Part shown: positions 1 to 64,000 of the stretch, in pieces
Layout: each line of letters opens with the position of its first letter
Position numbering within the stretch: position 1 is the stretch's first letter
NCBI RefSeq assembly: GCF_029023785.1
Contig: NZ_CP118955.1
Coordinates: 1,972,501-2,036,500 of the forward strand
Source: Enterococcus faecium
GTDB taxonomy: Bacteria; Bacillota; Bacilli; Lactobacillales; Enterococcaceae
Reading direction: 5' to 3'
Length of the DNA: 64,000 bases
Position numbers and translations under genes: made by a program
The notes under the pieces: model-generated
Told to the model about the DNA's origin: nothing
Seen by the model: the letters and a program-made list of their open reading frames with translations, nothing else
The model's database searches: none

Positions 1-831
<831 letters not shown>

Positions 832-1019
832 AGTTCGAACAATCTTGCGATTGTTAAGCTCAATTTGTTTGCTAGCATATTGCTTGCTTGTTAAAAATGT
901 TTGTTGTCTTGAATTGAATCAAGACGCCCTACACATTTGGTTTGTCTTACTTTGTTCAGTTTTCAAAGGTCTACTTCATCGGGAGTGTTTCCCGATTCGT
1001 TTTTGGCTGCCGTAGCAAC
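832..1019 (-). other. rRNA operon leader
   Basis: This is the transcribed spacer between the last rrn promoter and 16S. It contains a CTTTGAAAACTGAAC block (near 955-970 on the complement), typical of Firmicutes rrn leaders and close to the antitermination box region. An AT-rich stretch that would pair around 16S for RNase III processing follows. No protein gene is present. Confidence 0.6.
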
Positions 1020-1025
1020 TTTTAT

Positions 1026-1054
1026 ATCATATCAGAGAGACAAGCGATTGTCAA
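1026..1054 (-). promoter_or_regulatory. rrn promoter, proximal
   Basis: On the complement, TTGACA (1049-1054) and TATGAT (1026-1031) are separated by 17 bp. Transcription would start near 1019 and run into the 16S leader. Confidence 0.85.
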
Positions 1055-1111
1055 CTCTTTTTTAAAAGTTTTTTTCGATTTCGTTTTTCGAAATCTTTCA
1101 GCAACTCATTT

Positions 1112-1140
1112 ATCATAACTTATCGTTTGTTATTTGTCAA
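1112..1140 (-). promoter_or_regulatory. rrn promoter, middle
   Basis: On the complement, TTGACA (1135-1140) and TATGAT (1112-1117) are 17 bp apart. The block just upstream of the -35 (CTTTTTTnAAGTTTTTTTCG-like) also occurs upstream of the proximal promoter, so the promoter module appears duplicated. Confidence 0.85.
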
Positions 1141-1207
1141 GAACTTTTTTGAAGTTTTTTTCGATAGAATCAAGCTTCGCAAGTGGTTCTTTTTTAACGA
1201 CTCAGTT

Positions 1208-1236
1208 ATCTTATCATGTCGTTAGTAACATGTCAA
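1208..1236 (-). promoter_or_regulatory. rrn promoter, distal
   Basis: On the complement, TTGACA (1231-1236) and TAAGAT (1208-1213) are 17 bp apart. An A/T-rich stretch that could act as an UP element lies upstream (1240-1262). From 1263 to 1475 I see only AT-rich spacer. Confidence 0.75.
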
Positions 1237-1477
1237 TAACTATTTTTTAAATTTTTTAGAAATGTGATATAACATCCACTTCAGAATCAACGCTGTTAAA
1301 TTTATCATGTATTTCTTCCTTGGTCAACTATAAATTAAGCATTACTTTGTGAAATGATTTTTCGATCAATTATTATTATTCGTTATACAACCGTTTTCAA
1401 CATATTTTGAAAATAAAATGCACTAAAAAACTATCTTTAGCAGAACATTTCATTGTATTTTTTGGACCAAACAATAA

Positions 1478-1510
1478 AAAAAGAAGTTTGAAAAAAATTC
1501 AAACTTCTTT
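1478..1510 (-). terminator. Rho-independent terminator
   Basis: An inverted repeat (AAGAAGTTTGAA ... TTCAAACTTCTT) is followed on the complement by a T run. It lies just downstream of the gene at 1529-1909. Confidence 0.85.
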
Positions 1511-1528
1511 GTTCGCTTAATCTGTATT

Positions 1529-1909
1529 TTAGAAGAAAGGCACTCCCTCTACTTCGTAAGTTCCAAGAACAGAGCGCATTTGACCTGGTTCTTCCCAAAT
1601 ATATCCTTCGCCTAATTCTTCTCTTTGATTCTTTTGTTCAGTTTCAAAGACAAACAACGGAACATTTTCCTCTTTAATATGTGTATTTGTCAATTCCATC
1701 AAACTAATCTTGCTAACATCGATATGAACTATTTCTTTTAAGAAATTAAGTATATTCGCTAAACCAGTCTTTCCTTCAGAAAGTTCCGCTAACGCAAATT
1801 CCAACTTGTCATCAATTGAATGGACCAAAAATTTTTTAGTACCATCCTCCAAATGCAACATAATTGTACCAGCAACTCTTTTGCTTGCCAAAATTTCCAC
1901 CTCGATCAA
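1529..1909 (-). CDS. hypothetical protein (126 aa)
   Basis: I do not recognise this protein. It is a small, acidic, soluble-looking protein with no membrane segment or signal peptide. It ends in an aromatic/proline-rich tail (EGYIWEEPGQ ... GVPFF). The start is uncertain: the frame opens at a TTG (1909), and a second TTG at 1891 has GAGGTGG about 5-8 nt upstream and may be the real start (120 aa). It has its own terminator and lies downstream of the S1-domain gene on the same strand, 55 nt away, so the two may be co-transcribed. Confidence 0.7.
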   Translation of the reverse strand: MIEVEILASKRVAGTIMLHLEDGTKKFLVHSIDDKLEFALAELSEGKTGLANILNFLKEIVHIDVSKISLMELTNTHIKEENVPLFVFETEQKNQREELGEGYIWEEPGQMRSVLGTYEVEGVPFF

Positions 1910-1964
1910 CTTGTTCTATGGCTTACATAAAAATTCTAGCACATTTTCAGAAAAAATACACTTT

Positions 1965-2345
1965 TTATTTCTTATTTTCTTTCCGTTCTAGTTCAGATAA
2001 TGCTTCTTCTATCCAAATAGGTAACTGCTCCGCAATAGTGGTAAATCCGATCTTACGATTTTTATTCGTGAAATACCTTTTTCTGCGATATGGAACAGCT
2101 GGATTTGTTTTTTCTAACGTTCTTAAAGATAAACTGATTTTTTTGGAATATTCATCAATGTCGATGATCTGAACTGTTACTGGCTGTCCGACTTTTAACA
2201 ATGAATGGATATTTTTCGTATAACCGGATTGTACTTCTGAAACATGAATAAGTCCTTGCGTCTCGTTATCAAGAGAAACGAATGCGCCATAAGGCTGTAT
2301 CCCTGTCACTTTTCCTTCAATTATTTGTCCAATTTTATAAGTCAT
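1965..2345 (-). CDS. S1 RNA-binding domain protein (YugI/GSP13/CvfD type)
   Basis: This 126 aa protein has an N-terminal S1 domain (about residues 5-75), recognisable from GKVTGIQPYGAFVSLD, the GLIHVSE motif and KKISLSLR. A basic linker (YRRKRYFTNKNRK) and a short acidic-basic tail follow. Single-S1 proteins of this size in Firmicutes (B. subtilis YugI/GSP13, streptococcal CvfD) are ribosome-associated or global post-transcriptional regulators; that role here is inferred from family. It probably binds RNA in the cytoplasm. It is divergent from the PatB-like gene, with an 81-nt shared spacer. Confidence 0.88.
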   Translation of the reverse strand: MTYKIGQIIEGKVTGIQPYGAFVSLDNETQGLIHVSEVQSGYTKNIHSLLKVGQPVTVQIIDIDEYSKKISLSLRTLEKTNPAVPYRRKRYFTNKNRKIGFTTIAEQLPIWIEEALSELERKENKK

Positions 2346-2426
2346 CTACTTCCCTCTCTTCGCATTTATCATTATACTGTAAATAGCTCAAAAAAAGAAG
2401 CGACGAAAATGACTGGAGGTCTTAAG

Positions 2427-3602
2427 ATGATCGAATTTGATAAACAGATTTCAAGAAAAGATACAGAAAGTGTAAAATGGGACGCAATTGCTGAGACATA
2501 TCAAATGGATGACTTACTTCCTTTGTGGGTAGCAGATATGGACTTCTTGTCTCCCGGTGGGGTAGCTAAAGCGTTTAGTGAATACATCAAACATGGAATC
2601 TTTGGTTATGCCACTCTGTCTGATAAACTATATCAGGCTATCATTCATTGGGAACGCCAACACCATGCTGTGGAGTTGACGAAAGAAAATATCGTTTTTA
2701 CAAGTGGTGTGTTAACTAGTTTAGCTGCAGCAGTACAAACTTTTACAAAACCAGGCGATTCTATTTTGATTCATGACCCAGTTTATCCTCCATTTTCCTC
2801 TATTATAGAAACAAATCAACGTCACATCGTTCGAAGCTCTTTGCTAGAAAAAAATAATCATTTCATCATGGACTTGTCTGACATGGAGAAAAAAATCGAA
2901 GAAAACAATGTAAAAGCAATGATTTTATGCAATCCTCACAATCCTGGAGGGCGTGTTTGGAGCAAAGAAGAATTGAAACAGTTAAGCGAATTGTGTTTAA
3001 AACATCAAGTGATTCTGTTTAGTGACGAGATCCATCAAGATTTAACTTTATTCGATCATACATTTACTTCCATGCTAACGATTGATCCTAATTTAGATGA
3101 TCTACTAGTTGCTTTTACTTCCGCAACCAAGACTTTCAATCTAGCTGCAATCAAAAATTCAATGGTATTTATCAAAAATCCAGAGATGAAAGCTGATTTT
3201 GAAAAACATTTAGTGATGAACCAACAGCACGAAATCAACACTTTTGGACTGATTGGAACCCAAGCGGCTTATGAGACGGGTGGAGAATGGTTAAGCCAAC
3301 TGATTCCTTATCTAGAAAAAAATGTTCAAACAGTTAATCAGTTTTTTGAACAGTATCTTCCGAAAGTGAGAATAATGAACCCTGAAGGAACTTACTTAAT
3401 GTGGTTAGATTTTACCGCCTATATTTCAGACGACCAAGAATTGGAGAACACTCTTGTTCGGAAAGGAAAAGTCGTATTAAATCCTGGCATCACGTTTGGT
3501 CCTTCCGGTCATGGGCATATGCGCTTGAATATTGCTTGTCCAGAAGAAACTTTACTGGAAGGACTTAATCGAATCAAGTATGCTTTAGAGACAATCGATT
3601 AA
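2427..3602 (+). CDS. PLP-dependent aminotransferase / C-S lyase (MalY/PatB family)
   Basis: This 391 aa protein is a fold-type I PLP enzyme of the MalY/PatB cystathionine beta-lyase branch. It shows the LPLWVADMDF N-terminal signature, the NPHNPGGRVW aspartate-aminotransferase block and a probable PLP lysine at K235 in SATKTFNLA. The expected reaction is beta-elimination of cystathionine or cysteine conjugates to pyruvate, ammonia and a thiol. The start is set at 2427 because GGAGG lies at 2415-2419; the reading frame upstream of it has no ribosome binding site. It appears monocistronic with its own terminator. Confidence 0.88.
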   Translation: MIEFDKQISRKDTESVKWDAIAETYQMDDLLPLWVADMDFLSPGGVAKAFSEYIKHGIFGYATLSDKLYQAIIHWERQHHAVELTKENIVFTSGVLTSLAAAVQTFTKPGDSILIHDPVYPPFSSIIETNQRHIVRSSLLEKNNHFIMDLSDMEKKIEENNVKAMILCNPHNPGGRVWSKEELKQLSELCLKHQVILFSDEIHQDLTLFDHTFTSMLTIDPNLDDLLVAFTSATKTFNLAAIKNSMVFIKNPEMKADFEKHLVMNQQHEINTFGLIGTQAAYETGGEWLSQLIPYLEKNVQTVNQFFEQYLPKVRIMNPEGTYLMWLDFTAYISDDQELENTLVRKGKVVLNPGITFGPSGHGHMRLNIACPEETLLEGLNRIKYALETID

Positions 3603-3617
3603 ATCATTTATTCAAAA

Positions 3618-3653
3618 TAAAAGGACGAGACCTTACTAGGTTTCGTCCTTTTT
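3618..3653. terminator. bidirectional Rho-independent terminator
   Basis: The stem AAAGGACGAGACC / GGTTTCGTCCTTT has T runs on both strands. It separates the convergent PatB-like and cyclophilin genes. Confidence 0.85.
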
Positions 3654-3678
3654 CATAATTACTCCGTACCATACCAAA

Positions 3679-4263
3679 CTATTCTGAAATTTCAATTGTT
3701 TCAATCACTACATCATGTACAGGTCGGTCTTGTGGACCACGTTGTACATTTGCGATTTCATCTACTGTGTCCATCCCTTCTAGTACATGTCCAAAGACTG
3801 TATGTCGGAAATCTAGCCAAGGAGTTCCGCCACCTTTATACGCTTCAATGATTTCTGATGGGAATCCAGCACCTTCTAGTTGTCCAAGCATATTAGCTGG
3901 CACATTTGTGTTATTTACAATAAAGAATTGGCTTCCGTTTGTGTTTGGACCTGAATTTGCCATAGATAAAGCTCCGCGAAGGTTGAACAGTTCACGACTG
4001 AATTCATCTTCAAAACTTTCGCCATAAATACTTTCGCCACCCATTCCTGTTCCAGTTGGATCGCCGCCTTGGATCATGAAATCAGGAATAACGCGGTGAA
4101 AAATCACGCCATCATAATAACCTTTTTTGGAAAGTTCAATGAAATTTTGAACCGTCTTCGGTGCTAGTTCAGGGAATAATTGAACAGTAATGTCACCACG
4201 GTTTGTTTTGATAACAGCTTTTGGTCCTTTTTCACTTTTTAAATCTAGTTGTGGGAATGCCAT
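3679..4263 (-). CDS. peptidyl-prolyl cis-trans isomerase, cyclophilin type
   Basis: This 194 aa cyclophilin carries the core [15 protein letters not shown] motif, the GSQFFI active-site segment and a [16 protein letters not shown] region. It lacks a signal peptide or lipobox, so it should act in the cytoplasm as a foldase. The ATG at 4263 is chosen because GGAGG lies 8 nt upstream; an upstream in-frame start has no ribosome binding site. Expression seems to be as a single gene. Confidence 0.93.
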
Positions 4264-4410
4264 ATTGTTTCCTCCTAATATTTGCATACTTCATAATAAT
4301 AATAACATAATACCTAACCTCTCGTAAAAATACTAGATTTGTTTTCTTTTATTTTTCATCACTAGATACATTCTATAACTTACCGTTTCGATTTCGAATT
4401 CAAACATTTT

Positions 4411-4443
4411 TGAGAAGCATTCTCAATTAAATTCTGCTATAGT
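4411..4443 (+). promoter_or_regulatory. promoter with Fur-like palindrome
   Basis: The perfect-ended palindrome TGAGAAGCATTCTCA (4411-4425) covers the expected -35 position of an extended -10 promoter (TGCTATAGT, 4435-4443). It fits the 7-1-7 Fur-box layout with five of seven positions per half. The promoter reads into the ferredoxin-NADP reductase gene. That the site is bound by Fur is an inference. Confidence 0.5.
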
Positions 4444-4463
4444 GTGAAAAGGGAGGAATTTTT

Positions 4464-5462
4464 ATGGAAATCTATGACATTACAATCATCGGTGCAGGTC
4501 CTGTAGGGATGTTTGCCGCTTTTTACGCAGGAATGCGCCAAGCTAAAACAAAAATCATTGACAGTCTACCTCAACTTGGTGGTCAATTAGCAACTTTGTA
4601 TCCCGAAAAATATATTTACGATATTCCTGGGTATCCAGCAATAAAAGCAAGTGAATTAATCGATCAATTAGAAAAACAATTAACTACTTTTAACCATACA
4701 TTCCATTTAAAAGAAGAAGTTCTCTCGCTTACTCGTGAAGACGAAGTTATCGAGATTACTACAAATAAAGGCATCCATTATTCCAAAGCAGTCATTTTAG
4801 CTTTAGGAAATGGTTCATTCCAGCCAAGAAAATTGAATTTAGATAATGCTGAATCATTTGAAAACCACGGATTGGATTATTTCGTGAATGATTTGATGAA
4901 GTATGCTGGAAAAAAAGTCGCTATTGCTGGAGGTGGTGATTCTGCTATCGATTGGGCGTTGATGTTAGAGCCTATTGCAAGCGAAGTTTACTTGATTCAT
5001 CGTCGCCAGGAATTTCGTGCGCACGAACATAGTGTATCACGCTTGAAATCTTCATCTGTCAACTTGCTTACTCCCTATCTCATCGATGGATTATCAGGCA
5101 ATAATGGGGAACTGACAGATATCCGGTTAAAAAAAGTGAAAAGTGACGAGACGATTGATTTGATGATTGATTCTCTGATCGTCAATTATGGATTCTCTTC
5201 TAATTTAGAACATCTTTCTTCTTGGGGACTTGATAGTACCAGAAATGCCATTACTGTAAAATCAGATATGTCTACTTCTATTCCAGGCGTTTATGCAGCT
5301 GGTGACATCTGTACCTATGAAGGAAAAGTGAAACTGATTGCTACTGGGCTCGGTGAAGCACCTACTGCAGTGAACAACGCTTTACACTATATTAATCCAA
5401 AGGAACGAACTCAGCCTGGTCACAGCACAAGCTTATACGATAAAAATCTTCGTCCTAGTTGA
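4464..5462 (+). CDS. ferredoxin/flavodoxin--NADP(+) reductase (YumC type)
   Basis: This 332 aa FAD/NADPH reductase belongs to the thioredoxin-reductase-like ferredoxin-NADP reductase family. The FAD-binding GAGPVG lies at residues 10-15, a second nucleotide-binding GGGDSA lies mid-protein, and an AAGDI motif lies near the C-terminus. The redox-active CxxC of true thioredoxin reductase is absent, which points to the YumC type. It transfers electrons from NADPH to ferredoxin or flavodoxin in the cytoplasm. A strong ribosome binding site (GGGAGG) lies 8 nt before the ATG. The Fur-like palindrome upstream suggests iron-dependent control. Confidence 0.9.
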   Translation: MEIYDITIIGAGPVGMFAAFYAGMRQAKTKIIDSLPQLGGQLATLYPEKYIYDIPGYPAIKASELIDQLEKQLTTFNHTFHLKEEVLSLTREDEVIEITTNKGIHYSKAVILALGNGSFQPRKLNLDNAESFENHGLDYFVNDLMKYAGKKVAIAGGGDSAIDWALMLEPIASEVYLIHRRQEFRAHEHSVSRLKSSSVNLLTPYLIDGLSGNNGELTDIRLKKVKSDETIDLMIDSLIVNYGFSSNLEHLSSWGLDSTRNAITVKSDMSTSIPGVYAAGDICTYEGKVKLIATGLGEAPTAVNNALHYINPKERTQPGHSTSLYDKNLRPS

Positions 5463-5573
5463 TTTTTTATATCTCTTTGCATTTCAAGTTAAACCCGAAA
5501 GCAGTTTCTTGCATTTTTTTCATGTTCCGTTAACATGAAATAGAGAAAGAAAAAATAAAGGGGGAGCAATAAT

Positions 5574-6083
5574 ATGGTCGTCAAAACTGAGACTTTAGAA
5601 GAAAAGGCAAGAGAACTATTGAAGGAACGTGGCGTAACTGTAGAAGATATCGCACAACTTGTCATGTTTTTACAAAAAGACTATATTTCTGATTTGACTT
5701 TGGCGGATTGTACTGAAAGTGTCAACAGCGTGCTAACAAAGCGTGAAGTACATAACGCCATTATCACTGGAATCCAATTAGATATATTAGCAGAAAAGAA
5801 AAAATTGATGAGTCCGTTGCAACATATTATCGAAGATGACGAAGGCCTTTACGGTATCGATGAGATCCTAGCCTTGTCAATCGTGAATGTTTACGGTACG
5901 ATCGGCTTTACGAATTATGGTTATATCGACAAGGTGAAACCTGGTATTTTAAAAGAACTAAACAGCCACGATGGCGTTCATGTCCATACCTTCTTAGATG
6001 ATATCGTCGGAGCGATCGCCGCTGCTGCTGCCAGTCGATTAGCACACAAAGAACCAGAAAAAAGAAGTCGCCTTACTCAATAA
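5574..6083 (+). CDS. phosphatidylglycerophosphatase A-like protein (YutG family)
   Basis: This 169 aa protein matches the YutG/PgpA-like family: an N-terminal helical part with ERGVTVEDIAQLVMFLQKDY, then GIDEILALSIVNVYGTIGFTNYGYID and HTFLDDIVGAIAAAAASRL. Family members are proposed to dephosphorylate phosphatidylglycerophosphate, but this short Firmicutes form lacks obvious multiple membrane helices, so the function is uncertain. GGGGGAG lies upstream of the ATG. A convergent terminator follows. Confidence 0.75.
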   Translation: MVVKTETLEEKARELLKERGVTVEDIAQLVMFLQKDYISDLTLADCTESVNSVLTKREVHNAIITGIQLDILAEKKKLMSPLQHIIEDDEGLYGIDEILALSIVNVYGTIGFTNYGYIDKVKPGILKELNSHDGVHVHTFLDDIVGAIAAAAASRLAHKEPEKRSRLTQ

Positions 6084-6087
6084 TTCA

Positions 6088-6136
6088 ACAAAAAAAGAAA
6101 GAAAACGTCTATTTAGACGAGTTCTTTCTTTTTTGT
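6088..6136. terminator. bidirectional Rho-independent terminator
   Basis: A long stem (AAAGAAAGAAAACGTCTA ... TAGACGAGTTCTTTCTTT) is flanked by A and T runs. It ends both the YutG-like gene and, from the other strand, the membrane protein gene, whose stop lies inside it. Confidence 0.8.
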
Positions 6137-6772
6137 TTGTTTCAAGCTATTTTTTCCTAAGAAAAGAAAAACAGCAAAAAATAATTCTAATAATACAAAA
6201 AATAAGATAAAGCTATGCATGAAAAATTCTTCTGGAAGTACATTGATGATTGGATCAGTAACGGGATCGAATAACCAGTCATCGTTGTTGAAAAACGTTT
6301 CATGAAAAAGGATAAAAAAGCGATCAAATCCTATCATCATGAAAAAACCGAAAACAACTGGCAGTAACATGCCGATTTGAAACGGACGAATCAACCGCCA
6401 AAGCCGATCATTCTTTTGCAAATATTTGATAAACAAAATACTCGGGATCAAAGTGATGAAAAACACAGCATAATCCACTAAAAACAAAATTTTCACTTCA
6501 TAAAAGTGATGGGCTCCGCTAGCAGAAACTGGGAAATCTGGCAAGCTGAGGATGGTTTTGAAGGGATTATTGAGATAATTCATTAGGTGATCAAAATTTT
6601 TCAGTAACGTCTCTTGATCTAAAGAAGTATAATCCAAAATTTGCAAATGTCCGATATCAAATACGTATAGTGGTCGAAAGTTGATCGTCACACCAACTGC
6701 CAGACTGATCAGTGTCAGAAATAGGCTGAACAATCCAGCATATTCCATCCACTGCCATCTCGAATTTTTCAT
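6113..6772 (-). CDS. integral membrane protein, TIGR01906 family
   Basis: This 219 aa protein has four to five predicted membrane segments (near the N-terminus, two in the middle, one at the C-terminus before a KTKKKELV tail). It matches the lactobacillales membrane-protein family usually found next to a NagD-like phosphatase, as here; no function is known. The start at 6772 is preferred because GGAG lies 8 nt upstream and the upstream HAD gene stops 1 nt before it, implying translational coupling. Confidence 0.8.
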   Translation of the reverse strand: MKNSRWQWMEYAGLFSLFLTLISLAVGVTINFRPLYVFDIGHLQILDYTSLDQETLLKNFDHLMNYLNNPFKTILSLPDFPVSASGAHHFYEVKILFLVDYAVFFITLIPSILFIKYLQKNDRLWRLIRPFQIGMLLPVVFGFFMMIGFDRFFILFHETFFNNDDWLFDPVTDPIINVLPEEFFMHSFILFFVLLELFFAVFLFLGKNSLKQTKKKELV

Positions 6773-6773
6773 A

Positions 6774-7538
6774 TTAGAAGCTCCATTCATCCAGTGATTG
6801 TTTCACATAGGTAGCTGGGATAGGCAACCCAGGTACATCTTCTTCTTTTGTAAAACCTGATAAAACGAGCAAAGTATCTATATTATTGCGTATCCCAGCT
6901 TGGATATCTGTTTCATAGTTATCTCCAACCATGATTACTTCTTCTTTTTGCAGCCCTAATACTTCAACGGCTTTATCCATAATGATGGCTTCTGGTTTTC
7001 CGATGTAGATCGGCGGCGTTTGGGTTGCTGTCTCTACAAAAGAGATGACTGACCCTGCTCCAGGAAGAAGGCCGCGTTCAGTAGGTATATTCTTATCTGG
7101 GTTCGTTCCAATGAAAGTAGCACCTTTTTGAATAGCAAGTGTTGCTTTAACTACTTTTTCATAGGTCAGATAATTATCTAAGCCTACCACTACATAGTCA
7201 GGAGTCTCTTCTTCCCATGTAAATCCGGCAGCTAAAATCAAGTCAATCAATCCTGCTTCTCCGATAACATAGACTTTTTTCCCTTTTCCATCTGCTTTCA
7301 TAAAATCGATTGTTGCCAAAGTAGCTGTGTAGACTGTCTCTGGAGCTACATGAATGTCAAACTCATCTGCTAGACGATTAGCTACTGTTTCTGGTGACTT
7401 AGTCGTGTTATTGGTAACAAACAAGAAAGGTAATTTTCTTTTTTGCAATTCTTCCACAAATCGTTTACCGGCCGGTATGGGTTGTGTCCCACGATAAATC
7501 GTTCCGTCTAAATCAATTAAATATCCTTTATAGTCCAT
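6774..7538 (-). CDS. HAD-superfamily sugar phosphatase, NagD/YutF type
   Basis: This 254 aa HAD hydrolase starts with the DLDGTIYRG motif I nucleophile region. It continues with FVTNNTTKS (motif II) and ends with VGDNYETDIQAGIRN (motif IV), the layout of the TIGR01457/YutF subfamily. It probably dephosphorylates small phosphometabolites in the cytoplasm. It lies between YutD and the membrane protein in one minus-strand operon (7-nt and 1-nt gaps). Confidence 0.9.
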   Translation of the reverse strand: MDYKGYLIDLDGTIYRGTQPIPAGKRFVEELQKRKLPFLFVTNNTTKSPETVANRLADEFDIHVAPETVYTATLATIDFMKADGKGKKVYVIGEAGLIDLILAAGFTWEEETPDYVVVGLDNYLTYEKVVKATLAIQKGATFIGTNPDKNIPTERGLLPGAGSVISFVETATQTPPIYIGKPEAIIMDKAVEVLGLQKEEVIMVGDNYETDIQAGIRNNIDTLLVLSGFTKEEDVPGLPIPATYVKQSLDEWSF

Positions 7539-7545
7539 TCATCCA

Positions 7546-8223
7546 CTACTCTTCCCTTTTTCTGATCGTAAATGCTGTTTTTGTTTTTTCTACTTGTTTA
7601 GGTTGTTCTTGTTTTTTTACTTTTTCAGAGGTTTTTGCTGACTCTGTTTTTCGATTTTTAATAACCGGTTTTTTGCGATTAGATGCGACTGGTCCTTTTT
7701 TCTCATCGATATACGCACGATTATGGTTTTTTTTCTTTTTTCGGCGCTGAGTTGTCTTTTCTTTTTTACCGCCGATTCTCTCGATGACAAAATACGCACA
7801 ACCAAAATTGCAATATTCGTAAAGATAGTCTTCCAAGGAATCGATTCGCTGATCTGGATGCGCCCGTCGATTATCCGCTTGGAAAAATCCTTTTAGGCGT
7901 AGTTGTTCATAACCCCAATCTCCTACGATATAATCATATCGGGCTAGTACATCACTGTAACGTTCTCCAAGCTTTTCTGCATTAAATCCTTCACGATAAT
8001 CGGACACAAGCCGATAATGTCTTTCACCTATCAAAAAATTACTGTCATCTAACAGTGTCACTAGCTCGCCTTTGACTTTTTCTGCTTTAGGCTCCTCAAC
8101 GATTTCTTCCAAAGCAGCTGTCAGTTCTTCGGTGACTGTTGTTTCCTGTTCAGCTGATGATTTTTTCTTAGCAATTTCTGTTTTATGCTCAACGTTCTGC
8201 TGTTCATTTTGTTTTGCAGACAT
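7546..8223 (-). CDS. yutD: YutD family protein (DUF1027)
   Basis: This 225 aa protein has the conserved YutD core at about residues 50-150 (LIGERHYRLVSDYREGFN, RYDYIVGDWGYEQLRLKGFF, YCNFGCAYFVIER). An acidic N-terminal tail and a long, very basic, low-complexity C-terminal tail (KKKKKNHNRAYID, many KK/RK pairs) flank it; the tail is longer than in Bacillus YutD. The function is unknown, although the basic tail suggests nucleic-acid contact. It is the first gene of the yutD-yutF-membrane protein cluster. Confidence 0.85.
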   Translation of the reverse strand: MSAKQNEQQNVEHKTEIAKKKSSAEQETTVTEELTAALEEIVEEPKAEKVKGELVTLLDDSNFLIGERHYRLVSDYREGFNAEKLGERYSDVLARYDYIVGDWGYEQLRLKGFFQADNRRAHPDQRIDSLEDYLYEYCNFGCAYFVIERIGGKKEKTTQRRKKKKNHNRAYIDEKKGPVASNRKKPVIKNRKTESAKTSEKVKKQEQPKQVEKTKTAFTIRKREE

Positions 8224-8259
8224 GCGTTCACCACCTATCTTTTTTATTATACCTTGTTT

Positions 8260-9645
8260 TTATTTGATTGGGTAGTGAGCTTTCAAGTAATCTCCTACCA
8301 CACTTCGGATAAATTCAGGGAACAAAAATTCATTTTTTCCAGCAATCTCAATCGTTGGAAAAAATGGAACAAACATCAAATGATCTACGGTAGTAAAAGT
8401 ATAATTTTTATTCAGATCGATTGGCTTGTTCTTCCAAAAGACTTGATGGTTAATAGAATCATATGTGATTCCATTATAGACCATCTGCCCAAAAATCTTA
8501 CCGCGAAATCCCATTCCCTTCATAGGATAGTTACGTAAAAAGTTACGATTTTTTTCTATTTCTAAAACTAAGCGGATCAGATCATTTCCACCCAATGTGA
8601 CATTTAACAAGTGCATCGGATGCGGCAACGCAGTGTGAAGCTGATCCTGATTGACCCGCCCTTTTGGAATTTCAGTTAAAAACAGACCACTGTTTAATAT
8701 TGCTGCTTCCGTCTTTCCTCGTTCTTTCACCGCCTCAAAGGCTACTTGGATAAACGAATGCTCATTGAAGATATCTAGACTCAGAGAAAATGGCAAATCT
8801 GCTACTTCTTTTTCTTTTAATAATTCATGCCCACGTTCTAGATAACTATTTATTTCTTGTTCATCTTCTGTAAAAGCTGTCATTGTTTCGGTAGGGATGG
8901 CTTTGGCTGAATGCTTAAGGATTTTTTTCTCTTCATCGATGGTTAAATGGACTTCACCGACATACTGCCCGTACTTTCCAGCGGCTGCTATTTGGACATC
9001 ATTGATTACGTGACCTTCTCTGAATAAATGATGGGTGTGCGATCCTAAAATAACATCAATTGCTGGTATTTCTTTTGCAATTTGGAAATCATCCTGAATC
9101 CCGAGATGACTCATCAAAACTAAAACATCCACTTGTGAACGTAAATCTTCGACTAATTCTGGCAAAATATCATAAGGATTCCGTATGTCCCAGCCATTCG
9201 GATTATAAGTAAGCGGAAATGGAGCAGTAAATGCAATTAGTCCGATTTTCGTCTGGTGTTTCGTTGTAATGATTTTATATGGTTTCGTCCATGCCGGTGG
9301 CTGGAGCGTATTTTTATCGAATAAGTTATCCAGGATGATATCAAACTCAGCATGATCGTATAAATGATTCAACTCTTCTTTGGAATTTCCTACGCCTTCA
9401 TTGTTTCCTATCGTCGCTGCATCATAACCAACTTCATTCATCAGCAAGATATTTTCCTGTCCATTCGTTGCTTCTGACAATGGATGCCAACGATCCACAA
9501 AATCACCTAGATCTACTGCAATCGTTGTCGTTTTTTCTTTCTTTTCGTTTTCTCGTTTACGTTGATCCAAAAACCTTCTGATCCTTGGCCAATTTTCTAA
9601 ATGAGAATGCAGATCATTCGTATGTAAAATCACTATTTTTTCCAT
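8260..9645 (-). CDS. metallophosphatase / 5'-nucleotidase (YunD type)
   Basis: This 461 aa protein has a calcineurin-like domain with HTNDLHSH at the N-terminus, GDFVDRW, GNNEG and GSHTHH metal-ligand motifs. A C-terminal 5'-nucleotidase substrate domain follows (from about residue 290, NSGLFLTEIPKG, TVDHLMF). No signal peptide is seen, so it is cytoplasmic, like YunD and unlike surface nucleotidases. The ribosome binding site GAGGG lies near the ATG, and an extended -10 (TGGTATGAT, 9672-9680 on the complement) lies upstream. Confidence 0.88.
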   Translation of the reverse strand: MEKIVILHTNDLHSHLENWPRIRRFLDQRKRENEKKEKTTTIAVDLGDFVDRWHPLSEATNGQENILLMNEVGYDAATIGNNEGVGNSKEELNHLYDHAEFDIILDNLFDKNTLQPPAWTKPYKIITTKHQTKIGLIAFTAPFPLTYNPNGWDIRNPYDILPELVEDLRSQVDVLVLMSHLGIQDDFQIAKEIPAIDVILGSHTHHLFREGHVINDVQIAAAGKYGQYVGEVHLTIDEEKKILKHSAKAIPTETMTAFTEDEQEINSYLERGHELLKEKEVADLPFSLSLDIFNEHSFIQVAFEAVKERGKTEAAILNSGLFLTEIPKGRVNQDQLHTALPHPMHLLNVTLGGNDLIRLVLEIEKNRNFLRNYPMKGMGFRGKIFGQMVYNGITYDSINHQVFWKNKPIDLNKNYTFTTVDHLMFVPFFPTIEIAGKNEFLFPEFIRSVVGDYLKAHYPIK

Positions 9646-9821
9646 GTACCCTCTCGCCTCTCTTTATCTTTATCATACCATAGGCAGCTTTTTCTTCCAT
9701 TGAAACAAGCTCTATTTCAGAGTTTTTCCTGCCTTGAAGCAAATTGTATAAGTACAATATTCGATAAATCAGTCTGGCTAAAAAATCAGGAACATTCATT
9801 TTTACAGTACTATAAAAATAA

Positions 9822-9846
9822 AAAAAACAGACCCGAAAGTCTGTTG
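9822..9846 (-). terminator. terminator of the SRP RNA gene
   Basis: On the complement, ACAGACTTTCGGGTCTGT is a tight hairpin followed by eight T residues. Confidence 0.9.
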
Positions 9847-9861
9847 TCGTTTCATTATAAT

Positions 9862-9947
9862 CAGACACATGGCGGAACCTGCTTAGTGCTGCTTCCTTCC
9901 AGACCTGACACGCTTCACAAGCCCACCATTGTCCTAGCCTTTCGGCA
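9862..9947 (-). ncRNA. ffs: signal recognition particle RNA, small (4.5S-like) type
   Basis: The complement holds the SRP RNA domain IV signature, GTCAGGTCTGGAAGGAAGCA, with the GGAA tetraloop and asymmetric internal loop. It is flanked by arms that pair (GACAATGGTGG with CCGCCATGTGTC). The molecule pairs with Ffh to target nascent membrane proteins. A -10 TATACT (9954-9959) puts the start near 9947 and the hairpin at 9822-9846 ends it; both ends are estimates. The position just downstream of tadA is the usual Firmicutes location. Confidence 0.93.
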
Positions 9948-9953
9948 AAGAAT

Positions 9954-9982
9954 AGTATACCTTATTTTTCATTCGTTGACCA
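9954..9982 (-). promoter_or_regulatory. promoter of SRP RNA
   Basis: On the complement, TGGTCA (9977-9982) and TATACT (9954-9959) are 17 bp apart. It overlaps the 3' end of tadA. Confidence 0.6.
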
Positions 9983-10477
9983 GTCTTTTTTTAATTTCTT
10001 TTTTCGCTGGCGGAGCTTTCGGAAAAAGTCAGTCAAAATCATCCCACATTCGTCTTCTAAAATGCCACCTTCTACATATGCTTGGTGGTTAAACCGCTCG
10101 TCCTCCAAAAGATTCATCAAGGTACCGGCTGTTCCGCCTTTTGGATCATACGCGCCGAAATAAACTTCTGCTACACGAGACAAAATCATCGCGCCGCTGC
10201 ACATAGGACAAGGCTCTAAGGTAACAAAAAGTGCAGCATCTTCCAAGCGCCAGCTTCCCACTTTTTCACAGGCTTCCTTGATTGCAAGCATTTCTGCATG
10301 TGTAGTAGCATCTTGCGTGGTTTCTCTAAGGTTATATCCTCTTCCAATCACTTTTCCATCCAATACAACCACTGCTCCAATCGGAACTTCATGAAGCATT
10401 TCTGCTTTCTTTGCTTCTGCCAATGCAAGGCGCATCCATTTTTCTTTTTCTACTGCATCAAGATTTGTATTTACCAA
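9962..10477 (-). CDS. tadA: tRNA(adenine34) deaminase TadA
   Basis: This 171 aa deaminase has the zinc signature HAEMLAI followed by PCPMCSGAMI, and the N-terminal WMRLALAEAKKAE motif. It converts A34 of tRNA-Arg(ACG) to inosine. The frame opens with a TTG that has GGGAAGG just upstream; the next in-frame ATG (residue 15) would remove part of the conserved N-terminal helix, so TTG is preferred. The basic Lys-rich C-terminus is common in Firmicutes TadA. Confidence 0.95.
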   Translation of the reverse strand: MVNTNLDAVEKEKWMRLALAEAKKAEMLHEVPIGAVVVLDGKVIGRGYNLRETTQDATTHAEMLAIKEACEKVGSWRLEDAALFVTLEPCPMCSGAMILSRVAEVYFGAYDPKGGTAGTLMNLLEDERFNHQAYVEGGILEDECGMILTDFFRKLRQRKKKLKKDWSTNEK

Positions 10478-10583
10478 TTACCCTTCCCTGCCTTTGTTTT
10501 TTCTTGTTTTACTTTAGCATATGATAAAAAGGCTGTAACTAACTTTTTTTTCTATGGTAAAATAAATACAAGAGGTGAACAAG

Positions 10584-11441
10584 ATGAAAATGGATAAATT
10601 ACTTGCTCTTTACCCACAAGCACAGAAAAAAAACTCTCCAGCATCAGAAGCGGATATCCTTTCTTTTGCAATTGATGATGCTTTTATCTGGATCAAACAA
10701 GATTCATTATCTCAACAAGAAACCAGCCTTTTGAAAGCGTTATTCCCTGTAATCAACGATCAAAAAAAACACCCATGGTATCACTATCTTTTTAAAGATG
10801 CTTCTTGTGTTCAAGAAAAAAGCTTTCGTTTGATCCAGCTTCACGTCGAATCAAAAGGAGAATTCTTAAAAAAAGAATGGCAAGATACTATTTTGGAATT
10901 ATTTCGCTATTCTGCTGATTTCTTTTTTTATACAGACACAGATGCGCTCTTAGTCGAACAAATAAACCGTGATTATCTTGATGCTACTGAAATCAACGGT
11001 ATTTTTCTATCTTTAGATGCTGATTTTGATACGACAACGTCTGTATTCGTTGGTTCTTTCCATTCACCTGGCACCGACCTCGTCCCTTTGTTTGCTGAAG
11101 AAAGAAAAATTTTTTTAACAGAGCAAAACAATCTTTATACTCACAGCCGTACTTTTTCTATGCAAGATGTGGCTTTACATTACTATACAAAAGATACTGT
11201 AAAAGATAGTAAGTTGATCAAAAGTTACATAGAACTGATCAAACAAAATGAAATGGAAGTGATCATTCAAGAATTATGGAATGAATTAGGCAATGTCAGC
11301 TCTGCTGCAAAAACACTGTTTCTTCATCGTAATACTCTAAAATATCGAATCGAAAAATTTCAAGAACAGTCTGGTTTCAATCTAAAAAAAGCCAACGATT
11401 TACTGTTTTGCTATCTTTTATTGCTTCATGAACATAATTAA
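10584..11441 (+). CDS. PucR/CdaR-type transcriptional regulator
   Basis: This 285 aa protein ends in a PucR C-terminal helix-turn-helix (about residues 225-280: NVSSAAKTLFLHRNTLKYRIEKFQEQSGFNL). The N-terminal 200 residues resemble no catalytic domain I can name and probably sense a ligand. Such regulators control purine, sugar-acid or amino-acid genes, and I see no obvious target beside it. The ATG at 10584 is used because AGAGGTG lies 7 nt upstream. It is transcribed away from tadA. Confidence 0.8.
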   Translation: MKMDKLLALYPQAQKKNSPASEADILSFAIDDAFIWIKQDSLSQQETSLLKALFPVINDQKKHPWYHYLFKDASCVQEKSFRLIQLHVESKGEFLKKEWQDTILELFRYSADFFFYTDTDALLVEQINRDYLDATEINGIFLSLDADFDTTTSVFVGSFHSPGTDLVPLFAEERKIFLTEQNNLYTHSRTFSMQDVALHYYTKDTVKDSKLIKSYIELIKQNEMEVIIQELWNELGNVSSAAKTLFLHRNTLKYRIEKFQEQSGFNLKKANDLLFCYLLLLHEHN

Positions 11442-11448
11442 AGATAGA

Positions 11449-11488
11449 TTAAAGGGGTTGTGACAATAATTTTGTCACAACCCCTTAT
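11449..11488 (+). terminator. Rho-independent terminator (GTGACA type)
   Basis: A near-perfect hairpin (AAGGGGTTGTGACAA / TTGTCACAACCCCTT) lies just after the PucR-type gene. The following 30 bp (GTGTTCAAAAGCT) resemble the start of the dispersed repeat described at 50.7-51.05 kb. Confidence 0.85.
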
Positions 11489-11521
11489 TTCGAATGAATA
11501 GTGTTCAAAAGCTAGTTTCTC

Positions 11522-11857
11522 TTACATCATTTTTTCAACAAAATGCATTAGCCGGTCTTTTACATCTTCGGTTGAATCTTTGATTGAATCACCATAAACA
11601 GAGATTTTCTTTTTTCCTGATTTGATTTTTGCTAACATTCCCATCAAAGAATCCAAGTCACTATCTGAAAGACCATCTACGATTTCTAGTAATTTTTCAT
11701 TTCCATCAAATTTGTCATAGACGAATTTTTTTACTTTCGTCCGAGTAGTCATATGATGGATCTTTTCCATTACTTTTCCCGATACAACGACTGCTGTCGC
11801 TACACTGGCAGCGGCTGCTACGCTTAATCCGATTGTTACTTTTGTTGATGTTTTCAT
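11522..11857 (-). CDS. hypothetical protein with N-terminal membrane anchor
   Basis: This 111 aa protein has a basic start (MKTSTK), a hydrophobic Ala/Val segment (about 8-28) and then a soluble, Lys/Asp-rich domain (VYDKFDGNEKLLEIVDGLSDSDLDSL). It is probably a single-pass or peripheral membrane protein. I do not recognise a family. The start at 11857 is chosen because AAAGGAG lies 9 nt upstream. Confidence 0.7.
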   Translation of the reverse strand: MKTSTKVTIGLSVAAAASVATAVVVSGKVMEKIHHMTTRTKVKKFVYDKFDGNEKLLEIVDGLSDSDLDSLMGMLAKIKSGKKKISVYGDSIKDSTEDVKDRLMHFVEKMM

Positions 11858-11923
11858 AAGTATCAGCTCCTTTTTATCTATCTCCATCATAGCATAGACA
11901 AAAAAATAAACGAACTAATCCAC

Positions 11924-13294
11924 TCAGTGAAATCTCAATCCTTTAGGGAAAAAGTTCTTTACTGTTCCTTTTACTTGTTTCCCAAATCCGACAGGTATCT
12001 TATCTAATACTAGCAAAACCCATCCTTGATTCCCATCACGTTGAAATGTTTCTCCTGCTGTGTAAGATTGCCATTCCTTTTGAGTGATCGGCAAGCAAGG
12101 TATATTCTCTATCTTTTTTGTAGCAAGCGCTAATGCATAGCTAGGTTCAAATCGATTCTTTTTGAAATCTCCTAAATGCAAACCTGTACGTACGACTTTT
12201 AAACCATCGAGAGAAGGGGCTAACTCAGGAACTTCCCAAAGATGGTCGTTGAACACTAAAAGTCTTCCAGTAGCTTCATAATGAAAATCATTTGAAAACT
12301 CCGTCCAGAGTTTTTCCTGCTCTTTTGTCATTTGCACTTTACTTTTTTTTCGTGTCTTCTTTTCTTTATGCATCTGATTTTGTCCATGAAAAGTCAGCTT
12401 TGCAACAAAATGTCCTTCACCCTGATCTTTATGAGGCCATATACGTATTGTTTTTTCCAAACCAGCTACGCTTCCCCATTCAGAACGTCCTGAACTAACG
12501 GATTGAGTCAAAGGAATCTCCTCAATCGTTACTGGATAATTTTCTACAAGCCAGCTAATGATCTCTTCATTTTCTTCTGGTGCAAACGTACAAGTCGAAT
12601 AAATCAGTTGTCCTTTATTTTTTAGCATTTTTATTGCTGAAGACAAAATCTCTTGCTGACGTTTTTGACAGTATAGCGGAGATTCTTCTGTCCACTCTTT
12701 TATTGCATTTGGATCTTTTCGGAACATTCCTTCTCCTGAACAAGGAGCATCAACCACGATCCGATCAAAAAAGCCCGAAAAATGAGGGACAAGTTCTGCG
12801 GGTGCATGATTTGTCACTATTGCGTTCGAAACTCCCCATCGTTCTATATTTTCTGATAAAATCTTCGCACGTTTCGGAAAGATCTCATTCGTCACTAATA
12901 ACCCTTTCCCCTTCATTTGAGCAGCTAATTGGGTTGATTTACCACCGGGAGCCGCACACAAATCCAAAACTTTTTCACCGGGTTTTGCTGCAGCAGCTGT
13001 TCCAACGATCATTGCACTTGGTTCTTGGCTATATTCATACCCAGCTTGATGGAGGAAAGACTTTCCATTGACAGTGCCAAGAAATCCCTCATTGCTGTAG
13101 GGAGCGGGTTGTAATTCTTCGCTATGGTAAGTTTGGACCATGTCCAATCCTGCCGGTTTTAGTGGATTCCACCGAAATCCTTTTTTCACGCTTCCTTGTT
13201 CAAGCGCAGAAAAAAAATCGGATGCTTCTTCGCCTAAAAGAAGACGATATTTTTTGATAAATTGCTGTGGTAACGTTGTCGCTTCCTCCTTCAT
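11924..13294 (-). CDS. rsmF: rRNA (cytosine-C5) methyltransferase, RsmF/NOL1-NOP2-sun family
   Basis: This 456 aa protein has the SAM-binding DLCAAPGGKST motif (about residue 110). Two catalytic cysteine motifs follow, PCSGEGMFRKD (about 183-193) and STCTFAPEENE (about 235). A C-terminal RNA-binding region follows. The family methylates C5 of cytosines in 16S rRNA (C1407 for RsmF), and the length and C-terminal extension fit RsmF/YebU better than RsmB. It stands alone between a membrane protein and a TetR gene. Confidence 0.92.
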   Translation of the reverse strand: MKEEATTLPQQFIKKYRLLLGEEASDFFSALEQGSVKKGFRWNPLKPAGLDMVQTYHSEELQPAPYSNEGFLGTVNGKSFLHQAGYEYSQEPSAMIVGTAAAAKPGEKVLDLCAAPGGKSTQLAAQMKGKGLLVTNEIFPKRAKILSENIERWGVSNAIVTNHAPAELVPHFSGFFDRIVVDAPCSGEGMFRKDPNAIKEWTEESPLYCQKRQQEILSSAIKMLKNKGQLIYSTCTFAPEENEEIISWLVENYPVTIEEIPLTQSVSSGRSEWGSVAGLEKTIRIWPHKDQGEGHFVAKLTFHGQNQMHKEKKTRKKSKVQMTKEQEKLWTEFSNDFHYEATGRLLVFNDHLWEVPELAPSLDGLKVVRTGLHLGDFKKNRFEPSYALALATKKIENIPCLPITQKEWQSYTAGETFQRDGNQGWVLLVLDKIPVGFGKQVKGTVKNFFPKGLRFH

Positions 13295-13371
13295 TCCAAT
13301 GTTTCGTTAGACATTTTACAATCTTTTTTACGAAAAATAAAGGTGGCTGATCTACTTTTTCATGTTGCTGC

Positions 13372-13908
13372 CTAAGGTGACTGTTCCTTTAAGATATTTT
13401 CCAAGTATTCATCCGTCACCTCGTTTTTATCCCAAACAGCGTTCATCATTTCAAGAAAATCTTGAGAAGAATCATCTGAGCGCAAACTTCCCAATGCATT
13501 AAGCCATACCAATTCAAGCGACTTTTCTTCTTTGATCTTCGTGTGACCTTTGACATATGAGAAAAATGGCCGCTTAAATAGCGAATCCATGTCTAAATCA
13601 GATTTTGCAATGATTTCACGAATACTTTCATGGATAGAAAAAAAATCTTTCAATAAGTAGACAATGCTTAAAACATCATCGGAACTGCATTCAGCTAAGT
13701 AGTTTTCAAAATAAACAGTGATTTCTTCTAATATCTTCTCTTTTAACCCGCTGATTGATTTGAAATGTGTATAAATCGGGTATGTAGAACAACCGCAGAA
13801 CTCTGCTAACTCTCTTGCAGTAATTGACTTCATTCCATATTCTTCCACGTATACCATACTTTTGAACAGCAAATATTCTTTACTATAATTTGTTACTCTC
13901 CCCATCAT
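13372..13908 (-). CDS. TetR/AcrR family transcriptional regulator
   Basis: This 178 aa protein has a TetR N-terminal DNA-binding domain (about residues 10-60: SITARELAEFCGCSTYPIYTHFKSISGLKEKIL). A helical ligand-binding C-terminal domain of unknown specificity follows. GGAGG lies 5 nt before the first ATG (13908) and 8 nt before the second (13905), so the start may be one codon later. It is divergent from the Mga-like gene. Confidence 0.88.
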   Translation of the reverse strand: MMGRVTNYSKEYLLFKSMVYVEEYGMKSITARELAEFCGCSTYPIYTHFKSISGLKEKILEEITVYFENYLAECSSDDVLSIVYLLKDFFSIHESIREIIAKSDLDMDSLFKRPFFSYVKGHTKIKEEKSLELVWLNALGSLRSDDSSQDFLEMMNAVWDKNEVTDEYLENILKEQSP

Positions 13909-14216
13909 TCTTACCTCCGTCTCTTTTCATCTACCCATAAATAAATAACATAAATAATTCTAAAAATATTATTGATAATTATCAAAACATATTTAGTTAT
14001 ATCCATTAAAAATTAATTTTTCCGCCTTAAAAACAAGAATATCTTGACAAAATACCCTAGGAAATAAACAATAGAATAAACAAGGTAACAAAAAAATTAA
14101 ATAACGTTATATAAAAAAGAAGGCGACACTCTGTGAGAATAACACAGACTGAAATGACTTTCCACTCACAGTTTTTGTCTAACTATATACAAAAACAGAA
14201 TAAAAAGGAGGTATTT
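13909..14216. promoter_or_regulatory. divergent tetR / mga-like intergenic region
   Basis: The spacer is very AT-rich. It contains a perfect 14-bp palindrome, TTGATAATTATCAA (13972-13985), about 65 nt upstream of the TetR start, a plausible operator. A TTGACA (14044-14049) with AACAAT 17 bp downstream may serve the Mga-like gene. No gene is seen. Confidence 0.45.
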
Positions 14217-15698
14217 ATGCTAATTGAAGCAAGAAAAAAAGAGTTACTTGTTCTACAAATGGTCATTCAAAAAAATAATTGTTCTTTACAAGAATTATCC
14301 AATGACTTACATATTCCAAAACGGACAATCAAAGAACTGATCCGAAAAATAAATGTATCACTCAAGCAATTTTTATTGATTGATGAATTTATTTATTCTA
14401 ATCATAAAGGAGAGATCCAAACCAAAGAAACCGATCAAACTAAAAAGTTAGCTGTTTTTTCTAAGTTAAAATTATGCTACCTAAAAGAATCCAATCGTTT
14501 TAACTATTTGATGTTACTAATCAATTATCCACAAACTGCTGTACCAAAAAAATATTTACTTGAACAACTTTATATATCGCCCTCCTATCTCGAAAAACTG
14601 ACAAAACAGCTCAATCATTCCTTAAAAAAATTCCATTTACGGATCCTATCTGTAAAAAATTGCTGTACTCTTGAAGGAAATGAGTTATCTATCCGTCTCT
14701 ATCTTTACTTTTTTCTTTCAGATACATTTGGAGGTAACGATTGGCCATTTTCCTCACTTGAATTAAATGCACTAAAAATGAACAGTACAGATGAGCAAAT
14801 AGAAAAAATTTCAAAACAAGAAAAAAATATCTACTTGCTGTTAACTTTATTCATATTACGAAACAAACAACAGGCATATTTTCCAAAAACTTCTTCTGAA
14901 ATCACTGAATTGATGGACTTATTGCAGCATACACATGATTATTCAGAATACTTTACTTCTTTTTCAGTGAGTCGCCCTTGTGAAGAGACAGAAACAGAGA
15001 GAGCCTACTTTAATTATTTTTTCTATTGTTTTTTTCCAAATCAAATCTCTTTTCGACAAAAACAGGAGATTGGTTTTTTATTTTCCACAAGCAAAAACCT
15101 TATTTGTCGACAAGTCGGTCAATTGATGACTTACTTAACTCAACAGTTTCCTCTCAACCATTTAGAAAATAAAATACCAATTTATTTTTATTTTCTTGTG
15201 TTGGCAGTTGTTTTTTTCAAACTGTTGGGTGAATCCAGCAGTAGTTTTTCTACACTTTGCTTTCCAGAAGCCACGTCCAATCATTCTAGTTCTTTTATAC
15301 AGGAAAAGAAATTAAGAGAAAAAATCGATACAATTTTTTCAAAAAATGGGGAAAGAAACCAAATCAGTCAATACCTTAGTCAATTGATCCAACACTTACT
15401 ACAAACAGAAACGAAAGAGCAGTTACTCATCCATTTGCAGATAACCAAACAGTTTACAGGAAATTATCATCTTCAAAGCCATTTGCAGCAGTTATTTCGC
15501 AAAGATGCTGTTAAAATTACCGCATATTCAGAACATGCTGATTTGATCATTACAGATCAGCATGAGAAAATTTCAGATGAAACGGAGACTTTCTATCTGG
15601 ATACAACGCACAATACAGTGTTATTTGGCGAGTTAATAAAAGCGGTTCATGAACTGTATATGAAAAAAGGTTATGAGAACAAAACAAAGAGGATGTGA
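14217..15698 (+). CDS. Mga-like helix-turn-helix regulator
   Basis: This 493 aa protein has the layout of the Mga family. Two N-terminal helix-turn-helix regions (about 5-60, CSLQELSNDLHIPKRTIKELI, and 85-145, YLLEQLYISPSYLEKLTKQL) precede a long middle region of the Mga PTS-regulation-domain kind and a C-terminal EIIB-like segment. Such proteins are global, often sugar-responsive activators in streptococci and enterococci. AAGGAGG lies 5 nt before the ATG at 14217, which overrides an upstream in-frame start. Codon use is AT-rich compared with neighbours. Confidence 0.78.
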   Translation: MLIEARKKELLVLQMVIQKNNCSLQELSNDLHIPKRTIKELIRKINVSLKQFLLIDEFIYSNHKGEIQTKETDQTKKLAVFSKLKLCYLKESNRFNYLMLLINYPQTAVPKKYLLEQLYISPSYLEKLTKQLNHSLKKFHLRILSVKNCCTLEGNELSIRLYLYFFLSDTFGGNDWPFSSLELNALKMNSTDEQIEKISKQEKNIYLLLTLFILRNKQQAYFPKTSSEITELMDLLQHTHDYSEYFTSFSVSRPCEETETERAYFNYFFYCFFPNQISFRQKQEIGFLFSTSKNLICRQVGQLMTYLTQQFPLNHLENKIPIYFYFLVLAVVFFKLLGESSSSFSTLCFPEATSNHSSSFIQEKKLREKIDTIFSKNGERNQISQYLSQLIQHLLQTETKEQLLIHLQITKQFTGNYHLQSHLQQLFRKDAVKITAYSEHADLIITDQHEKISDETETFYLDTTHNTVLFGELIKAVHELYMKKGYENKTKRM

Positions 15699-15721
15699 CA
15701 AAATTCTTGTCACATCCTCTT
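15686..15721 (+). terminator. Rho-independent terminator (GTGACA type)
   Basis: The stem GAGGATGTGACAA / TTGTCACATCCTC overlaps the stop of the Mga-like gene. Confidence 0.85.
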
Positions 15722-15800
15722 ATTCCAAATAAATGGTATTCAATCAGCTAACTCTCGGTATTAGCTCAGATCAAAGCGCTGATTTCACAACTTCTTTATT
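15722..15800. repeat. dispersed intergenic repeat, short copy
   Basis: The block with TATTCAATCAGCT, CTCGGTATTAGCTCA and TCAAAGCGCTGATTTCACAAC matches the outer parts of the repeat at 50775-50905 nearly word for word, but lacks that copy's central hairpin. Confidence 0.7.
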
Positions 15801-16508
15801 TTAATCTCTTCGGTTGCCGCCGAACAATAAGATCAAGCGCAACAGCTGCAGGAATGTCGAAAGCGCTGCTGCAACATAAGTCAGTGCTGCTGCAAATAAT
15901 ACGTGTCTTGCCATCGGTACTTCTTCTTCCGTCAGTAGTCCGCCTTCACTCAAAATTTGGATTGCTCGCCGAGACGCGTTAAATTCGACTGGTAATGTCA
16001 CCAATTGGAAAAGTAATGCTAAAGAAAAAGCGAAAATCCCGATATTGATTAACGTAGAGTTCCAGCTAAGCAATACACCTACCATAATCAAGGGGAACGA
16101 AATCATCGAACCAAAGTTAGCTGCTGGAACAAGTGCTGCACGAATCTTCAATGGGACATAACCCGAAGCATCTTGTACCGCATGTCCGCATTCATGAGCT
16201 GCTACACCTATCGCAGCAACTGAAGTAGACTGTGCAGTTGCTTGAGACAAACTCAACATCTTATTACCTGAATTGTAGTTATCTGTGAGATCTCCGGCAA
16301 TTTGTTGAACACCGACATTATTTATCTGTTGACTTTGTAATATATATTGTGCTGCTTGTGTACCAGTCACATTGTTTTTGCTTCTCACTTGATCGTATTT
16401 TCGGAAAGTACTATTGACGTACGCTGACGCAATTCCGGAAATAACTAATCCAAGAATGACCAAAAGAAATGTCGGATCTAAAAAACCATACATTCCATAA
16501 CCATACAT
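15801..16508 (-). CDS. membrane zinc metallopeptidase, YugP family
   Basis: This 235 aa protein has an N-terminal membrane helix (about 12-32), an HECGH zinc-protease motif at residues 105-109 (HExxH), and two or three C-terminal membrane helices. It matches the YugP-type neutral zinc metallopeptidase family (DUF2268/M48-like); the natural substrate is unknown. AAAAGGAG lies 9 nt before the ATG. Confidence 0.9.
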   Translation of the reverse strand: MYGYGMYGFLDPTFLLVILGLVISGIASAYVNSTFRKYDQVRSKNNVTGTQAAQYILQSQQINNVGVQQIAGDLTDNYNSGNKMLSLSQATAQSTSVAAIGVAAHECGHAVQDASGYVPLKIRAALVPAANFGSMISFPLIMVGVLLSWNSTLINIGIFAFSLALLFQLVTLPVEFNASRRAIQILSEGGLLTEEEVPMARHVLFAAALTYVAAALSTFLQLLRLILLFGGNRRD

Positions 16509-16586
16509 TTTCGTTTCACTCCTTTTCGTTTACTTTATTTTATCATTAGTAGTAGGAAAAGAATGTGAAAAGACCTTGAATATTCT

Positions 16587-16925
16587 TTAATTCTTTTTCA
16601 CAAATTCCGATTTCAGTTTCATCGGTCCAAATCCTTCTACCTTGCAATCGATATTATGATCGCCTTCTACTAAACGGATGTTCTTGACTTTTGTTCCTTG
16701 TTTAATGGCACCTGACGCACCTTTTACTTTCAAGTCTTTAATCACTGTCACGCTATCGCCCTCTAACAGACGGTTTCCATTTGCATCTAATACCACTAAT
16801 CCGTCTTCTATGACAGTTTCTTGTTCTTCTTTGTTCCATTCGTTCCCGCATTCTGGGCAAATCAACAAGCCTCGATCTTCATATGTGTACTCTGAGCCAC
16901 ATTCTGGGCAATTTGGTAATGTCAT
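16587..16925 (-). CDS. yjdM: zinc-ribbon protein YjdM (PhnA-like)
   Basis: This 112 aa protein has an N-terminal zinc ribbon ([12 protein letters not shown] ... CPECGNEW) and the YjdM/PhnA C-terminal domain ([30 protein letters not shown]). The old link to phosphonate use is weak, and the function is unknown. AAAGGAG lies before the ATG. Confidence 0.92.
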
Positions 16926-17035
16926 CTTCTTTCTCCTTTAAAATCTTTAGTGAGCACTATTGTAACGGAAAAAGAAGATCTTGAAAAGATACATTTGTGA
17001 TTTTTACTACAAAAGGCACGTTTTCGAACGAAGTA

Positions 17036-17998
17036 TCATTCTGTTTTTCTGCTCTTATACGATTGGCATATATCTTGGATCTCTTTATAGATTTCCTCTA
17101 CTTCTGCTAAATCTTTTGCATTCGCACCACTTGCTAATGGATGGCCTCCTCCATGATGGCGTTTAGCCAATTCATTGATGATCGGCCCCTTAGAACGTAA
17201 ACGTACGCGGTAATACCCTGAAGGCTGCTGAACAAAAATCCCCCAAGCCAGCACTTCGTCAATCACTCCAGGAAGTGAAACGATCGAAGCTGTCTCTGAA
17301 TCATCGATTCCATATTTATCAAGAATTTCTTGCGGAAGGATTATTCTTCCTGCACCATTTTCATCCACCTGGATATTTTGATAAAGATAACCGGAAAGTT
17401 TAGCGACTTTCATCGGCATTTGTTCAATCTCTCTGTTCAAAGCACTTGCATCAAATGGATAATTTCTCAATATCGAAGCAATCTCTAATGTACGGGACGT
17501 CGTGGAGGGATACAAAAAGCGCCCTGTATCTCCGACGATTCCTGCATAAAGTAACCGTGCAGCCTTAACGTTCATCTTTAAAGATTCAGGAAACATCAAA
17601 GCAAATTCTGCAATCATCTCACTACAGCTACTTGCTTTTGTATTTACCCACACAAGATCTCCATAAGGGTCATCATTGGGATGATGGTCGATTTTGATCA
17701 GTTTTTCTGCCAACTGATATCTTTGATCACTGATTCTGGGTGAATTAGCTGTATCAGTCACGATGACTAGCGCTCCTTGGTAGAAGACATCTTCAACTTC
17801 TTGCATTTCTGCTAAAAAGCGAAGCCCTTCAATCGTTTCACCTACTTGACGTATTTCTTTTTCTGGGAAACTTTCCCGTAATAGTTCGGCTAATCCTACT
17901 TGTGATCCTAATGCATCAGGATCAGGGCGCAAATGCCTGTGGATAATGATTTTATCGTATTTTTTTATTGTATCTACTATTTCTTGCTGTACTGTCAT
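17036..17998 (-). CDS. nrnA: bifunctional oligoribonuclease / PAP phosphatase NrnA
   Basis: This 320 aa DHH/DHHA1 protein has RPDPDALGSQ near the N-terminus, a DHHPNDDPYG motif and the C-terminal GGGHPLASGA. NrnA degrades 2-5 nt RNA and hydrolyses 3'-phosphoadenosine 5'-phosphate. The start at 17998 is set by AGGAG just upstream, which trims an upstream in-frame start and gives the normal family length. It follows ytoI by 14 nt, probably in one operon. Confidence 0.93.
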   Translation of the reverse strand: MTVQQEIVDTIKKYDKIIIHRHLRPDPDALGSQVGLAELLRESFPEKEIRQVGETIEGLRFLAEMQEVEDVFYQGALVIVTDTANSPRISDQRYQLAEKLIKIDHHPNDDPYGDLVWVNTKASSCSEMIAEFALMFPESLKMNVKAARLLYAGIVGDTGRFLYPSTTSRTLEIASILRNYPFDASALNREIEQMPMKVAKLSGYLYQNIQVDENGAGRIILPQEILDKYGIDDSETASIVSLPGVIDEVLAWGIFVQQPSGYYRVRLRSKGPIINELAKRHHGGGHPLASGANAKDLAEVEEIYKEIQDICQSYKSRKTE

Positions 17999-18012
17999 TT
18001 CACTCCTGCTTT

Positions 18013-19344
18013 CTAAGAACGTTCCATTACTTGACAAACAACGATTGCTTTGGAAACGATGGTGTTTTCAATAAACACTTCGATATCCAGTTTAGCGGAA
18101 CGTCTGCCGATTTCCAATACACGTGGACGAATGTCTAATTCGCTTTCCAATTGGATCAGCCGCAAATAATGTAGGTTCACTTGTTCAATCAAGATATTTC
18201 GTTTTTGGTTCATCACCATTGTTTTTTGTGCGACATCAGAAATGATTTCGCTAAGTACGCCAAAAGAAATGGTTCCAACGCCATTGACCATTTGTGGTGC
18301 TACTACGAATTTGAACTTAGGGTTTTCCAAACGATTTCCTTCACGGTCAGTATCAATCGTATGGATATTTCCAGATATCTGATCCGAAATCGTATCTGCA
18401 ATCTGCGGTTGTCGCTGGACAAGCTGCATCGCTTTCATTACATCTTGCCGGGTAATCAAGCCTTCCAATGTCAAGTCATCGGAAACGACCGGCATGACTT
18501 CTAGCCCATCCCAGATCATTTGATGGCTAACAGAGGCAATACTCATTGTTTTCTTTACACTGATTGGTTCTTTCGTCATCACCCGATCGATGATCTGGTT
18601 TGGCGATTTCCCTAAAACATCTTTTGCCGTAACAATCCCCATCAAACGATGATGGCGGTTGACGACTGGAAAACGCGAATGCTGCGTTTCTTCTGACAAA
18701 CGCTGATAATCAGAAATCGTATCTGTCTGCTGCAAATAATGAGTCTTTTCAGCTGGCATATAGATATCACTGACAAGCATGATATCTTTTTTGATCAATT
18801 GGTCGCTTAACGCTCGGTTGATCATGGTTGCGACTGTAAATGTATCATAAGAGGTGCGTAAGATCGGCATTTCAAGATCATCAGCTAGCTTTGCAATCTC
18901 AGCAGTCGTATTGAATCCTCCTGTGATCAATACTGCGGCGCCATCTTCCAATGCTAATTTTTGGACTTCCGCCCGGTTGCCGACGATCATTAGTGATCCT
19001 GGCGTAATATAGCGTTCCATGGCATGTTTAGTCATCGCGCCGATGACGAATTTATTCAAGACCTTGTCTAATCCTGCCGCCCCGCCTAAAACGTCCCCTT
19101 CAATGATCCTGACGACCTCGCCAAATGTCAAACGTTCAATATGTTTTTTTAATTTGCGTTCGATACGGATGGTCCCTACTCGTTGAATTGTTGAAACTAG
19201 TCCGACATTTTCTGCATCTTTGATTGCACGGTACGCTGTTCCTTCACTGACATTCAATTCTTTTGCGATGCTTCTTACAGAAATTCGATTGCCAACAGGT
19301 AAACTTTCAATATATTCTAAAATCAAATCATGTTTTGTCGCCAT
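18013..19344 (-). CDS. HTH-DRTGG-CBS-hotdog protein (YtoI type)
   Basis: This 443 aa protein has an N-terminal winged helix (about 1-60), a DRTGG domain (about 75-185), two CBS domains (about 200-310, FPVVNRHHRLMGIVTAKDVL) and a C-terminal hotdog thioesterase-like domain. This matches B. subtilis YtoI. CBS pairs usually bind adenine nucleotides, so an energy or nucleotide sensor is likely; the enzymatic role is unknown. It lies between ytkL and nrnA, as in Bacillus, a conserved gene order. Confidence 0.88.
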   Translation of the reverse strand: MATKHDLILEYIESLPVGNRISVRSIAKELNVSEGTAYRAIKDAENVGLVSTIQRVGTIRIERKLKKHIERLTFGEVVRIIEGDVLGGAAGLDKVLNKFVIGAMTKHAMERYITPGSLMIVGNRAEVQKLALEDGAAVLITGGFNTTAEIAKLADDLEMPILRTSYDTFTVATMINRALSDQLIKKDIMLVSDIYMPAEKTHYLQQTDTISDYQRLSEETQHSRFPVVNRHHRLMGIVTAKDVLGKSPNQIIDRVMTKEPISVKKTMSIASVSHQMIWDGLEVMPVVSDDLTLEGLITRQDVMKAMQLVQRQPQIADTISDQISGNIHTIDTDREGNRLENPKFKFVVAPQMVNGVGTISFGVLSEIISDVAQKTMVMNQKRNILIEQVNLHYLRLIQLESELDIRPRVLEIGRRSAKLDIEVFIENTIVSKAIVVCQVMERS

Positions 19345-19351
19345 TTTCTGC

Positions 19352-20032
19352 CTACACTTCCAGCGTTTCCGAGACGCTCATTATTTTTCCTTCACTATCT
19401 TCCAGTAACTCTACAAAAGATTCGGGATCTTGTTCAATGACAGGGAAAGTATTGTAATGGATTGGAACTACTTTCTTGGCACGAATTGTTTGCGCAGCCT
19501 TTGCTGCATCTTCTGGCCCCATCGTATAGTTATCGCCAATCGGCAAGAAAGCGACATCAATATCGAATTCTTCTGCAAGCAATCCTAGATCACTGAAATA
19601 AGCAGTATCCCCTGCATGATAAATCGTTTTTCCTTCTGCTTGAATAATAATTCCGCTAGGCTCGCCCATATACTGAACGATACCGTCTACTTCATAGCTT
19701 GAACTATGCTGTGCATGTACGAATTTTACCACGCCGAATGGAAACGCATGTTTTCCACCGATATTCATACCGAATGAATCTACTCCTCTGCTGTTCGCAT
19801 AATCAGCAATCTCAACAATACTGATAATTGTGGCTTGATTTTCTTTTGCAATAGGAATCATATCTCCTATGTGGTCACTATGACCATGAGTAATCAGCAA
19901 CCAATCTGTCTTTACTTCTTCTGCAGTTAAGTCTGTCAATGGATTTCCTGTAATAAACGGGTCAATCATCACGCGTTGGCCATTTTCCATTTCAATTGTT
20001 AAACAGGAATGTCCATGATACGTAATTTTCAT
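19352..20032 (-). CDS. metal-dependent hydrolase, UPF0173 / YtkL
   Basis: This 226 aa metallo-beta-lactamase-fold protein begins with MKITYHGHSCLTIE. It has the HGHSDHIGD metal motif at about residue 51 and AGDTAYFSD downstream. It matches the UPF0173 family; the substrate is unknown. It is followed by ytoI (7 nt) and nrnA. Confidence 0.92.
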   Translation of the reverse strand: MKITYHGHSCLTIEMENGQRVMIDPFITGNPLTDLTAEEVKTDWLLITHGHSDHIGDMIPIAKENQATIISIVEIADYANSRGVDSFGMNIGGKHAFPFGVVKFVHAQHSSSYEVDGIVQYMGEPSGIIIQAEGKTIYHAGDTAYFSDLGLLAEEFDIDVAFLPIGDNYTMGPEDAAKAAQTIRAKKVVPIHYNTFPVIEQDPESFVELLEDSEGKIMSVSETLEV

Positions 20033-20250
20033 ATTTTACACCTCGCGTTTTCTCTGTATCTTTTTTATTAAAAACGATTTCATCACTTGCACATCAATGA
20101 AAAAATATAGCTGCTAAATATATTTTCATTGGATTGATAGTACAGTATGTACAAAGCAATTGTAACAGATAATACAGGATGCACCAAGTACCAAGCAGAT
20201 ATAATCTCAAGTTTGAGGTCTCTGCTCTGCTTAGCTTCTCTTCTCGTCCC
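20033..20250. other. intergenic region with hairpins
   Basis: The 218-nt gap between ebsC-like and ytkL holds a near-perfect hairpin at 20095-20131 (CAATGAAAA ... TTTTCATTG) without a T run. A second weaker stem lies at about 20191-20233 (AAGCAGA ... TCTGCTT). Neither matches an RNA family I know. No gene is seen. Confidence 0.4.
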
Positions 20251-20730
20251 TTAACTAATTAAATCAGCGTAAATAGGATGGACGATCTTTTCTAAATCGG
20301 CTACTTTTATCCGAAGGCTTCTCCCGATTTCACCGCTTGACACAATTACTTCTTCTTTTTCTTTTAAAGAACTGTCTGCTAAAAAACAATAATCAGGATG
20401 TGCGAGTTTTATTCCAATAGGGGTGTTTGCTCCGTGGGGATATCCTGTATGCATTAATACAAAATCCATTCCAGGAAAACCAACTTTACGATCTTTCGTC
20501 ACTTGTCTCGTTTTTTTGTAATCTAAGTGATCGTTCAAAGGAATCAATGCGATGATCACCCCAGTTTTGTTTCCTTTCACTACGAGAGTTTTACATATCA
20601 AAGCTGGATCAATCCCTCTTTTTTGTAGTTCTTCTGTGAAAGATTCTTCTACCACATGACTAAAATCAAGTGGTTGATAGCTGATCTTTTGTTCTTCTAA
20701 ATAACGTTCGACTTTTGTTTGACTCATCAT
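20251..20730 (-). CDS. YbaK/EbsC-family aminoacyl-tRNA deacylase
   Basis: This 159 aa protein is a YbaK/EbsC-type trans-editing domain (KTLVVKG, IALIPLNDHLDYKK, FPGMDF, GANTPIG). YbaK hydrolyses mischarged Cys-tRNA(Pro). EbsC is the enterococcal family member. GGGAG lies 7 nt before the ATG. Confidence 0.9.
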   Translation of the reverse strand: MMSQTKVERYLEEQKISYQPLDFSHVVEESFTEELQKRGIDPALICKTLVVKGNKTGVIIALIPLNDHLDYKKTRQVTKDRKVGFPGMDFVLMHTGYPHGANTPIGIKLAHPDYCFLADSSLKEKEEVIVSSGEIGRSLRIKVADLEKIVHPIYADLIS

Positions 20731-20804
20731 TGATTCACTCCCTTTATTCTATCGTTTATTATAAAGCGAGGGATGCTGTATTCAAAAATTATTTGTTTTT
20801 CGCA

Positions 20805-20856
20805 AAAAAAGAGCAAGACGAGCACTCTATAGAGAGGTTCATCTTACTCTTTTTGT
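20805..20856 (-). terminator. Rho-independent terminator after RNase J gene
   Basis: On the complement, the stem AAAGAGTAAGATGAACCTCT ... CTCGTCTTGCTCTTT, with G-U pairs that favour this strand, ends in a T run. Confidence 0.85.
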
Positions 20857-22536
20857 TTATTTTTTATTTCGACGTTGAGTAGCTTCCATAATGACTGGCA
20901 AGATCACTGGGCGGCGTTTTGTTTGTTCAAATAAGTAACGGCCTAATTGATCTCGGATGTCTTGCTTTAATTTGCTCCACTCAAAATCATTGCTTTCTAA
21001 ATGTTTCTCAACGATTGTTTCAATCATATTGCTGCTTTCTTTCATCAGATCACGGCTAGCTTTTACGTAAACGAATCCCCGTGAAGTAATTTGAGGTTTT
21101 GAAATGATTTTCTTTTCTCGCCGACTGATAGTGACAACCGCTACGAAAATCCCGTCTTCTGACAAGATTTTTCGATCACGTAAAACAATGTTTCCGATAT
21201 CACCTATGCCTAATCCATCAATCATTACATTTTCTGCACTTGTAGTTCCTACAACACTCATACGCTTGTTCTTATATTCCAGCACGTCTCCGCGTCCAGT
21301 AATATAGATATTTTTGTATGGCATCCCTACTGCATGAGCCAAATCTGCATGAGCAGCTAATTCACGATACTCTCCTTGAACTGGCACAAAATATGTTGGT
21401 TTCATCAAATTGATCATTAATTGCAAGTCATTAGGATTGGCATGGCCAGAAACGCGCATATTCTCAGAGATCAACTTCACTGTTCCACCAGCTCGATAAA
21501 TGATATCTTCCGTTTTCGCCACGATGGTTTCCATCGCGATGCTTGGCGTAGTAGTGATATAAACCAAATCTCCTTCTTCAATCTTGACATTACGGTGTGT
21601 ACCGTTTGCCATTTTTTGCAGAGACTTGATGGGTTCACCCATTCGGCCAGTTTCTAAAATGATCAGTTCTTCTGGATCATAGTTTTTCATGTCTTTCAAC
21701 GTAACAAGCAGATCTTCACTTGGTAATTGAAGTTTTTCTAAACGCATCGCTGTGCGAATAATTCGTTCGAAATCTTGACCAGTCAAGACAACTTTTCGTT
21801 GTGCTTTTTCTGCTGCATCCAATACTTGTTGCACTCGTTGCAAATTACTTGCTACACAAGCGACGATGATACGCCCTTCCCAATATTTGATCGTATCAAA
21901 TACTTCATCTGCTATTTGGGCTTCAGAAGCTACAGGCTGAGGATTTTCTGCATTTGCCGATTCACTTAGTAAGGCTAAGACTCCTTCTTTGCCGATTTCC
22001 GCCAATCGTGCATAATCTGTTTGATACATTGGGATAGCCGTTTGGTCAAATTTAAAATCTCCCGTATAAACGATACTACCTTCTTTTGTTTTCAGATTGA
22101 TCCCCACTGAATCTGGTATCGTATGAGTGGTACGGAAAAAGCTCACTACTGTTTCACCAAAGTCTATTTCTGTATGCTCATCTACCACATGGAAATCCTT
22201 AAATCCTTTGGCTGCTTCATTACGACTGACATTCAATTTTGCTAACTCGATCGTCAACTCTGTCCCGAATACTGGTACAGAAATTTTTGACAACAAGTAA
22301 GGAAGTGCCCCGATCGCATCTGCATGTCCATGTGTTAAAAAGACACCAGCTACACGATCAATGTTTTCTTCTAAATACGTAAAATCAGGGATTACGACGT
22401 CGATCCCCAACAACTCATTTTCAGGATATTTTAGCCCACAATCTAAAATAAAAATATCCTCGCCCACTTCTGCGACATACATGTTTTTTCCATTTTCACG
22501 AACGCCGCCTAATGGGATAATTTTAATGGTACTCAC
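20857..22536 (-). CDS. rnjB: ribonuclease J2
   Basis: This 559 aa beta-CASP metallo-beta-lactamase protein has the PLGGVRENGKNMY N-terminus, a beta-CASP domain, and a C-terminal domain ending in a basic tail. The metal motif reads HGHADA instead of HxHxDH (residues about 69-74), so the second pair's histidine is lost. This is typical of RNase J2, the weakly active partner of RNase J1 in the degradosome. A GTG at 22536 with AGAGG 8 nt upstream is preferred over an in-frame GTG at 22545 that lies inside that ribosome binding site. Confidence 0.9.
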   Translation of the reverse strand: MSTIKIIPLGGVRENGKNMYVAEVGEDIFILDCGLKYPENELLGIDVVIPDFTYLEENIDRVAGVFLTHGHADAIGALPYLLSKISVPVFGTELTIELAKLNVSRNEAAKGFKDFHVVDEHTEIDFGETVVSFFRTTHTIPDSVGINLKTKEGSIVYTGDFKFDQTAIPMYQTDYARLAEIGKEGVLALLSESANAENPQPVASEAQIADEVFDTIKYWEGRIIVACVASNLQRVQQVLDAAEKAQRKVVLTGQDFERIIRTAMRLEKLQLPSEDLLVTLKDMKNYDPEELIILETGRMGEPIKSLQKMANGTHRNVKIEEGDLVYITTTPSIAMETIVAKTEDIIYRAGGTVKLISENMRVSGHANPNDLQLMINLMKPTYFVPVQGEYRELAAHADLAHAVGMPYKNIYITGRGDVLEYKNKRMSVVGTTSAENVMIDGLGIGDIGNIVLRDRKILSEDGIFVAVVTISRREKKIISKPQITSRGFVYVKASRDLMKESSNMIETIVEKHLESNDFEWSKLKQDIRDQLGRYLFEQTKRRPVILPVIMEATQRRNKK

Positions 22537-22545
22537 AAACTTCAC

Positions 22546-23020
22546 CTCTTCTTATGACATCCAAGTTTAAAGATGTCGATTTTCTTCTTTATCTAAATAT
22601 ATGAGCCATTCCAATGAAGCATATGCAAAATCACTATTTCTCAACTTATGGAGAATCAGCAGGAAAATTACCAGCACATCCGCGTTCTGACAGTTGGATG
22701 GGCATTTTATTTTGGATATACTTCATTAACAAAATGGATCTTTTGCGAAACGCTATAGCCAGAATACTTATATAAGTATTCAGCTGTTCCCCATTATTAT
22801 ACAACAAATAAACTAAATCGCTAGTATCAGCAATTGTTAGAACAACTATGCACGTAAAAATCCCTCTGTAGCATCTAGGATTTCTTTTGCTATTCCTCTT
22901 TCATTTCTTCTTCGTCGGTTTGAAACATACTTTTTTCATTTTACCACATTTTTTGCAATAACTATAGTGACTTTTTATATATACAGAACCTCATGTTGAT
23001 GGTGTGCAAACAGCATAAGA
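22546..23020. other. gene-poor interval
   Basis: About 475 nt without a convincing gene. A 50-codon frame (22623-22775, plus) has no ribosome binding site and no recognised family. It could be a remnant or chance. Confidence 0.4.
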
Positions 23021-23053
23021 TTTAAGCTAGCTTTAAGATAGGTTGTCTATTAT
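23021..23053 (+). promoter_or_regulatory. OmpR-type direct repeat and promoter
   Basis: Two TTTAAG repeats (23021-23026 and 23032-23037) are exactly 11 bp apart. A -10 TATTAT (23048-23053) follows 10 bp later and no -35 is recognisable. This is the usual layout of a promoter activated by an OmpR/PhoB-family response regulator. The regulator is not in the window. Confidence 0.45.
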
Positions 23054-23083
23054 CAAATGCATCTACTAGGAGGGATGCAAAAT

Positions 23084-24586
23084 ATGAATTTTATGAAACG
23101 TGCATGGAAAAGTACAAAAGTAAAATGGGGACGTTCATTGTTATTGTTTGCCGTGTTCACAGCCATTCTTATTTTTGTGCTAGCTGGCCTCACGATTCGA
23201 AGCGCTGCAGAAGAAGCAGCGAATCAAGCACAAAAAGAAGTTGGAGCAACAGTGACTTTAAGTGCCAATCGAGAAGCTTCATTTAAAAAACAGGAACAAA
23301 CTTCTTCAAGCGGTTCTACCACTGAAGAACGTCCAGATCCAGGCAGTTTTTCTCTTACACCAGTTTCCTTAACGGACGCGGAAAAAATAGCTGAATTAGA
23401 TAATGTAAAGAGTTATTCCTTTGAAAGTTCCGCCTCAGCTATGGCAAAAGATGGAATAACTGCCATCACTAGTTCTGATTCAAGTGAAGACAGTTCAGAA
23501 ACTACTGATGCAGGCGGTGAACCTGCTGGAGGAATGGGCGGGAATCCGCAAATGACTCAAGCAGACTTTCAAATCAGTGGTGTGTCAGCAACTGCACAAA
23601 ATAGTAATTTTTCTGATGGAACAGCAAAAATCACGGATGGTGAAGGAATAGATGACAGCGACAAAGGCACAAACAATGTAGTCATTGATTCTACTCTAGC
23701 AGAAACAAATGACCTGGCAGTCGGAGATACTTTCACAATCACGAGTACTGAAGATGAAGATACCACTTATGAAATGACGATCAAAGGAATTTATGAATCC
23801 AGCGAAACAAGCGGCAGTATGGGTATGAAATTCAACTTCATGAATCCGTCGAATACACTTTACACTTCTTACACTTTTGCAAATGAACTAAATGGGACAT
23901 CTGACGATAACACGATAGATTCTGCTATTTACACTCTATCTGATCCAGATAAAATGGATGAGTTTCTCAAAGAAGCTGAGAAGCTGATCGACACAGATAC
24001 ATTTAGCTTACAATCAAATGATTCCATGTATCAGTCAATGTTGGAACCTTTAAACAACGTGGCAAGTTTTTCTAAAAATGTTGTTTTACTAGTGGCTGTA
24101 GCCGGTATTATCATACTTACTCTGATCATTATGATTACCATTCGGGAGCGTCGGCATGAGTTAGGCGTCTTGCTATCTTTAGGAGAATCCAGAAGTAAAA
24201 TCATTCTCCAATTGTTTACCGAAGTGGCTATTTGTATGATTCTTGCATTAGGAGTTGCTTCGCTTAGCGGAAACGTCGTCGCGAATGCCGTGGGACAGCA
24301 GCTACTTGACCAACAGACAGAAACCACGACACAAAACCAGCAAGCTCCTGGCGGTGGACAAATGCCAGGTAACAGACAAGAACAAGGCGGTCAACGCGAT
24401 GGTCAACAAGGAACCACGAATAATCCATTTGCTGTTTCTGATCAAGTCAGCGAATTGGAAATCAATGTCAAACCTGCACAATTGGGACTATTAGCCGGAG
24501 TAGCATTTGGAATCAGTCTGTTTTCTGTCTTTTTAGCTTCTATAGGGATATTAAGATTAAACCCAAGAAAAATCCTATTAAACTAA
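23084..24586 (+). CDS. ABC transporter permease, FtsX/MacB type
   Basis: This 500 aa protein has one N-terminal membrane helix (about 15-37), a large extracytoplasmic domain rich in Ser/Thr/Asp (about 40-325) and three C-terminal helices (about 330-355, 385-410, 465-490). The last loop is Gln/Gly-rich (about 415-450). The FtsX domain with a MacB-like periplasmic core suggests export or mechanotransmission of peptides or antibiotics, like the streptococcal Vex proteins. AGGAGG lies 10 nt before the ATG at 23084. Confidence 0.85.
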   Translation: MNFMKRAWKSTKVKWGRSLLLFAVFTAILIFVLAGLTIRSAAEEAANQAQKEVGATVTLSANREASFKKQEQTSSSGSTTEERPDPGSFSLTPVSLTDAEKIAELDNVKSYSFESSASAMAKDGITAITSSDSSEDSSETTDAGGEPAGGMGGNPQMTQADFQISGVSATAQNSNFSDGTAKITDGEGIDDSDKGTNNVVIDSTLAETNDLAVGDTFTITSTEDEDTTYEMTIKGIYESSETSGSMGMKFNFMNPSNTLYTSYTFANELNGTSDDNTIDSAIYTLSDPDKMDEFLKEAEKLIDTDTFSLQSNDSMYQSMLEPLNNVASFSKNVVLLVAVAGIIILTLIIMITIRERRHELGVLLSLGESRSKIILQLFTEVAICMILALGVASLSGNVVANAVGQQLLDQQTETTTQNQQAPGGGQMPGNRQEQGGQRDGQQGTTNNPFAVSDQVSELEINVKPAQLGLLAGVAFGISLFSVFLASIGILRLNPRKILLN

Positions 24587-24598
24587 AGGAGGAATTTG

Positions 24599-25261
24599 AT
24601 GTTACGGACAGAACAATTGGGATTTTGGTATCAAGATCCGCAAGATGCGCTTTATAAAGATGTAGAACTGAATTTCGAAGCTGGAAAAATGTACGCTATT
24701 TTAGGAGCAAGTGGTTCTGGAAAAACGACTTTTCTTTCGCTTATTTCTGGACTAGATGCACCAAAAGAAGGAAAGGTATACTATCAAGATCGTTCACTGA
24801 ACAAAATCGGGTTAAGAAGTTATCGTAAAAATGATGTCTCGATTATTTTCCAAGCTTACAACTTGCTTCCTTATTTATCGGCTCTAGACAACGTCATAGC
24901 AGCAATGGAAATCACTAAGACCAAGCAAGAGAATTATCGACAAGTTGCTTTAGATCGACTGGCTCGTGTAGGAATTGATGAAATATTAGCAAAAAAACAG
25001 GTGACCAAACTTTCGGGAGGTCAGCAGCAGCGAGTCGCTATCGTTCGTGCTATCTGCTGTGAACATCAACTAATCGTAGCGGATGAGCCTACTGGAAATC
25101 TAGATGAAACAACTTCACAAGATATCGTCAAACTTTTCCAAGAAATCGCCCATGAACAAAATCGCTGTATTATCATCGTGACTCATGAGATTGAAGTAGC
25201 AAAAAGCTGTGATGAAGTCTTTGAACTAAAAAATAAAAAATTTCAAAAAATCGAAGTTTAA
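24599..25261 (+). CDS. ABC transporter ATP-binding protein (LolD/MacB-type)
   Basis: This 220 aa ATPase has Walker A GASGSGKTT (about 37-45), the Q-loop FQAYNLLPYL, signature LSGGQQQRV and Walker B LIVADEPTGNLD. It pairs with the FtsX-type permease whose stop is 12 nt upstream. GGAGG lies 6 nt before the ATG. The pair forms a two-gene operon ended by a very strong terminator. Confidence 0.93.
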   Translation: MLRTEQLGFWYQDPQDALYKDVELNFEAGKMYAILGASGSGKTTFLSLISGLDAPKEGKVYYQDRSLNKIGLRSYRKNDVSIIFQAYNLLPYLSALDNVIAAMEITKTKQENYRQVALDRLARVGIDEILAKKQVTKLSGGQQQRVAIVRAICCEHQLIVADEPTGNLDETTSQDIVKLFQEIAHEQNRCIIIVTHEIEVAKSCDEVFELKNKKFQKIEV

Positions 25262-25277
25262 AAAACAGGATAATGAT

Positions 25278-25332
25278 CAAATAAAAAATCCGAACCATAT
25301 CTGCGAGACAGATATGGTTCGGATTTTTTATT
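25278..25332. terminator. strong bidirectional terminator
   Basis: A 21-bp perfect stem (AAAATCCGAACCATATCTG and complement) with a five-base loop is flanked by A and T runs. It ends the ABC operon and probably also csbD on the other strand. Confidence 0.92.
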
Positions 25333-25361
25333 TGCTTGATTCAATTAGTAATAAGTGGTTT

Positions 25362-25565
25362 TTATTTTTTTTCGTCTTTTCGAGAAAACTTGTCTTTGAC
25401 TTCGTCGCCTAAATTTCGAGCTTTTTCTTTGATGTCAGCACCTAGTGATTGTGCTTTCCCTTCTGTTTCTTTGCTCTTGTCGTCTGTTGCTTTGCCGTAT
25501 GCTTCTTTTCCTTCACCGACTACTTTATCTTTCATATCTTTAGAACGTCCTTTTAAATCTGCCAT
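25362..25565 (-). CDS. CsbD family stress protein
   Basis: This 67 aa, highly charged Lys/Asp/Glu-rich protein has the CsbD pattern ([25 protein letters not shown]). CsbD proteins are abundant general-stress proteins with little stable structure; the molecular role is unknown. GAGGAGG lies before the ATG. Confidence 0.9.
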
Positions 25566-25675
25566 TGTGCTTCCTCCTCTTAGTTTGTTTATTGATCTAC
25601 CTTCAGGGTAACATCAACAACAGATACAGACAAACAGAACGCTCGTTTTCTAAAAAAGATAGTTAGAGCTGTTGA

Positions 25676-26860
25676 TTAAAAACTTTTTTCGAAAGTCCCC
25701 CATACTTTGACTTCTTTTTCTTGGACCATTATTTCTCCTTTAGCGATAACTGTATCAATATCAAGCGTTTCTTTATCCAAGATACACAGATCTGCATCAG
25801 CACCAATTTCGATTTTTCCTTTTTTATCCAATTTCAATATACGTGCTGGATTACTGGTTATAGCTCGTAAGGCGATTTCCAAAGGGATACTTTCTTTTTG
25901 CACAGCTTCTTTGATCCCTACTAGCAATGCCTTGGCACTTCCTACTCCTAACCCTAGGAAATGATTGTTTTCATCAAAATAAGGCAAGCTTCCTTGTCCA
26001 TCTGAGGTCATCGTGAAATTATCTAAAGAAACATCTTCCTCGATCAATCGTTTCAGTGCTTTGCTGAAGCGAACTTCACCATCTGTCTTCTCCCAAAAAT
26101 CAGGATCTTCGCTAGCAGTGAAGTCAATCGTGCCACCACGTTTGGCAAATGCCACGCAAGCTTCAAATAATTCTGGTGTGCGATTTGCATGAGTAGGCAA
26201 AAATTGTGTGATCGGAATTTCTGTTTCTTCTACGATTCGTGTCAATAGCTCTAGCTTTCTTTTTCCTCCGCCTAAGTGGACATTGATGATCCCAGCTTTT
26301 CCGGATAACATGCCTCCTACACGAGCATCTGCTACTGCACGAGCGAACTCTTCAAAACTTGGCTGAGAAGAACGGTGATCGGATACTGCGATTTCTCCGA
26401 TTCCGATAATTTTATCAATTGTCAAAAAGTCTTTGATGATAGAATCTGTTACTGTTTTTACCGGCAATCGGTACGAACCTTCGTATACATAAGTGGAGAT
26501 TCCTTCTGCTTCCAGACCTTTCGCTTTGCTGATCAACGCAGTCATATCTCTACCTTCTCCGTCTGTTCCCAAACAACCGACAACTGTCGTTACACCAGCT
26601 GTAGTCAATTGGCTCAATGTGACTTCTGGCGTTCGATTTTGATAACCGCCTTCTCCTCCTCCACCTAAAATATGGAAATGACAGTCAATGAAACCCGGGG
26701 TTAGTACTTTTCCCTCACCTGAAAGTTCTTCTACTTCCACTCCTTCGTAGCCGCCTTCTAGCTGTTCTTCTACAGCCAAAATCTTCCCACCGGCAATCAG
26801 TACATCCATTTTTCCTAAGTAATCTGGTGCAAACACTTCAATTTGTCGAATGATTTTCAT
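25676..26860 (-). CDS. iadA: isoaspartyl dipeptidase (beta-aspartyl peptidase)
   Basis: This 394 aa amidohydrolase has the VLTPGFIDCHFHILGGGGEGG metal-binding start, the GEIAVSDHRSSQPS segment with its catalytic region, and the TSDGQGSLP motif. It cleaves isoaspartyl dipeptides from damaged proteins in the cytoplasm. The start at 26860 is set by GAGG 8 nt upstream. It follows the YfcC transporter by 156 nt on the same strand, which suggests linked uptake and use of peptides or amino acids. Confidence 0.88.
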   Translation of the reverse strand: MKIIRQIEVFAPDYLGKMDVLIAGGKILAVEEQLEGGYEGVEVEELSGEGKVLTPGFIDCHFHILGGGGEGGYQNRTPEVTLSQLTTAGVTTVVGCLGTDGEGRDMTALISKAKGLEAEGISTYVYEGSYRLPVKTVTDSIIKDFLTIDKIIGIGEIAVSDHRSSQPSFEEFARAVADARVGGMLSGKAGIINVHLGGGKRKLELLTRIVEETEIPITQFLPTHANRTPELFEACVAFAKRGGTIDFTASEDPDFWEKTDGEVRFSKALKRLIEEDVSLDNFTMTSDGQGSLPYFDENNHFLGLGVGSAKALLVGIKEAVQKESIPLEIALRAITSNPARILKLDKKGKIEIGADADLCILDKETLDIDTVIAKGEIMVQEKEVKVWGTFEKSF

Positions 26861-27016
26861 ACATTTTTCCTCTTTCTTTAAGTATAACTGATGATAGGAT
26901 CTTAAAAAATAATCCAAACGATAGAATCTTTACTCCTTTGATTTTACCGTAAAATGACGGTTCTTGGAGTCCTTATCTACTGTTTGGATTACTTTTTTAT
27001 TTACAGGTCTCCAGTA

Positions 27017-28756
27017 CTACTGCAGACCTATTGCAATGGCAATCATGATGAAAATAGTTCCTAAAACAAACAGGAATCCTTGCATCTTGATTTGGAATCT
27101 TGCCCATTTTGCCCATTCGATCCGTGCAACACCTAGCACACCAATCAAGCTGGCTGATACGGGTGTAAAAGCGTCCATAAAACCTGAACCAAGCTGATAA
27201 GCAAGAACTGCTACTTGTCTGGATACACCTACTAAATCTGCCAGTGGAGCCATGATTGGCATAGTCAAAGCTGCTTGTCCTGAATTTGATGTAACAACCA
27301 AGTTGAACAAACTTTGGAAGATGTACATCGCCCAAGCACCAATGACAGCTGGAACACCGGTCAACGCCGTCCCGATCCCATGCAAAATCGTATTCAAAGC
27401 TGAAGGAACAGATGCATCAGATCCTCCCAAGACAAGAAGAATCCCTTTGGCCATACCTACTACGATTGCTGTACCAGCTAAATCAGCTGCACCAGATTGG
27501 AAAGAAGAAGCGATGTCATTGACTTTCATTCCATCTAATTTGAAAAGAACAGCAATGATTCCAGCAACTAATCCCATCACAAAGAATTGAGAAGCGATTT
27601 CTGGAATGTAATAGCCTTTTTGAGTCACGCCCCAAACGATCCAGACAAGGACAACTAACATCTCTAATAAGATCAATTTATGCCCAAGCATGAATTTTTT
27701 ATTTTCATCAGATGTCTTTTTGATATGAGAACGGAAATAATCATCTGATTTGTAAGTCAACGAACTTTCTGGTTTTTTACGGATTTTTTCTGCATATATC
27801 ATCATATAACCAGCGGCTAATGCAGTAACAACTACCCACATAATCAATCGGAATGTCGCACCAGACAACACGGGGATTCCAGCAATCCCTTGAGCCACCG
27901 CTACGCTAAACGGGCTCATCCAAGAGGTCGCATTTCCGACTTGAGATGCGACATAAGTCACGGTTACTGCTACGATCGAGTCATATCCTAACGCAATGAC
28001 AAATGGAACCATCACCATTGAGAATGGAATTACCTCTTCTGCCATCCCGAATGTAGCGCCACCGAATGAAAAAGCAAAGAATAATAGCGGTAAAGCTAAA
28101 CGCTCCAGTCCCTTAGTTTTACTGATAAACGCATAGATACCTGCGTCGATCGCTCCGGTACGCATAATAATACCAAAAGCACCTCCAACAACAAGGATCA
28201 ATGCAGCGATCCCTACAGCAGATCCATACTTATCTCCAGATACTAGTCCTTCAAAAACAAAATTTAAGAAACCAAAGCCGCCAAAATCATCTGTTCCCCA
28301 TATTTTGGCTGTTTTATGCAATTTTTTAGAAGTATCATAGATATTTTCGCCGTACTGATCGTAAAGCACATCATCTGTCAAGGAGATTTCATCTAGTTTT
28401 TCCTGCGTAAGATTTTTTTCTCCGTCAGCAATGACTTTTTCCAATCCTTTTTCCGGAACATCCAGTTTTTCACGTTCTGCTGGATGATCTTGCAGTTCTT
28501 CTAATTGATCAAACACATACGACTTATCCAGCTCGTAAGCATAACGGAAGGAATCTTGACGTAAAACAGTACGAGTACTTGTTTCGCCATTTGCATCTTT
28601 GTATTCAATATCTTGCGTGCTGAACTTTCCTGCTGGAACGACAAAAGTCAGTATCCATGCAAAGATGACTACACCAAAAATAATGACATACGTATGGGGT
28701 GTCGATAATTTAGTGAAGTCGCGTTTCGGTTTTCCTGAAGAATTTGTTTTCTTCAA
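27017..28756 (-). CDS. YfcC-family membrane transporter
   Basis: This 579 aa protein has about 12 membrane segments. It carries the YfcC/C4-dicarboxylate-carrier-like hallmarks (SSKPHTYVI-like start, FVVPAGKF, a large extracytoplasmic loop at about 65-150, SNSGQAALTMPIMAPLADLVGVSR near the end). The family is annotated as basic amino acid or p-aminobenzoyl-glutamate-like carriers; the substrate is unproven. The start is a TTG at 28756 with AGGAAG 8 nt upstream, and the frame before it has no ribosome binding site. Confidence 0.85.
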   Translation of the reverse strand: MKKTNSSGKPKRDFTKLSTPHTYVIIFGVVIFAWILTFVVPAGKFSTQDIEYKDANGETSTRTVLRQDSFRYAYELDKSYVFDQLEELQDHPAEREKLDVPEKGLEKVIADGEKNLTQEKLDEISLTDDVLYDQYGENIYDTSKKLHKTAKIWGTDDFGGFGFLNFVFEGLVSGDKYGSAVGIAALILVVGGAFGIIMRTGAIDAGIYAFISKTKGLERLALPLLFFAFSFGGATFGMAEEVIPFSMVMVPFVIALGYDSIVAVTVTYVASQVGNATSWMSPFSVAVAQGIAGIPVLSGATFRLIMWVVVTALAAGYMMIYAEKIRKKPESSLTYKSDDYFRSHIKKTSDENKKFMLGHKLILLEMLVVLVWIVWGVTQKGYYIPEIASQFFVMGLVAGIIAVLFKLDGMKVNDIASSFQSGAADLAGTAIVVGMAKGILLVLGGSDASVPSALNTILHGIGTALTGVPAVIGAWAMYIFQSLFNLVVTSNSGQAALTMPIMAPLADLVGVSRQVAVLAYQLGSGFMDAFTPVSASLIGVLGVARIEWAKWARFQIKMQGFLFVLGTIFIMIAIAIGLQ

Positions 28757-29183
28757 ATTTATTTCTTCCTTTCTTTTTTCAGTAATTTTGATGAATAAAA
28801 AATGGATAATCAAATGAATTATACAGTAAAAATGACATTTCCACATGAATAATTTATTAGAAAATCACTTTTTTCTATTTTGTTTTTTTTCTCCTATGTA
28901 TGATTATTTTTTTCTCTTTCCATTTATATTAAGTATTTTATTTCTCTGTTTTTCCTTAAAATTCTTTTTTTATTTTTAGATTAGAGAAAATCTCGTCCTG
29001 TTTTTTTCATTTTACAATCATTGAAAAATTGAATTTCATTGCAAAAATAATAATAAACACTTATAAATATCCATTATCTATCCTTCAATTTTTGTGTATT
29101 TTATTTCTATTAGAAAAAGGTATCCTGTTGGACAATTTTGTTATATCAGGTAAACTTCATTGCAATAATGATAACAAATGTAC
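28757..29183. other. AT-rich intergenic region with a repeated motif
   Basis: The stretch contains no gene. The motif TTCATTGCAA followed by A/T-rich sequence occurs at about 29036 and again at about 29156, 120 bp apart, the second copy within the small-RNA promoter. It may be an operator. Confidence 0.35.
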
Positions 29184-29189
29184 TATAAT
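29160..29189 (+). promoter_or_regulatory. promoter of candidate small RNA
   Basis: TTGCAA (29160-29165) and a consensus TATAAT (29184-29189) are 18 bp apart on the plus strand, with no protein gene downstream before the terminator at 29236. Confidence 0.6.
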
Positions 29190-29195
29190 TACTTT

Positions 29196-29280
29196 GTAAA
29201 GAGTTTTGGGGAAGACTCTTTCATCAACGTGTATTAAGAGACAAGAAAGAATCCATATGGATTCTTTCTTGTCTCTTTTT
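29196..29280 (+). ncRNA. candidate small RNA (about 85 nt)
   Basis: Between a good promoter and a 19-bp perfect terminator stem lies a short unit with a first hairpin (AAAGAGT / ACTCTTT, 29198-29221) with a G-rich loop (TTTGGGGAAG). There is no reading frame. It is convergent with the SIS gene. Its identity is unknown. Confidence 0.5.
29236..29280 (+). terminator. strong Rho-independent terminator
   Basis: AAGAGACAAGAAAGAATCC pairs perfectly with its complement (29259-29277) around an ATAT loop, followed by T residues. Confidence 0.92.
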
Positions 29281-29528
29281 CCACTACTTTTTATTTTTCT
29301 GACACTACATATTCTTATAACTCATTTCTCATAACTGTGAAACAACTTATAAAAATAACAAACTTTAAACAAAACAAGCTTAAAATCAAAGATGATCCAT
29401 CTTAAAATAACTAAAACAAAAAAAGTAGTCGTTGTTAATCCTCATTAATAATCGTTTTCTTTTTTTCAAACGCTCCATTTTTATGTGGAACATTATTTTT
29501 TTAAGGAACTTTGTCAACATGTGGATAA
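29281..29528. other. intergenic region
   Basis: AT-rich sequence between the candidate small RNA and the SIS gene's 3' end. I see no gene and no clear terminator for the SIS gene here. Confidence 0.3.
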
Positions 29529-30143
29529 CTATTTTCCACTTGTGTCCTGGACTAGCTGTTTTGCTGTAAAATACAAAACTTGCTGCAGCAAAAAGATCGT
29601 TGCAAGAGAGGCTGTTCCGCAGATCGCTGGATCTAGATTTGGCAAAGTCAAGACTGCATCATGTAAATTGGCGTGGTTGTCCAAAACCAAATCAGCAAAT
29701 TCAAATAATCGCAAACCACTGCTATGTTGCGATTTGATACTTCGTGACAAATCAAATCCAGTAACAATGATTAATGGATGACCATTTTCTTTGATCCACT
29801 GAGCTAGTTCGATGATTGCCGGGTTTCTTCCTTCATTCGAAAGAAGAAGAAAAATGTCTTCTGATTTGACAGAAAGCTGATCAATAATTGCCTGTCCTGC
29901 ACCTTCTAGCGTTTCATAGACACCTCCGGCTGGATTTTCAATCAATATACTTGGTACAAGATCCGGGGTTTGATCCCAAAATTCAAATGCTACACCACTT
30001 AGTGTGCGGCTAGCATATATCTGCAATCTACCACCTTGATTAATTTGTTTCGCGATCCAAGTGCCAGCTTGAAGCATCAGCGGCTCTTCTATCCTTAATT
30101 TCTCTTCCAATTGGTGATAATAGTCAAAATAACATAAACTCAT
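29529..30143 (-). CDS. SIS-domain protein, phosphosugar isomerase-like
   Basis: This 204 aa protein is a single SIS domain (RLQIYASRTLSGVAFEF, EDIFLLLSNEGRNPAIIELAQW, HPLIIVTG). It resembles small UPF0309-type phosphosugar-binding proteins. The ligand is unknown, and the protein lacks a helix-turn-helix, so it is not an RpiR regulator. Its transcript heads towards the candidate small RNA on the other strand. Confidence 0.78.
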   Translation of the reverse strand: MSLCYFDYYHQLEEKLRIEEPLMLQAGTWIAKQINQGGRLQIYASRTLSGVAFEFWDQTPDLVPSILIENPAGGVYETLEGAGQAIIDQLSVKSEDIFLLLSNEGRNPAIIELAQWIKENGHPLIIVTGFDLSRSIKSQHSSGLRLFEFADLVLDNHANLHDAVLTLPNLDPAICGTASLATIFLLQQVLYFTAKQLVQDTSGK

Positions 30144-30260
30144 TTATCTCTCCCGCCTAGCTATACTTGACATGAATAGAAACAGCTGCCTAATCTAAGG
30201 AAGTACATAAAAAAACAGTAGTTAGACAGTAACACATGTGGTCTTTGCTGTTTCAAACAC
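30144..30260. other. intergenic region upstream of the SIS gene
   Basis: No gene is seen. A TTGACA lies at 30167-30172 on the plus strand without a good -10. Confidence 0.3.
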
Positions 30261-30292
30261 AAAAAAGGCATTGAACGAATACGCCCAATACC
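30261..30292 (-). terminator. minus-strand terminator of an unidentified transcript
   Basis: On the complement, GGTATTG / CAATGCC (with one G-U pair that exists only in this orientation) is followed by TTTTTT. No minus-strand gene ends here; the nearest one upstream already has its own terminator at 30594-30636. Confidence 0.6.
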
Positions 30293-30379
30293 TTGACATA
30301 GCAAATAAAACAACGTGCAGACCATGGAAAATATCTACATAGGGGTAGAATTTTCACCCTAGATTAGGTACAATAAATT

Positions 30380-30488
30380 AGGTCGATGCACTGCATTGAC
30401 TATGGCAAAATGATCGGTCAGGGTGTATGTGTGTGACTGGTCATTCCCTGATTCTTAGCGCCAACTAAGGGTCAGGGAGCCTTTTTTT
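30380..30488 (+). ncRNA. candidate structured RNA, plus strand
   Basis: A hairpin GATCGGTCA / TGACTGGTC (30412-30442, nine pairs with two G-U) is followed by a terminator hairpin and a T7 run ending at 30488. Because the G-U pairs would be A-C mismatches on the other strand, the RNA is read as plus. The 5' end and promoter are not clear, so the start is a guess. It does not match tmRNA, RNase P, 6S or a riboswitch family I can recall. Confidence 0.35.
30446..30488 (+). terminator. Rho-independent terminator
   Basis: CCCTGATTCTTAG pairs with CTAAGGGTCAGGG, followed by seven T residues. No plus-strand protein gene lies upstream. Confidence 0.85.
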
Positions 30489-30593
30489 ATTCAGCTGTTT
30501 CTATCTGAATTTATTGTAAGTAATCTCTTATCCAAGTGCAAGCACGAAAATACAAAAAAACATTGGTATGATTTATATATATATAAATAACAT

Positions 30594-30636
30594 AAAAAAA
30601 GGAATGGCTTATCCCGATACAACAAGCATTCCTTTA
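30594..30636 (-). terminator. terminator of the small membrane protein gene
   Basis: On the complement, AAAGGAATG ... CATTCCTTT is followed by a T7 run, 113 nt after the stop of the gene at 30749-31126. Confidence 0.75.
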
Positions 30637-30748
30637 AAAAAGATTCTTTTATATAAGTGAAAAAAGCTTTTTTCCACCAATTAAATAAATCTCTCATCTC
30701 AATAGTTTATCCATTATTTTATCTTTTTTTGCGTATACCTACTAAATA

Positions 30749-31126
30749 TTACCGTCTTCTTCTCGTTCTTCTACTTTGTTCGAGAGAATCTGTACTAGAA
30801 AAAGTAGTTGTATGTCTACCTTTTCTGCCTATCCGAGACTTTCTTTTCATATATGGGATATAAATGATTAGATACAGTACAGCAAAAAATAAAGCAAATA
30901 CGCAAGCTTCCCAACTACCTAACGCCAATTCAACCATCAAGGTAGCAACCCCAACGGATGCTGCATACCAGATAAAAATCAGAAACGTTTCTTTTTTTCT
31001 GACCATGCGAAACATGATAAATAGACTAATAAGCAATAGTGGCAACACAAATATCCAATTGCTTCCTTCCATCAGCCACTTGAGTATATCAAGCAGCGAC
31101 TGTGCAACAGCGACTAATTTTCCCAT
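30749..31126 (-). CDS. hypothetical membrane protein
   Basis: This 125 aa protein has three hydrophobic segments (about 25-45, 52-72, 78-100) and a very basic C-terminal tail ending RRTRRRR. I do not recognise it. The start at 31126 is likely, although AGGTG lies 10-12 nt upstream, which is long; a GTG at 31135 is possible. The IS30 element ends about 38 bp upstream of the start, so the native promoter was probably separated and expression may depend on read-through from the element. Confidence 0.65.
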   Translation of the reverse strand: MGKLVAVAQSLLDILKWLMEGSNWIFVLPLLLISLFIMFRMVRKKETFLIFIWYAASVGVATLMVELALGSWEACVFALFFAVLYLIIYIPYMKRKSRIGRKGRHTTTFSSTDSLEQSRRTRRRR

Positions 31127-31163
31127 AGTGAACACACACCTTTTTTTATAATATTATTTGTCA

Positions 31164-32203
31164 AATTAAGCGAGACAAAACTTTCCATTTACGTAACTCA
31201 AAAAAACTTCTAATGGTGTTTGGTAATTTAGTGATTTTCTAGGGATATGGTTTCTTTTAGACGCAACGGATGAGATGAATCCTTGATTGACTTGGTTGAA
31301 TTCCATTTCTTTTGGTAGTCCATCTTTTCGGAGGAGTCCGTTTGAATGTTCATTTAATCCCCGTTGGGAAGGCGTTCCTGGGTCTGCGAAATAAATATCA
31401 ATATCATTCGTATTACTAATACTTTTCCAATTAGAGAATTCTTTTCCACAATCAAAGGTAATTGATTTGAAAAGATTTTTGGGTACGGATTGAAGCCATT
31501 CATTAATCGAATTTTCAATATCAACTGCCTTACGGCCTTCTGGTTTCAAGGCGATAATGGCTTTTGAAAGTCGCTCAACGAGTGTGATGACGGCACTTTT
31601 ATGGTGGATGCCGACAATCGTATCACCCTCTAAATGTCCAAATTCTTCTTCGAAAACGACATAATCTTTTTTACGTTCAGAAATATTTCTTTTGAATGCC
31701 TGTTTTCCACGTTTTTCCTTATAACCATTTGGTTTTCGTTTTCCTTGCATCGGTAAATGTAAAACATTGAATTCTCCCGTCTTAAACCGGCGATAGAGGG
31801 TACTTACTGAACAAGAGAAGGTTCGCTCTGCACGGCCAATAATGACGTCTGGGGTCCAACCTTCAGTTGATCTTTTTTCAATGTATTCTTTTTCCTCAGC
31901 AGGAAAAATGATTTCGGTTCTCCCACAACGTCGCTTATTTTCTTTGTATTGTTCAAAGTATTCAAGTGCTGTTCCACCACATTTGAGAAAGTTATAGACA
32001 TTGTAAATTGTTTGGCGTCCACGTTTAAGCTGCTTCGCAACGATAGCAACCGGAGTTTCTTGATGAAAATATGCTTCTATCATTACAAGCTCGTTTGGTG
32101 TAAGATGGGTATAAGTCATTTATGTTCACTCTCCTTGTATGCTTTAGCGGGTATTACAATTTGAGTGTAACATAAATGGCTTTTTTATTTGTCTCGCTTA
32201 ATT
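31164..32203 (-). mobile_element. IS30-family insertion sequence
   Basis: A roughly 1,040-bp element has terminal inverted repeats beginning AATTAAGCGAGACAAA at both ends and extending, with a small length difference, to a shared CCATTTA-GT block about 30 bp in. The transposase stop codon lies inside the left repeat. Size and repeats fit the enterococcal IS1062/IS6770 group; the exact name cannot be set here. The exact outer ends are uncertain because a TTTGT motif also recurs just outside both repeats. No clear target duplication is seen. Confidence 0.85.
31166..32119 (-). CDS. IS30-family transposase
   Basis: This 317 aa DDE transposase has two N-terminal helix-turn-helix segments (LTPNELVMIEAYFHQETPVAIVAKQL type). 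The catalytic DDE core has aspartates in LEGDTIVG and FDCGKEFSNW, and the glutamate in LNEHSNGLLRK. It looks intact. GGAG lies upstream of the ATG. Confidence 0.95.
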   Translation of the reverse strand: MTYTHLTPNELVMIEAYFHQETPVAIVAKQLKRGRQTIYNVYNFLKCGGTALEYFEQYKENKRRCGRTEIIFPAEEKEYIEKRSTEGWTPDVIIGRAERTFSCSVSTLYRRFKTGEFNVLHLPMQGKRKPNGYKEKRGKQAFKRNISERKKDYVVFEEEFGHLEGDTIVGIHHKSAVITLVERLSKAIIALKPEGRKAVDIENSINEWLQSVPKNLFKSITFDCGKEFSNWKSISNTNDIDIYFADPGTPSQRGLNEHSNGLLRKDGLPKEMEFNQVNQGFISSVASKRNHIPRKSLNYQTPLEVFLSYVNGKFCLA

Positions 32204-32210
32204 ATACAAA

Positions 32211-32242
32211 CGGCGTAATTAAAAAATTCGCCTTTTTATTCT
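32211..32242 (+). terminator. terminator-like hairpin beside the IS
   Basis: GGCGTAATT AAAA AATTCGCC is followed by TTTTTATT. It lies 8 bp outside the right repeat of the IS and may be a remnant of the pre-insertion locus. Confidence 0.55.
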
Positions 32243-32402
32243 ACTATGAATCTTCTGGCTTGGCTTTCATTTCTCTTATGTAATCATTTTCTTTTATACA
32301 ACTTAAAAAAAAATTAAACCATTAGCAGAATATTTTCTGAATCTATTCACGAAAGTCTTTTTCTATCTTTCGTTTTCCACGACTCAACTGATCTAGAGTC
32401 AA

Positions 32403-32452
32403 AAAACTAAAACGACAGTTGCGCAAATGACGCACAAGCTGCCGCTTTAATA
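32403..32452 (-). terminator. terminator of galU
   Basis: On the complement, AAAGCGGCAGCTTGTGC pairs with GCGCAACTGTCGTTT (G-U pairs favour this strand), followed by a T-rich run. Confidence 0.75.
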
Positions 32453-32492
32453 ACAAATAGCCTTTCATTCTCAGCAGGCCACTTATTTCCAG

Positions 32493-33374
32493 TTAACTTT
32501 CTGTTCTTAGCTTTTTACTCAACTGGATAATATATGCACTTAATGAAGTCCCAATTTCCGAATGTTGAAGTCCATATTCAATATTTGTCTTCATATATCC
32601 TAACTTATCGCCTACGTCGTATCTTTTTCCTTTAAACTCTCTCGCATAGACCGCCTCTGTCTGGTTAAGAGTCTGAAGTGCATCCGTTAGCTGTATCTCG
32701 TTTCCTGCTCCTGGTTCTTGAGTTTCTAATATCTCAAATATTTTAGGAGTCAGTAGATAACGTCCGATAATGGCTAAATTACTTGGTGCTTTTCCCATTT
32801 CAGGTTTTTCTACAAACCCTTTTACTCTGCAACGACCCTTTTCGCTATCTGTTTTAGGATCAATAATTCCGTATTTAGATGTTTCATTTTCTGGTACACG
32901 CATGACGGCAACAGCGGAAGCTTGTGTTTCTTCATAATCCATCATCAATTGTTGAGTCAATGGGATATCATCTTTCATCAAATCATCCCCCAGCATGACG
33001 ACAAACGGTTCATTTCCTATAAATGCTTTTGCTTGAAGCACGGCATCCCCCAGTCCTCTTGGATGAGATTGACGGATGAAGTGAAGATTGACTTGAGTCG
33101 TTTCTTCAACTAAAGCGAGTAATTCTGTTTTTTCCTTTTCCCGCAAATTGTTTTCCAATTCGATATTTGCATCAAAGTGATCTTCAATGGGTCTTTTTTC
33201 TTTTCCCGTTACGATCAAGATGTCTTCGATTCCCGAATCCAATGCTTCTTCCACAATAAACTGGATCGTTGGTTTATCCACGATTGGAAGCATTTCTTTT
33301 GCCATGGCTTTTGTTGCCGGCAAAAAACGTGTTCCTAGCCCAGCGGCAGGAATGACTGCTTTTTTGACCTTCAC
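32493..33374 (-). CDS. galU: UTP--glucose-1-phosphate uridylyltransferase
   Basis: This 293 aa nucleotidyltransferase has the [24 protein letters not shown] activating loop, [15 protein letters not shown] and GFVEKP motifs. It makes UDP-glucose for glycolipid, teichoic acid and capsule precursors in the cytoplasm. It lies 42 nt downstream of gpsA on the same strand, so the pair supplies envelope precursors. Confidence 0.96.
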
Positions 33375-33416
33375 TTGCTGTTCCTCCTAAACGACGATTA
33401 ACTATTGATCATCTAT

Positions 33417-34436
33417 TTAACGAAGAGAAAATTCATTCTCCATTTTTCCGTCACGTAACATGATTTCTTTTGCTGCTTTTTTGATATCTTCTCCATTATA
33501 CAAAACATTATAGATTGTTTGAGTAATTGGCATCTCAACACCTAGCTGTTGAGCTAGCTCTACTGCTGCTTTTGTCGTTGCCACACCCTCAACGACCATT
33601 CCCATGTTTTCTAGAACTTCTTCCAGCTTATGTCCCTGTCCTAACAAGTTACCGGCACGCCAATTGCGAGAATGAACACTTGTACAAGTAACGATCAAGT
33701 CCCCCACACCACTCAAACCGATAAATGTCAGAGGATTGGCACCCATCGCGACACCAAGACGGCTGATTTCTGCCAATCCTCGAGTCATGATTGCTGCTTT
33801 TGCATCATCTCCGAATCCTAATCCATGGATAGCGCCGGCACCAATTGCAATGATATTTTTCAGTGCTGCACCAGTTTCTACGCCAATCACATCATTATTT
33901 GTATAAATCCTGAAATAATCATTCATGAACAGTTTTTGTACATAGGCTGCTGCTTTTTGATCAATACTTGCAGCTGTAATTGTTGTGATATCATGTACTG
34001 CCACTTCCTCAGCATGGCTAGGACCAGATAATACAACAATTGCCTGTCTTTTTTCTTCTGGAATTTCTTCAGCCAAAACTTCTGAGATTCGTTTATGCGT
34101 ATCTTGTTCTAGTCCTTTACTTGCATGTATAATGATTGGCTTAGTATTCATTTTACCAATAAGTTCCTGTGCGACTGAACGAATCGCTTTTGTTGGAACA
34201 ACAAATAAAATAGCATCTGCATTATCCACTGCTTCTGCCAATTCTTTATATCCGATAATCGATTCTGGGATCGTCAAATCAGGTAAAAAATGCTGATTTG
34301 TATGATACTTATTGATTTCATCAATCTGTTCAGGTACATTTCCCCAAATACGGACATCATGCCCGTTTTCTGCCAATGTTTGTGCTAAAGCAGTGCCCCA
34401 AGATCCAGGACCAAGAACTGCGATTTTTTGTTTCAT
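33417..34436 (-). CDS. gpsA: glycerol-3-phosphate dehydrogenase [NAD(P)+]
   Basis: This 339 aa enzyme begins with [19 protein letters not shown] (NAD-binding GxGxxG-like) and has the HASKGLE and GETGAAL-type substrate segment ([31 protein letters not shown]). It reduces dihydroxyacetone phosphate to sn-glycerol-3-phosphate for lipids. The start at 34436 has GGAGG 7 nt upstream; an in-frame upstream start has none. Confidence 0.96.
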
Positions 34437-34567
34437 GGATATTCCTCCAAATAAATAATTGATAATTTCCATTATAGTATACATTTCTTAAAGTTGGGAC
34501 TAATTTCCATTGTTTTTAAGTGTTTGTTTACTTCTTTTATCGTTTTTACTTGAAATAATCAATGATA

Positions 34568-34576
34568 TGTTACAAT
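34568..34576 (+). promoter_or_regulatory. extended -10 promoter, plus strand
   Basis: TGTTACAAT (34568-34576) is an extended -10 with a TTGAAA at 34550-34555 (15-bp spacing). It reads into the structured gene-free region that follows. Confidence 0.35.
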
Positions 34577-34582
34577 AGTCTA

Positions 34583-35046
34583 CATTTTATTTTTACACTC
34601 GTTATGCTTTGCTTGTTCCTAAGAGGAAGCAGTTTTGACAATGTTACTACCAGCATTACTATTAGGAGGTTAGGAAACTTCTCCTAGTGAGTATTGATTT
34701 AAAATACATAAGAGACAGATTGAACATTTCTAAATCTGTCAGGTCCTGCAACGGACAGATTGTCTCTGTTGACGGTTGACATAGGAACTTTTGTTTTAGT
34801 CAACATTCTGGATACAAAACGCTATGTAAACTGGCGCAACTCGTTGTACTTGGACTTTTACTACGGATCCATGCAACAACTAAATAGTACTATTGCATAA
34901 CAAAAAATGGTTGGCACCCACATGTCCCATTAAACAGATTATAAGTTGAACTGTAGATAATGCAAAAAATGTGTTTTATAACGTAATTGATGCCAATATT
35001 TTAAAAAAATAAAGGGAGCAGTTATCGCTGCTCTCTTTATTTTTTA
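34583..35046 (+). other. structured gene-free region, possible RNA or decayed gene
   Basis: About 460 nt between gpsA and the SIS genes contains several local inverted repeats. They are ATTAGGAG / CTCCTAGT (about 34666-34692), GACAGATT / AATCTGTC (about 34713-34739), a GTCC / GGAC stem nested in an AGAGACA / TGTCTCT pair, and GTTGAC / GTCAAC. It ends in a bidirectional terminator. Two short overlapping frames look protein-like, with a stop (TGA at about 34777) between them, so a decayed gene is also possible. Motifs of tmRNA and RNase P were not found. Confidence 0.3.
35008..35046. terminator. bidirectional Rho-independent terminator
   Basis: AATAAAGGGAGCAG / CTGCTCTCTTTATT with flanking A and T runs ends the gfr-like operon on the minus strand and could end a plus-strand RNA. 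Confidence 0.85.
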
Positions 35047-35068
35047 TATTCTTTTTATCCAGTCTATC

Positions 35069-36073
35069 CTAATAATCAAACTGACGATAGTAGCGGCGTA
35101 TCTCTAATGGATGGCAGTTCAACTGCTCCACATGAGCATCGATGCGTTGTGTCACTACATGCATCAATAAGAAAGACAAAACACGTCCGCGATATTTTTC
35201 ACTGATACCTTCTACTGGATAGTCTTTTGTGTCTATCAATGTATAATTGCTGCAAATTTTTGGCAAAAGTTTAGCCACACGTTCAGATAACACTCTCTGT
35301 TCATCTTCGCCTAAAAATAATGTGACTGGGGTTGTTTCTTCTACGATCTCTAACGTCCCGTGAAGAAACTCGGCAGCATGGATAGATTTCGATGGAAGCC
35401 AGCTTTGTTCTTCCCAGTAACACATGGCATATGAATAAACAGCTCCCCATTGATTCCCTGCTCCAATAAAATAATGCATACTATCACGTCGATGTTTTTC
35501 TGCAAATGATAAGCCAAATGCATCTGCTTTTTTCTCTGCTTCCACTAACCCTGTTGGTAAATAACGTTCGAGCTGTTCATAGTATTCTGAATAAGCTTCG
35601 AATTCTCCATTCAAATACATCAATCGATCTGCTGCCATAAAAAATTTGATTTGTTCTGTTCCAGGAGCTGGATAAGTGACCACAAAATCGCATAGCTGAG
35701 ACAACTTACTGTTCGCTTTATCGATAAATCCAATCAGTGTCGCTCCTACTTTCTTAATTTGTTCTACTGCTTTCACTACTTCTTGAGTTGTACCGGTAAC
35801 AGAGGACAAAATAACGATAGAATCTTTTGTTAATCTTTTGTTTCCAGTAGTGTAATATTCTGCAGCATGCTGTACAAAGACAGGCAAGTTGCTTTTCCCA
35901 TTCATATAAGTGACAGCTTGCATCGAGGAAGCATACGTTCCACCGATTCCTAGATAATAGACAGCGTCAAATTTTTCCGCATAAAGTTTATCGATGATTT
36001 CTTCTACTTGCGGACGTAAAGCTAGTGCGCCTTTTATTGCTTTGATTTGTTCTTCTTCATTGAATTTCAGCAT
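35069..36073 (-). CDS. SIS-domain fructoselysine-6-phosphate deglycase-like (GfrF/FrlB type)
   Basis: This 334 aa protein has two SIS domains (YLGIGGTYASSMQAVTYM, VILSSVTGTTQEVVKAVEQI, HAAEFLHGTLEIVEETTPVTLFLGED). The ending CHPLEIRRYYRQFDY resembles the FrlB C-terminus (NPDERRYYGGLVEY). FrlB-type enzymes split 6-phospho-fructoselysine into glucose 6-phosphate and lysine. It is the last gene of the sigma-54-controlled mannose-class PTS operon. GAGG lies 8 nt before the ATG at 36073, and the gap to the previous gene is 12 nt. Substrate assignment rests on homology and context. Confidence 0.8.
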   Translation of the reverse strand: MLKFNEEEQIKAIKGALALRPQVEEIIDKLYAEKFDAVYYLGIGGTYASSMQAVTYMNGKSNLPVFVQHAAEYYTTGNKRLTKDSIVILSSVTGTTQEVVKAVEQIKKVGATLIGFIDKANSKLSQLCDFVVTYPAPGTEQIKFFMAADRLMYLNGEFEAYSEYYEQLERYLPTGLVEAEKKADAFGLSFAEKHRRDSMHYFIGAGNQWGAVYSYAMCYWEEQSWLPSKSIHAAEFLHGTLEIVEETTPVTLFLGEDEQRVLSERVAKLLPKICSNYTLIDTKDYPVEGISEKYRGRVLSFLLMHVVTQRIDAHVEQLNCHPLEIRRYYRQFDY

Positions 36074-36085
36074 GATTTCCACCTC

Positions 36086-37135
36086 TTATAATTTACTTTT
36101 CAAGACTGTATCAAAGTCTTCAAAAATCTTTTTGTTCAAGTCAATACCTTTAGCTACTGCGGTTTTATAAGCGAATAGTTGAAACGGAACGACAAGCGCT
36201 AATACAGACAGATATTCATCACATTCTATTGCTAATCCAAGTGTTTTCTCGTTTCTTGCTTTTTTTGTGGTAATGGTGAGAGTCTCTCCAACGTACCGAC
36301 TCATATATCTTTGCAACTTTTGCGAACGTTCCTTATTTACACTTTCCCCTTCAATAAAGAATAGCAAATGCGAAGCATCTGCCTCCAGGTATGGGCCGTG
36401 CATATAAGCTTCTAACTCAAATCCTTGTGACGGAACGCGGATTGTTTCAGTCAATTTCGTCTCTGCTTCTTTAGCTGTTCCCCAGTTTGGACCATATCCA
36501 ATGGTGACGAAACGCTGTGCTAAACGAAATAAACTTTGATATCCATCAAAAAATTCTTCCGTTTTTTGAATAATCGCTGGTAAATGGTTGATTATTTTGC
36601 GCAACTGTTGCATGTAGTCTTGTTCTATTTTTTTGCTGATTTTATTTTTACTTATTCCAATTCCTATCCCTAAGAGTAGTAACTGTAAAACAGTCGCAGA
36701 ATAGCCTTTTGTAACGAAGCCTACTGATTCTACCCCGGCACCTAAATCAATAATTTGTGCAGCTTCTAAAGCAAGTGGACTTTGCACGTCATTTGTGATA
36801 GCAACAACAGGTAACCCTTGTTTTTGTATCATTTTTACTGCTTCAACAGTAGAAGCACTTTTCCCGCTTTGTGACACAGCAATCACAGTATCGATTGAAG
36901 GAGAAAGTTTTCCATAATGGAAAAAATAAAAAGGTTCTTGAATATCGACAGTAAGATCACCATAAGATTCCAATGCTGGCTTCGCTGCTAAACAAGCGTT
37001 ATAAGATGAACCCGTTGCTAAGATCAGTAAATTCACTGTTTTTTTCATATGTTCTCTTGTCGAAAAATCATTCTTTTTCAAGATCGTACTTAGTACTTCC
37101 TTTTCTTCATAGATATAATCTTGCATCGTAAACAT
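36086..37135 (-). CDS. SIS-domain glucoselysine-6-phosphate deglycase-like (GfrE type)
   Basis: This 349 aa double-SIS protein is GlmS-isomerase-like (LLILATGSSYNACLAAKPAL, VIAVSQSGKSASTVEAVKMI, AEAKLTETIRVPSQGFELEAYMHGPYLEA-type). In the gfr pathway this partner cleaves 6-phospho-glucoselysine; I recall that glucoselysine-6-phosphate deglycase was first characterised from E. faecium. It lacks the glutaminase domain of GlmS. It lies between PTS IID (16 nt) and the second SIS protein (12 nt). A generic sugar-amine isomerase role cannot be excluded. Confidence 0.8.
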   Translation of the reverse strand: MFTMQDYIYEEKEVLSTILKKNDFSTREHMKKTVNLLILATGSSYNACLAAKPALESYGDLTVDIQEPFYFFHYGKLSPSIDTVIAVSQSGKSASTVEAVKMIQKQGLPVVAITNDVQSPLALEAAQIIDLGAGVESVGFVTKGYSATVLQLLLLGIGIGISKNKISKKIEQDYMQQLRKIINHLPAIIQKTEEFFDGYQSLFRLAQRFVTIGYGPNWGTAKEAETKLTETIRVPSQGFELEAYMHGPYLEADASHLLFFIEGESVNKERSQKLQRYMSRYVGETLTITTKKARNEKTLGLAIECDEYLSVLALVVPFQLFAYKTAVAKGIDLNKKIFEDFDTVLKSKL

Positions 37136-37151
37136 TTTCTCTGCTCCTTTT

Positions 37152-37973
37152 TTAAAAAATCCCTATCCACGAACCAAAAATTCCAAAGAAAGCTAGTCCG
37201 ATCAAGATCGTTAATGGTTTCACTTCTTTCTTCAATAGATAAAACACTATGCCAAATGCTCCAAGACATAAGATATTTGGAACGATATCATCAAAAATAC
37301 TTTGAACAGTCACAGCATTTTCTCCTGAACCGATTTTTAAAGGAATATTGATGGTGATCATCGTGGCAGTCATTGCTCCAACGACCATCAGTCCAATAAT
37401 AGACGCGCCTAATGTCAAACTTTCCATCATACCGTTTGCCTGGATCTTTTTCAAAAAACCCGTTCCTAAGCGATATCCCCAACCTGTTGCTAGATAGCGA
37501 AACAGAATGTGCGGAATATTGAAAATCAAAATGAACAAGATAGGGCCTAAAATATTTCCTTGCATGGCTAAAGAGGTACCCACACCTGTGGCAATCAATC
37601 GCAAAGTTCCCCAAAAGAAAGAATCTCCTAACCCTGCAAGAGGTCCCATCAAAGATGTTTTGATACTATCGATCGCAGTCACATCAAATTCAGGATCATC
37701 CTTATTTTCTTCCTCCATTGCAGCCGTGATTCCTAAAATCAGTGTAACGATATGTGGGGTCGTGTTAAAAAACTCTAGATGCCGTTTCAAAGCTGCTGCC
37801 ATTTCTTCTTTCGACTGATATAACTTTTTCAAAATCGGAATCATTGCATAAACATAAGCCATATTCATCTGACGTTCATAATTCCAAGAAAACTCCATTT
37901 GAAAAGAACGCCAAAATACGTGATTTAGCTCTTTTTTCGTTATTTTGCTGTTTTTGATCTCAGAATTCTTCAT
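37152..37973 (-). CDS. PTS mannose/fructose/sorbose-family IID component
   Basis: This 273 aa membrane protein starts with the IID hallmark (HVFWRSFQMEFSWNYERQMNMAYVYAMIPILKKLY). It contains MGPLAGLGDSFFWGTLRLIATG and ends in membrane helices. It overlaps the IIC gene by 14 nt, with GGAGG inside the IIC 3' end, so translation is coupled. With IIC it forms the sugar channel. Confidence 0.95.
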   Translation of the reverse strand: MKNSEIKNSKITKKELNHVFWRSFQMEFSWNYERQMNMAYVYAMIPILKKLYQSKEEMAAALKRHLEFFNTTPHIVTLILGITAAMEEENKDDPEFDVTAIDSIKTSLMGPLAGLGDSFFWGTLRLIATGVGTSLAMQGNILGPILFILIFNIPHILFRYLATGWGYRLGTGFLKKIQANGMMESLTLGASIIGLMVVGAMTATMITINIPLKIGSGENAVTVQSIFDDIVPNILCLGAFGIVFYLLKKEVKPLTILIGLAFFGIFGSWIGIF

Positions 37974-38739
37974 CTTCTTCTACCTCCCCTGCAGTTGTTT
38001 GAAGTGGTAGTTGACGGACATTCATAATATTGACTACCACAACTGCTAAAATCGCACCAAAAATAGCTACTCCGGTCACAGGAATCTCTAAGTAAGAAGC
38101 TATAGCAAAACCTAAGAAAAAATATGGTGCAACTTGTTTGTTGATCAGCAAACGAGCAAGCATCGCAAAACCAAGAGCTGGAATCAACCCTGTAGCTACT
38201 GACAACCCCTTTTGAACGAAGTCAGGAATCATATTTAATAGATTTCCGATCGTATTGCTTCCCACCATATAAGAAACCATTACCACAACACCAAGCATCA
38301 AGGAAAGACCGATACCGGCAAGCAAGTGCATATGCTCGACTCCTTTATAATTTCCTTCTTCTGCATAATTGTCTGCTTTATGGTTCATAATTGGAATCAA
38401 AAGCCCTAAGTAAATATTTTTCAATATCAATGTCAACGTAGCAATCGGCAAACCTAGTAAAAGCGCGGTTTCTGTACCGGCTCCAGCTGTAATAGCAAAA
38501 GCCGTCCCTAAAATCCCACCGGTCACAACATCAGGTGGAATCGAAGCACCTACTGAGAACGATCCGATAAATGCTAACTCTAAAGTTGCGCCCATAATGA
38601 TCCCAGTTTTTACATCACCTAACACGATTCCTGTAAACAGCCCCGTCACAATCGGACGAGAAAGCAACGATGTCCCTAGTGCATATTCTGATTGTGCGAC
38701 AAATGCAACAATTCCTAATAAGACTGCTTGTACAATCAT
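37960..38739 (-). CDS. PTS mannose/fructose/sorbose-family IIC component
   Basis: This 259 aa protein has about six to eight membrane helices, with the typical SRPIVTGLFTGIVLGDVKTGIIMGATLELAFIG start and the ASIPPDVVTGGILGTAFAI motif. It forms the translocation channel with IID. It lies between the IIB and IID genes. Confidence 0.95.
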   Translation of the reverse strand: MIVQAVLLGIVAFVAQSEYALGTSLLSRPIVTGLFTGIVLGDVKTGIIMGATLELAFIGSFSVGASIPPDVVTGGILGTAFAITAGAGTETALLLGLPIATLTLILKNIYLGLLIPIMNHKADNYAEEGNYKGVEHMHLLAGIGLSLMLGVVVMVSYMVGSNTIGNLLNMIPDFVQKGLSVATGLIPALGFAMLARLLINKQVAPYFFLGFAIASYLEIPVTGVAIFGAILAVVVVNIMNVRQLPLQTTAGEVEEDEEF

Positions 38740-38755
38740 TGAGGTTCTTCCTTTC

Positions 38756-39226
38756 TTACAAAACTTCTCTTACATCCACTTTTTTATCTGCTGGTACTTG
38801 ACGGATTTCTACTTCTATTTGTTTGTCAATTAATCGTTTCAAGCGTTCCTCCTCTTCTGGTAAAATATTTACCGCTTTTCCGATGCTGCGAGTACCAGGT
38901 TTTGCCTTGATCCCTCCTAAGTTGATGGTTTTGATTTCTGGATACGCTTCTGCCAGCTTATATGCATCCTCGATCGATTCCACTACGATGAATAACTTAT
39001 ATTTATCTGTCACCCCGCTTTTCAACGCGGCAATCGAGTCATCAATTGATTTGATCACTAGTTTGACTCCTTGTGGCTTGGCTAATTTGATCGTTGTCTT
39101 TCGTATCTCATTCGTAGGTACATCATCATTAGCAATCAAAATACAGTCTGCGCCTATTGTTTGTGTCCATGAAAAAGCTACTTGTCCGTGTAATAACCGA
39201 TGGTCGACTCTTGTCAATACAATCAT
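38756..39226 (-). CDS. PTS mannose/fructose/sorbose-family IIB component
   Basis: This 156 aa cytoplasmic phosphocarrier has the IIB active-site motif TRVDHRLLHGQV, with the phosphorylated histidine expected at about residue 14 (LLH). It passes phosphate from IIA to the incoming substrate. The gap to IIA is 11 nt, with GGAGG before the start. Confidence 0.95.
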   Translation of the reverse strand: MIVLTRVDHRLLHGQVAFSWTQTIGADCILIANDDVPTNEIRKTTIKLAKPQGVKLVIKSIDDSIAALKSGVTDKYKLFIVVESIEDAYKLAEAYPEIKTINLGGIKAKPGTRSIGKAVNILPEEEERLKRLIDKQIEVEIRQVPADKKVDVREVL

Positions 39227-39237
39227 TTTTCTTCCTC

Positions 39238-39657
39238 CTAAAATTCGTCTTCTTCTATTTTCTGATTGAGCCGCTCGTTACAAAACTGGATCATTTTTTT
39301 TGAATCAGTTAGCACCTGCTGGATCAAAACAGTTGTCTCTACTTCAGCGTCCAACCGAGATACTAGCTCAATCAATAGTGGCAAATTCAATCCGGCAACG
39401 AGATAGACATGATCCCGATTGATATATTGTAAGAATTCGTTGTTGACACTTCCGCCAAAAAGATCCGTCAGAACAATGATTTCTTTATCTTTGTACCTCA
39501 TAAAAAGCTGCCTTACTGTTTCCGCTAAATCAAAATTCTCATCAGTATAGCAATCCAATACAGTAATAGAATGATTTTTCCCATAGATCAGCTCTAATGA
39601 ATCTAATATCCCTGAAGCAAATTTTCCATGGGAAGCTAAGATAATTTCTCTATCCAC
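39238..39657 (-). CDS. PTS mannose/fructose/sorbose-family IIA component
   Basis: This 139 aa IIA domain has the active-site histidine at residue 10 (ILASHGKFASG) and the LTDLFGGSVNNEF segment. The start is set at the GTG at 39657, because GGAG lies 8 nt upstream and an in-frame GTG seven codons earlier has none. It is the first structural gene behind the sigma-54 promoter at 39695-39710. Confidence 0.92.
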   Translation of the reverse strand: MDREIILASHGKFASGILDSLELIYGKNHSITVLDCYTDENFDLAETVRQLFMRYKDKEIIVLTDLFGGSVNNEFLQYINRDHVYLVAGLNLPLLIELVSRLDAEVETTVLIQQVLTDSKKMIQFCNERLNQKIEEDEF

Positions 39658-39689
39658 TTTTTCATCTCCTCTTTTCACTTACACATACT

Positions 39690-39731
39690 AAAAAAGCAAG
39701 TTGCATGCCAAAATTAGTGGCAACAACTTGC
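39690..39731 (-). terminator. terminator of the levR-type gene
   Basis: On the complement, AAGCAAGTTGTTGCCA pairs with TGGCATGCAACTTGCTT around a CTAATTT loop, followed by TTTTTT. The 3' arm is also the sigma-54 promoter. Confidence 0.8.
39695..39710 (-). promoter_or_regulatory. sigma-54 (-24/-12) promoter of the PTS operon
   Basis: On the complement, TGGCATGCAACTTGCT matches TGGCAYRNNNNTTGCW at every fixed position, with GG and GC in the correct phase. It lies 38 nt upstream of the IIA start and downstream of a sigma-54 activator gene. The expected start site is near 39685. Confidence 0.9.
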
Positions 39732-39737
39732 TTATGT

Positions 39738-42515
39738 TCAAAATTCTTCTTCTATCGAGAGAAACTCTGTATCTTCACTCAAAATATCATAGATATAGGC
39801 AATCTCAGAATTGGGGATCATGACACTATAATGCTCTTCAATGACACTAAACGCAGATTTAATAGCAGATAACCCTTCTTTTTGACACTGCTTCCATTTC
39901 TCTAATCCTTGATAGGTTTCGATTGGCATTTGTCGGATCAATCGTTCAATGAGACAGCTCACATGGACATACAACGCTAATTTTTTGGGATTGCTGATGC
40001 TTCGATTCAACTGCACCTCTAATTCTCTCATAAAATGATCGATTTCTCCCATCACCTTCTCTGTATCTAGAATAGTCACGGAATCCAGTACTTTTTCCAA
40101 TGAAAAATTACGAATGATGCGCTGATTGAATATTTCCTTCTCTGAAGCATTCATAGTAGTGTCCAACCATTCAGCTAGTACAGACATCTTTTCCCCCGAG
40201 ATGAGGTCTTCTAATGAAAGATAGTCGATATTGGTGATATCAGGATCTGTGGTGCCAATCATTCCTACGACTTCGTATATGGAAAATAATGGGTCACTGT
40301 TTTTCTTATCTTTTAATTGCTGATATTCATATGGGATGATTTTCAACTGACAAGCCGTAGGTAAGCTTTTTTCTAGCAGTTCACTTAAGTGGACCGCCGT
40401 ACCGATTCCAGTGAAGCAAGTAGTAATGAGTGCTTTGGGTTTGTTTTCCTCTGGATAGAGCAGTCGCCATTCTGGCTGGATCTGTCGAACAGTCTCTTCT
40501 GCTATCTCTTCTAATGATACATTTTTTTGCAGGCATTCCCCTACTGTGATTGCTAAAGGTGTCGTCACATTATTCAAAATCAAAAGCGGTACGGATAACT
40601 GTTTTTTAAAAAACTGATGGATTTCTTTCAGAGATCCCATGTCTACTAATATGATCAATCCATTTGAAACATCGCTGTTTTCGCAATAATCAAGGATTTC
40701 TGAAGCAATCTGCTGTGGTGTGACATCTAGTGGCATATCAAATGATTCAAATAGATCCTCTTGTAATAAACGATTTACTACATTTGCCATACTGCTAGCA
40801 GTTGCATAACCGTGAGCAGCAATCATCGCTTTTGGCAGTCGTTTTTCTTTTGACCATTTCGCTTTTTTTAGATAGATCGTCAGTAAAATCCGATCCATAC
40901 TTGTGTCTTCAATATCTAATTTGATCTTACTTAATTCCAGAATTCGTTGGACATAGTGATAACTAGATGGATAAGACTGAGAAACTTGTTGTTCTAATTC
41001 TTTGATTAGTTGGATAATATCATGTTCTTCCGGTAACCATTTGATAGTGCTTCGCTGATAGAGATAGTAACTCAAGGCATAGACACTGTTTCCATCGAAT
41101 TTGATTTGATAGGCAGTTTCCATTTGTCGAAAGGTCTCTCGGATAGATTGTGTCCAATAAACCAGCAGCTCGTGTTTTTCTTGTCTACTGGTCTCAAACA
41201 GCAAAAAATCAAATAATTGAATCACTTCTTGCTTTAATTTTCCTTCGCAAGAATATAGCAGACAGTTATTTTTCTTGAAATCAATTAGGATTTGCTCAAA
41301 ACTTTTAACGATTCGCTGCTGTTCGGGCTGTTGCTTCTCCATTAATTGCTCTAAGGTCTGGTCTTGCGTAATATAGATTCCTTGCTGTGCTGTATTTTTA
41401 GTAATAGGCTGCGCAAGTAGTTCTTTTTGCAAATGATGGATCGTGACATGGATTTCAGGCTGTTCACGCTGTTCAGCATATGCTTTTGCTGCTGAAACTT
41501 TGACGATATTTTTCAGCTCTCCTATGTTTCCGGATAATTTCTGACTTATTAAAAGTGACAAAGCTGGTCCACTGACTGACAAAGGGCTCCCCATTTTTCT
41601 TTGTTCTTCGAGAAAAAAAGAGTACATCAGTTCTAGCCGTTCATTACGACTACGCTGATTAAGTGCAGGTAGTTCGATTCGGATAGGTATTCTTCGAATG
41701 AAAGTTGTTAAGAAATGACTAGTAATCTCTTCAGTCGTAGCAAAAAAGAGACGTGTTTTGATCCGGCGTGACAAATTAGGTTCTCCCATACGATAAATCA
41801 CACCTTGATCAAGATAGGTGAACAGTTTTTCCTGACCTTCTGGTGTTAAGCGATGTACCTCGTCTAAAAACAAGATCCCACCATCTGCTGCTTCAAAAGC
41901 CCCTTTTTTATTTTCTTCTGCACCAGTGTACGCTCCCTTAACATGTCCAAACAAATTGCTAGTCAAAAGTTCAGGATTATCTGCATATTGTGCACAATTA
42001 AAAGTGATGAATGGTGCAGAATCTTCTAGCAGATCATGAAGCAGACAATACTGATAGACCAAATTAACTAAATAACTTTTACCTGTGCCACTTTCGCCTG
42101 TAATCAAAAGTGGTAATCCGCCATCTGGATAGTAAAGAGCTGTTTTGATTTGTTCGATACTTTCTTTCAAACTGGCGTCGTATCCGATCATAAAAGAGAA
42201 TAAGTCTTTTGGTTGCGCGAAAAAAGGCTGTTCCTCTTTGAGATCATCGATAGAAAAATAAAAATTCGTGCGTAACTTAAAAAATTGTTTTTCAAAAGCT
42301 TCTTTGTGGAAATAAATCACTGGTCGAGAATTGATTTTGACTAGTAGTTGCTCATCATTTAACTGGTTCAAATAATGACTGACTGTGTTTCTTTTTACCC
42401 CAAAATGATCAGCTAACCTTTGTGCTGTAAAGACCTCGTTCATATGTTCTAAATCGAAAAAGGCTGTCTGGTTCTCTAAGTAACATAAAATTTCCTTCTT
42501 CAACAACTTATTCAC
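39738..42515 (-). CDS. LevR/ManR-type sigma-54-dependent PTS operon activator
   Basis: This 925 aa regulator begins with a winged helix (about 5-60, AQRLADHFGVKRNTVSHYLNQL). A central AAA+ domain follows, with Walker A GESGTGKS at 140-147, the sigma-54 contact loop GAYTGA at 194-199 and Walker B ILFLDE at 214-219. The C-terminal half has PTS regulation domains and EIIA/EIIB-like modules, so activity is set by PTS phosphorylation. It should activate the adjacent -24/-12 promoter. The frame opens at a GTG with GGAGGAGG close upstream. It is the first gene before the PTS/deglycase operon on the same strand. Confidence 0.93.
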   Translation of the reverse strand: MNKLLKKEILCYLENQTAFFDLEHMNEVFTAQRLADHFGVKRNTVSHYLNQLNDEQLLVKINSRPVIYFHKEAFEKQFFKLRTNFYFSIDDLKEEQPFFAQPKDLFSFMIGYDASLKESIEQIKTALYYPDGGLPLLITGESGTGKSYLVNLVYQYCLLHDLLEDSAPFITFNCAQYADNPELLTSNLFGHVKGAYTGAEENKKGAFEAADGGILFLDEVHRLTPEGQEKLFTYLDQGVIYRMGEPNLSRRIKTRLFFATTEEITSHFLTTFIRRIPIRIELPALNQRSRNERLELMYSFFLEEQRKMGSPLSVSGPALSLLISQKLSGNIGELKNIVKVSAAKAYAEQREQPEIHVTIHHLQKELLAQPITKNTAQQGIYITQDQTLEQLMEKQQPEQQRIVKSFEQILIDFKKNNCLLYSCEGKLKQEVIQLFDFLLFETSRQEKHELLVYWTQSIRETFRQMETAYQIKFDGNSVYALSYYLYQRSTIKWLPEEHDIIQLIKELEQQVSQSYPSSYHYVQRILELSKIKLDIEDTSMDRILLTIYLKKAKWSKEKRLPKAMIAAHGYATASSMANVVNRLLQEDLFESFDMPLDVTPQQIASEILDYCENSDVSNGLIILVDMGSLKEIHQFFKKQLSVPLLILNNVTTPLAITVGECLQKNVSLEEIAEETVRQIQPEWRLLYPEENKPKALITTCFTGIGTAVHLSELLEKSLPTACQLKIIPYEYQQLKDKKNSDPLFSIYEVVGMIGTTDPDITNIDYLSLEDLISGEKMSVLAEWLDTTMNASEKEIFNQRIIRNFSLEKVLDSVTILDTEKVMGEIDHFMRELEVQLNRSISNPKKLALYVHVSCLIERLIRQMPIETYQGLEKWKQCQKEGLSAIKSAFSVIEEHYSVMIPNSEIAYIYDILSEDTEFLSIEEEF

Positions 42516-42705
42516 CCCTCCTCCATCATAGAAAACGGATTCATTTTGTCAATAAAATCTTTAATAAAGAATTGAAAAATATATCTTATTATAGACAGCA
42601 GCCTACTTATCCCTTATAATTTTTATTCTAAAAAACGTACAGTTCCTTCCAGTTTTTATACTGGAATTTCAACATATGAAAGAATAAGGAGGCTATGACT
42701 ATTCA

Positions 42706-42930
42706 ATGAAATCGGATAAATATAAAAACAGGAAACATACTTCCTGGAAAACTTTTCGAGAAATCATCGGATCTTATCTCGCTGTAGTTGTATTTTTGCC
42801 TTTGCTTTATATGGCTATGACAGAACAAACTCGTTTTATTGGCGTAGATACGCAATATATAGCCGAAACAGGATTTTTATTCATCTTTATCTTGATTTTT
42901 GCGTTCTATAAATCCTTCCATACAAAATAA
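42706..42930 (+). CDS. small membrane protein
   Basis: This 74 aa protein has a basic N-terminus (KYKNRKHTSWK) and two predicted membrane helices (about 24-42 and 52-68). I do not recognise it. AAGGAGG lies 13 nt upstream of the ATG, which is long. A four-codon frame starting at 42695 stops by overlapping this ATG (ATGA), so coupling is possible. Confidence 0.55.
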   Translation: MKSDKYKNRKHTSWKTFREIIGSYLAVVVFLPLLYMAMTEQTRFIGVDTQYIAETGFLFIFILIFAFYKSFHTK

Positions 42931-42985
42931 GATTCACAGATTTCAACTTTCCTGTCTGTTTTTAGCTATTACAAATCCTTATATG

Positions 42986-42994
42986 TGGTATAAC
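42986..42994 (+). promoter_or_regulatory. extended -10 promoter
   Basis: TGGTATAAC is an extended -10 without a good -35. Transcription would start near 43001. Confidence 0.45.
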
Positions 42995-43000
42995 AACAAT

Positions 43001-43165
43001 TTATTGGCATAATGAGGAAAAACGAGTTATGATGCTTTCAGAGAGTAAAGAGGTACTGTTGTCACCATCCTTTTTATTGATTACGTACACCACTCTTAGT
43101 TTTTTCCCATTGATTACGAAAACAAGGTAGAAACATTGATGTTCCTACCTTGTTTTCTTTTTTTA
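43001..43165 (+). ncRNA. candidate small transcript with a hydrophobic 33-aa frame
   Basis: A unit of about 165 nt lies between an extended -10 and a strong terminator. It contains a 33-codon frame (43029-43130, GAGG 10 nt upstream) whose product has a charged N-terminus, a hydrophobic core and a KTR end. The ten-base word ATTGATTACG occurs twice (43076-43085, 43109-43118). It could be a small RNA or a type I toxin-like mRNA. It lacks the P-x-x-G pattern of Fst toxins. Confidence 0.35.
43118..43163 (+). terminator. Rho-independent terminator
   Basis: GAAAACAAGGTAG ... CTACCTTGTTTTC is followed by TTTTTTT. Confidence 0.9.
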
Positions 43166-43708
43166 TTTTCAGATCAAAATCTCAAGTAGCTTTTGACTTG
43201 ATGTCGGGAGGTTGTCTTCGTTCCATCAAACCTGATAGAATCTGCGCCAAACCATAGTTTTCTCCACTATTATTTATTCCTCTAAGATAGTACCCACAAT
43301 AAACGAATAAATATTTTTCTCATTTTCATACTCCTTCTTTGAAAATCAATTAGATTTCTCTCAACCCACTTTTTTACAAAAATTACGTAGCAAAAAAGAT
43401 TGCAAGAACAAATTAAAAAAGAAGTAAATAGAGTTTCATCTATAAACATTTACTTGATATATTTTTTATGCAGAATTCATTTATAGAAAAATTAAGTAAA
43501 ATAGACGTTCCTATGAATGAAGAGACTGGCATGTTTTCTCATTTTCTTTTTTTTAAAAAAAATAGTCTATTCAATTTCTAAAGCTTCTTCATAATAAAAC
43601 TTTCATTTATGAAAAGGCTTGTTCTCTTTTCATTCTAAATTTCCTAAGCTACAATGTGGTAGTACTTGTTTTTTCAATTGTGGACAAATAAATAATAGGA
43701 GGAATCAT

Positions 43709-45424
43709 ATGATTCAGTTATTACGTTATGCAAAAGACTATCGTAAGCAAATCATTTTGGGCCCGTTCTTCAAATTTCTTGAAGCTGTCTTCGAACTTGT
43801 CCTGCCTTTAATGATGGCTTCCTTGATCGATAATGGACTAAAAATGAATGACCGAGGAAAAATCATTGAAATGGGCTTATGGATGGTCGCTATGTCTGTG
43901 ATTGGTCTGATTTGTGCTATCATTTGCCAATACTATGCTTCAGTAGCTTCACAAGGATTTGGTACAGAGTTACGTAATCAGCTAATCAAAAAAATCAATA
44001 CTTTCTCTCACAACGAGTTGAATCATTTTGGAACAGATACCTTGATCACCCGAATGACAAACGACATCAATCAGCTTCAGCTAGCTTTAGCAATGGTCAT
44101 TCGTTTATTGATCAGAGCACCGTTTTTAAGTATCGGGTCAGTGGTCATGGCTTTTGTGATCGACTGGGAAGTAGGTCTGTTTTTCTTAGCATTATTGCCT
44201 ATTTTCTCAATCATTTTATTTTTTATCATCAAAAAAACCGTTCCTCTCTACCAAAAAGTGCAAGAAAAACTAGATCAGCTCAATGAACACGTTAGTCAGA
44301 ATCTTAGCGGTGTTCGTGTCATCCGCGCATTTGCGCAGACAAAAAAAGAAACAGAGAAGTTCGATAAAAGCACAAATGATCTAGCGAACAATTATTTACG
44401 TGTTTCCAATATCTCTGCCCTATTATCACCTGCTACAACCTTGATCATGAATGTCGGGATCATCTGTTTGCTGACAGTTGGCGGGATCAAAGTAAATATT
44501 GGTAGCTTGCAACAAGGACAAGTTCTTGCTTTGATCAATTATATGAATCAAATGCTTTTGGCACTGATCGTTGTTTCAAACCTCGTCGTGATCTTCACAC
44601 GTGCCGAAGCTTCAGGAAATCGGGTGAAAGAGGTGCTAGACACAGAAAATTCGATTCTTGAAGCTGAGGTCAGTACTACTCCCGATTTTTCTTCTGAAGC
44701 AATTATCGCTTTTGACCATGTTGACTTCCGTTATACTCCTGATTCTGGTCTTTCTCTCCAAAATATTACATTTCAGCTGAAGCGAAATACAGTCCTTGGA
44801 ATCATTGGTCCAACCGGAAGCGGGAAAACGACTTTGACACAATTGATTCCGCGTTTCTATGATGTCAGTTCCGGTACAGTTATAATGGACGGAATGGATG
44901 TTCGTTCTTGGCAGCTGGATCATCTCCGTCAGCAAATTGCTCTTGTTCCCCAAACTTCTGTACTATTTACCGGGACTATTCGTGAAAACCTTCAATGGGG
45001 TAAGAAAGACGCCACAGAAAAAGAATGTTGGGAAGCTCTGAAAATCGCTCAGGCAGAAGAATTTGTCCGTCAGCTTCCAAATGGTTTAGATACAAAAGTC
45101 ATGGAAAATGGGAAAAATTTCTCTGGCGGACAAAAACAGCGACTGACGATTGCAAGAGCTTTGATTGCCAAGCCAGCATTACTGATTTTAGATGACTCTT
45201 TAAGTGCGTTGGATTATCAAACAGACTTGGATTTGCGTAAGGCGCTACAGACTTATCTTGGCAGTACAGTGATTATTATCTCCCAACGTGTCCGCTCTAT
45301 TCAAGAAGCACATCATATCTTAGTGATGGATCAAGGTAAGATTGCTGCTCAGGGTACCCATGAAGAATTACTTGCTCAATCAGCAGAATATCAGGAAATC
45401 GTCGCATCACAGGAGGAAGAATAG
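43709..45424 (+). CDS. heterodimeric ABC exporter, degenerate-site subunit (EfrA-like)
   Basis: This 571 aa half-transporter has six membrane helices (about 1-310) and an ATPase domain. Walker A is GPTGSGKTT and the signature FSGGQKQRL is intact. The Walker B end reads LILDDS (Asp for the catalytic Glu) and the switch reads SQR instead of HR. These changes mark the non-catalytic half of heterodimeric exporters such as EfrAB/EfrCD or TM287/288, which expel drugs or peptides. The ATG at 43709 has AGGAGG upstream. The partner gene starts 3 nt after its stop. Confidence 0.9.
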   Translation: MIQLLRYAKDYRKQIILGPFFKFLEAVFELVLPLMMASLIDNGLKMNDRGKIIEMGLWMVAMSVIGLICAIICQYYASVASQGFGTELRNQLIKKINTFSHNELNHFGTDTLITRMTNDINQLQLALAMVIRLLIRAPFLSIGSVVMAFVIDWEVGLFFLALLPIFSIILFFIIKKTVPLYQKVQEKLDQLNEHVSQNLSGVRVIRAFAQTKKETEKFDKSTNDLANNYLRVSNISALLSPATTLIMNVGIICLLTVGGIKVNIGSLQQGQVLALINYMNQMLLALIVVSNLVVIFTRAEASGNRVKEVLDTENSILEAEVSTTPDFSSEAIIAFDHVDFRYTPDSGLSLQNITFQLKRNTVLGIIGPTGSGKTTLTQLIPRFYDVSSGTVIMDGMDVRSWQLDHLRQQIALVPQTSVLFTGTIRENLQWGKKDATEKECWEALKIAQAEEFVRQLPNGLDTKVMENGKNFSGGQKQRLTIARALIAKPALLILDDSLSALDYQTDLDLRKALQTYLGSTVIIISQRVRSIQEAHHILVMDQGKIAAQGTHEELLAQSAEYQEIVASQEEE

Positions 45425-45426
45425 TT

Positions 45427-47190
45427 ATGAAAGTAAAAAAATTATCCTTGCAGACGCTCCGCCGATTCATTCCTTACCTTACTGCCTATGCAAAAGACAT
45501 TTGGCTAGCTGTGATACTAGGAATCATCAATGGGATTGCAACAGTTGTGATGACGTTACAAATTGGTCAAAGTATCGATCAAATGATTGGAGAAGGACAG
45601 GTCCGCTTCAATCGACTGTTCCATTTACTTATTCTATTCGGTGGTATCGTTTTAATCAACGTAGTCAGTCAATGGCTCATCCAAGTGTTAAGCAATCGGT
45701 TAGCTTACTTATCCGTTGCAAAATTAAGAAAAGATGCATTTGCTCATCTGAATCGATTGCCACTTCGTTATTATGATCAAAACTCCCACGGAAATATCGT
45801 CAGTCGATTTACAAATGATATGGACAATATTTCCATTGCAATTTCTGCGGCCTTCAATCAATTATTTTCTGGAGTGGCAATCATCATTCTTTCGTTTATT
45901 TTTATGATGCGTCTAAGTCCACTTCTGACATTGGTCGTTCTTTGTTCTACACCAATTATTTTCCTTGTGAGTTGGATCGTTGCTCGTGCTTCACAAACAA
46001 ATTTCGATAGACAGCAAAGGATTATTGGGGATATCTCGGGCTTTGTGACCGAACGAATCGGTAACCAGAAAATCGTGAAAGCTTTTCAGCAAGAAGAAGC
46101 TAGTCAACAGCAATTTGAACTGCTAAATGCTGATCTATATGAAAAAGGACAACGGGCACAATTTTCTTCTTCCTTGACAAACCCGTCTTCTCGTTTTGTA
46201 GATCACCTTGCTTATTTATCGATTGGTTTAGTTGGCGGCCTATTGGCATTGAAGAGTGGTTCGTCAATCACTGTTGGTGTGATTTCCAGCTTTACGATCT
46301 ACTCAAGTCAGTTTTCTAAACCATTTATCGAACTTTCTGGAATCACGACACAACTGCAAACCGCTTTTTCTGGTCTAGAACGAGCATTTGATTTGATCGA
46401 TCAGCCAGAAGAAAAGCCTGATTTGCCAGATGCCTATGCCTTGGAACCCAAAAATATCAAAGGAAAAGTCTCTTTTGATCATGTTTCTTTTTCTTATGAC
46501 CCCAAGCAGCGTTTGATCGAAGATTTCAATTTTACTGCTTATCCAGGTCAAACCATTGCTATAGTAGGAAAAACAGGGGCCGGAAAATCCACACTTGTTA
46601 ATTTGCTGATGCGTTTTTATGACACAACAAAAGGAACAATTACAGTCGATGACCATGACATCCGCTCTATCCAACGTGATACATTACGTAAAAGTTTTGG
46701 AATGGTGTTACAAGATACTTGGCTATTTGACAGTACATTGCGAGAAAATCTTCGTTTTGGGAATCCGGAAGCAAGTGACGCAGAAATCAATGATGCCCTA
46801 AAAGCCTCTTATATGTATGAATTTGTAGAACGTTTGCCGGAAAAATTAGATACTAAGATTGGCGGTCAAGGGTTAAAGATATCAGATGGACAACGCCAAC
46901 TGTTGACGATTGCTCGAACGATGATCAGTAATCCCCCTATGTTGATCTTAGATGAAGCTACCAGCTCAGTCGATACATTGACAGAGAAAAAAATCCAACA
47001 AGCCTTCTTAGCAATGATGGAAGGAAAAACCAGTTTTGTGATTGCCCATCGCCTGTCCACAATCAAAAATGCGGACCAGATATTAGTGATGGATCAGGGA
47101 GCTATTGTCGAAATGGGCACCCATGATGAGCTGCTTCAAAAAGATGGTTATTACCGACGGCTCTATCAAGCACAATTCACAGCACAATAA
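45427..47190 (+). CDS. heterodimeric ABC exporter, catalytic subunit (EfrB-like)
   Basis: This 587 aa half-transporter has six membrane helices and an ATPase domain with Walker A GKTGAGKST, Walker B MLILDEATSSVD (catalytic Glu present) and the switch AHRLST. Its signature is degenerate (KISDGQRQL instead of LSGGQ). It therefore complements the previous protein: one composite site is functional and the other is not. The operon ends at a strong terminator. Confidence 0.9.
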   Translation: MKVKKLSLQTLRRFIPYLTAYAKDIWLAVILGIINGIATVVMTLQIGQSIDQMIGEGQVRFNRLFHLLILFGGIVLINVVSQWLIQVLSNRLAYLSVAKLRKDAFAHLNRLPLRYYDQNSHGNIVSRFTNDMDNISIAISAAFNQLFSGVAIIILSFIFMMRLSPLLTLVVLCSTPIIFLVSWIVARASQTNFDRQQRIIGDISGFVTERIGNQKIVKAFQQEEASQQQFELLNADLYEKGQRAQFSSSLTNPSSRFVDHLAYLSIGLVGGLLALKSGSSITVGVISSFTIYSSQFSKPFIELSGITTQLQTAFSGLERAFDLIDQPEEKPDLPDAYALEPKNIKGKVSFDHVSFSYDPKQRLIEDFNFTAYPGQTIAIVGKTGAGKSTLVNLLMRFYDTTKGTITVDDHDIRSIQRDTLRKSFGMVLQDTWLFDSTLRENLRFGNPEASDAEINDALKASYMYEFVERLPEKLDTKIGGQGLKISDGQRQLLTIARTMISNPPMLILDEATSSVDTLTEKKIQQAFLAMMEGKTSFVIAHRLSTIKNADQILVMDQGAIVEMGTHDELLQKDGYYRRLYQAQFTAQ

Positions 47191-47231
47191 AAACAAGCAG
47201 TCTTCTGGGATGGGAAGACTGCTTGTTTTTT
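47191..47231. terminator. bidirectional Rho-independent terminator
   Basis: AAACAAGCAGTCTTC / GAAGACTGCTTGTTT with flanking A and T runs separates the exporter operon from the convergent folT. Confidence 0.88.
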
Positions 47232-47766
47232 ATTTAGCGTGGATCGCTAAACTTCTTAAAATTTTTTTGTAAGGAATACTACGTCCTACGTAATAAATGG
47301 CAATTGATTGAATCGGTAACCATATTACTGTTTTTAACAGGCGGGGCGCCCAAACGACCCAGCTGAACAATGGCACATGGTACATCAACGCAAGCCATAA
47401 TGGTGTCAAAAATAAGTTGATGATCAGCGTGACACTAAGCGTAGCCAGAATGGCATTTTTCCAAGTGATCTCTTTTCGATAGAAAAAGAATCCGTAGATT
47501 GCTCCTTCAATAAATGCATTCAATGTAAATCCAATAAAGAATGCAGATTTCGAGAAGAGGGCCATTCCTACTAAATCAGCTAAAACTGCGCCTATCCCTG
47601 ACCAAAAAGGACCAAAAAGAATGCCCATGATCACTTGTGGAATAAATGTGACACTGATTTTAATAAATGGGGTCTCGATTGCTACCAGTCGGGACAAAGT
47701 GACCATCAATGCAATCAATAAGCCCATAATAGCAATCATACGTGCGTCTAACCGGTGTTTCTTCAT
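47230..47766 (-). CDS. folT: ECF transporter S component, folate-specific (FolT)
   Basis: This 178 aa membrane protein has five to six helices and the ECF S-component features (ARMIAIMGLLIALMVTLSRL, AVLADLVGMALF). A tetrahydrofolate riboswitch directly upstream makes folate the likely substrate. It would join the shared EcfA-A'-T module encoded elsewhere. The start at 47766 has GGAG 9 nt upstream; an ATG at 47775 is too close to it. Confidence 0.9.
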   Translation of the reverse strand: MKKHRLDARMIAIMGLLIALMVTLSRLVAIETPFIKISVTFIPQVIMGILFGPFWSGIGAVLADLVGMALFSKSAFFIGFTLNAFIEGAIYGFFFYRKEITWKNAILATLSVTLIINLFLTPLWLALMYHVPLFSWVVWAPRLLKTVIWLPIQSIAIYYVGRSIPYKKILRSLAIHAK

Positions 47767-47802
47767 TTTTAGCATCTCCTTTAAGAGCTGCTACATCGTA
47801 TC

Positions 47803-47901
47803 ATGCAGCGAATGCGAAAATAAAACCGCGAACATTACGTCCTTCGTCCAAGAGGCAACATCCCATCCTCTTAGCACTTAACGCTTTATTTTCTACTCTG
47901 T
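47803..47901 (-). promoter_or_regulatory. tetrahydrofolate (THF) riboswitch
   Basis: The complement contains the conserved THF aptamer words: GAGTAGA, GCGTTAAGTG, GGGATGTTGCC, GGACGAAGG, CGCGGTTTT and CGCATTCGCTG, in order. The helices CAG / CTG and AAAATAAA / TTTATTTT close it. It lies 36 nt upstream of the FolT start. A following hairpin (GCTGCAT ... GTAGCAGC) near the ribosome binding site suggests translational control. Confidence 0.92.
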
Positions 47902-47929
47902 ATTATTTTTGGGATCTTTTCCCACAGAA

Positions 47930-47958
47930 ACTATAGCATATTTTCACATTTACTGCAA
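47930..47958 (-). promoter_or_regulatory. promoter of folT
   Basis: On the complement, TTGCAG (47953-47958) and TATAGT (47930-47935) are 17 bp apart, and TGC precedes the -10 (extended). The start would be about 20 nt before the riboswitch. Confidence 0.65.
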
Positions 47959-48088
47959 ATACGAAAAACTAATATTATTGTTTATATTATCCAATACGTT
48001 CGTATTATATCGCATATTATCAGTTTGTTTAGCTTTTATAGCTACATATAGGCGAACATTAAACGTTATTTTTCCATACGCTTATCCA

Positions 48089-48511
48089 TCAAAATGAAAG
48101 TGGATGCTTGTCTATTTCATGGACGATTCTTCGAAAATCTAGGAAGCCGGCTTCCAGTCCTCTTAGTAGCACCTCAGCTGTTCCGATATTCGTAGCTAAC
48201 GGAATCTCATAGACATCAGATAAACGGATAAGTGCTGTTACATCTGGTTCATGGGGCTGTGCAGCCAGCGGGTCTCGAAGAAAAATCACCAAATCTAACT
48301 GATCCTCCGAAATCATGGCTCCAATTTGCTGATCCCCGCCTAACGGTCCGGATTTAAACCGATGGATCGGCAAGCCGGTTGCTTCCGTGATCCTCTGCCC
48401 AGTCGTCCCGGTAGCAAAAAGTTCATGTTTTTCCAATATTGTTTTATACGCTGTTGCTAATTTCACCATCATAGGTTTTTTTCGGTCATGAGCGATCAAA
48501 GCGATTTTCAT
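48089..48511 (-). CDS. mgsA: methylglyoxal synthase
   Basis: This 140 aa enzyme has [24 protein letters not shown] and [14 protein letters not shown] followed by [14 protein letters not shown], all family hallmarks. It converts dihydroxyacetone phosphate to methylglyoxal as a phosphate-starvation bypass of glycolysis. The start at 48511 has AAGGAG 9 nt upstream. Confidence 0.96.
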
Positions 48512-48647
48512 AAGAGACACTCCTTTTGATATTGTTAACATACTTATTTACTCCAGTGTATCAGTTTTTATTTCTTATGGATATTTATTAAAGCTTAAAA
48601 CTAGCACATTGACAAAAAAAAGAAAAAATTCTTGTTCAACATGACAT

Positions 48648-48676
48648 TGAAGTTAGTTAACGCTTTCATTTATACT
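48648..48676 (+). promoter_or_regulatory. promoter with catabolite-responsive element
   Basis: TTGAAG (48648-48653) and TATACT (48671-48676) are 17 bp apart. The spacer is filled by AGTTAACGCTTTCA (48655-48668), whose complement TGAAAGCGTTAACT fits the CcpA cre consensus. CcpA binding would block the promoter. Confidence 0.7.
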
Positions 48677-48719
48677 TTAAATAGTTAATAAAACTAAAAA
48701 AGAAAGTGTGGAACGTATT

Positions 48720-49829
48720 ATGGTAGAAATGGCTCTGAAAAACGTATATAAAAAATATGACAATGCAGAAAATTATTCTGTAACTGATTTTAATCTATCA
48801 ATCAAAGACCGTGAATTTATCGTTTTTGTTGGTCCTTCCGGTTGTGGAAAGTCAACTACTTTGCGAATGATCGCGGGACTGGAAGATATCTCTGAAGGAG
48901 AACTAAATATCGGCGGAAAAGTCATGAATGACGTGGCACCTAAAGACCGTGATATTGCCATGGTTTTCCAAAACTACGCATTGTATCCTCATATGACTGT
49001 TTTTGATAATATGGCTTTTGGCTTGAAATTACGTAAATATGATAAAGCAGACATCAAAAAACGTGTGGACAATGCAGCAGAGATCTTAGGTCTGACAGAA
49101 TACTTGAAACGAAAACCAGCTGCTTTATCTGGTGGACAACGCCAACGTGTGGCATTGGGACGGGCAATCGTTCGGGATGCAAAAGTCTTCTTAATGGATG
49201 AGCCATTATCAAATTTAGATGCTAAATTACGTGTAGCCATGCGTGCTGAGATTGCCAAACTTCACCAGCGTCTTGAAACAACGACCATCTATGTTACTCA
49301 CGATCAGACAGAAGCAATGACTATGGCTGACCGAATCGTTATCATGAAAGACGGATTTATCCAACAAATCGGTACACCGAAAGAAGTTTATGATACACCC
49401 GTCAATATGTTCGTTGCCGGCTTTATTGGATCTCCTGCCATGAACTTCTTTAATGTGACATTGAAAAATGGTGTTATCACAGATGGACATGGGCTTAAGC
49501 TTCGTATTCCTGAAGGAAAAAACAAAGTATTAGTTGAAAAAGGTTATGAAGGAAAAGAAGTTATCTTCGGTATTCGTCCAGAAGACATCCACAGTGAACA
49601 AGTAGCCCTTGAAGCTTCACCTGAAGCCGTAGTGAAATCAGAAGTTGTCGTTTCCGAATTACTTGGAGCTGAAACGATGCTTTACACAAAAACTGGTTCT
49701 ACTGAGTTCATCTCAAAAGTAGATGCAAGAGATTTCCATAAACCAGGCGAAATAGTCGACCTTGCCTTCAACATCAGCAAAGGCCACTTCTTTGATAAAG
49801 AAACAGAACAAGTCATCAAACTTCCATAA
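48720..49829 (+). CDS. msmK: sugar ABC transporter ATP-binding protein (MsmK/UgpC type)
   Basis: This 369 aa ATPase has Walker A GPSGCGKST, signature LSGGQRQRV, Walker B VFLMDEPLSNLD and a C-terminal regulatory OB-type domain (GIRPEDIH). Such proteins energise several carbohydrate importers in streptococci and enterococci. No permease or binding-protein gene is next to it, which fits a shared ATPase. A cre site in its promoter fits sugar control. The ATG at 48720 is chosen; the ribosome binding site is weak (GTGTGGA). Confidence 0.92.
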   Translation: MVEMALKNVYKKYDNAENYSVTDFNLSIKDREFIVFVGPSGCGKSTTLRMIAGLEDISEGELNIGGKVMNDVAPKDRDIAMVFQNYALYPHMTVFDNMAFGLKLRKYDKADIKKRVDNAAEILGLTEYLKRKPAALSGGQRQRVALGRAIVRDAKVFLMDEPLSNLDAKLRVAMRAEIAKLHQRLETTTIYVTHDQTEAMTMADRIVIMKDGFIQQIGTPKEVYDTPVNMFVAGFIGSPAMNFFNVTLKNGVITDGHGLKLRIPEGKNKVLVEKGYEGKEVIFGIRPEDIHSEQVALEASPEAVVKSEVVVSELLGAETMLYTKTGSTEFISKVDARDFHKPGEIVDLAFNISKGHFFDKETEQVIKLP

Positions 49830-49842
49830 ATTGCCCCCTGTT

Positions 49843-49876
49843 AGAGCTGTGCCAGAAGATGTTGGTGCAGCTCTTT
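49843..49876 (+). terminator. terminator of msmK
   Basis: AGAGCTGTGCC / GGTGCAGCTCT is followed by a T run. Confidence 0.85.
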
Positions 49877-49885
49877 TTAGGACAA

Positions 49886-49940
49886 AAAACTCTCATCTTA
49901 GAGGATTTATTATCCATTACTAGATGAGAGTTTTTTTTTT
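49886..49940. terminator. bidirectional terminator
   Basis: AAACTCTCATCT ... AGATGAGAGTTT is followed by a long T run on the plus strand and A-rich sequence on the other side. It probably ends the convergent niaX-like gene. Confidence 0.75.
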
Positions 49941-49952
49941 GAGAGATCATGT

Positions 49953-50582
49953 CTAATATGTCGTTTTCTTCGCGTACCCTTGAATCGACTCTTTCCGATT
50001 TTCTTTTTTTGCTGCCGTAAATACGGGGATATCAAAATATTTGCTGAGTGTTCCTGCTATAAAATAAGCAATATTATAATCAACTAAACTGTGGATAAGC
50101 CCACCAATCCCCATCAAGATGAATACTGTATAAAAATATCCTTGAGAATAATATGTTTCAGGCATATTACCAATAAAGTAAAAGATGCTGACTACTAGCA
50201 TTTCTGCTAAAGAATGAATCACACCGATCACAAAATTGAACCCTTGGAAACGCCAATTAGCAAAAGTAAACTGTCCATTTTTTAAAACGATACTCGGATG
50301 CTTTTGCAAGTACCAAGCCCCAATCAACGCAAACACAAGATGTGACAATGCTCGCAATGCGATGATAACCGGCGTTGTTAAAAAGAAACCAAATGTCGTA
50401 CCTAGCGCAACAGCCACTGCAACTCCTGGTGTAAAAAACATCGCAATAAATAATGGCACATGAGACGCCAAAGTAAAGGAAGCTGGTGGAATCATGATTT
50501 TAGGCATGACCATTGGGATAATGACCCCCATCCCAATCAATAAAGCAGAAATCGTTAGTTTTCGAACTGAATTTTTTCTCAT
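49953..50582 (-). CDS. ECF transporter S component, probable niacin transporter (NiaX-like)
   Basis: This 209 aa protein has about six membrane helices and the S-component signature near the N-terminus (RKLTISALLIGMGVIIPM, IMIPPASFTLASHVPLFIAMFFTPGVAVAVALGTTFGFFL). The sequence resembles NiaX-type proteins. Two TGTCWWGACA palindromes around its promoter resemble sites of the niacin repressor NiaR. Niacin is therefore the likely substrate, but this is inferred. It would use the shared ECF energising module. Confidence 0.75.
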   Translation of the reverse strand: MRKNSVRKLTISALLIGMGVIIPMVMPKIMIPPASFTLASHVPLFIAMFFTPGVAVAVALGTTFGFFLTTPVIIALRALSHLVFALIGAWYLQKHPSIVLKNGQFTFANWRFQGFNFVIGVIHSLAEMLVVSIFYFIGNMPETYYSQGYFYTVFILMGIGGLIHSLVDYNIAYFIAGTLSKYFDIPVFTAAKKENRKESIQGYAKKTTY

Positions 50583-50600
50583 TTTTTCTCTCTCCTAATA

Positions 50601-50658
50601 TGTCTTGACACATAAATGTCGACTTAGTATAACTCACTTACTAATAACTGTCAAGACA
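50601..50658 (-). promoter_or_regulatory. promoter with two operator palindromes
   Basis: On the complement, TTGACA (50649-50654) and TATACT (50626-50631) are 17 bp apart, a near-consensus promoter. The -35 lies inside the perfect palindrome TGTCAAGACA (50649-50658), and a second one, TGTCTTGACA (50601-50610), lies just after the expected start site. A dimeric repressor such as NiaR could block both; the NiaR assignment is an inference. Confidence 0.7.
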
Positions 50659-50689
50659 CATATTCTTTTCTAAATCCATACAAAATGAG

Positions 50690-51050
50690 TGTGAGTATCA
50701 AGTAATAAGACCAACTAACTCAAAAACATGAGAAGCTGTTTTTTGAAATTGTTCCTTGTGACTTAGAGTTAAACGGCAGGACCACAACCTCTTTCTTAAA
50801 CGGTGTTCAATCAGCTGAACCTCGGTATTAGCTCAAAAAACGGCAAAATATGAGGAACTATTTTGCCGTTTGTTTCTCTAATACTCAGGTCAAAGCGCTG
50901 ATTTCACAACCTTTCCACTAAACGGTGTTCAAAAGCTTGCATCTGCGGTAATAAGCCCAAACAAACGAAAAACATGAGGAACTATTTTTGTTTGGCTGTT
51001 CTTATTACTTGATGCAGGACAGCTTTTTCACAACTTCTGTCACAACCTCT
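50690..51050. repeat. cluster of dispersed hairpin repeats (three copies)
   Basis: Three related units follow each other. Each has an outer block (CACAACCTCTTTC, AAACGGTGTTCAA, AGCT), a stem (CTCGGTATTAGCTC with CTAATACTCAGG; GCGGTAATAAG with CTTATTACTTGATGCAG) and an inner hairpin. The apical sequence is conserved as ATGAGGAACTATTTT in two copies and ATGAGAAGCTG in the first. They fill the gap between the niaX-like gene and ksgA. No gene is present. Confidence 0.75.
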
Positions 51051-51054
51051 TTTT

Positions 51055-52492
<1,438 letters not shown>

Positions 52493-52493
52493 C

Positions 52494-53270
52494 TTATCCA
52501 TGTTCGCTTAGACCAAATAATCGGTGCGCATTTGTCCATGTTTGGGCAGCCACTTCTTCTGTCGGAAGATTCCGAAGTTCAGCAATCTTTTCTACTGTAT
52601 AACGAGTATAGCCTGGTTCATTTCGCTTTCCTCTAAAAGGAACTGGTGCCAGATAAGGGGCATCTGTTTCCACAAGTAATCGTTCGATTGGTACATTTGC
52701 TGCAGCCTCTTGGACGTCTAATGCTTTTTTGAAAGTGACGACACCGCTAAATGAAATATGCATCCCTAAGTCAAGAAATCGTTTTGCCCATTCATAATCA
52801 CCACTGAAACTATGCATGATTCCACCGATATCTCGAACATCTTCTTCTTTTAGGATTTGATACGTGTCTTCAAGTGCTTCTCTAGTATGAATACTGATTG
52901 GTAGGTTCATTTCTTTTGCGATAGCAATCTGTCTGCGAAATACTTTATCTTGGACTTCTTTCGGGTCTTCCATCCAATGATAATCCAAGCCAATTTCCCC
53001 TAATGCTACAACCTTTGGTAAAGTCAATTGTTCTTGTAATTTATTTTCGATTTCTTTCGTATAACTGCCAGCCTCTGTCGGATGCCAGCCGATAATACTG
53101 TATATATTTGGATAGTCATGGCTTAATTGCAAAGACTTTTCAATCGTTGGCGTATCGAAGCCCACGACCGCCATTTTCGTTACCCCCATTTCTTGTGCTC
53201 GCTGAATCGTTTCTGGAATATCTTCATTGAACTGTTCAGCATTTAAATGGGTATGAGAATCAAATATCAT
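52494..53270 (-). CDS. TatD-family metal-dependent hydrolase
   Basis: This 258 aa protein begins [14 protein letters not shown] and has the [29 protein letters not shown] and [12 protein letters not shown] metal-site motifs. TatD proteins are 3'-5' exodeoxyribonucleases with roles in DNA repair. It is the first gene of the tatD-rnmV-rsmA cluster. Confidence 0.95.
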
Positions 53271-53362
53271 GTTTATCTCTCCTTTTCATTCTTACTTTAG
53301 CACATAAGCACTACTTGCAGAAGTAGCAAAAATCAAAATAGAAGAACTTGTTTTATTGAAAT

Positions 53363-53406
53363 AGAAAAAGCACGAAGATCTAGAGGACCTAGTTCGTACT
53401 TTTTCT
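53363..53406 (-). terminator. terminator of the amino-acid permease gene
   Basis: AGAAAAAG-ACGAA pairs with TTCGT-CTTTTTCT; the G-U pair exists only on the minus strand. The same stem ends recur near 55.84 and 59.6 kb. Confidence 0.75.
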
Positions 53407-53424
53407 GTCTGTTGTTGAAATATT

Positions 53425-54747
53425 TTACTCTTCTGAGCGTTTTTTCTTTTTTTGATAATAGACTGGGATACCTATCAAGGTAACACCTATACCGATCAAT
53501 GCTAATTTCGTTTGCGTCATCATCGTCATACCTAAAATGAAAATAGCACCGAGAATCGCAATAATCGGAACGATTGGATAAAGTGGTACTTTATATGGAC
53601 GTGGCAATTCCGGCGCTTTTTTTCTTAAAATAAAGACACCGATAAAAATCAGTAAACTGAATAGCCACATCACAAAAATCAACATGTCTGTTAAAAAGTC
53701 GAAAGAACCAAGGCTCATCATAATACAAGCTACTGCTAACTGGAAAACCGCAGGAACATAAGGAACCGTAAACTTCTTTGAAAGCTTTGTCAGCTGTTTA
53801 CTGAAAGGTAGCTCGTCTTCTAAAGCCATCGCATAAGGCACGCGGATCCCAGTTAGTGTATAACCGTTCAATGCACCGTATACCGAGATCAAGATCCCAA
53901 TAGTGACCAGCTTTCCACCGATTCCTCCAAAAATGACGTCTGATGCTTCAGAAGCTGCATTCAAATTACCGGCAAGATGATCAATCGGCAAAGTTTTCAA
54001 AAAAACAAAATTGATCAATAGATAAACGACTGTTACAAAACTCAAACCAAGAATAATTGCTTTAGGCAAATCTTTTTCCGGCCGTTTCATTTCCCCTGCC
54101 ATTGCACCGACACCTAACCAGCCGTCATAAGCAAACAACGTTGCTAACAACGCACTGCTCAATCCTTCGACAAAAGTAACATCTTTTCCAGCTTCGATTG
54201 GAAATAACTGGACAGTTCCTTGTCCTGGGGTCAATAATCCCCATATGACAATCACAGCAATTGGTATTAATTTAACAATCAACGTCACTGATTGTACAGA
54301 AGCACCGACTTTTGTCCCTAACAAATTCAACCCTGTCACAGAAACAGCGGTGATCACTGCAATCAACAAAAGATAATCGGTAGATAATTGTAATAAGTTC
54401 GTCAATTGTGTCGCAAAGATAATCGATAATGCAGCAATATTAGCAGGAAAGTAAATCAAGCTTTGCGCCCATCCTAATAAAAAGCTGGGCAATTTTCCAT
54501 ACGCAGCTTCAATATATTTTACAGCTCCACCAGTTTCCGGGATTGCTGTAGCTAATTCAGCCACTGTCAATCCAGCACAGATCGTTAAGAAACCACCCAA
54601 AAGCCAAGCTAGCAATGTCAAACTTGTAGACTGAGTACTAGCAGTAACAGCAGCAGTTTTGAAGAAGACGCCTGCACCGATCACGGTTCCCATAACGGTA
54701 GCTAATGCGCCAAACAGATTGATTTCTCGTTTTAGTTTGCCTTTCAT
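53425..54747 (-). CDS. APC-family amino acid permease
   Basis: This 440 aa transporter has 12 predicted membrane helices, the APC signature GTVIGAGVFFKTAAVTAS near the N-terminus and an ETGGAVKYIEAAYGKLPSF loop. It resembles amino acid/polyamine exchangers of the SteT/YkbA type; the substrate is not known. The start at 54747 has AGAGG 6 nt upstream, and an ATG two codons earlier is too close to it. Confidence 0.9.
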   Translation of the reverse strand: MKGKLKREINLFGALATVMGTVIGAGVFFKTAAVTASTQSTSLTLLAWLLGGFLTICAGLTVAELATAIPETGGAVKYIEAAYGKLPSFLLGWAQSLIYFPANIAALSIIFATQLTNLLQLSTDYLLLIAVITAVSVTGLNLLGTKVGASVQSVTLIVKLIPIAVIVIWGLLTPGQGTVQLFPIEAGKDVTFVEGLSSALLATLFAYDGWLGVGAMAGEMKRPEKDLPKAIILGLSFVTVVYLLINFVFLKTLPIDHLAGNLNAASEASDVIFGGIGGKLVTIGILISVYGALNGYTLTGIRVPYAMALEDELPFSKQLTKLSKKFTVPYVPAVFQLAVACIMMSLGSFDFLTDMLIFVMWLFSLLIFIGVFILRKKAPELPRPYKVPLYPIVPIIAILGAIFILGMTMMTQTKLALIGIGVTLIGIPVYYQKKKKRSEE

Positions 54748-54921
54748 TCCCATCCTCTTTCTTCTTTGAAATTTGGTATAATTTTCAGTATAACTGAGAA
54801 TATTTTAATTTACCATTCTTTTTTCTCCACTTTCAGTGAAAAACTCCCTCTTAAGACGGATGTATTTCTTTTTTATTTTTCGTATACTAAACCTACCTTT
54901 TCCACGAAGGAGGAACAGTTT

Positions 54922-55509
54922 ATGGATTTTAAGCGTTCTTATCCGAAATTAGCAGATTATTTATCCAACCGGGTCGATTTTTCCCGTAAAGAACAACAGC
55001 AGTCCCATTGGCATTGGTTCACATTAATTTTATTTGGATTAATGACTGTTGCAACGTTATCACAAAAACTAATATTGCTGACTTTGTTCATCGCAATCGT
55101 TGCATTGATCAAAGGTCCTGTGATGATCTTGTGGGGGATGTTGTATTCCTTTTTGGTTGGGCTTTTTCCGCCTATCGGTATTTTGCTTTCAGCGATTTTC
55201 TTTTTATTGAATATCGGAACATTTACAAAGAACTGGCGGATGACCTTAGTCGGGATCTATTTTTATTTCTATCCTTTTGGAGTGATGGCACTTAGTGAAG
55301 TCATGCATTGGGATAATCATTGGTTTATAGCTGGCTCCTTGCTTTTAGGGTTGATCTTGTTACACGTGATGTTGACAAAGCTCTATCAACATTATGGTAT
55401 CGGACGTACGATTTTCTGGTATGTCTTTTCGATCCCATTTGCACTGCTTACTGCTCTCTTACCAAGCCGTTTGAAGACAAAAATAAAAGGTTACCATAAA
55501 ATCAAGTGA
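54922..55509 (+). CDS. hypothetical membrane protein
   Basis: This 195 aa protein has an N-terminal soluble part (about 1-28) followed by five to six hydrophobic segments and a basic C-terminus (RLKTKIKGYHKIK). I do not recognise it. AAGGAGG lies 8 nt before the ATG, which excludes the in-frame upstream ATG at 54766. A TATACT (54883-54888) may be its -10. Confidence 0.75.
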   Translation: MDFKRSYPKLADYLSNRVDFSRKEQQQSHWHWFTLILFGLMTVATLSQKLILLTLFIAIVALIKGPVMILWGMLYSFLVGLFPPIGILLSAIFFLLNIGTFTKNWRMTLVGIYFYFYPFGVMALSEVMHWDNHWFIAGSLLLGLILLHVMLTKLYQHYGIGRTIFWYVFSIPFALLTALLPSRLKTKIKGYHKIK

Positions 55510-55526
55510 TAGGATTTTTACAAAAT

Positions 55527-55570
55527 AAAGAAAACAATCATCGAAGTCAAAGCCGATGATTGTTTTTTTA
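55527..55570 (+). terminator. Rho-independent terminator
   Basis: AAAACAATCATCG / CGATGATTGTTTT is followed by TTTT. Confidence 0.88.
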
Positions 55571-55943
55571 TCTATATTTTCAATCACACATATAAGAGCA
55601 CAAACTAATTGAACATAAAGTGATAGAACTTATAATTAACACATCAACGCTACTGTTAGATATAAATATAGATGTAATAAAGTCATTGCATTCAAACTTT
55701 ATGAATGTAAGGACAATAAAAAAGAGTACCAGATGAATCAATTAAAATCTGCCCGACCCTTTATCATTATGCTTTTTTTCTGTTTTTACGATTCCTATTA
55801 GTATTATTCTAAATTAACAAAAATCAGCGAAGCTCGTACTTCTTTTTCTAGGATTTATTTTGGATAGTTCTCTGTTTCTGTATTATATGATTGGCTTCAA
55901 GTAATAAGAAGGAATTTACGAAAATTGCTTCTCAAATTTCGGA
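55571..55943. repeat. gene-free region with a dispersed repeat copy
   Basis: About 370 nt without a convincing gene. At 55893-55945 TTCAAGTAATAAG and a small hairpin CGAAAATTGCTTCTCAAATTTCG match, in opposite orientation, the elements at 50.7-51.05 kb. At 55833-55850 a GCTCGTACTTCTTTTTCT block resembles half of the terminators at 53.4 and 59.6 kb. A 22-codon frame at 55732 is not supported. Confidence 0.5.
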
Positions 55944-55982
55944 AAAAGGGGGTATGACACAACTAGTGTCATACCCCCTTTG
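55944..55982 (-). terminator. terminator of metG (GTGACA type)
   Basis: AAGGGGGTATGACAC / GTGTCATACCCCCTT is followed on the complement by TTTTT. The stem resembles the terminators at 11449 and 15686. Confidence 0.88.
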
Positions 55983-55987
55983 AATTT

Positions 55988-58012
<2,025 letters not shown>

Positions 58013-58264
58013 TTATCGCATGATGCGAATTCGTTTCCTTGCTAGTATACCATAAAAAAAGCATGCTGTTAGCTTTTTTTCAAAATGAAAAAGACTGGAT
58101 AAACGACTTCTATCTACGTTCAATCTATCCTTTAAAAGGATGAATAGGTTGAATAAATGCGGGTTTTTGTTTTGTTTCATATCTACTAAAAAACGGCTTT
58201 TTATTTCTCCCCTCACACGTGGTATAATAAAGACTATCTATCTTAGTAAGGGACTGGAACAATC

Positions 58265-58543
58265 ATGCAGAAGAAACATCTTTTTTTTACACTTAGTATT
58301 GCTTTTCTTTCATTAGCACATTTAATATTCAGCTATTTTTATATTCGTATGTATGGTTATTTTAACCTCCATGGGCATTTGAACAGTTTTATGACAGCAG
58401 CTTGGATTTTGCGTTTTATCATTGACGTATATATCGTTATTTGTGGCTTCTTTGCCATTCGTGAAGAGCGGTATAAAGTATTGCCGTTTTATCTGCTTTT
58501 CTTTTTATTCAATCTCATACTTCCATTTATTTTTCATATTTAA
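58265..58543 (+). CDS. small membrane protein
   Basis: This 92 aa protein has three hydrophobic segments (about 7-27, 44-64, 70-90). I do not recognise it. An extended -10 (TGGTATAAT, 58220-58228) lies upstream; the ribosome binding site is weak (AAGGGA, 12 nt away). Confidence 0.6.
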   Translation: MQKKHLFFTLSIAFLSLAHLIFSYFYIRMYGYFNLHGHLNSFMTAAWILRFIIDVYIVICGFFAIREERYKVLPFYLLFFLFNLILPFIFHI

Positions 58544-58639
58544 ATGATAACCTAGATTTTTCAAGTAAATCCTTGGTTTTTTTTCAGAGTCTGCTACAAT
58601 AAGGTAAAAAGTACTTTTACTGTCAATGGAGGTGGTCAG

Positions 58640-59461
58640 ATGAACCGTTTTGCTTCTAAAGAAGAAGAAAAATTATATTATGAACATGAAGCAAGTGAAG
58701 AAGAATTTCTTAACTGGTATCAAAAACAGGAACGTCCAGAATATGACAAGCCCTCTTTGACTGTCGATATCGTACTGATGTGCTATAACAAAGAAGAAGA
58801 TCAGCTGAAAGTTTTGTTGATCCAAAGAAAAGGGCATCCTTATCGAAATTCATGGGCATTGCCTGGTGGCTTTGTCCAAAAGGATGAGTCAACTGGAGAA
58901 AGCGTCTTAAGAGAAACAAAGGAAGAAACTGGTGTGGTTATTTCAAAAGAAAATATTGAGCAACTGCATACATTCAGTACGCCTAATCGAGATCCGCGAG
59001 GCTGGGTCGTCACAGTCAGCTACTTAGCCTTTATTGGAGAAGAACCGCTAATCGCCGGAGATGATGCCAAGGAAGTACGCTGGTTCACACTAGAACGTCA
59101 TAGTAACAAGATCCATTTATCTAGCGGAGAAGTGGCTATCTCGCTTGATTTAGTCACTGGAGAGTCTTCTGGCAAAGATACTTTGGCTTTTGACCATAGT
59201 CAAATCATCTTGAAAGCATTCAACCGTGTAGTCAATAAAATGGAACACGAGCCGCAAGTTCTACAAGTTTTAGGTAAAGATTTCACGATTACGGAAGCTC
59301 GAAAAGTATTTGCTAAATTCTTAGGGATCGATTATAAAACGATCGATCATTCCAATTTTAAGAAAGCTATGCTCCAATATTTCGATGAGATCGGTGAACG
59401 TCCTGTAGGAATCGGCCGTCCTTCAAAAATCTATCAGCTCAAGCCGGGGCACCATGAATAA
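58640..59461 (+). CDS. Nudix hydrolase with C-terminal winged helix (NrtR/ADP-ribose pyrophosphatase type)
   Basis: This 273 aa protein has a complete Nudix box (GGFVQKDESTGESVLRETKEETGVV pattern at about 77-100: G-x5-E-x7-REUxEExGU). A C-terminal winged-helix region follows (about 190-273, ITEARKVFAKFLGIDYK, GIGRPSKIYQL). This is the layout of NrtR, a NAD-metabolism repressor that senses ADP-ribose. The intact box suggests it may still hydrolyse ADP-ribose-like compounds. GGAGGTGG precedes the ATG. Confidence 0.85.
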   Translation: MNRFASKEEEKLYYEHEASEEEFLNWYQKQERPEYDKPSLTVDIVLMCYNKEEDQLKVLLIQRKGHPYRNSWALPGGFVQKDESTGESVLRETKEETGVVISKENIEQLHTFSTPNRDPRGWVVTVSYLAFIGEEPLIAGDDAKEVRWFTLERHSNKIHLSSGEVAISLDLVTGESSGKDTLAFDHSQIILKAFNRVVNKMEHEPQVLQVLGKDFTITEARKVFAKFLGIDYKTIDHSNFKKAMLQYFDEIGERPVGIGRPSKIYQLKPGHHE

Positions 59462-59496
59462 GGTTGTGAGCAAAAGATTCAGACCTAATCATTCAA

Positions 59497-59541
59497 GAAA
59501 AAACGCAAAAACAACTCTTTGTGAGTTACGTTTTTTGTTTC
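59497..59541 (+). terminator. terminator after the Nudix gene
   Basis: AAAAACG ... AACTC / GAGTT ... CGTTTTT with a T run. Confidence 0.6.
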
Positions 59542-59581
59542 AGAATTTTGATGTATTCGTAAACTTTCTGAATAAAAAATT

Positions 59582-59629
59582 AACAATAGCAGAAAAAGCT
59601 CGTACGAACTTTTTCTGCTATTGTTTTAT
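59582..59629 (+). terminator. strong Rho-independent terminator
   Basis: AATAGCAGAAAAAG / CTTTTTCTGCTATT around CTCGTACGAA, followed by GTTTTATT. Confidence 0.85.
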
Positions 59630-59654
59630 TGGTTTGTCATAATTAGTGAGCTTT

Positions 59655-59800
59655 TCTTCAAAAGAAAAATTCCTAGAAACAAAAGTCATTAAGACTTTTT
59701 ATTAACAAGGCTAACCCTAACGCTCCTATCAGTTTCATTCATTTTTTATCCCTTGATAACCGAATGTCTGCCCATTTTTTCTACTACTTGGCTCTTTCTT
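59655..59800 (-). ncRNA. candidate TldR guide RNA (scaffold and guide)
   Basis: In TnpB and TldR systems the guide RNA overlaps and follows the 3' end of the protein gene on the same strand. Here the complement folds into a stem TTATCAAGG / CCTTGTTAA (about 59706-59759, one mismatch) with an inner CTGAT / GTTAG stem, then a hairpin AAAAGTC / GACTTTT (59683-59699). The guide would lie 3' of these stems (lower coordinates, roughly 59655-59682). Both ends and the guide boundary are guesses. Confidence 0.45.
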
Positions 59801-60756
59801 ACGGAATTGCTTTCTTCTGCTCCGTCGGTATTGATCAAAAGAAATTTTTTATTATACCATTGGGACTTATAACGCAATTTTGTTATTAATTTATGCCAGT
59901 CGTGAATAGAAAAATCAGCATGTGCCTCTTCTTTTGGAAAAGATTCTACAAATAAGTAGTCATATTGTTTGACCAATTTCCCAGATAATTGTTCAAGATA
60001 ATCTTCTCGCTGGTTCTTTTGTTTCAGATAAAGATCCATTACTTTTCTCTTTTGTTTCTGATAATTGCTTGCCTGATCTAACCTGATCTTTCTATGGTGA
60101 GCGGAGCGGACTTTCACATTCAATTTCCGCTGTGCATGTTGCAGCTTTTCTTCTGTCTGGTGAAATTTTGGTAAAGTTACTTCTAGAGGTCGAGATGTTT
60201 GGATCAATGTCTTCGGATGATAGGCGATCCCGATCCATTTAGCTAAAGATTCTTTTTTTACTGGCGAAACATCACAAAGTAGTGCGACATAAAATTCTTC
60301 ATTATATCGAGCAGAAATCGTAGCGGAGCGAATCGATCCTTCAACTGGCCGATGCTGATTTATCTTGATTAGTTCTTTTTGTTTTGGTAACTTTAAGTAG
60401 CCATTTTCCAGATAGATCGTACGGGTTTGGTTGTTGGTCGTATAAGATTGCCACATACTTTTTTTCGTTTTAAGCTTTGGGAAGCTGGCACGTCCCTTGA
60501 AATAATTGCGAAAAGCCCGATCCAAATTAAGCTGTGCATTTGCTAAAGCAAGACTGTCTACTTCTTTTAAGAATGGGTATTCTTTTTTTAATGTAGCGGG
60601 TGTGAGCGAAAAATTGGCTATTCCTGTTTGTTGCCAACTTTTCTGCCGCTTTTTCAGCAAATGGTTATAGGTAAATCGAGCACATCCAAAAGTACGAATC
60701 AATTGCTGTTTTTGTTCTTCTGTCGGATACATACGGAATTTAAAAGCTTTTAGCAT
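59746..60756 (-). CDS. tldR: TldR: TnpB-like nuclease-dead, RNA-guided repressor (oppF-linked)
   Basis: This 336 aa protein is TnpB-like from its first residues (LKAFKFRMYPTEEQKQQLIRTFGCARFTYN, SFPKLKTKKS) to RuvC-II (LFVESF, Glu at 271 kept). At the RuvC-I site, where active TnpB has GIDLG, it reads GIAYH (Ala at 178 for the catalytic Asp). After KFLLIN the zinc-finger cysteines and the last catalytic Asp (DRD) are absent and the protein is about 40 residues short. It should bind a guide RNA and DNA without cutting. GGAGG overlaps the oppF stop 7 nt before the ATG, so it is co-translated with oppF. No TnpA or transposon ends are near. Known oppF-linked TldRs of enterococci repress promoters. 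Confidence 0.88.
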   Translation of the reverse strand: MLKAFKFRMYPTEEQKQQLIRTFGCARFTYNHLLKKRQKSWQQTGIANFSLTPATLKKEYPFLKEVDSLALANAQLNLDRAFRNYFKGRASFPKLKTKKSMWQSYTTNNQTRTIYLENGYLKLPKQKELIKINQHRPVEGSIRSATISARYNEEFYVALLCDVSPVKKESLAKWIGIAYHPKTLIQTSRPLEVTLPKFHQTEEKLQHAQRKLNVKVRSAHHRKIRLDQASNYQKQKRKVMDLYLKQKNQREDYLEQLSGKLVKQYDYLFVESFPKEEAHADFSIHDWHKLITKLRYKSQWYNKKFLLINTDGAEESNSVRKSQVVEKMGRHSVIKG

Positions 60757-60767
60757 CTATGTCCCTC

Positions 60768-61721
60768 CTAGTTAGCAACCAGAAGAGATTCCTTTTGTCG
60801 TTTTAGTTTTTTTGCGTAATATGGGACTTCCTGCTCAGTTGCATAGACAAAATGTTCTGGTGCGATTTCACGAAGTTGACGTACTTGTCCGTCATCTGGT
60901 TCAGGTTGATATTTGATTCTTCTGCGTTTTCTCTCATGGTCTGGATCTGGTAGAGGAATAGCAGATAACAAACTTTCTGTATAAGGATGAACACCGTGAT
61001 TATAGATTTCATCACTTGTTCCCATCTCTAATAACAAGCCGTTATGCATTACACCGATTCGGTCACTAATATGTTTAACCATCGACAAATCATGTGCAAT
61101 AAATAGATAGGTCAATTGATGTTCTTTTTGGAGATCTTGCAACAAATTGACCACTTGGGCTTGGATCGACACATCTAGTGCAGAAATTGGTTCATCACAA
61201 ATGATAAAACGCGGTTTTACTGCCAATGCTCGTGCAATACCAATACGCTGGCGTTGCCCACCTGAAAATTCATGAGGATAACGAGTACCGTGGCTTGGAT
61301 TCAATCCAACAGTTCTCAATAGATCATCGACTTTTTTTGCACGCTCTTCAGATGATTTAGCTAGTCCATTAACATCAATTCCTTCGGCAATGATATCTCT
61401 GACTTTCATACGAGGATTCAACGAAGCGTATGGATCTTGAAAGATCATCTGAACATCATGCCGGAATTTCGTCAAACCTTTTTTATCTTTGATCTTCGTT
61501 ATATCTTGACCGTCGAATAATATCTCACCATCAGTAGGTTCATTCAAGCGAATGATCGTACGGCCAGTAGTGGATTTTCCGCTTCCAGATTCTCCAACTA
61601 AACCGAATGTTTCTCCTTCATAAATGTGAAAGCTGATGTCATTTACAGCATGTACTTCATTCTTTTTTCCTACATTGAAATACTGTTTCAATCCTTTAAC
61701 TTCAAGTAGTTTATTTGGCAT
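60768..61721 (-). CDS. oppF: oligopeptide ABC transporter ATP-binding protein OppF
   Basis: This 317 aa ATPase has Walker A GESGSGKST, signature FSGGQRQRI, Walker B FIICDEPISALD and the peptide-transporter C-terminal extension. It powers oligopeptide uptake with OppD. It overlaps oppD by 11 nt; GGAGG lies 8 nt before the ATG at 61721. Its stop codon forms part of the tldR ribosome binding site. Confidence 0.96.
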   Translation of the reverse strand: MPNKLLEVKGLKQYFNVGKKNEVHAVNDISFHIYEGETFGLVGESGSGKSTTGRTIIRLNEPTDGEILFDGQDITKIKDKKGLTKFRHDVQMIFQDPYASLNPRMKVRDIIAEGIDVNGLAKSSEERAKKVDDLLRTVGLNPSHGTRYPHEFSGGQRQRIGIARALAVKPRFIICDEPISALDVSIQAQVVNLLQDLQKEHQLTYLFIAHDLSMVKHISDRIGVMHNGLLLEMGTSDEIYNHGVHPYTESLLSAIPLPDPDHERKRRRIKYQPEPDDGQVRQLREIAPEHFVYATEQEVPYYAKKLKRQKESLLVAN

Positions 61722-62781
61722 CAGCAATTCCTCCTTGACCGTAAGTATGTTTTTGTTTCTCTTTAAAGATAGCCCAGCGACGTTGGATTTCTTCTGGCGG
61801 TGTCACTTTGGGTGCCTGCGGAGCAAGTAGCCAAGTTGCTGCCTTGTGTGTTTTTGATAGTTCAAAAAATGGTGGTTCTTGTTCTGCATCGATTTTCATC
61901 GCGAATTCATTTCTTGGATAGAATGCGTCTCCTTTTGGCGGGTTCAATAAATCCGGTGGAGAACCAGGAATAGCATACAATCGATCGTTCGCACTATCTA
62001 ATGTCGGCATTGAACCAAGCAGTCCCCAAGTATAGGGATGTTGCGGGTTGTAGAAAATTTCTTCCGATGTTCCAACTTCAACGATTCTTCCTCCATACAT
62101 GACAGCGACACGATCAGCGACATTCGCTACTACACCAAGGTCATGAGTGATAAAGATAATTGATGTATCGATTTTTGTCTGAATTTCTTTCAGCAGCTCC
62201 AAAATCTGTGCTTGAATAGTCACATCAAGCGCTGTTGTAGGTTCATCAGCAATCAGGATTTCCGGATAACATACCAGTGCAATCGCGATCACGATCCGTT
62301 GACGCTGACCTCCTGAGAACTGATGCGGATAACTGTTGATACGTTTCTCAGCTTCGGGTATTCCAACTAATTTAAGCAATTCTAATGCAGCTTTTTGTCC
62401 CTCTTTTTTTGAAACTTTATTATGCTTTCTAAGGGACTCAGCGACTTGCTTCCCAATGGGCATCGTCGGATCTAAAGAGGTCATTGGATCTTGGAAAATC
62501 ATCGCTATTTCTTTACCACGGATTTTTTGCATCTCTCTTTCTGATTTTCCAACGATATCGTTACCTTTAAAGAGGATTTGACCAGCATCTATATTGGCGT
62601 TGCTTGACAGCAAGCGCATGATGCTTCTGGTCGTCACTGATTTTCCACTTCCAGATTCCCCAACGATCGCCAATGTTTCTCCTTTATTCAAATGAAAATT
62701 GACACCGCGAATCGCTCGTACCTTTCCAGCATACGTATCAAAAGAGATTTCTAAGTCTTTCACTTCTAAAATTTTCGTCAT
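61711..62781 (-). CDS. oppD: oligopeptide ABC transporter ATP-binding protein OppD
   Basis: This 356 aa ATPase has Walker A GESGSGKSV, signature FSGGQRQRI, Walker B ILIADEPTTALD and the OppD C-terminal segment (IPGSPPDLLNPPKGDAFYPR). An ATG at 62781, 5 nt after the oppC stop, is used as the start. Confidence 0.96.
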   Translation of the reverse strand: MTKILEVKDLEISFDTYAGKVRAIRGVNFHLNKGETLAIVGESGSGKSVTTRSIMRLLSSNANIDAGQILFKGNDIVGKSEREMQKIRGKEIAMIFQDPMTSLDPTMPIGKQVAESLRKHNKVSKKEGQKAALELLKLVGIPEAEKRINSYPHQFSGGQRQRIVIAIALVCYPEILIADEPTTALDVTIQAQILELLKEIQTKIDTSIIFITHDLGVVANVADRVAVMYGGRIVEVGTSEEIFYNPQHPYTWGLLGSMPTLDSANDRLYAIPGSPPDLLNPPKGDAFYPRNEFAMKIDAEQEPPFFELSKTHKAATWLLAPQAPKVTPPEEIQRRWAIFKEKQKHTYGQGGIADAK

Positions 62782-62786
62782 CGTCT

Positions 62787-63830
62787 TCACTCTTTCATTT
62801 TAGGATCAAAGGCATCACGCAATCCATCAGCAAGTAAGTTAAAGCCAATCATGATAACCGATAAAGTTACTGCCGGAATCCATAATAGATAAGGCAGATA
62901 CAGGAATGTCTTGTACCCTTCGCTCAACATCGTTCCTAATGAAGCTGACGGAGGCGTAAGACCTAAACCGATAAAGCTTAAAAAGGCTTCGAAGAAAATA
63001 GCAGATGGAATACTAAACATCATTTGAATAATAATGACACTAGAGATATTCGGCAAAATATGTTTGAATGCAATTTTCATTCTTGATTCACCTAATGTCA
63101 ATCCAGCTAAAACATATTCTTGATCTTTTAATTTCATTGTTTGTGCACGAACGATACGTGCCATTGGTATCCAGTTTGTGATGGCCATAGCAGCCACGAT
63201 TGAAAAAATTCCTGGTTCAAAAACGACCAACATCAAAATCATGACAACGAGGTTTGGAATTCCTGATAAGATTTCCAAAAAACGTTGCATCACGTTATCG
63301 ACACGTCCGCCTAACAAACCAGAAACCAACCCGTAAGCTACACCAATCGTTACATCTAGTAATGCAGCAATAAATGCGATCAGCAACGAGATTCTCGTTC
63401 CCATAAATAAGCGGCTTAATACATCACGTCCCAAACCGTCTGTTCCTAAAAAGAAATTTACGTTTGAAGGGACGTTTGCTTGAGCATATTTATCAACAAG
63501 TTCACCACCAACCATTGCTTTTCCATTCAATCCATCGATATTGATTCCCGGAATACGAGGAGGCAAATTGATATAAGCCACGTTTTGGGCAGTTGGATCA
63601 TGAGGAGAAACAAAGATTGTGATCACAGAGATCAAAATGATGACCAATAGTAAAACCATTGAAATAACGGCAGCTTTGTTTTTCTTTAAACGGCGCCATG
63701 AATCTTGGATAAAATTCAAAGAAGGTGCAGTAATCTGTTCACGTTCTTCTTCGGTATTTTTTTGTAATGGAAGAAATTCATCCGCAGGGATATCTGCAAC
63801 TGTTTCATAACGCTTTGGTATCATTTCCAT
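62787..63830 (-). CDS. oppC: oligopeptide ABC transporter permease OppC
   Basis: This 347 aa permease has an N-terminal cytoplasmic arm (about 1-50) and six membrane helices. The inner-membrane EAA loop is GLTLGESRMKIAFKHILPNI and the GTDGLGRDVLSRL motif is typical of OppC/DppC. GAGG lies 4 nt before the first ATG (63830) and 10 nt before the next (63824). The first ATG follows the oppB stop directly. Confidence 0.95.
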   Translation of the reverse strand: MEMIPKRYETVADIPADEFLPLQKNTEEEREQITAPSLNFIQDSWRRLKKNKAAVISMVLLLVIILISVITIFVSPHDPTAQNVAYINLPPRIPGINIDGLNGKAMVGGELVDKYAQANVPSNVNFFLGTDGLGRDVLSRLFMGTRISLLIAFIAALLDVTIGVAYGLVSGLLGGRVDNVMQRFLEILSGIPNLVVMILMLVVFEPGIFSIVAAMAITNWIPMARIVRAQTMKLKDQEYVLAGLTLGESRMKIAFKHILPNISSVIIIQMMFSIPSAIFFEAFLSFIGLGLTPPSASLGTMLSEGYKTFLYLPYLLWIPAVTLSVIMIGFNLLADGLRDAFDPKMKE

Positions 63831-64000
63831 TTATCCTCGGCTCCCTTCTGAAACACGAATTCTTGGATCAACTAGACCGTACAATAGATCCACGATCAAA
63901 ATAACAAAAATCAGCATAAATGAGTAAAGGATCGTTACAGCCATGATCGTAGGATAATCATTTGTTGTGATTGACTTAACGAATTGTTCCCCGATACCAG
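63831..64000 (-). CDS. oppB: oligopeptide ABC transporter permease OppB, C-terminal part (cut by window edge)
   Basis: The last 55 codons of an OppB/DppB-type permease are present, ending LIVDLLYGLVDPRIRVSE before a short tail and TAA, which is the classic OppB C-terminus. The remainder and probably oppA lie beyond the window. The stop codon abuts the oppC start. Confidence 0.9.
   Translation of the reverse strand, partial: GIGEQFVKSITTNDYPTIMAVTILYSFMLIFVILIVDLLYGLVDPRIRVSEGSRG

Follow-up and report, generated by a model that had tools for sequence, protein, structure and literature searches.

What does a TnpB-family protein do at the end of an oligopeptide transporter operon? The question is raised by tldR, a gene in the window analysed here – a 64,000-nt stretch of Enterococcus faecium DNA at G000:C1:1972501-2036500 – and the answer probably lies in a short guide-like element directly behind the gene.

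A nuclease-dead TnpB homologue behind oppF

The tldR gene (59746..60756, minus strand; from the open reading frame list and profile and sequence comparison) encodes, by ORF analysis, a TnpB homologue of 336 aa with an ATG start codon, and begins 11 nt past oppF. This gene for an ABC transporter ATPase (60768..61727) lies immediately 5′ of tldR and is in turn preceded, likewise on the minus strand, by oppD, encoding another ABC transporter ATPase (61711..62790), and the permease gene oppC (62787..63830), all three assigned from the ORF list and a domain search. With oppB and oppA located beyond oppC, slightly outside the window, tldR is the final gene of an opp operon headed by oppA, and is stably linked to a non-transposon gene, oppF, directly upstream.

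TldR is matched by the Pfam family HTH_OrfB_IS605 (E 3.4e-19) and, by sequence, by solved TnpB structures (8bf8, E 1.5e-27), while Pfam OrfB_IS605 stays under its cut-off (25.9 vs 30.5 bits). The original prediction had described a TnpB-family protein with an intact frame, Ala in place of the RuvC-I Asp at residue 178, neither zinc-finger cysteines nor the final Asp, and a ribosome binding site that uses the oppF stop codon, and had proposed an alignment of the three RuvC acids. The alignment agrees: RuvC-I reads WIGIAYHP, so its Asp is replaced by Ala178; the RuvC-II Glu is present as E271; and the C terminus precedes both the zinc-finger cysteines and the RuvC-III Asp, which leaves E271 alone of the D, E and D of an active nuclease. 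The Shine–Dalgarno sequence AGGAGGG (60763..60769, minus strand; read from the sequence) sits 6 nt 5′ of the ATG and overlaps the oppF stop codon TAG (60768-60770). The overall reading of the protein, a nuclease-dead TnpB homologue coupled to opp, is therefore supported, and the name ‘endonuclease’ that databases give to such proteins is misleading. The RuvC-I Asp is missing from 17 of 17 close orthologues and from 56 of 56 family loci; the D-E-D set is kept in 29 of 29 TnpBs compared.

The frame is also intact beyond the window: orthologues occur in 13 of the 15 genomes of the genus (63-100% identity), none with internal stops, and the E. lactis orthologue is 93% identical. dN/dS is 0.016-0.15 in 10 of 11 pairs, the remaining pair not being computable and three pairs having a dS above 1, near saturation. 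The gene, its place after oppF and the guide element described below all persist across several genera. In one family locus, L364, tldR is broken, yet the site and the guide are retained – perhaps a recent break or an assembly error.

A guide-RNA-like element 3′ of tldR

The DNA 3′ of tldR is conserved in 13 Enterococcus and four Tetragenococcus loci, where a scaffold ending in TCAC is followed by TAATTAT and a conserved tail; in the window, a terminator-like hairpin comes next. The putative guide-RNA scaffold (59646..59737, minus strand), conserved in these 17 loci, is predicted to form 15 pairs, and at 6 of these both partners have changed in one sequence or more, which amounts to covariation. 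It is followed by the candidate guide region TAATTATGACAAACCAA (59629..59645, minus strand), whose boundary with the scaffold was set by active relatives (from E. cecorum and others): the right end common to these copies extends to ...AGTAGTTCAC, beyond which their flanks differ. Only the first 6-7 letters of the guide region (59639-59645) form the part that matches targets. The hairpin (59582..59625, minus strand), with 20 pairs followed by a T run, comes from a terminator scan that gave two terminator-like sites in the region scanned, against 1.2 expected. A guide element with a TnpB-type scaffold thus appears to lie beside the gene. Rfam gave no match at this element; elsewhere in the window, a THF riboswitch is found at 47804-47902 (minus strand).

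Nine active copies carry TTTAA at their left end, for which reason this motif is taken as the presumed TAM. Guide letters 8-15 (roughly GAnnAACC) are conserved in the main lineage, across genera, yet match neither of the two target sites described below, before oppA and dtpT; the conserved stretch from letter 8 onward (59629-59638 in the window, columns 107-116 of alignment A1) is perhaps an RNA-processing signal or a protein contact. The idea that these letters pair with the scaffold was dropped, as no covariation was seen by eye on alignment A1.

The element also modifies one argument of the original prediction, which held that a decaying transposase would show frameshifts and transposon ends and that none were seen. 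The absence of decay stands (no internal stops, low dN/dS), but a transposon-type remnant does exist, namely the guide-RNA element at 59629-59737; in a comparison of IS605-type transposon ends with the tldR locus that covered this element only, it resembles a right end.

A guide match in a promoter-like stretch of its own operon

The string TTTAATAATTAT – TTTAA followed by the seven guide letters TAATTAT – occurs in four exact copies in the 2.67-Mb window genome, two of them at peptide transporters, and in 65 copies in 15 genomes of the genus. When all 65 sites were aligned with their flanks, only two proved widely shared, one before oppA and one before dtpT. The oppA site (G000:C1:2039504-2039515, slightly outside the window) is present in 13 of 13 tldR-bearing genomes of the genus, 80-82 nt from the oppA start codon, and fills the 17-nt spacer of a promoter-like stretch, TTGNNN-17-TAAA(C/A)T, which is our own reading of the hexamers and was not called by the promoter scan. 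Beside the putative TAM, the guide thus appears to match a conserved promoter throughout these genomes as well as, under a strict rule, in 38 of 42 loci of the wider family.

A search for the guide in opp promoters, suggested with the original prediction, was therefore positive. As to the predicted target, ‘its own opp operon or a paralogue’, the former is the better of the two options because it is this operon’s own oppA whose −35-like and −10-like hexamers flank the TAM and seven guide letters; the other site is unlinked and lies at a peptide symporter gene.

Longer and shorter matches were also considered and rejected as targets. In the window genome, no site has 10 or more guide letters behind an exact TTTAA (there are seven exact 10-mers, none so placed). 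Sites of TTTAA with only six letters number 37 in the 15 genomes; 20 of the 37, drawn from 10 genomes, were retrieved, and no set among these is shared by more than four genomes.

A second site upstream of dtpT

The second widely shared exact site lies upstream of dtpT, a peptide:H+ symporter gene (TIGR00924, oligopeptide:H+ symporter, 382.9 bits against a cut-off of 130.2), in 12 of 13 tldR-bearing genomes; the cluster has 13 rows, but the flanks of the stray row L154 do not align, hence the count of 12. In genome G014, the dtpT site has one mismatch, at guide position 6. The site lies on the opposite strand, 163-168 nt 5′ of the start codon, and a TATAAT is present nearby on the reverse strand. 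In Tetragenococcus halophilus, the dtpT site is absent from three of three genomes. A search restricted to linked genes would miss this second peptide transporter, and we found no print record of the site in the open-licence literature. The dtpT frame of the window genome itself (G000:C1:1424392-1425549) comprises 386 codons before its stop, compared with 488 in the relative G005; among relatives, intact copies exist.

Permuted seeds and relatives that lack tldR

When the seed letters are rearranged, none of the 34 alternative orders hits the 300-nt oppA or dtpT region in the 13 tldR-bearing genomes; among the matches listed (8 of 35 rows), at least one other order hits the dtpT region of G008, a genome that lacks tldR. 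Of the 12-mers common to at least 12 of the 13 genomes, those in the oppA region fall into two blocks, the TAM-seed block and one that we take to be a CodY-like box; the dtpT region has the same two kinds of block – its box being presumed likewise – and a third near the start codon.

Two relatives without tldR, G003 and G008, were available for comparison. In G003, the opp genes are present and oppF is followed by an unrelated ORF; the stretch before its oppA keeps the hexamers and the 17-nt spacing while the site is absent; a scaffold remnant was not found above chance in this genome (best E 2.6). In G008, there was no oppA match at E 1e-60. Both relatives lack the dtpT site and keep the presumed CodY-like box. 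As other genera carry tldR after oppF, loss of tldR in G003 is likelier than gain elsewhere.

Distribution across the Enterococcaceae

At E 1e-60 or better, TldR has matches in 71 of 105 Enterococcaceae genomes, active TnpBs included. Fifty-six of the 85 matches outside the genus were fetched, those left out being long-frame hits presumed active and five of a distant lineage; 42 loci were testable and 14 set aside (13 because no oppA of at least 60% identity lay in the stretch, one because no scaffold end was recognised). With the boundary set automatically by a strict rule, the opp-linked loci match by at least six letters in 38 of 42 cases, by at least seven in 26 and by eight in nine, counts that are not independent, because four Tetragenococcus records are also among the 17 guide loci and many of the genomes are related to each other. 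For permuted guides, 19 of 2758 trials gave a match, all 19 within the 1292 belonging to the 38 loci with the right boundary. In the four misses (L317, L325, L326 and L358), an earlier YCAC had been taken as the boundary; re-read, they match by 7, 7, 7 and 8 letters.

Sites on the same strand as in the window genome fall in a TTGNNN-17-TA spacer in 47 of 48 rows (13 from the genus, 35 from the family), the exception being L316, which begins at a contig end. The oppA match of T. halophilus is six letters long, and three second oppA genes have no site. Where oppA genes stand in tandem (L340, L351 and L352), each has its own promoter-like stretch, with TTTAATAATTA in the 17-nt spacer.

A distant TldR lineage of 354-372 aa, with 11 loci downstream of oppF (L354-L360, L365, L366, L368 and L369), has the RuvC-I Asp changed to Thr in ten and to Cys in one. 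Here the site that the guide matches before oppA is on the opposite strand, and the TTGNNN-17-TA pattern does not frame it. In a 92-row tree, the main TldRs (support 100), the distant TldRs (97) and the active TnpBs (86) each fall on one side of a branch, a topology compatible with either one or two origins of inactivation. The distant lineage is possibly a second taming at the same locus.

Solitary tldR genes also exist: in L342, L343, L344 and L347, tldR and its guide are flanked by a GNAT-like gene on one side and a convergent Nudix-like gene on the other (both named by eye), with no opp genes between. These flanking genes are neighbours of the opp locus in the window genome, and three of the solitary-tldR genomes (G044, G047 and G048) carry an opp-linked tldR elsewhere.

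Proposed mechanism and alternatives

Our preferred reading, which we consider likely, is that TldR, with its own guide on the TTTAA-TAATTAT site before oppA, represses its own opp-tldR operon, and that the same guide probably acts at dtpT. Lacking two of the three RuvC acids, TldR likely binds a guide RNA encoded directly 3′ of its gene; the complex is predicted to occupy the site between the −35-like and −10-like hexamers and would thereby exclude RNA polymerase from oppA. As tldR is the last gene of the oppA-headed operon, the operon would repress itself, in a negative feedback. What we infer is the TAM assignment, that the guide is transcribed, that TldR binds RNA and DNA, and that its effect is negative. 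With so short a match, TAM and 6-7 letters must supply the specificity; that six to eight matching letters could do so is credible, since guides as short as 6 nt sufficed for a flagellin-controlling TldR (PMC13418256).

Upstream of dtpT, the same guide would join two peptide-uptake routes in one RNA-guided regulon, although the mode of action is less clear and the effect less certain, as the site lies on the other strand, remote from the start codon, and does not clearly fall within a promoter core. On balance, we lean towards a two-operon regulon served by one guide with 6-7 working letters: an ABC oligopeptide importer under own-operon feedback and an unlinked proton-driven di/tripeptide symporter, both with presumed CodY-like boxes in their upstream regions. 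If so, the genus would have RNA guidance as an inherent part of its nutrient control, passed on vertically, and the opp arm would reach across the family.

Might TldR instead be a transposase in decay, deprived of its active site and placed behind oppF by chance? Its derivation from the TnpB family, its missing C-terminal part and the one truly broken family locus (L364) would fit such a history, which is nonetheless highly improbable given the low dN/dS, the persistence of gene, position and guide element in several genera, and a guide that matches the promoter of the linked operon. It is also unlikely that TTTAATAATTAT resembles the guide by coincidence and is in truth another regulator’s site or simply a promoter feature. 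The site consists solely of A and T and lies in AT-rich intergenic sequence, only six to eight guide letters match and TATAAT occurs near the dtpT site; against this, rearranged seeds give no hits, G003 keeps hexamers and spacing with the site gone, and two of a mere four exact copies in 2.67 Mb lie at peptide transporters.

Quite unlikely, too, is that TldR binds these sites but activates, or tunes the access of CodY or CcpA, rather than blocking RNA polymerase. The boxes in both regions, which we presume to be CodY-like, and the far upstream position of the dtpT site would suit this, but a protein bound at the oppA site, which fills the −35/−10 spacer, should exclude polymerase, and a studied relative represses (PMC13418256). 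Repression by guided TldR accounts best for the oppA site, and the locus points to a transposon-type nuclease that has become part of core nutrient uptake in enterococci and is shared by several genera.

Comparison with known systems

From ISDra2 TnpB (8h1j, 8exa and 8bf8), the window TldR differs in lacking the RuvC-I Asp, the zinc finger and the RuvC-III Asp. Active IS605-type TnpBs (E. cecorum and others; L048, L049 and L055-L058) resemble it, with 39-43% identity and a YCAC scaffold end, but keep D-E-D, have transposon ends and lie in unlike flanks. The second contig of the window genome encodes a TnpB with all three RuvC acids (G000:C2:4229-5179), 32% identical to the window TldR.

Wiegand et al. 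reportedly described TldRs in Nature in 2024, including an oppF-associated group in which enterococci carry, behind oppF, a nuclease-dead TnpB homologue and a guide element of its own. We take the window tldR to be a member of this group, as the nuclease-dead homologue, the oppF link and a guide element are all seen in the window; it would thus belong to an already known kind. On the opp-linked group, nothing was found in the open-licence literature. The candidate dtpT site, the loss of the site along with tldR and the apparent strand flip in the distant lineage come from the present analysis.

A further parallel is the FliC-linked TldR of Enterobacter prophages, which is a TnpB-derived, nuclease-dead protein that uses a guide RNA and a TAM to target a promoter region, a guide or seed of 6 nt being sufficient (PMC13418256). 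That TldR is prophage-borne and controls flagellin (PMC13418256), whereas the window TldR follows oppF, with a guide that matches sites before peptide-transport genes.
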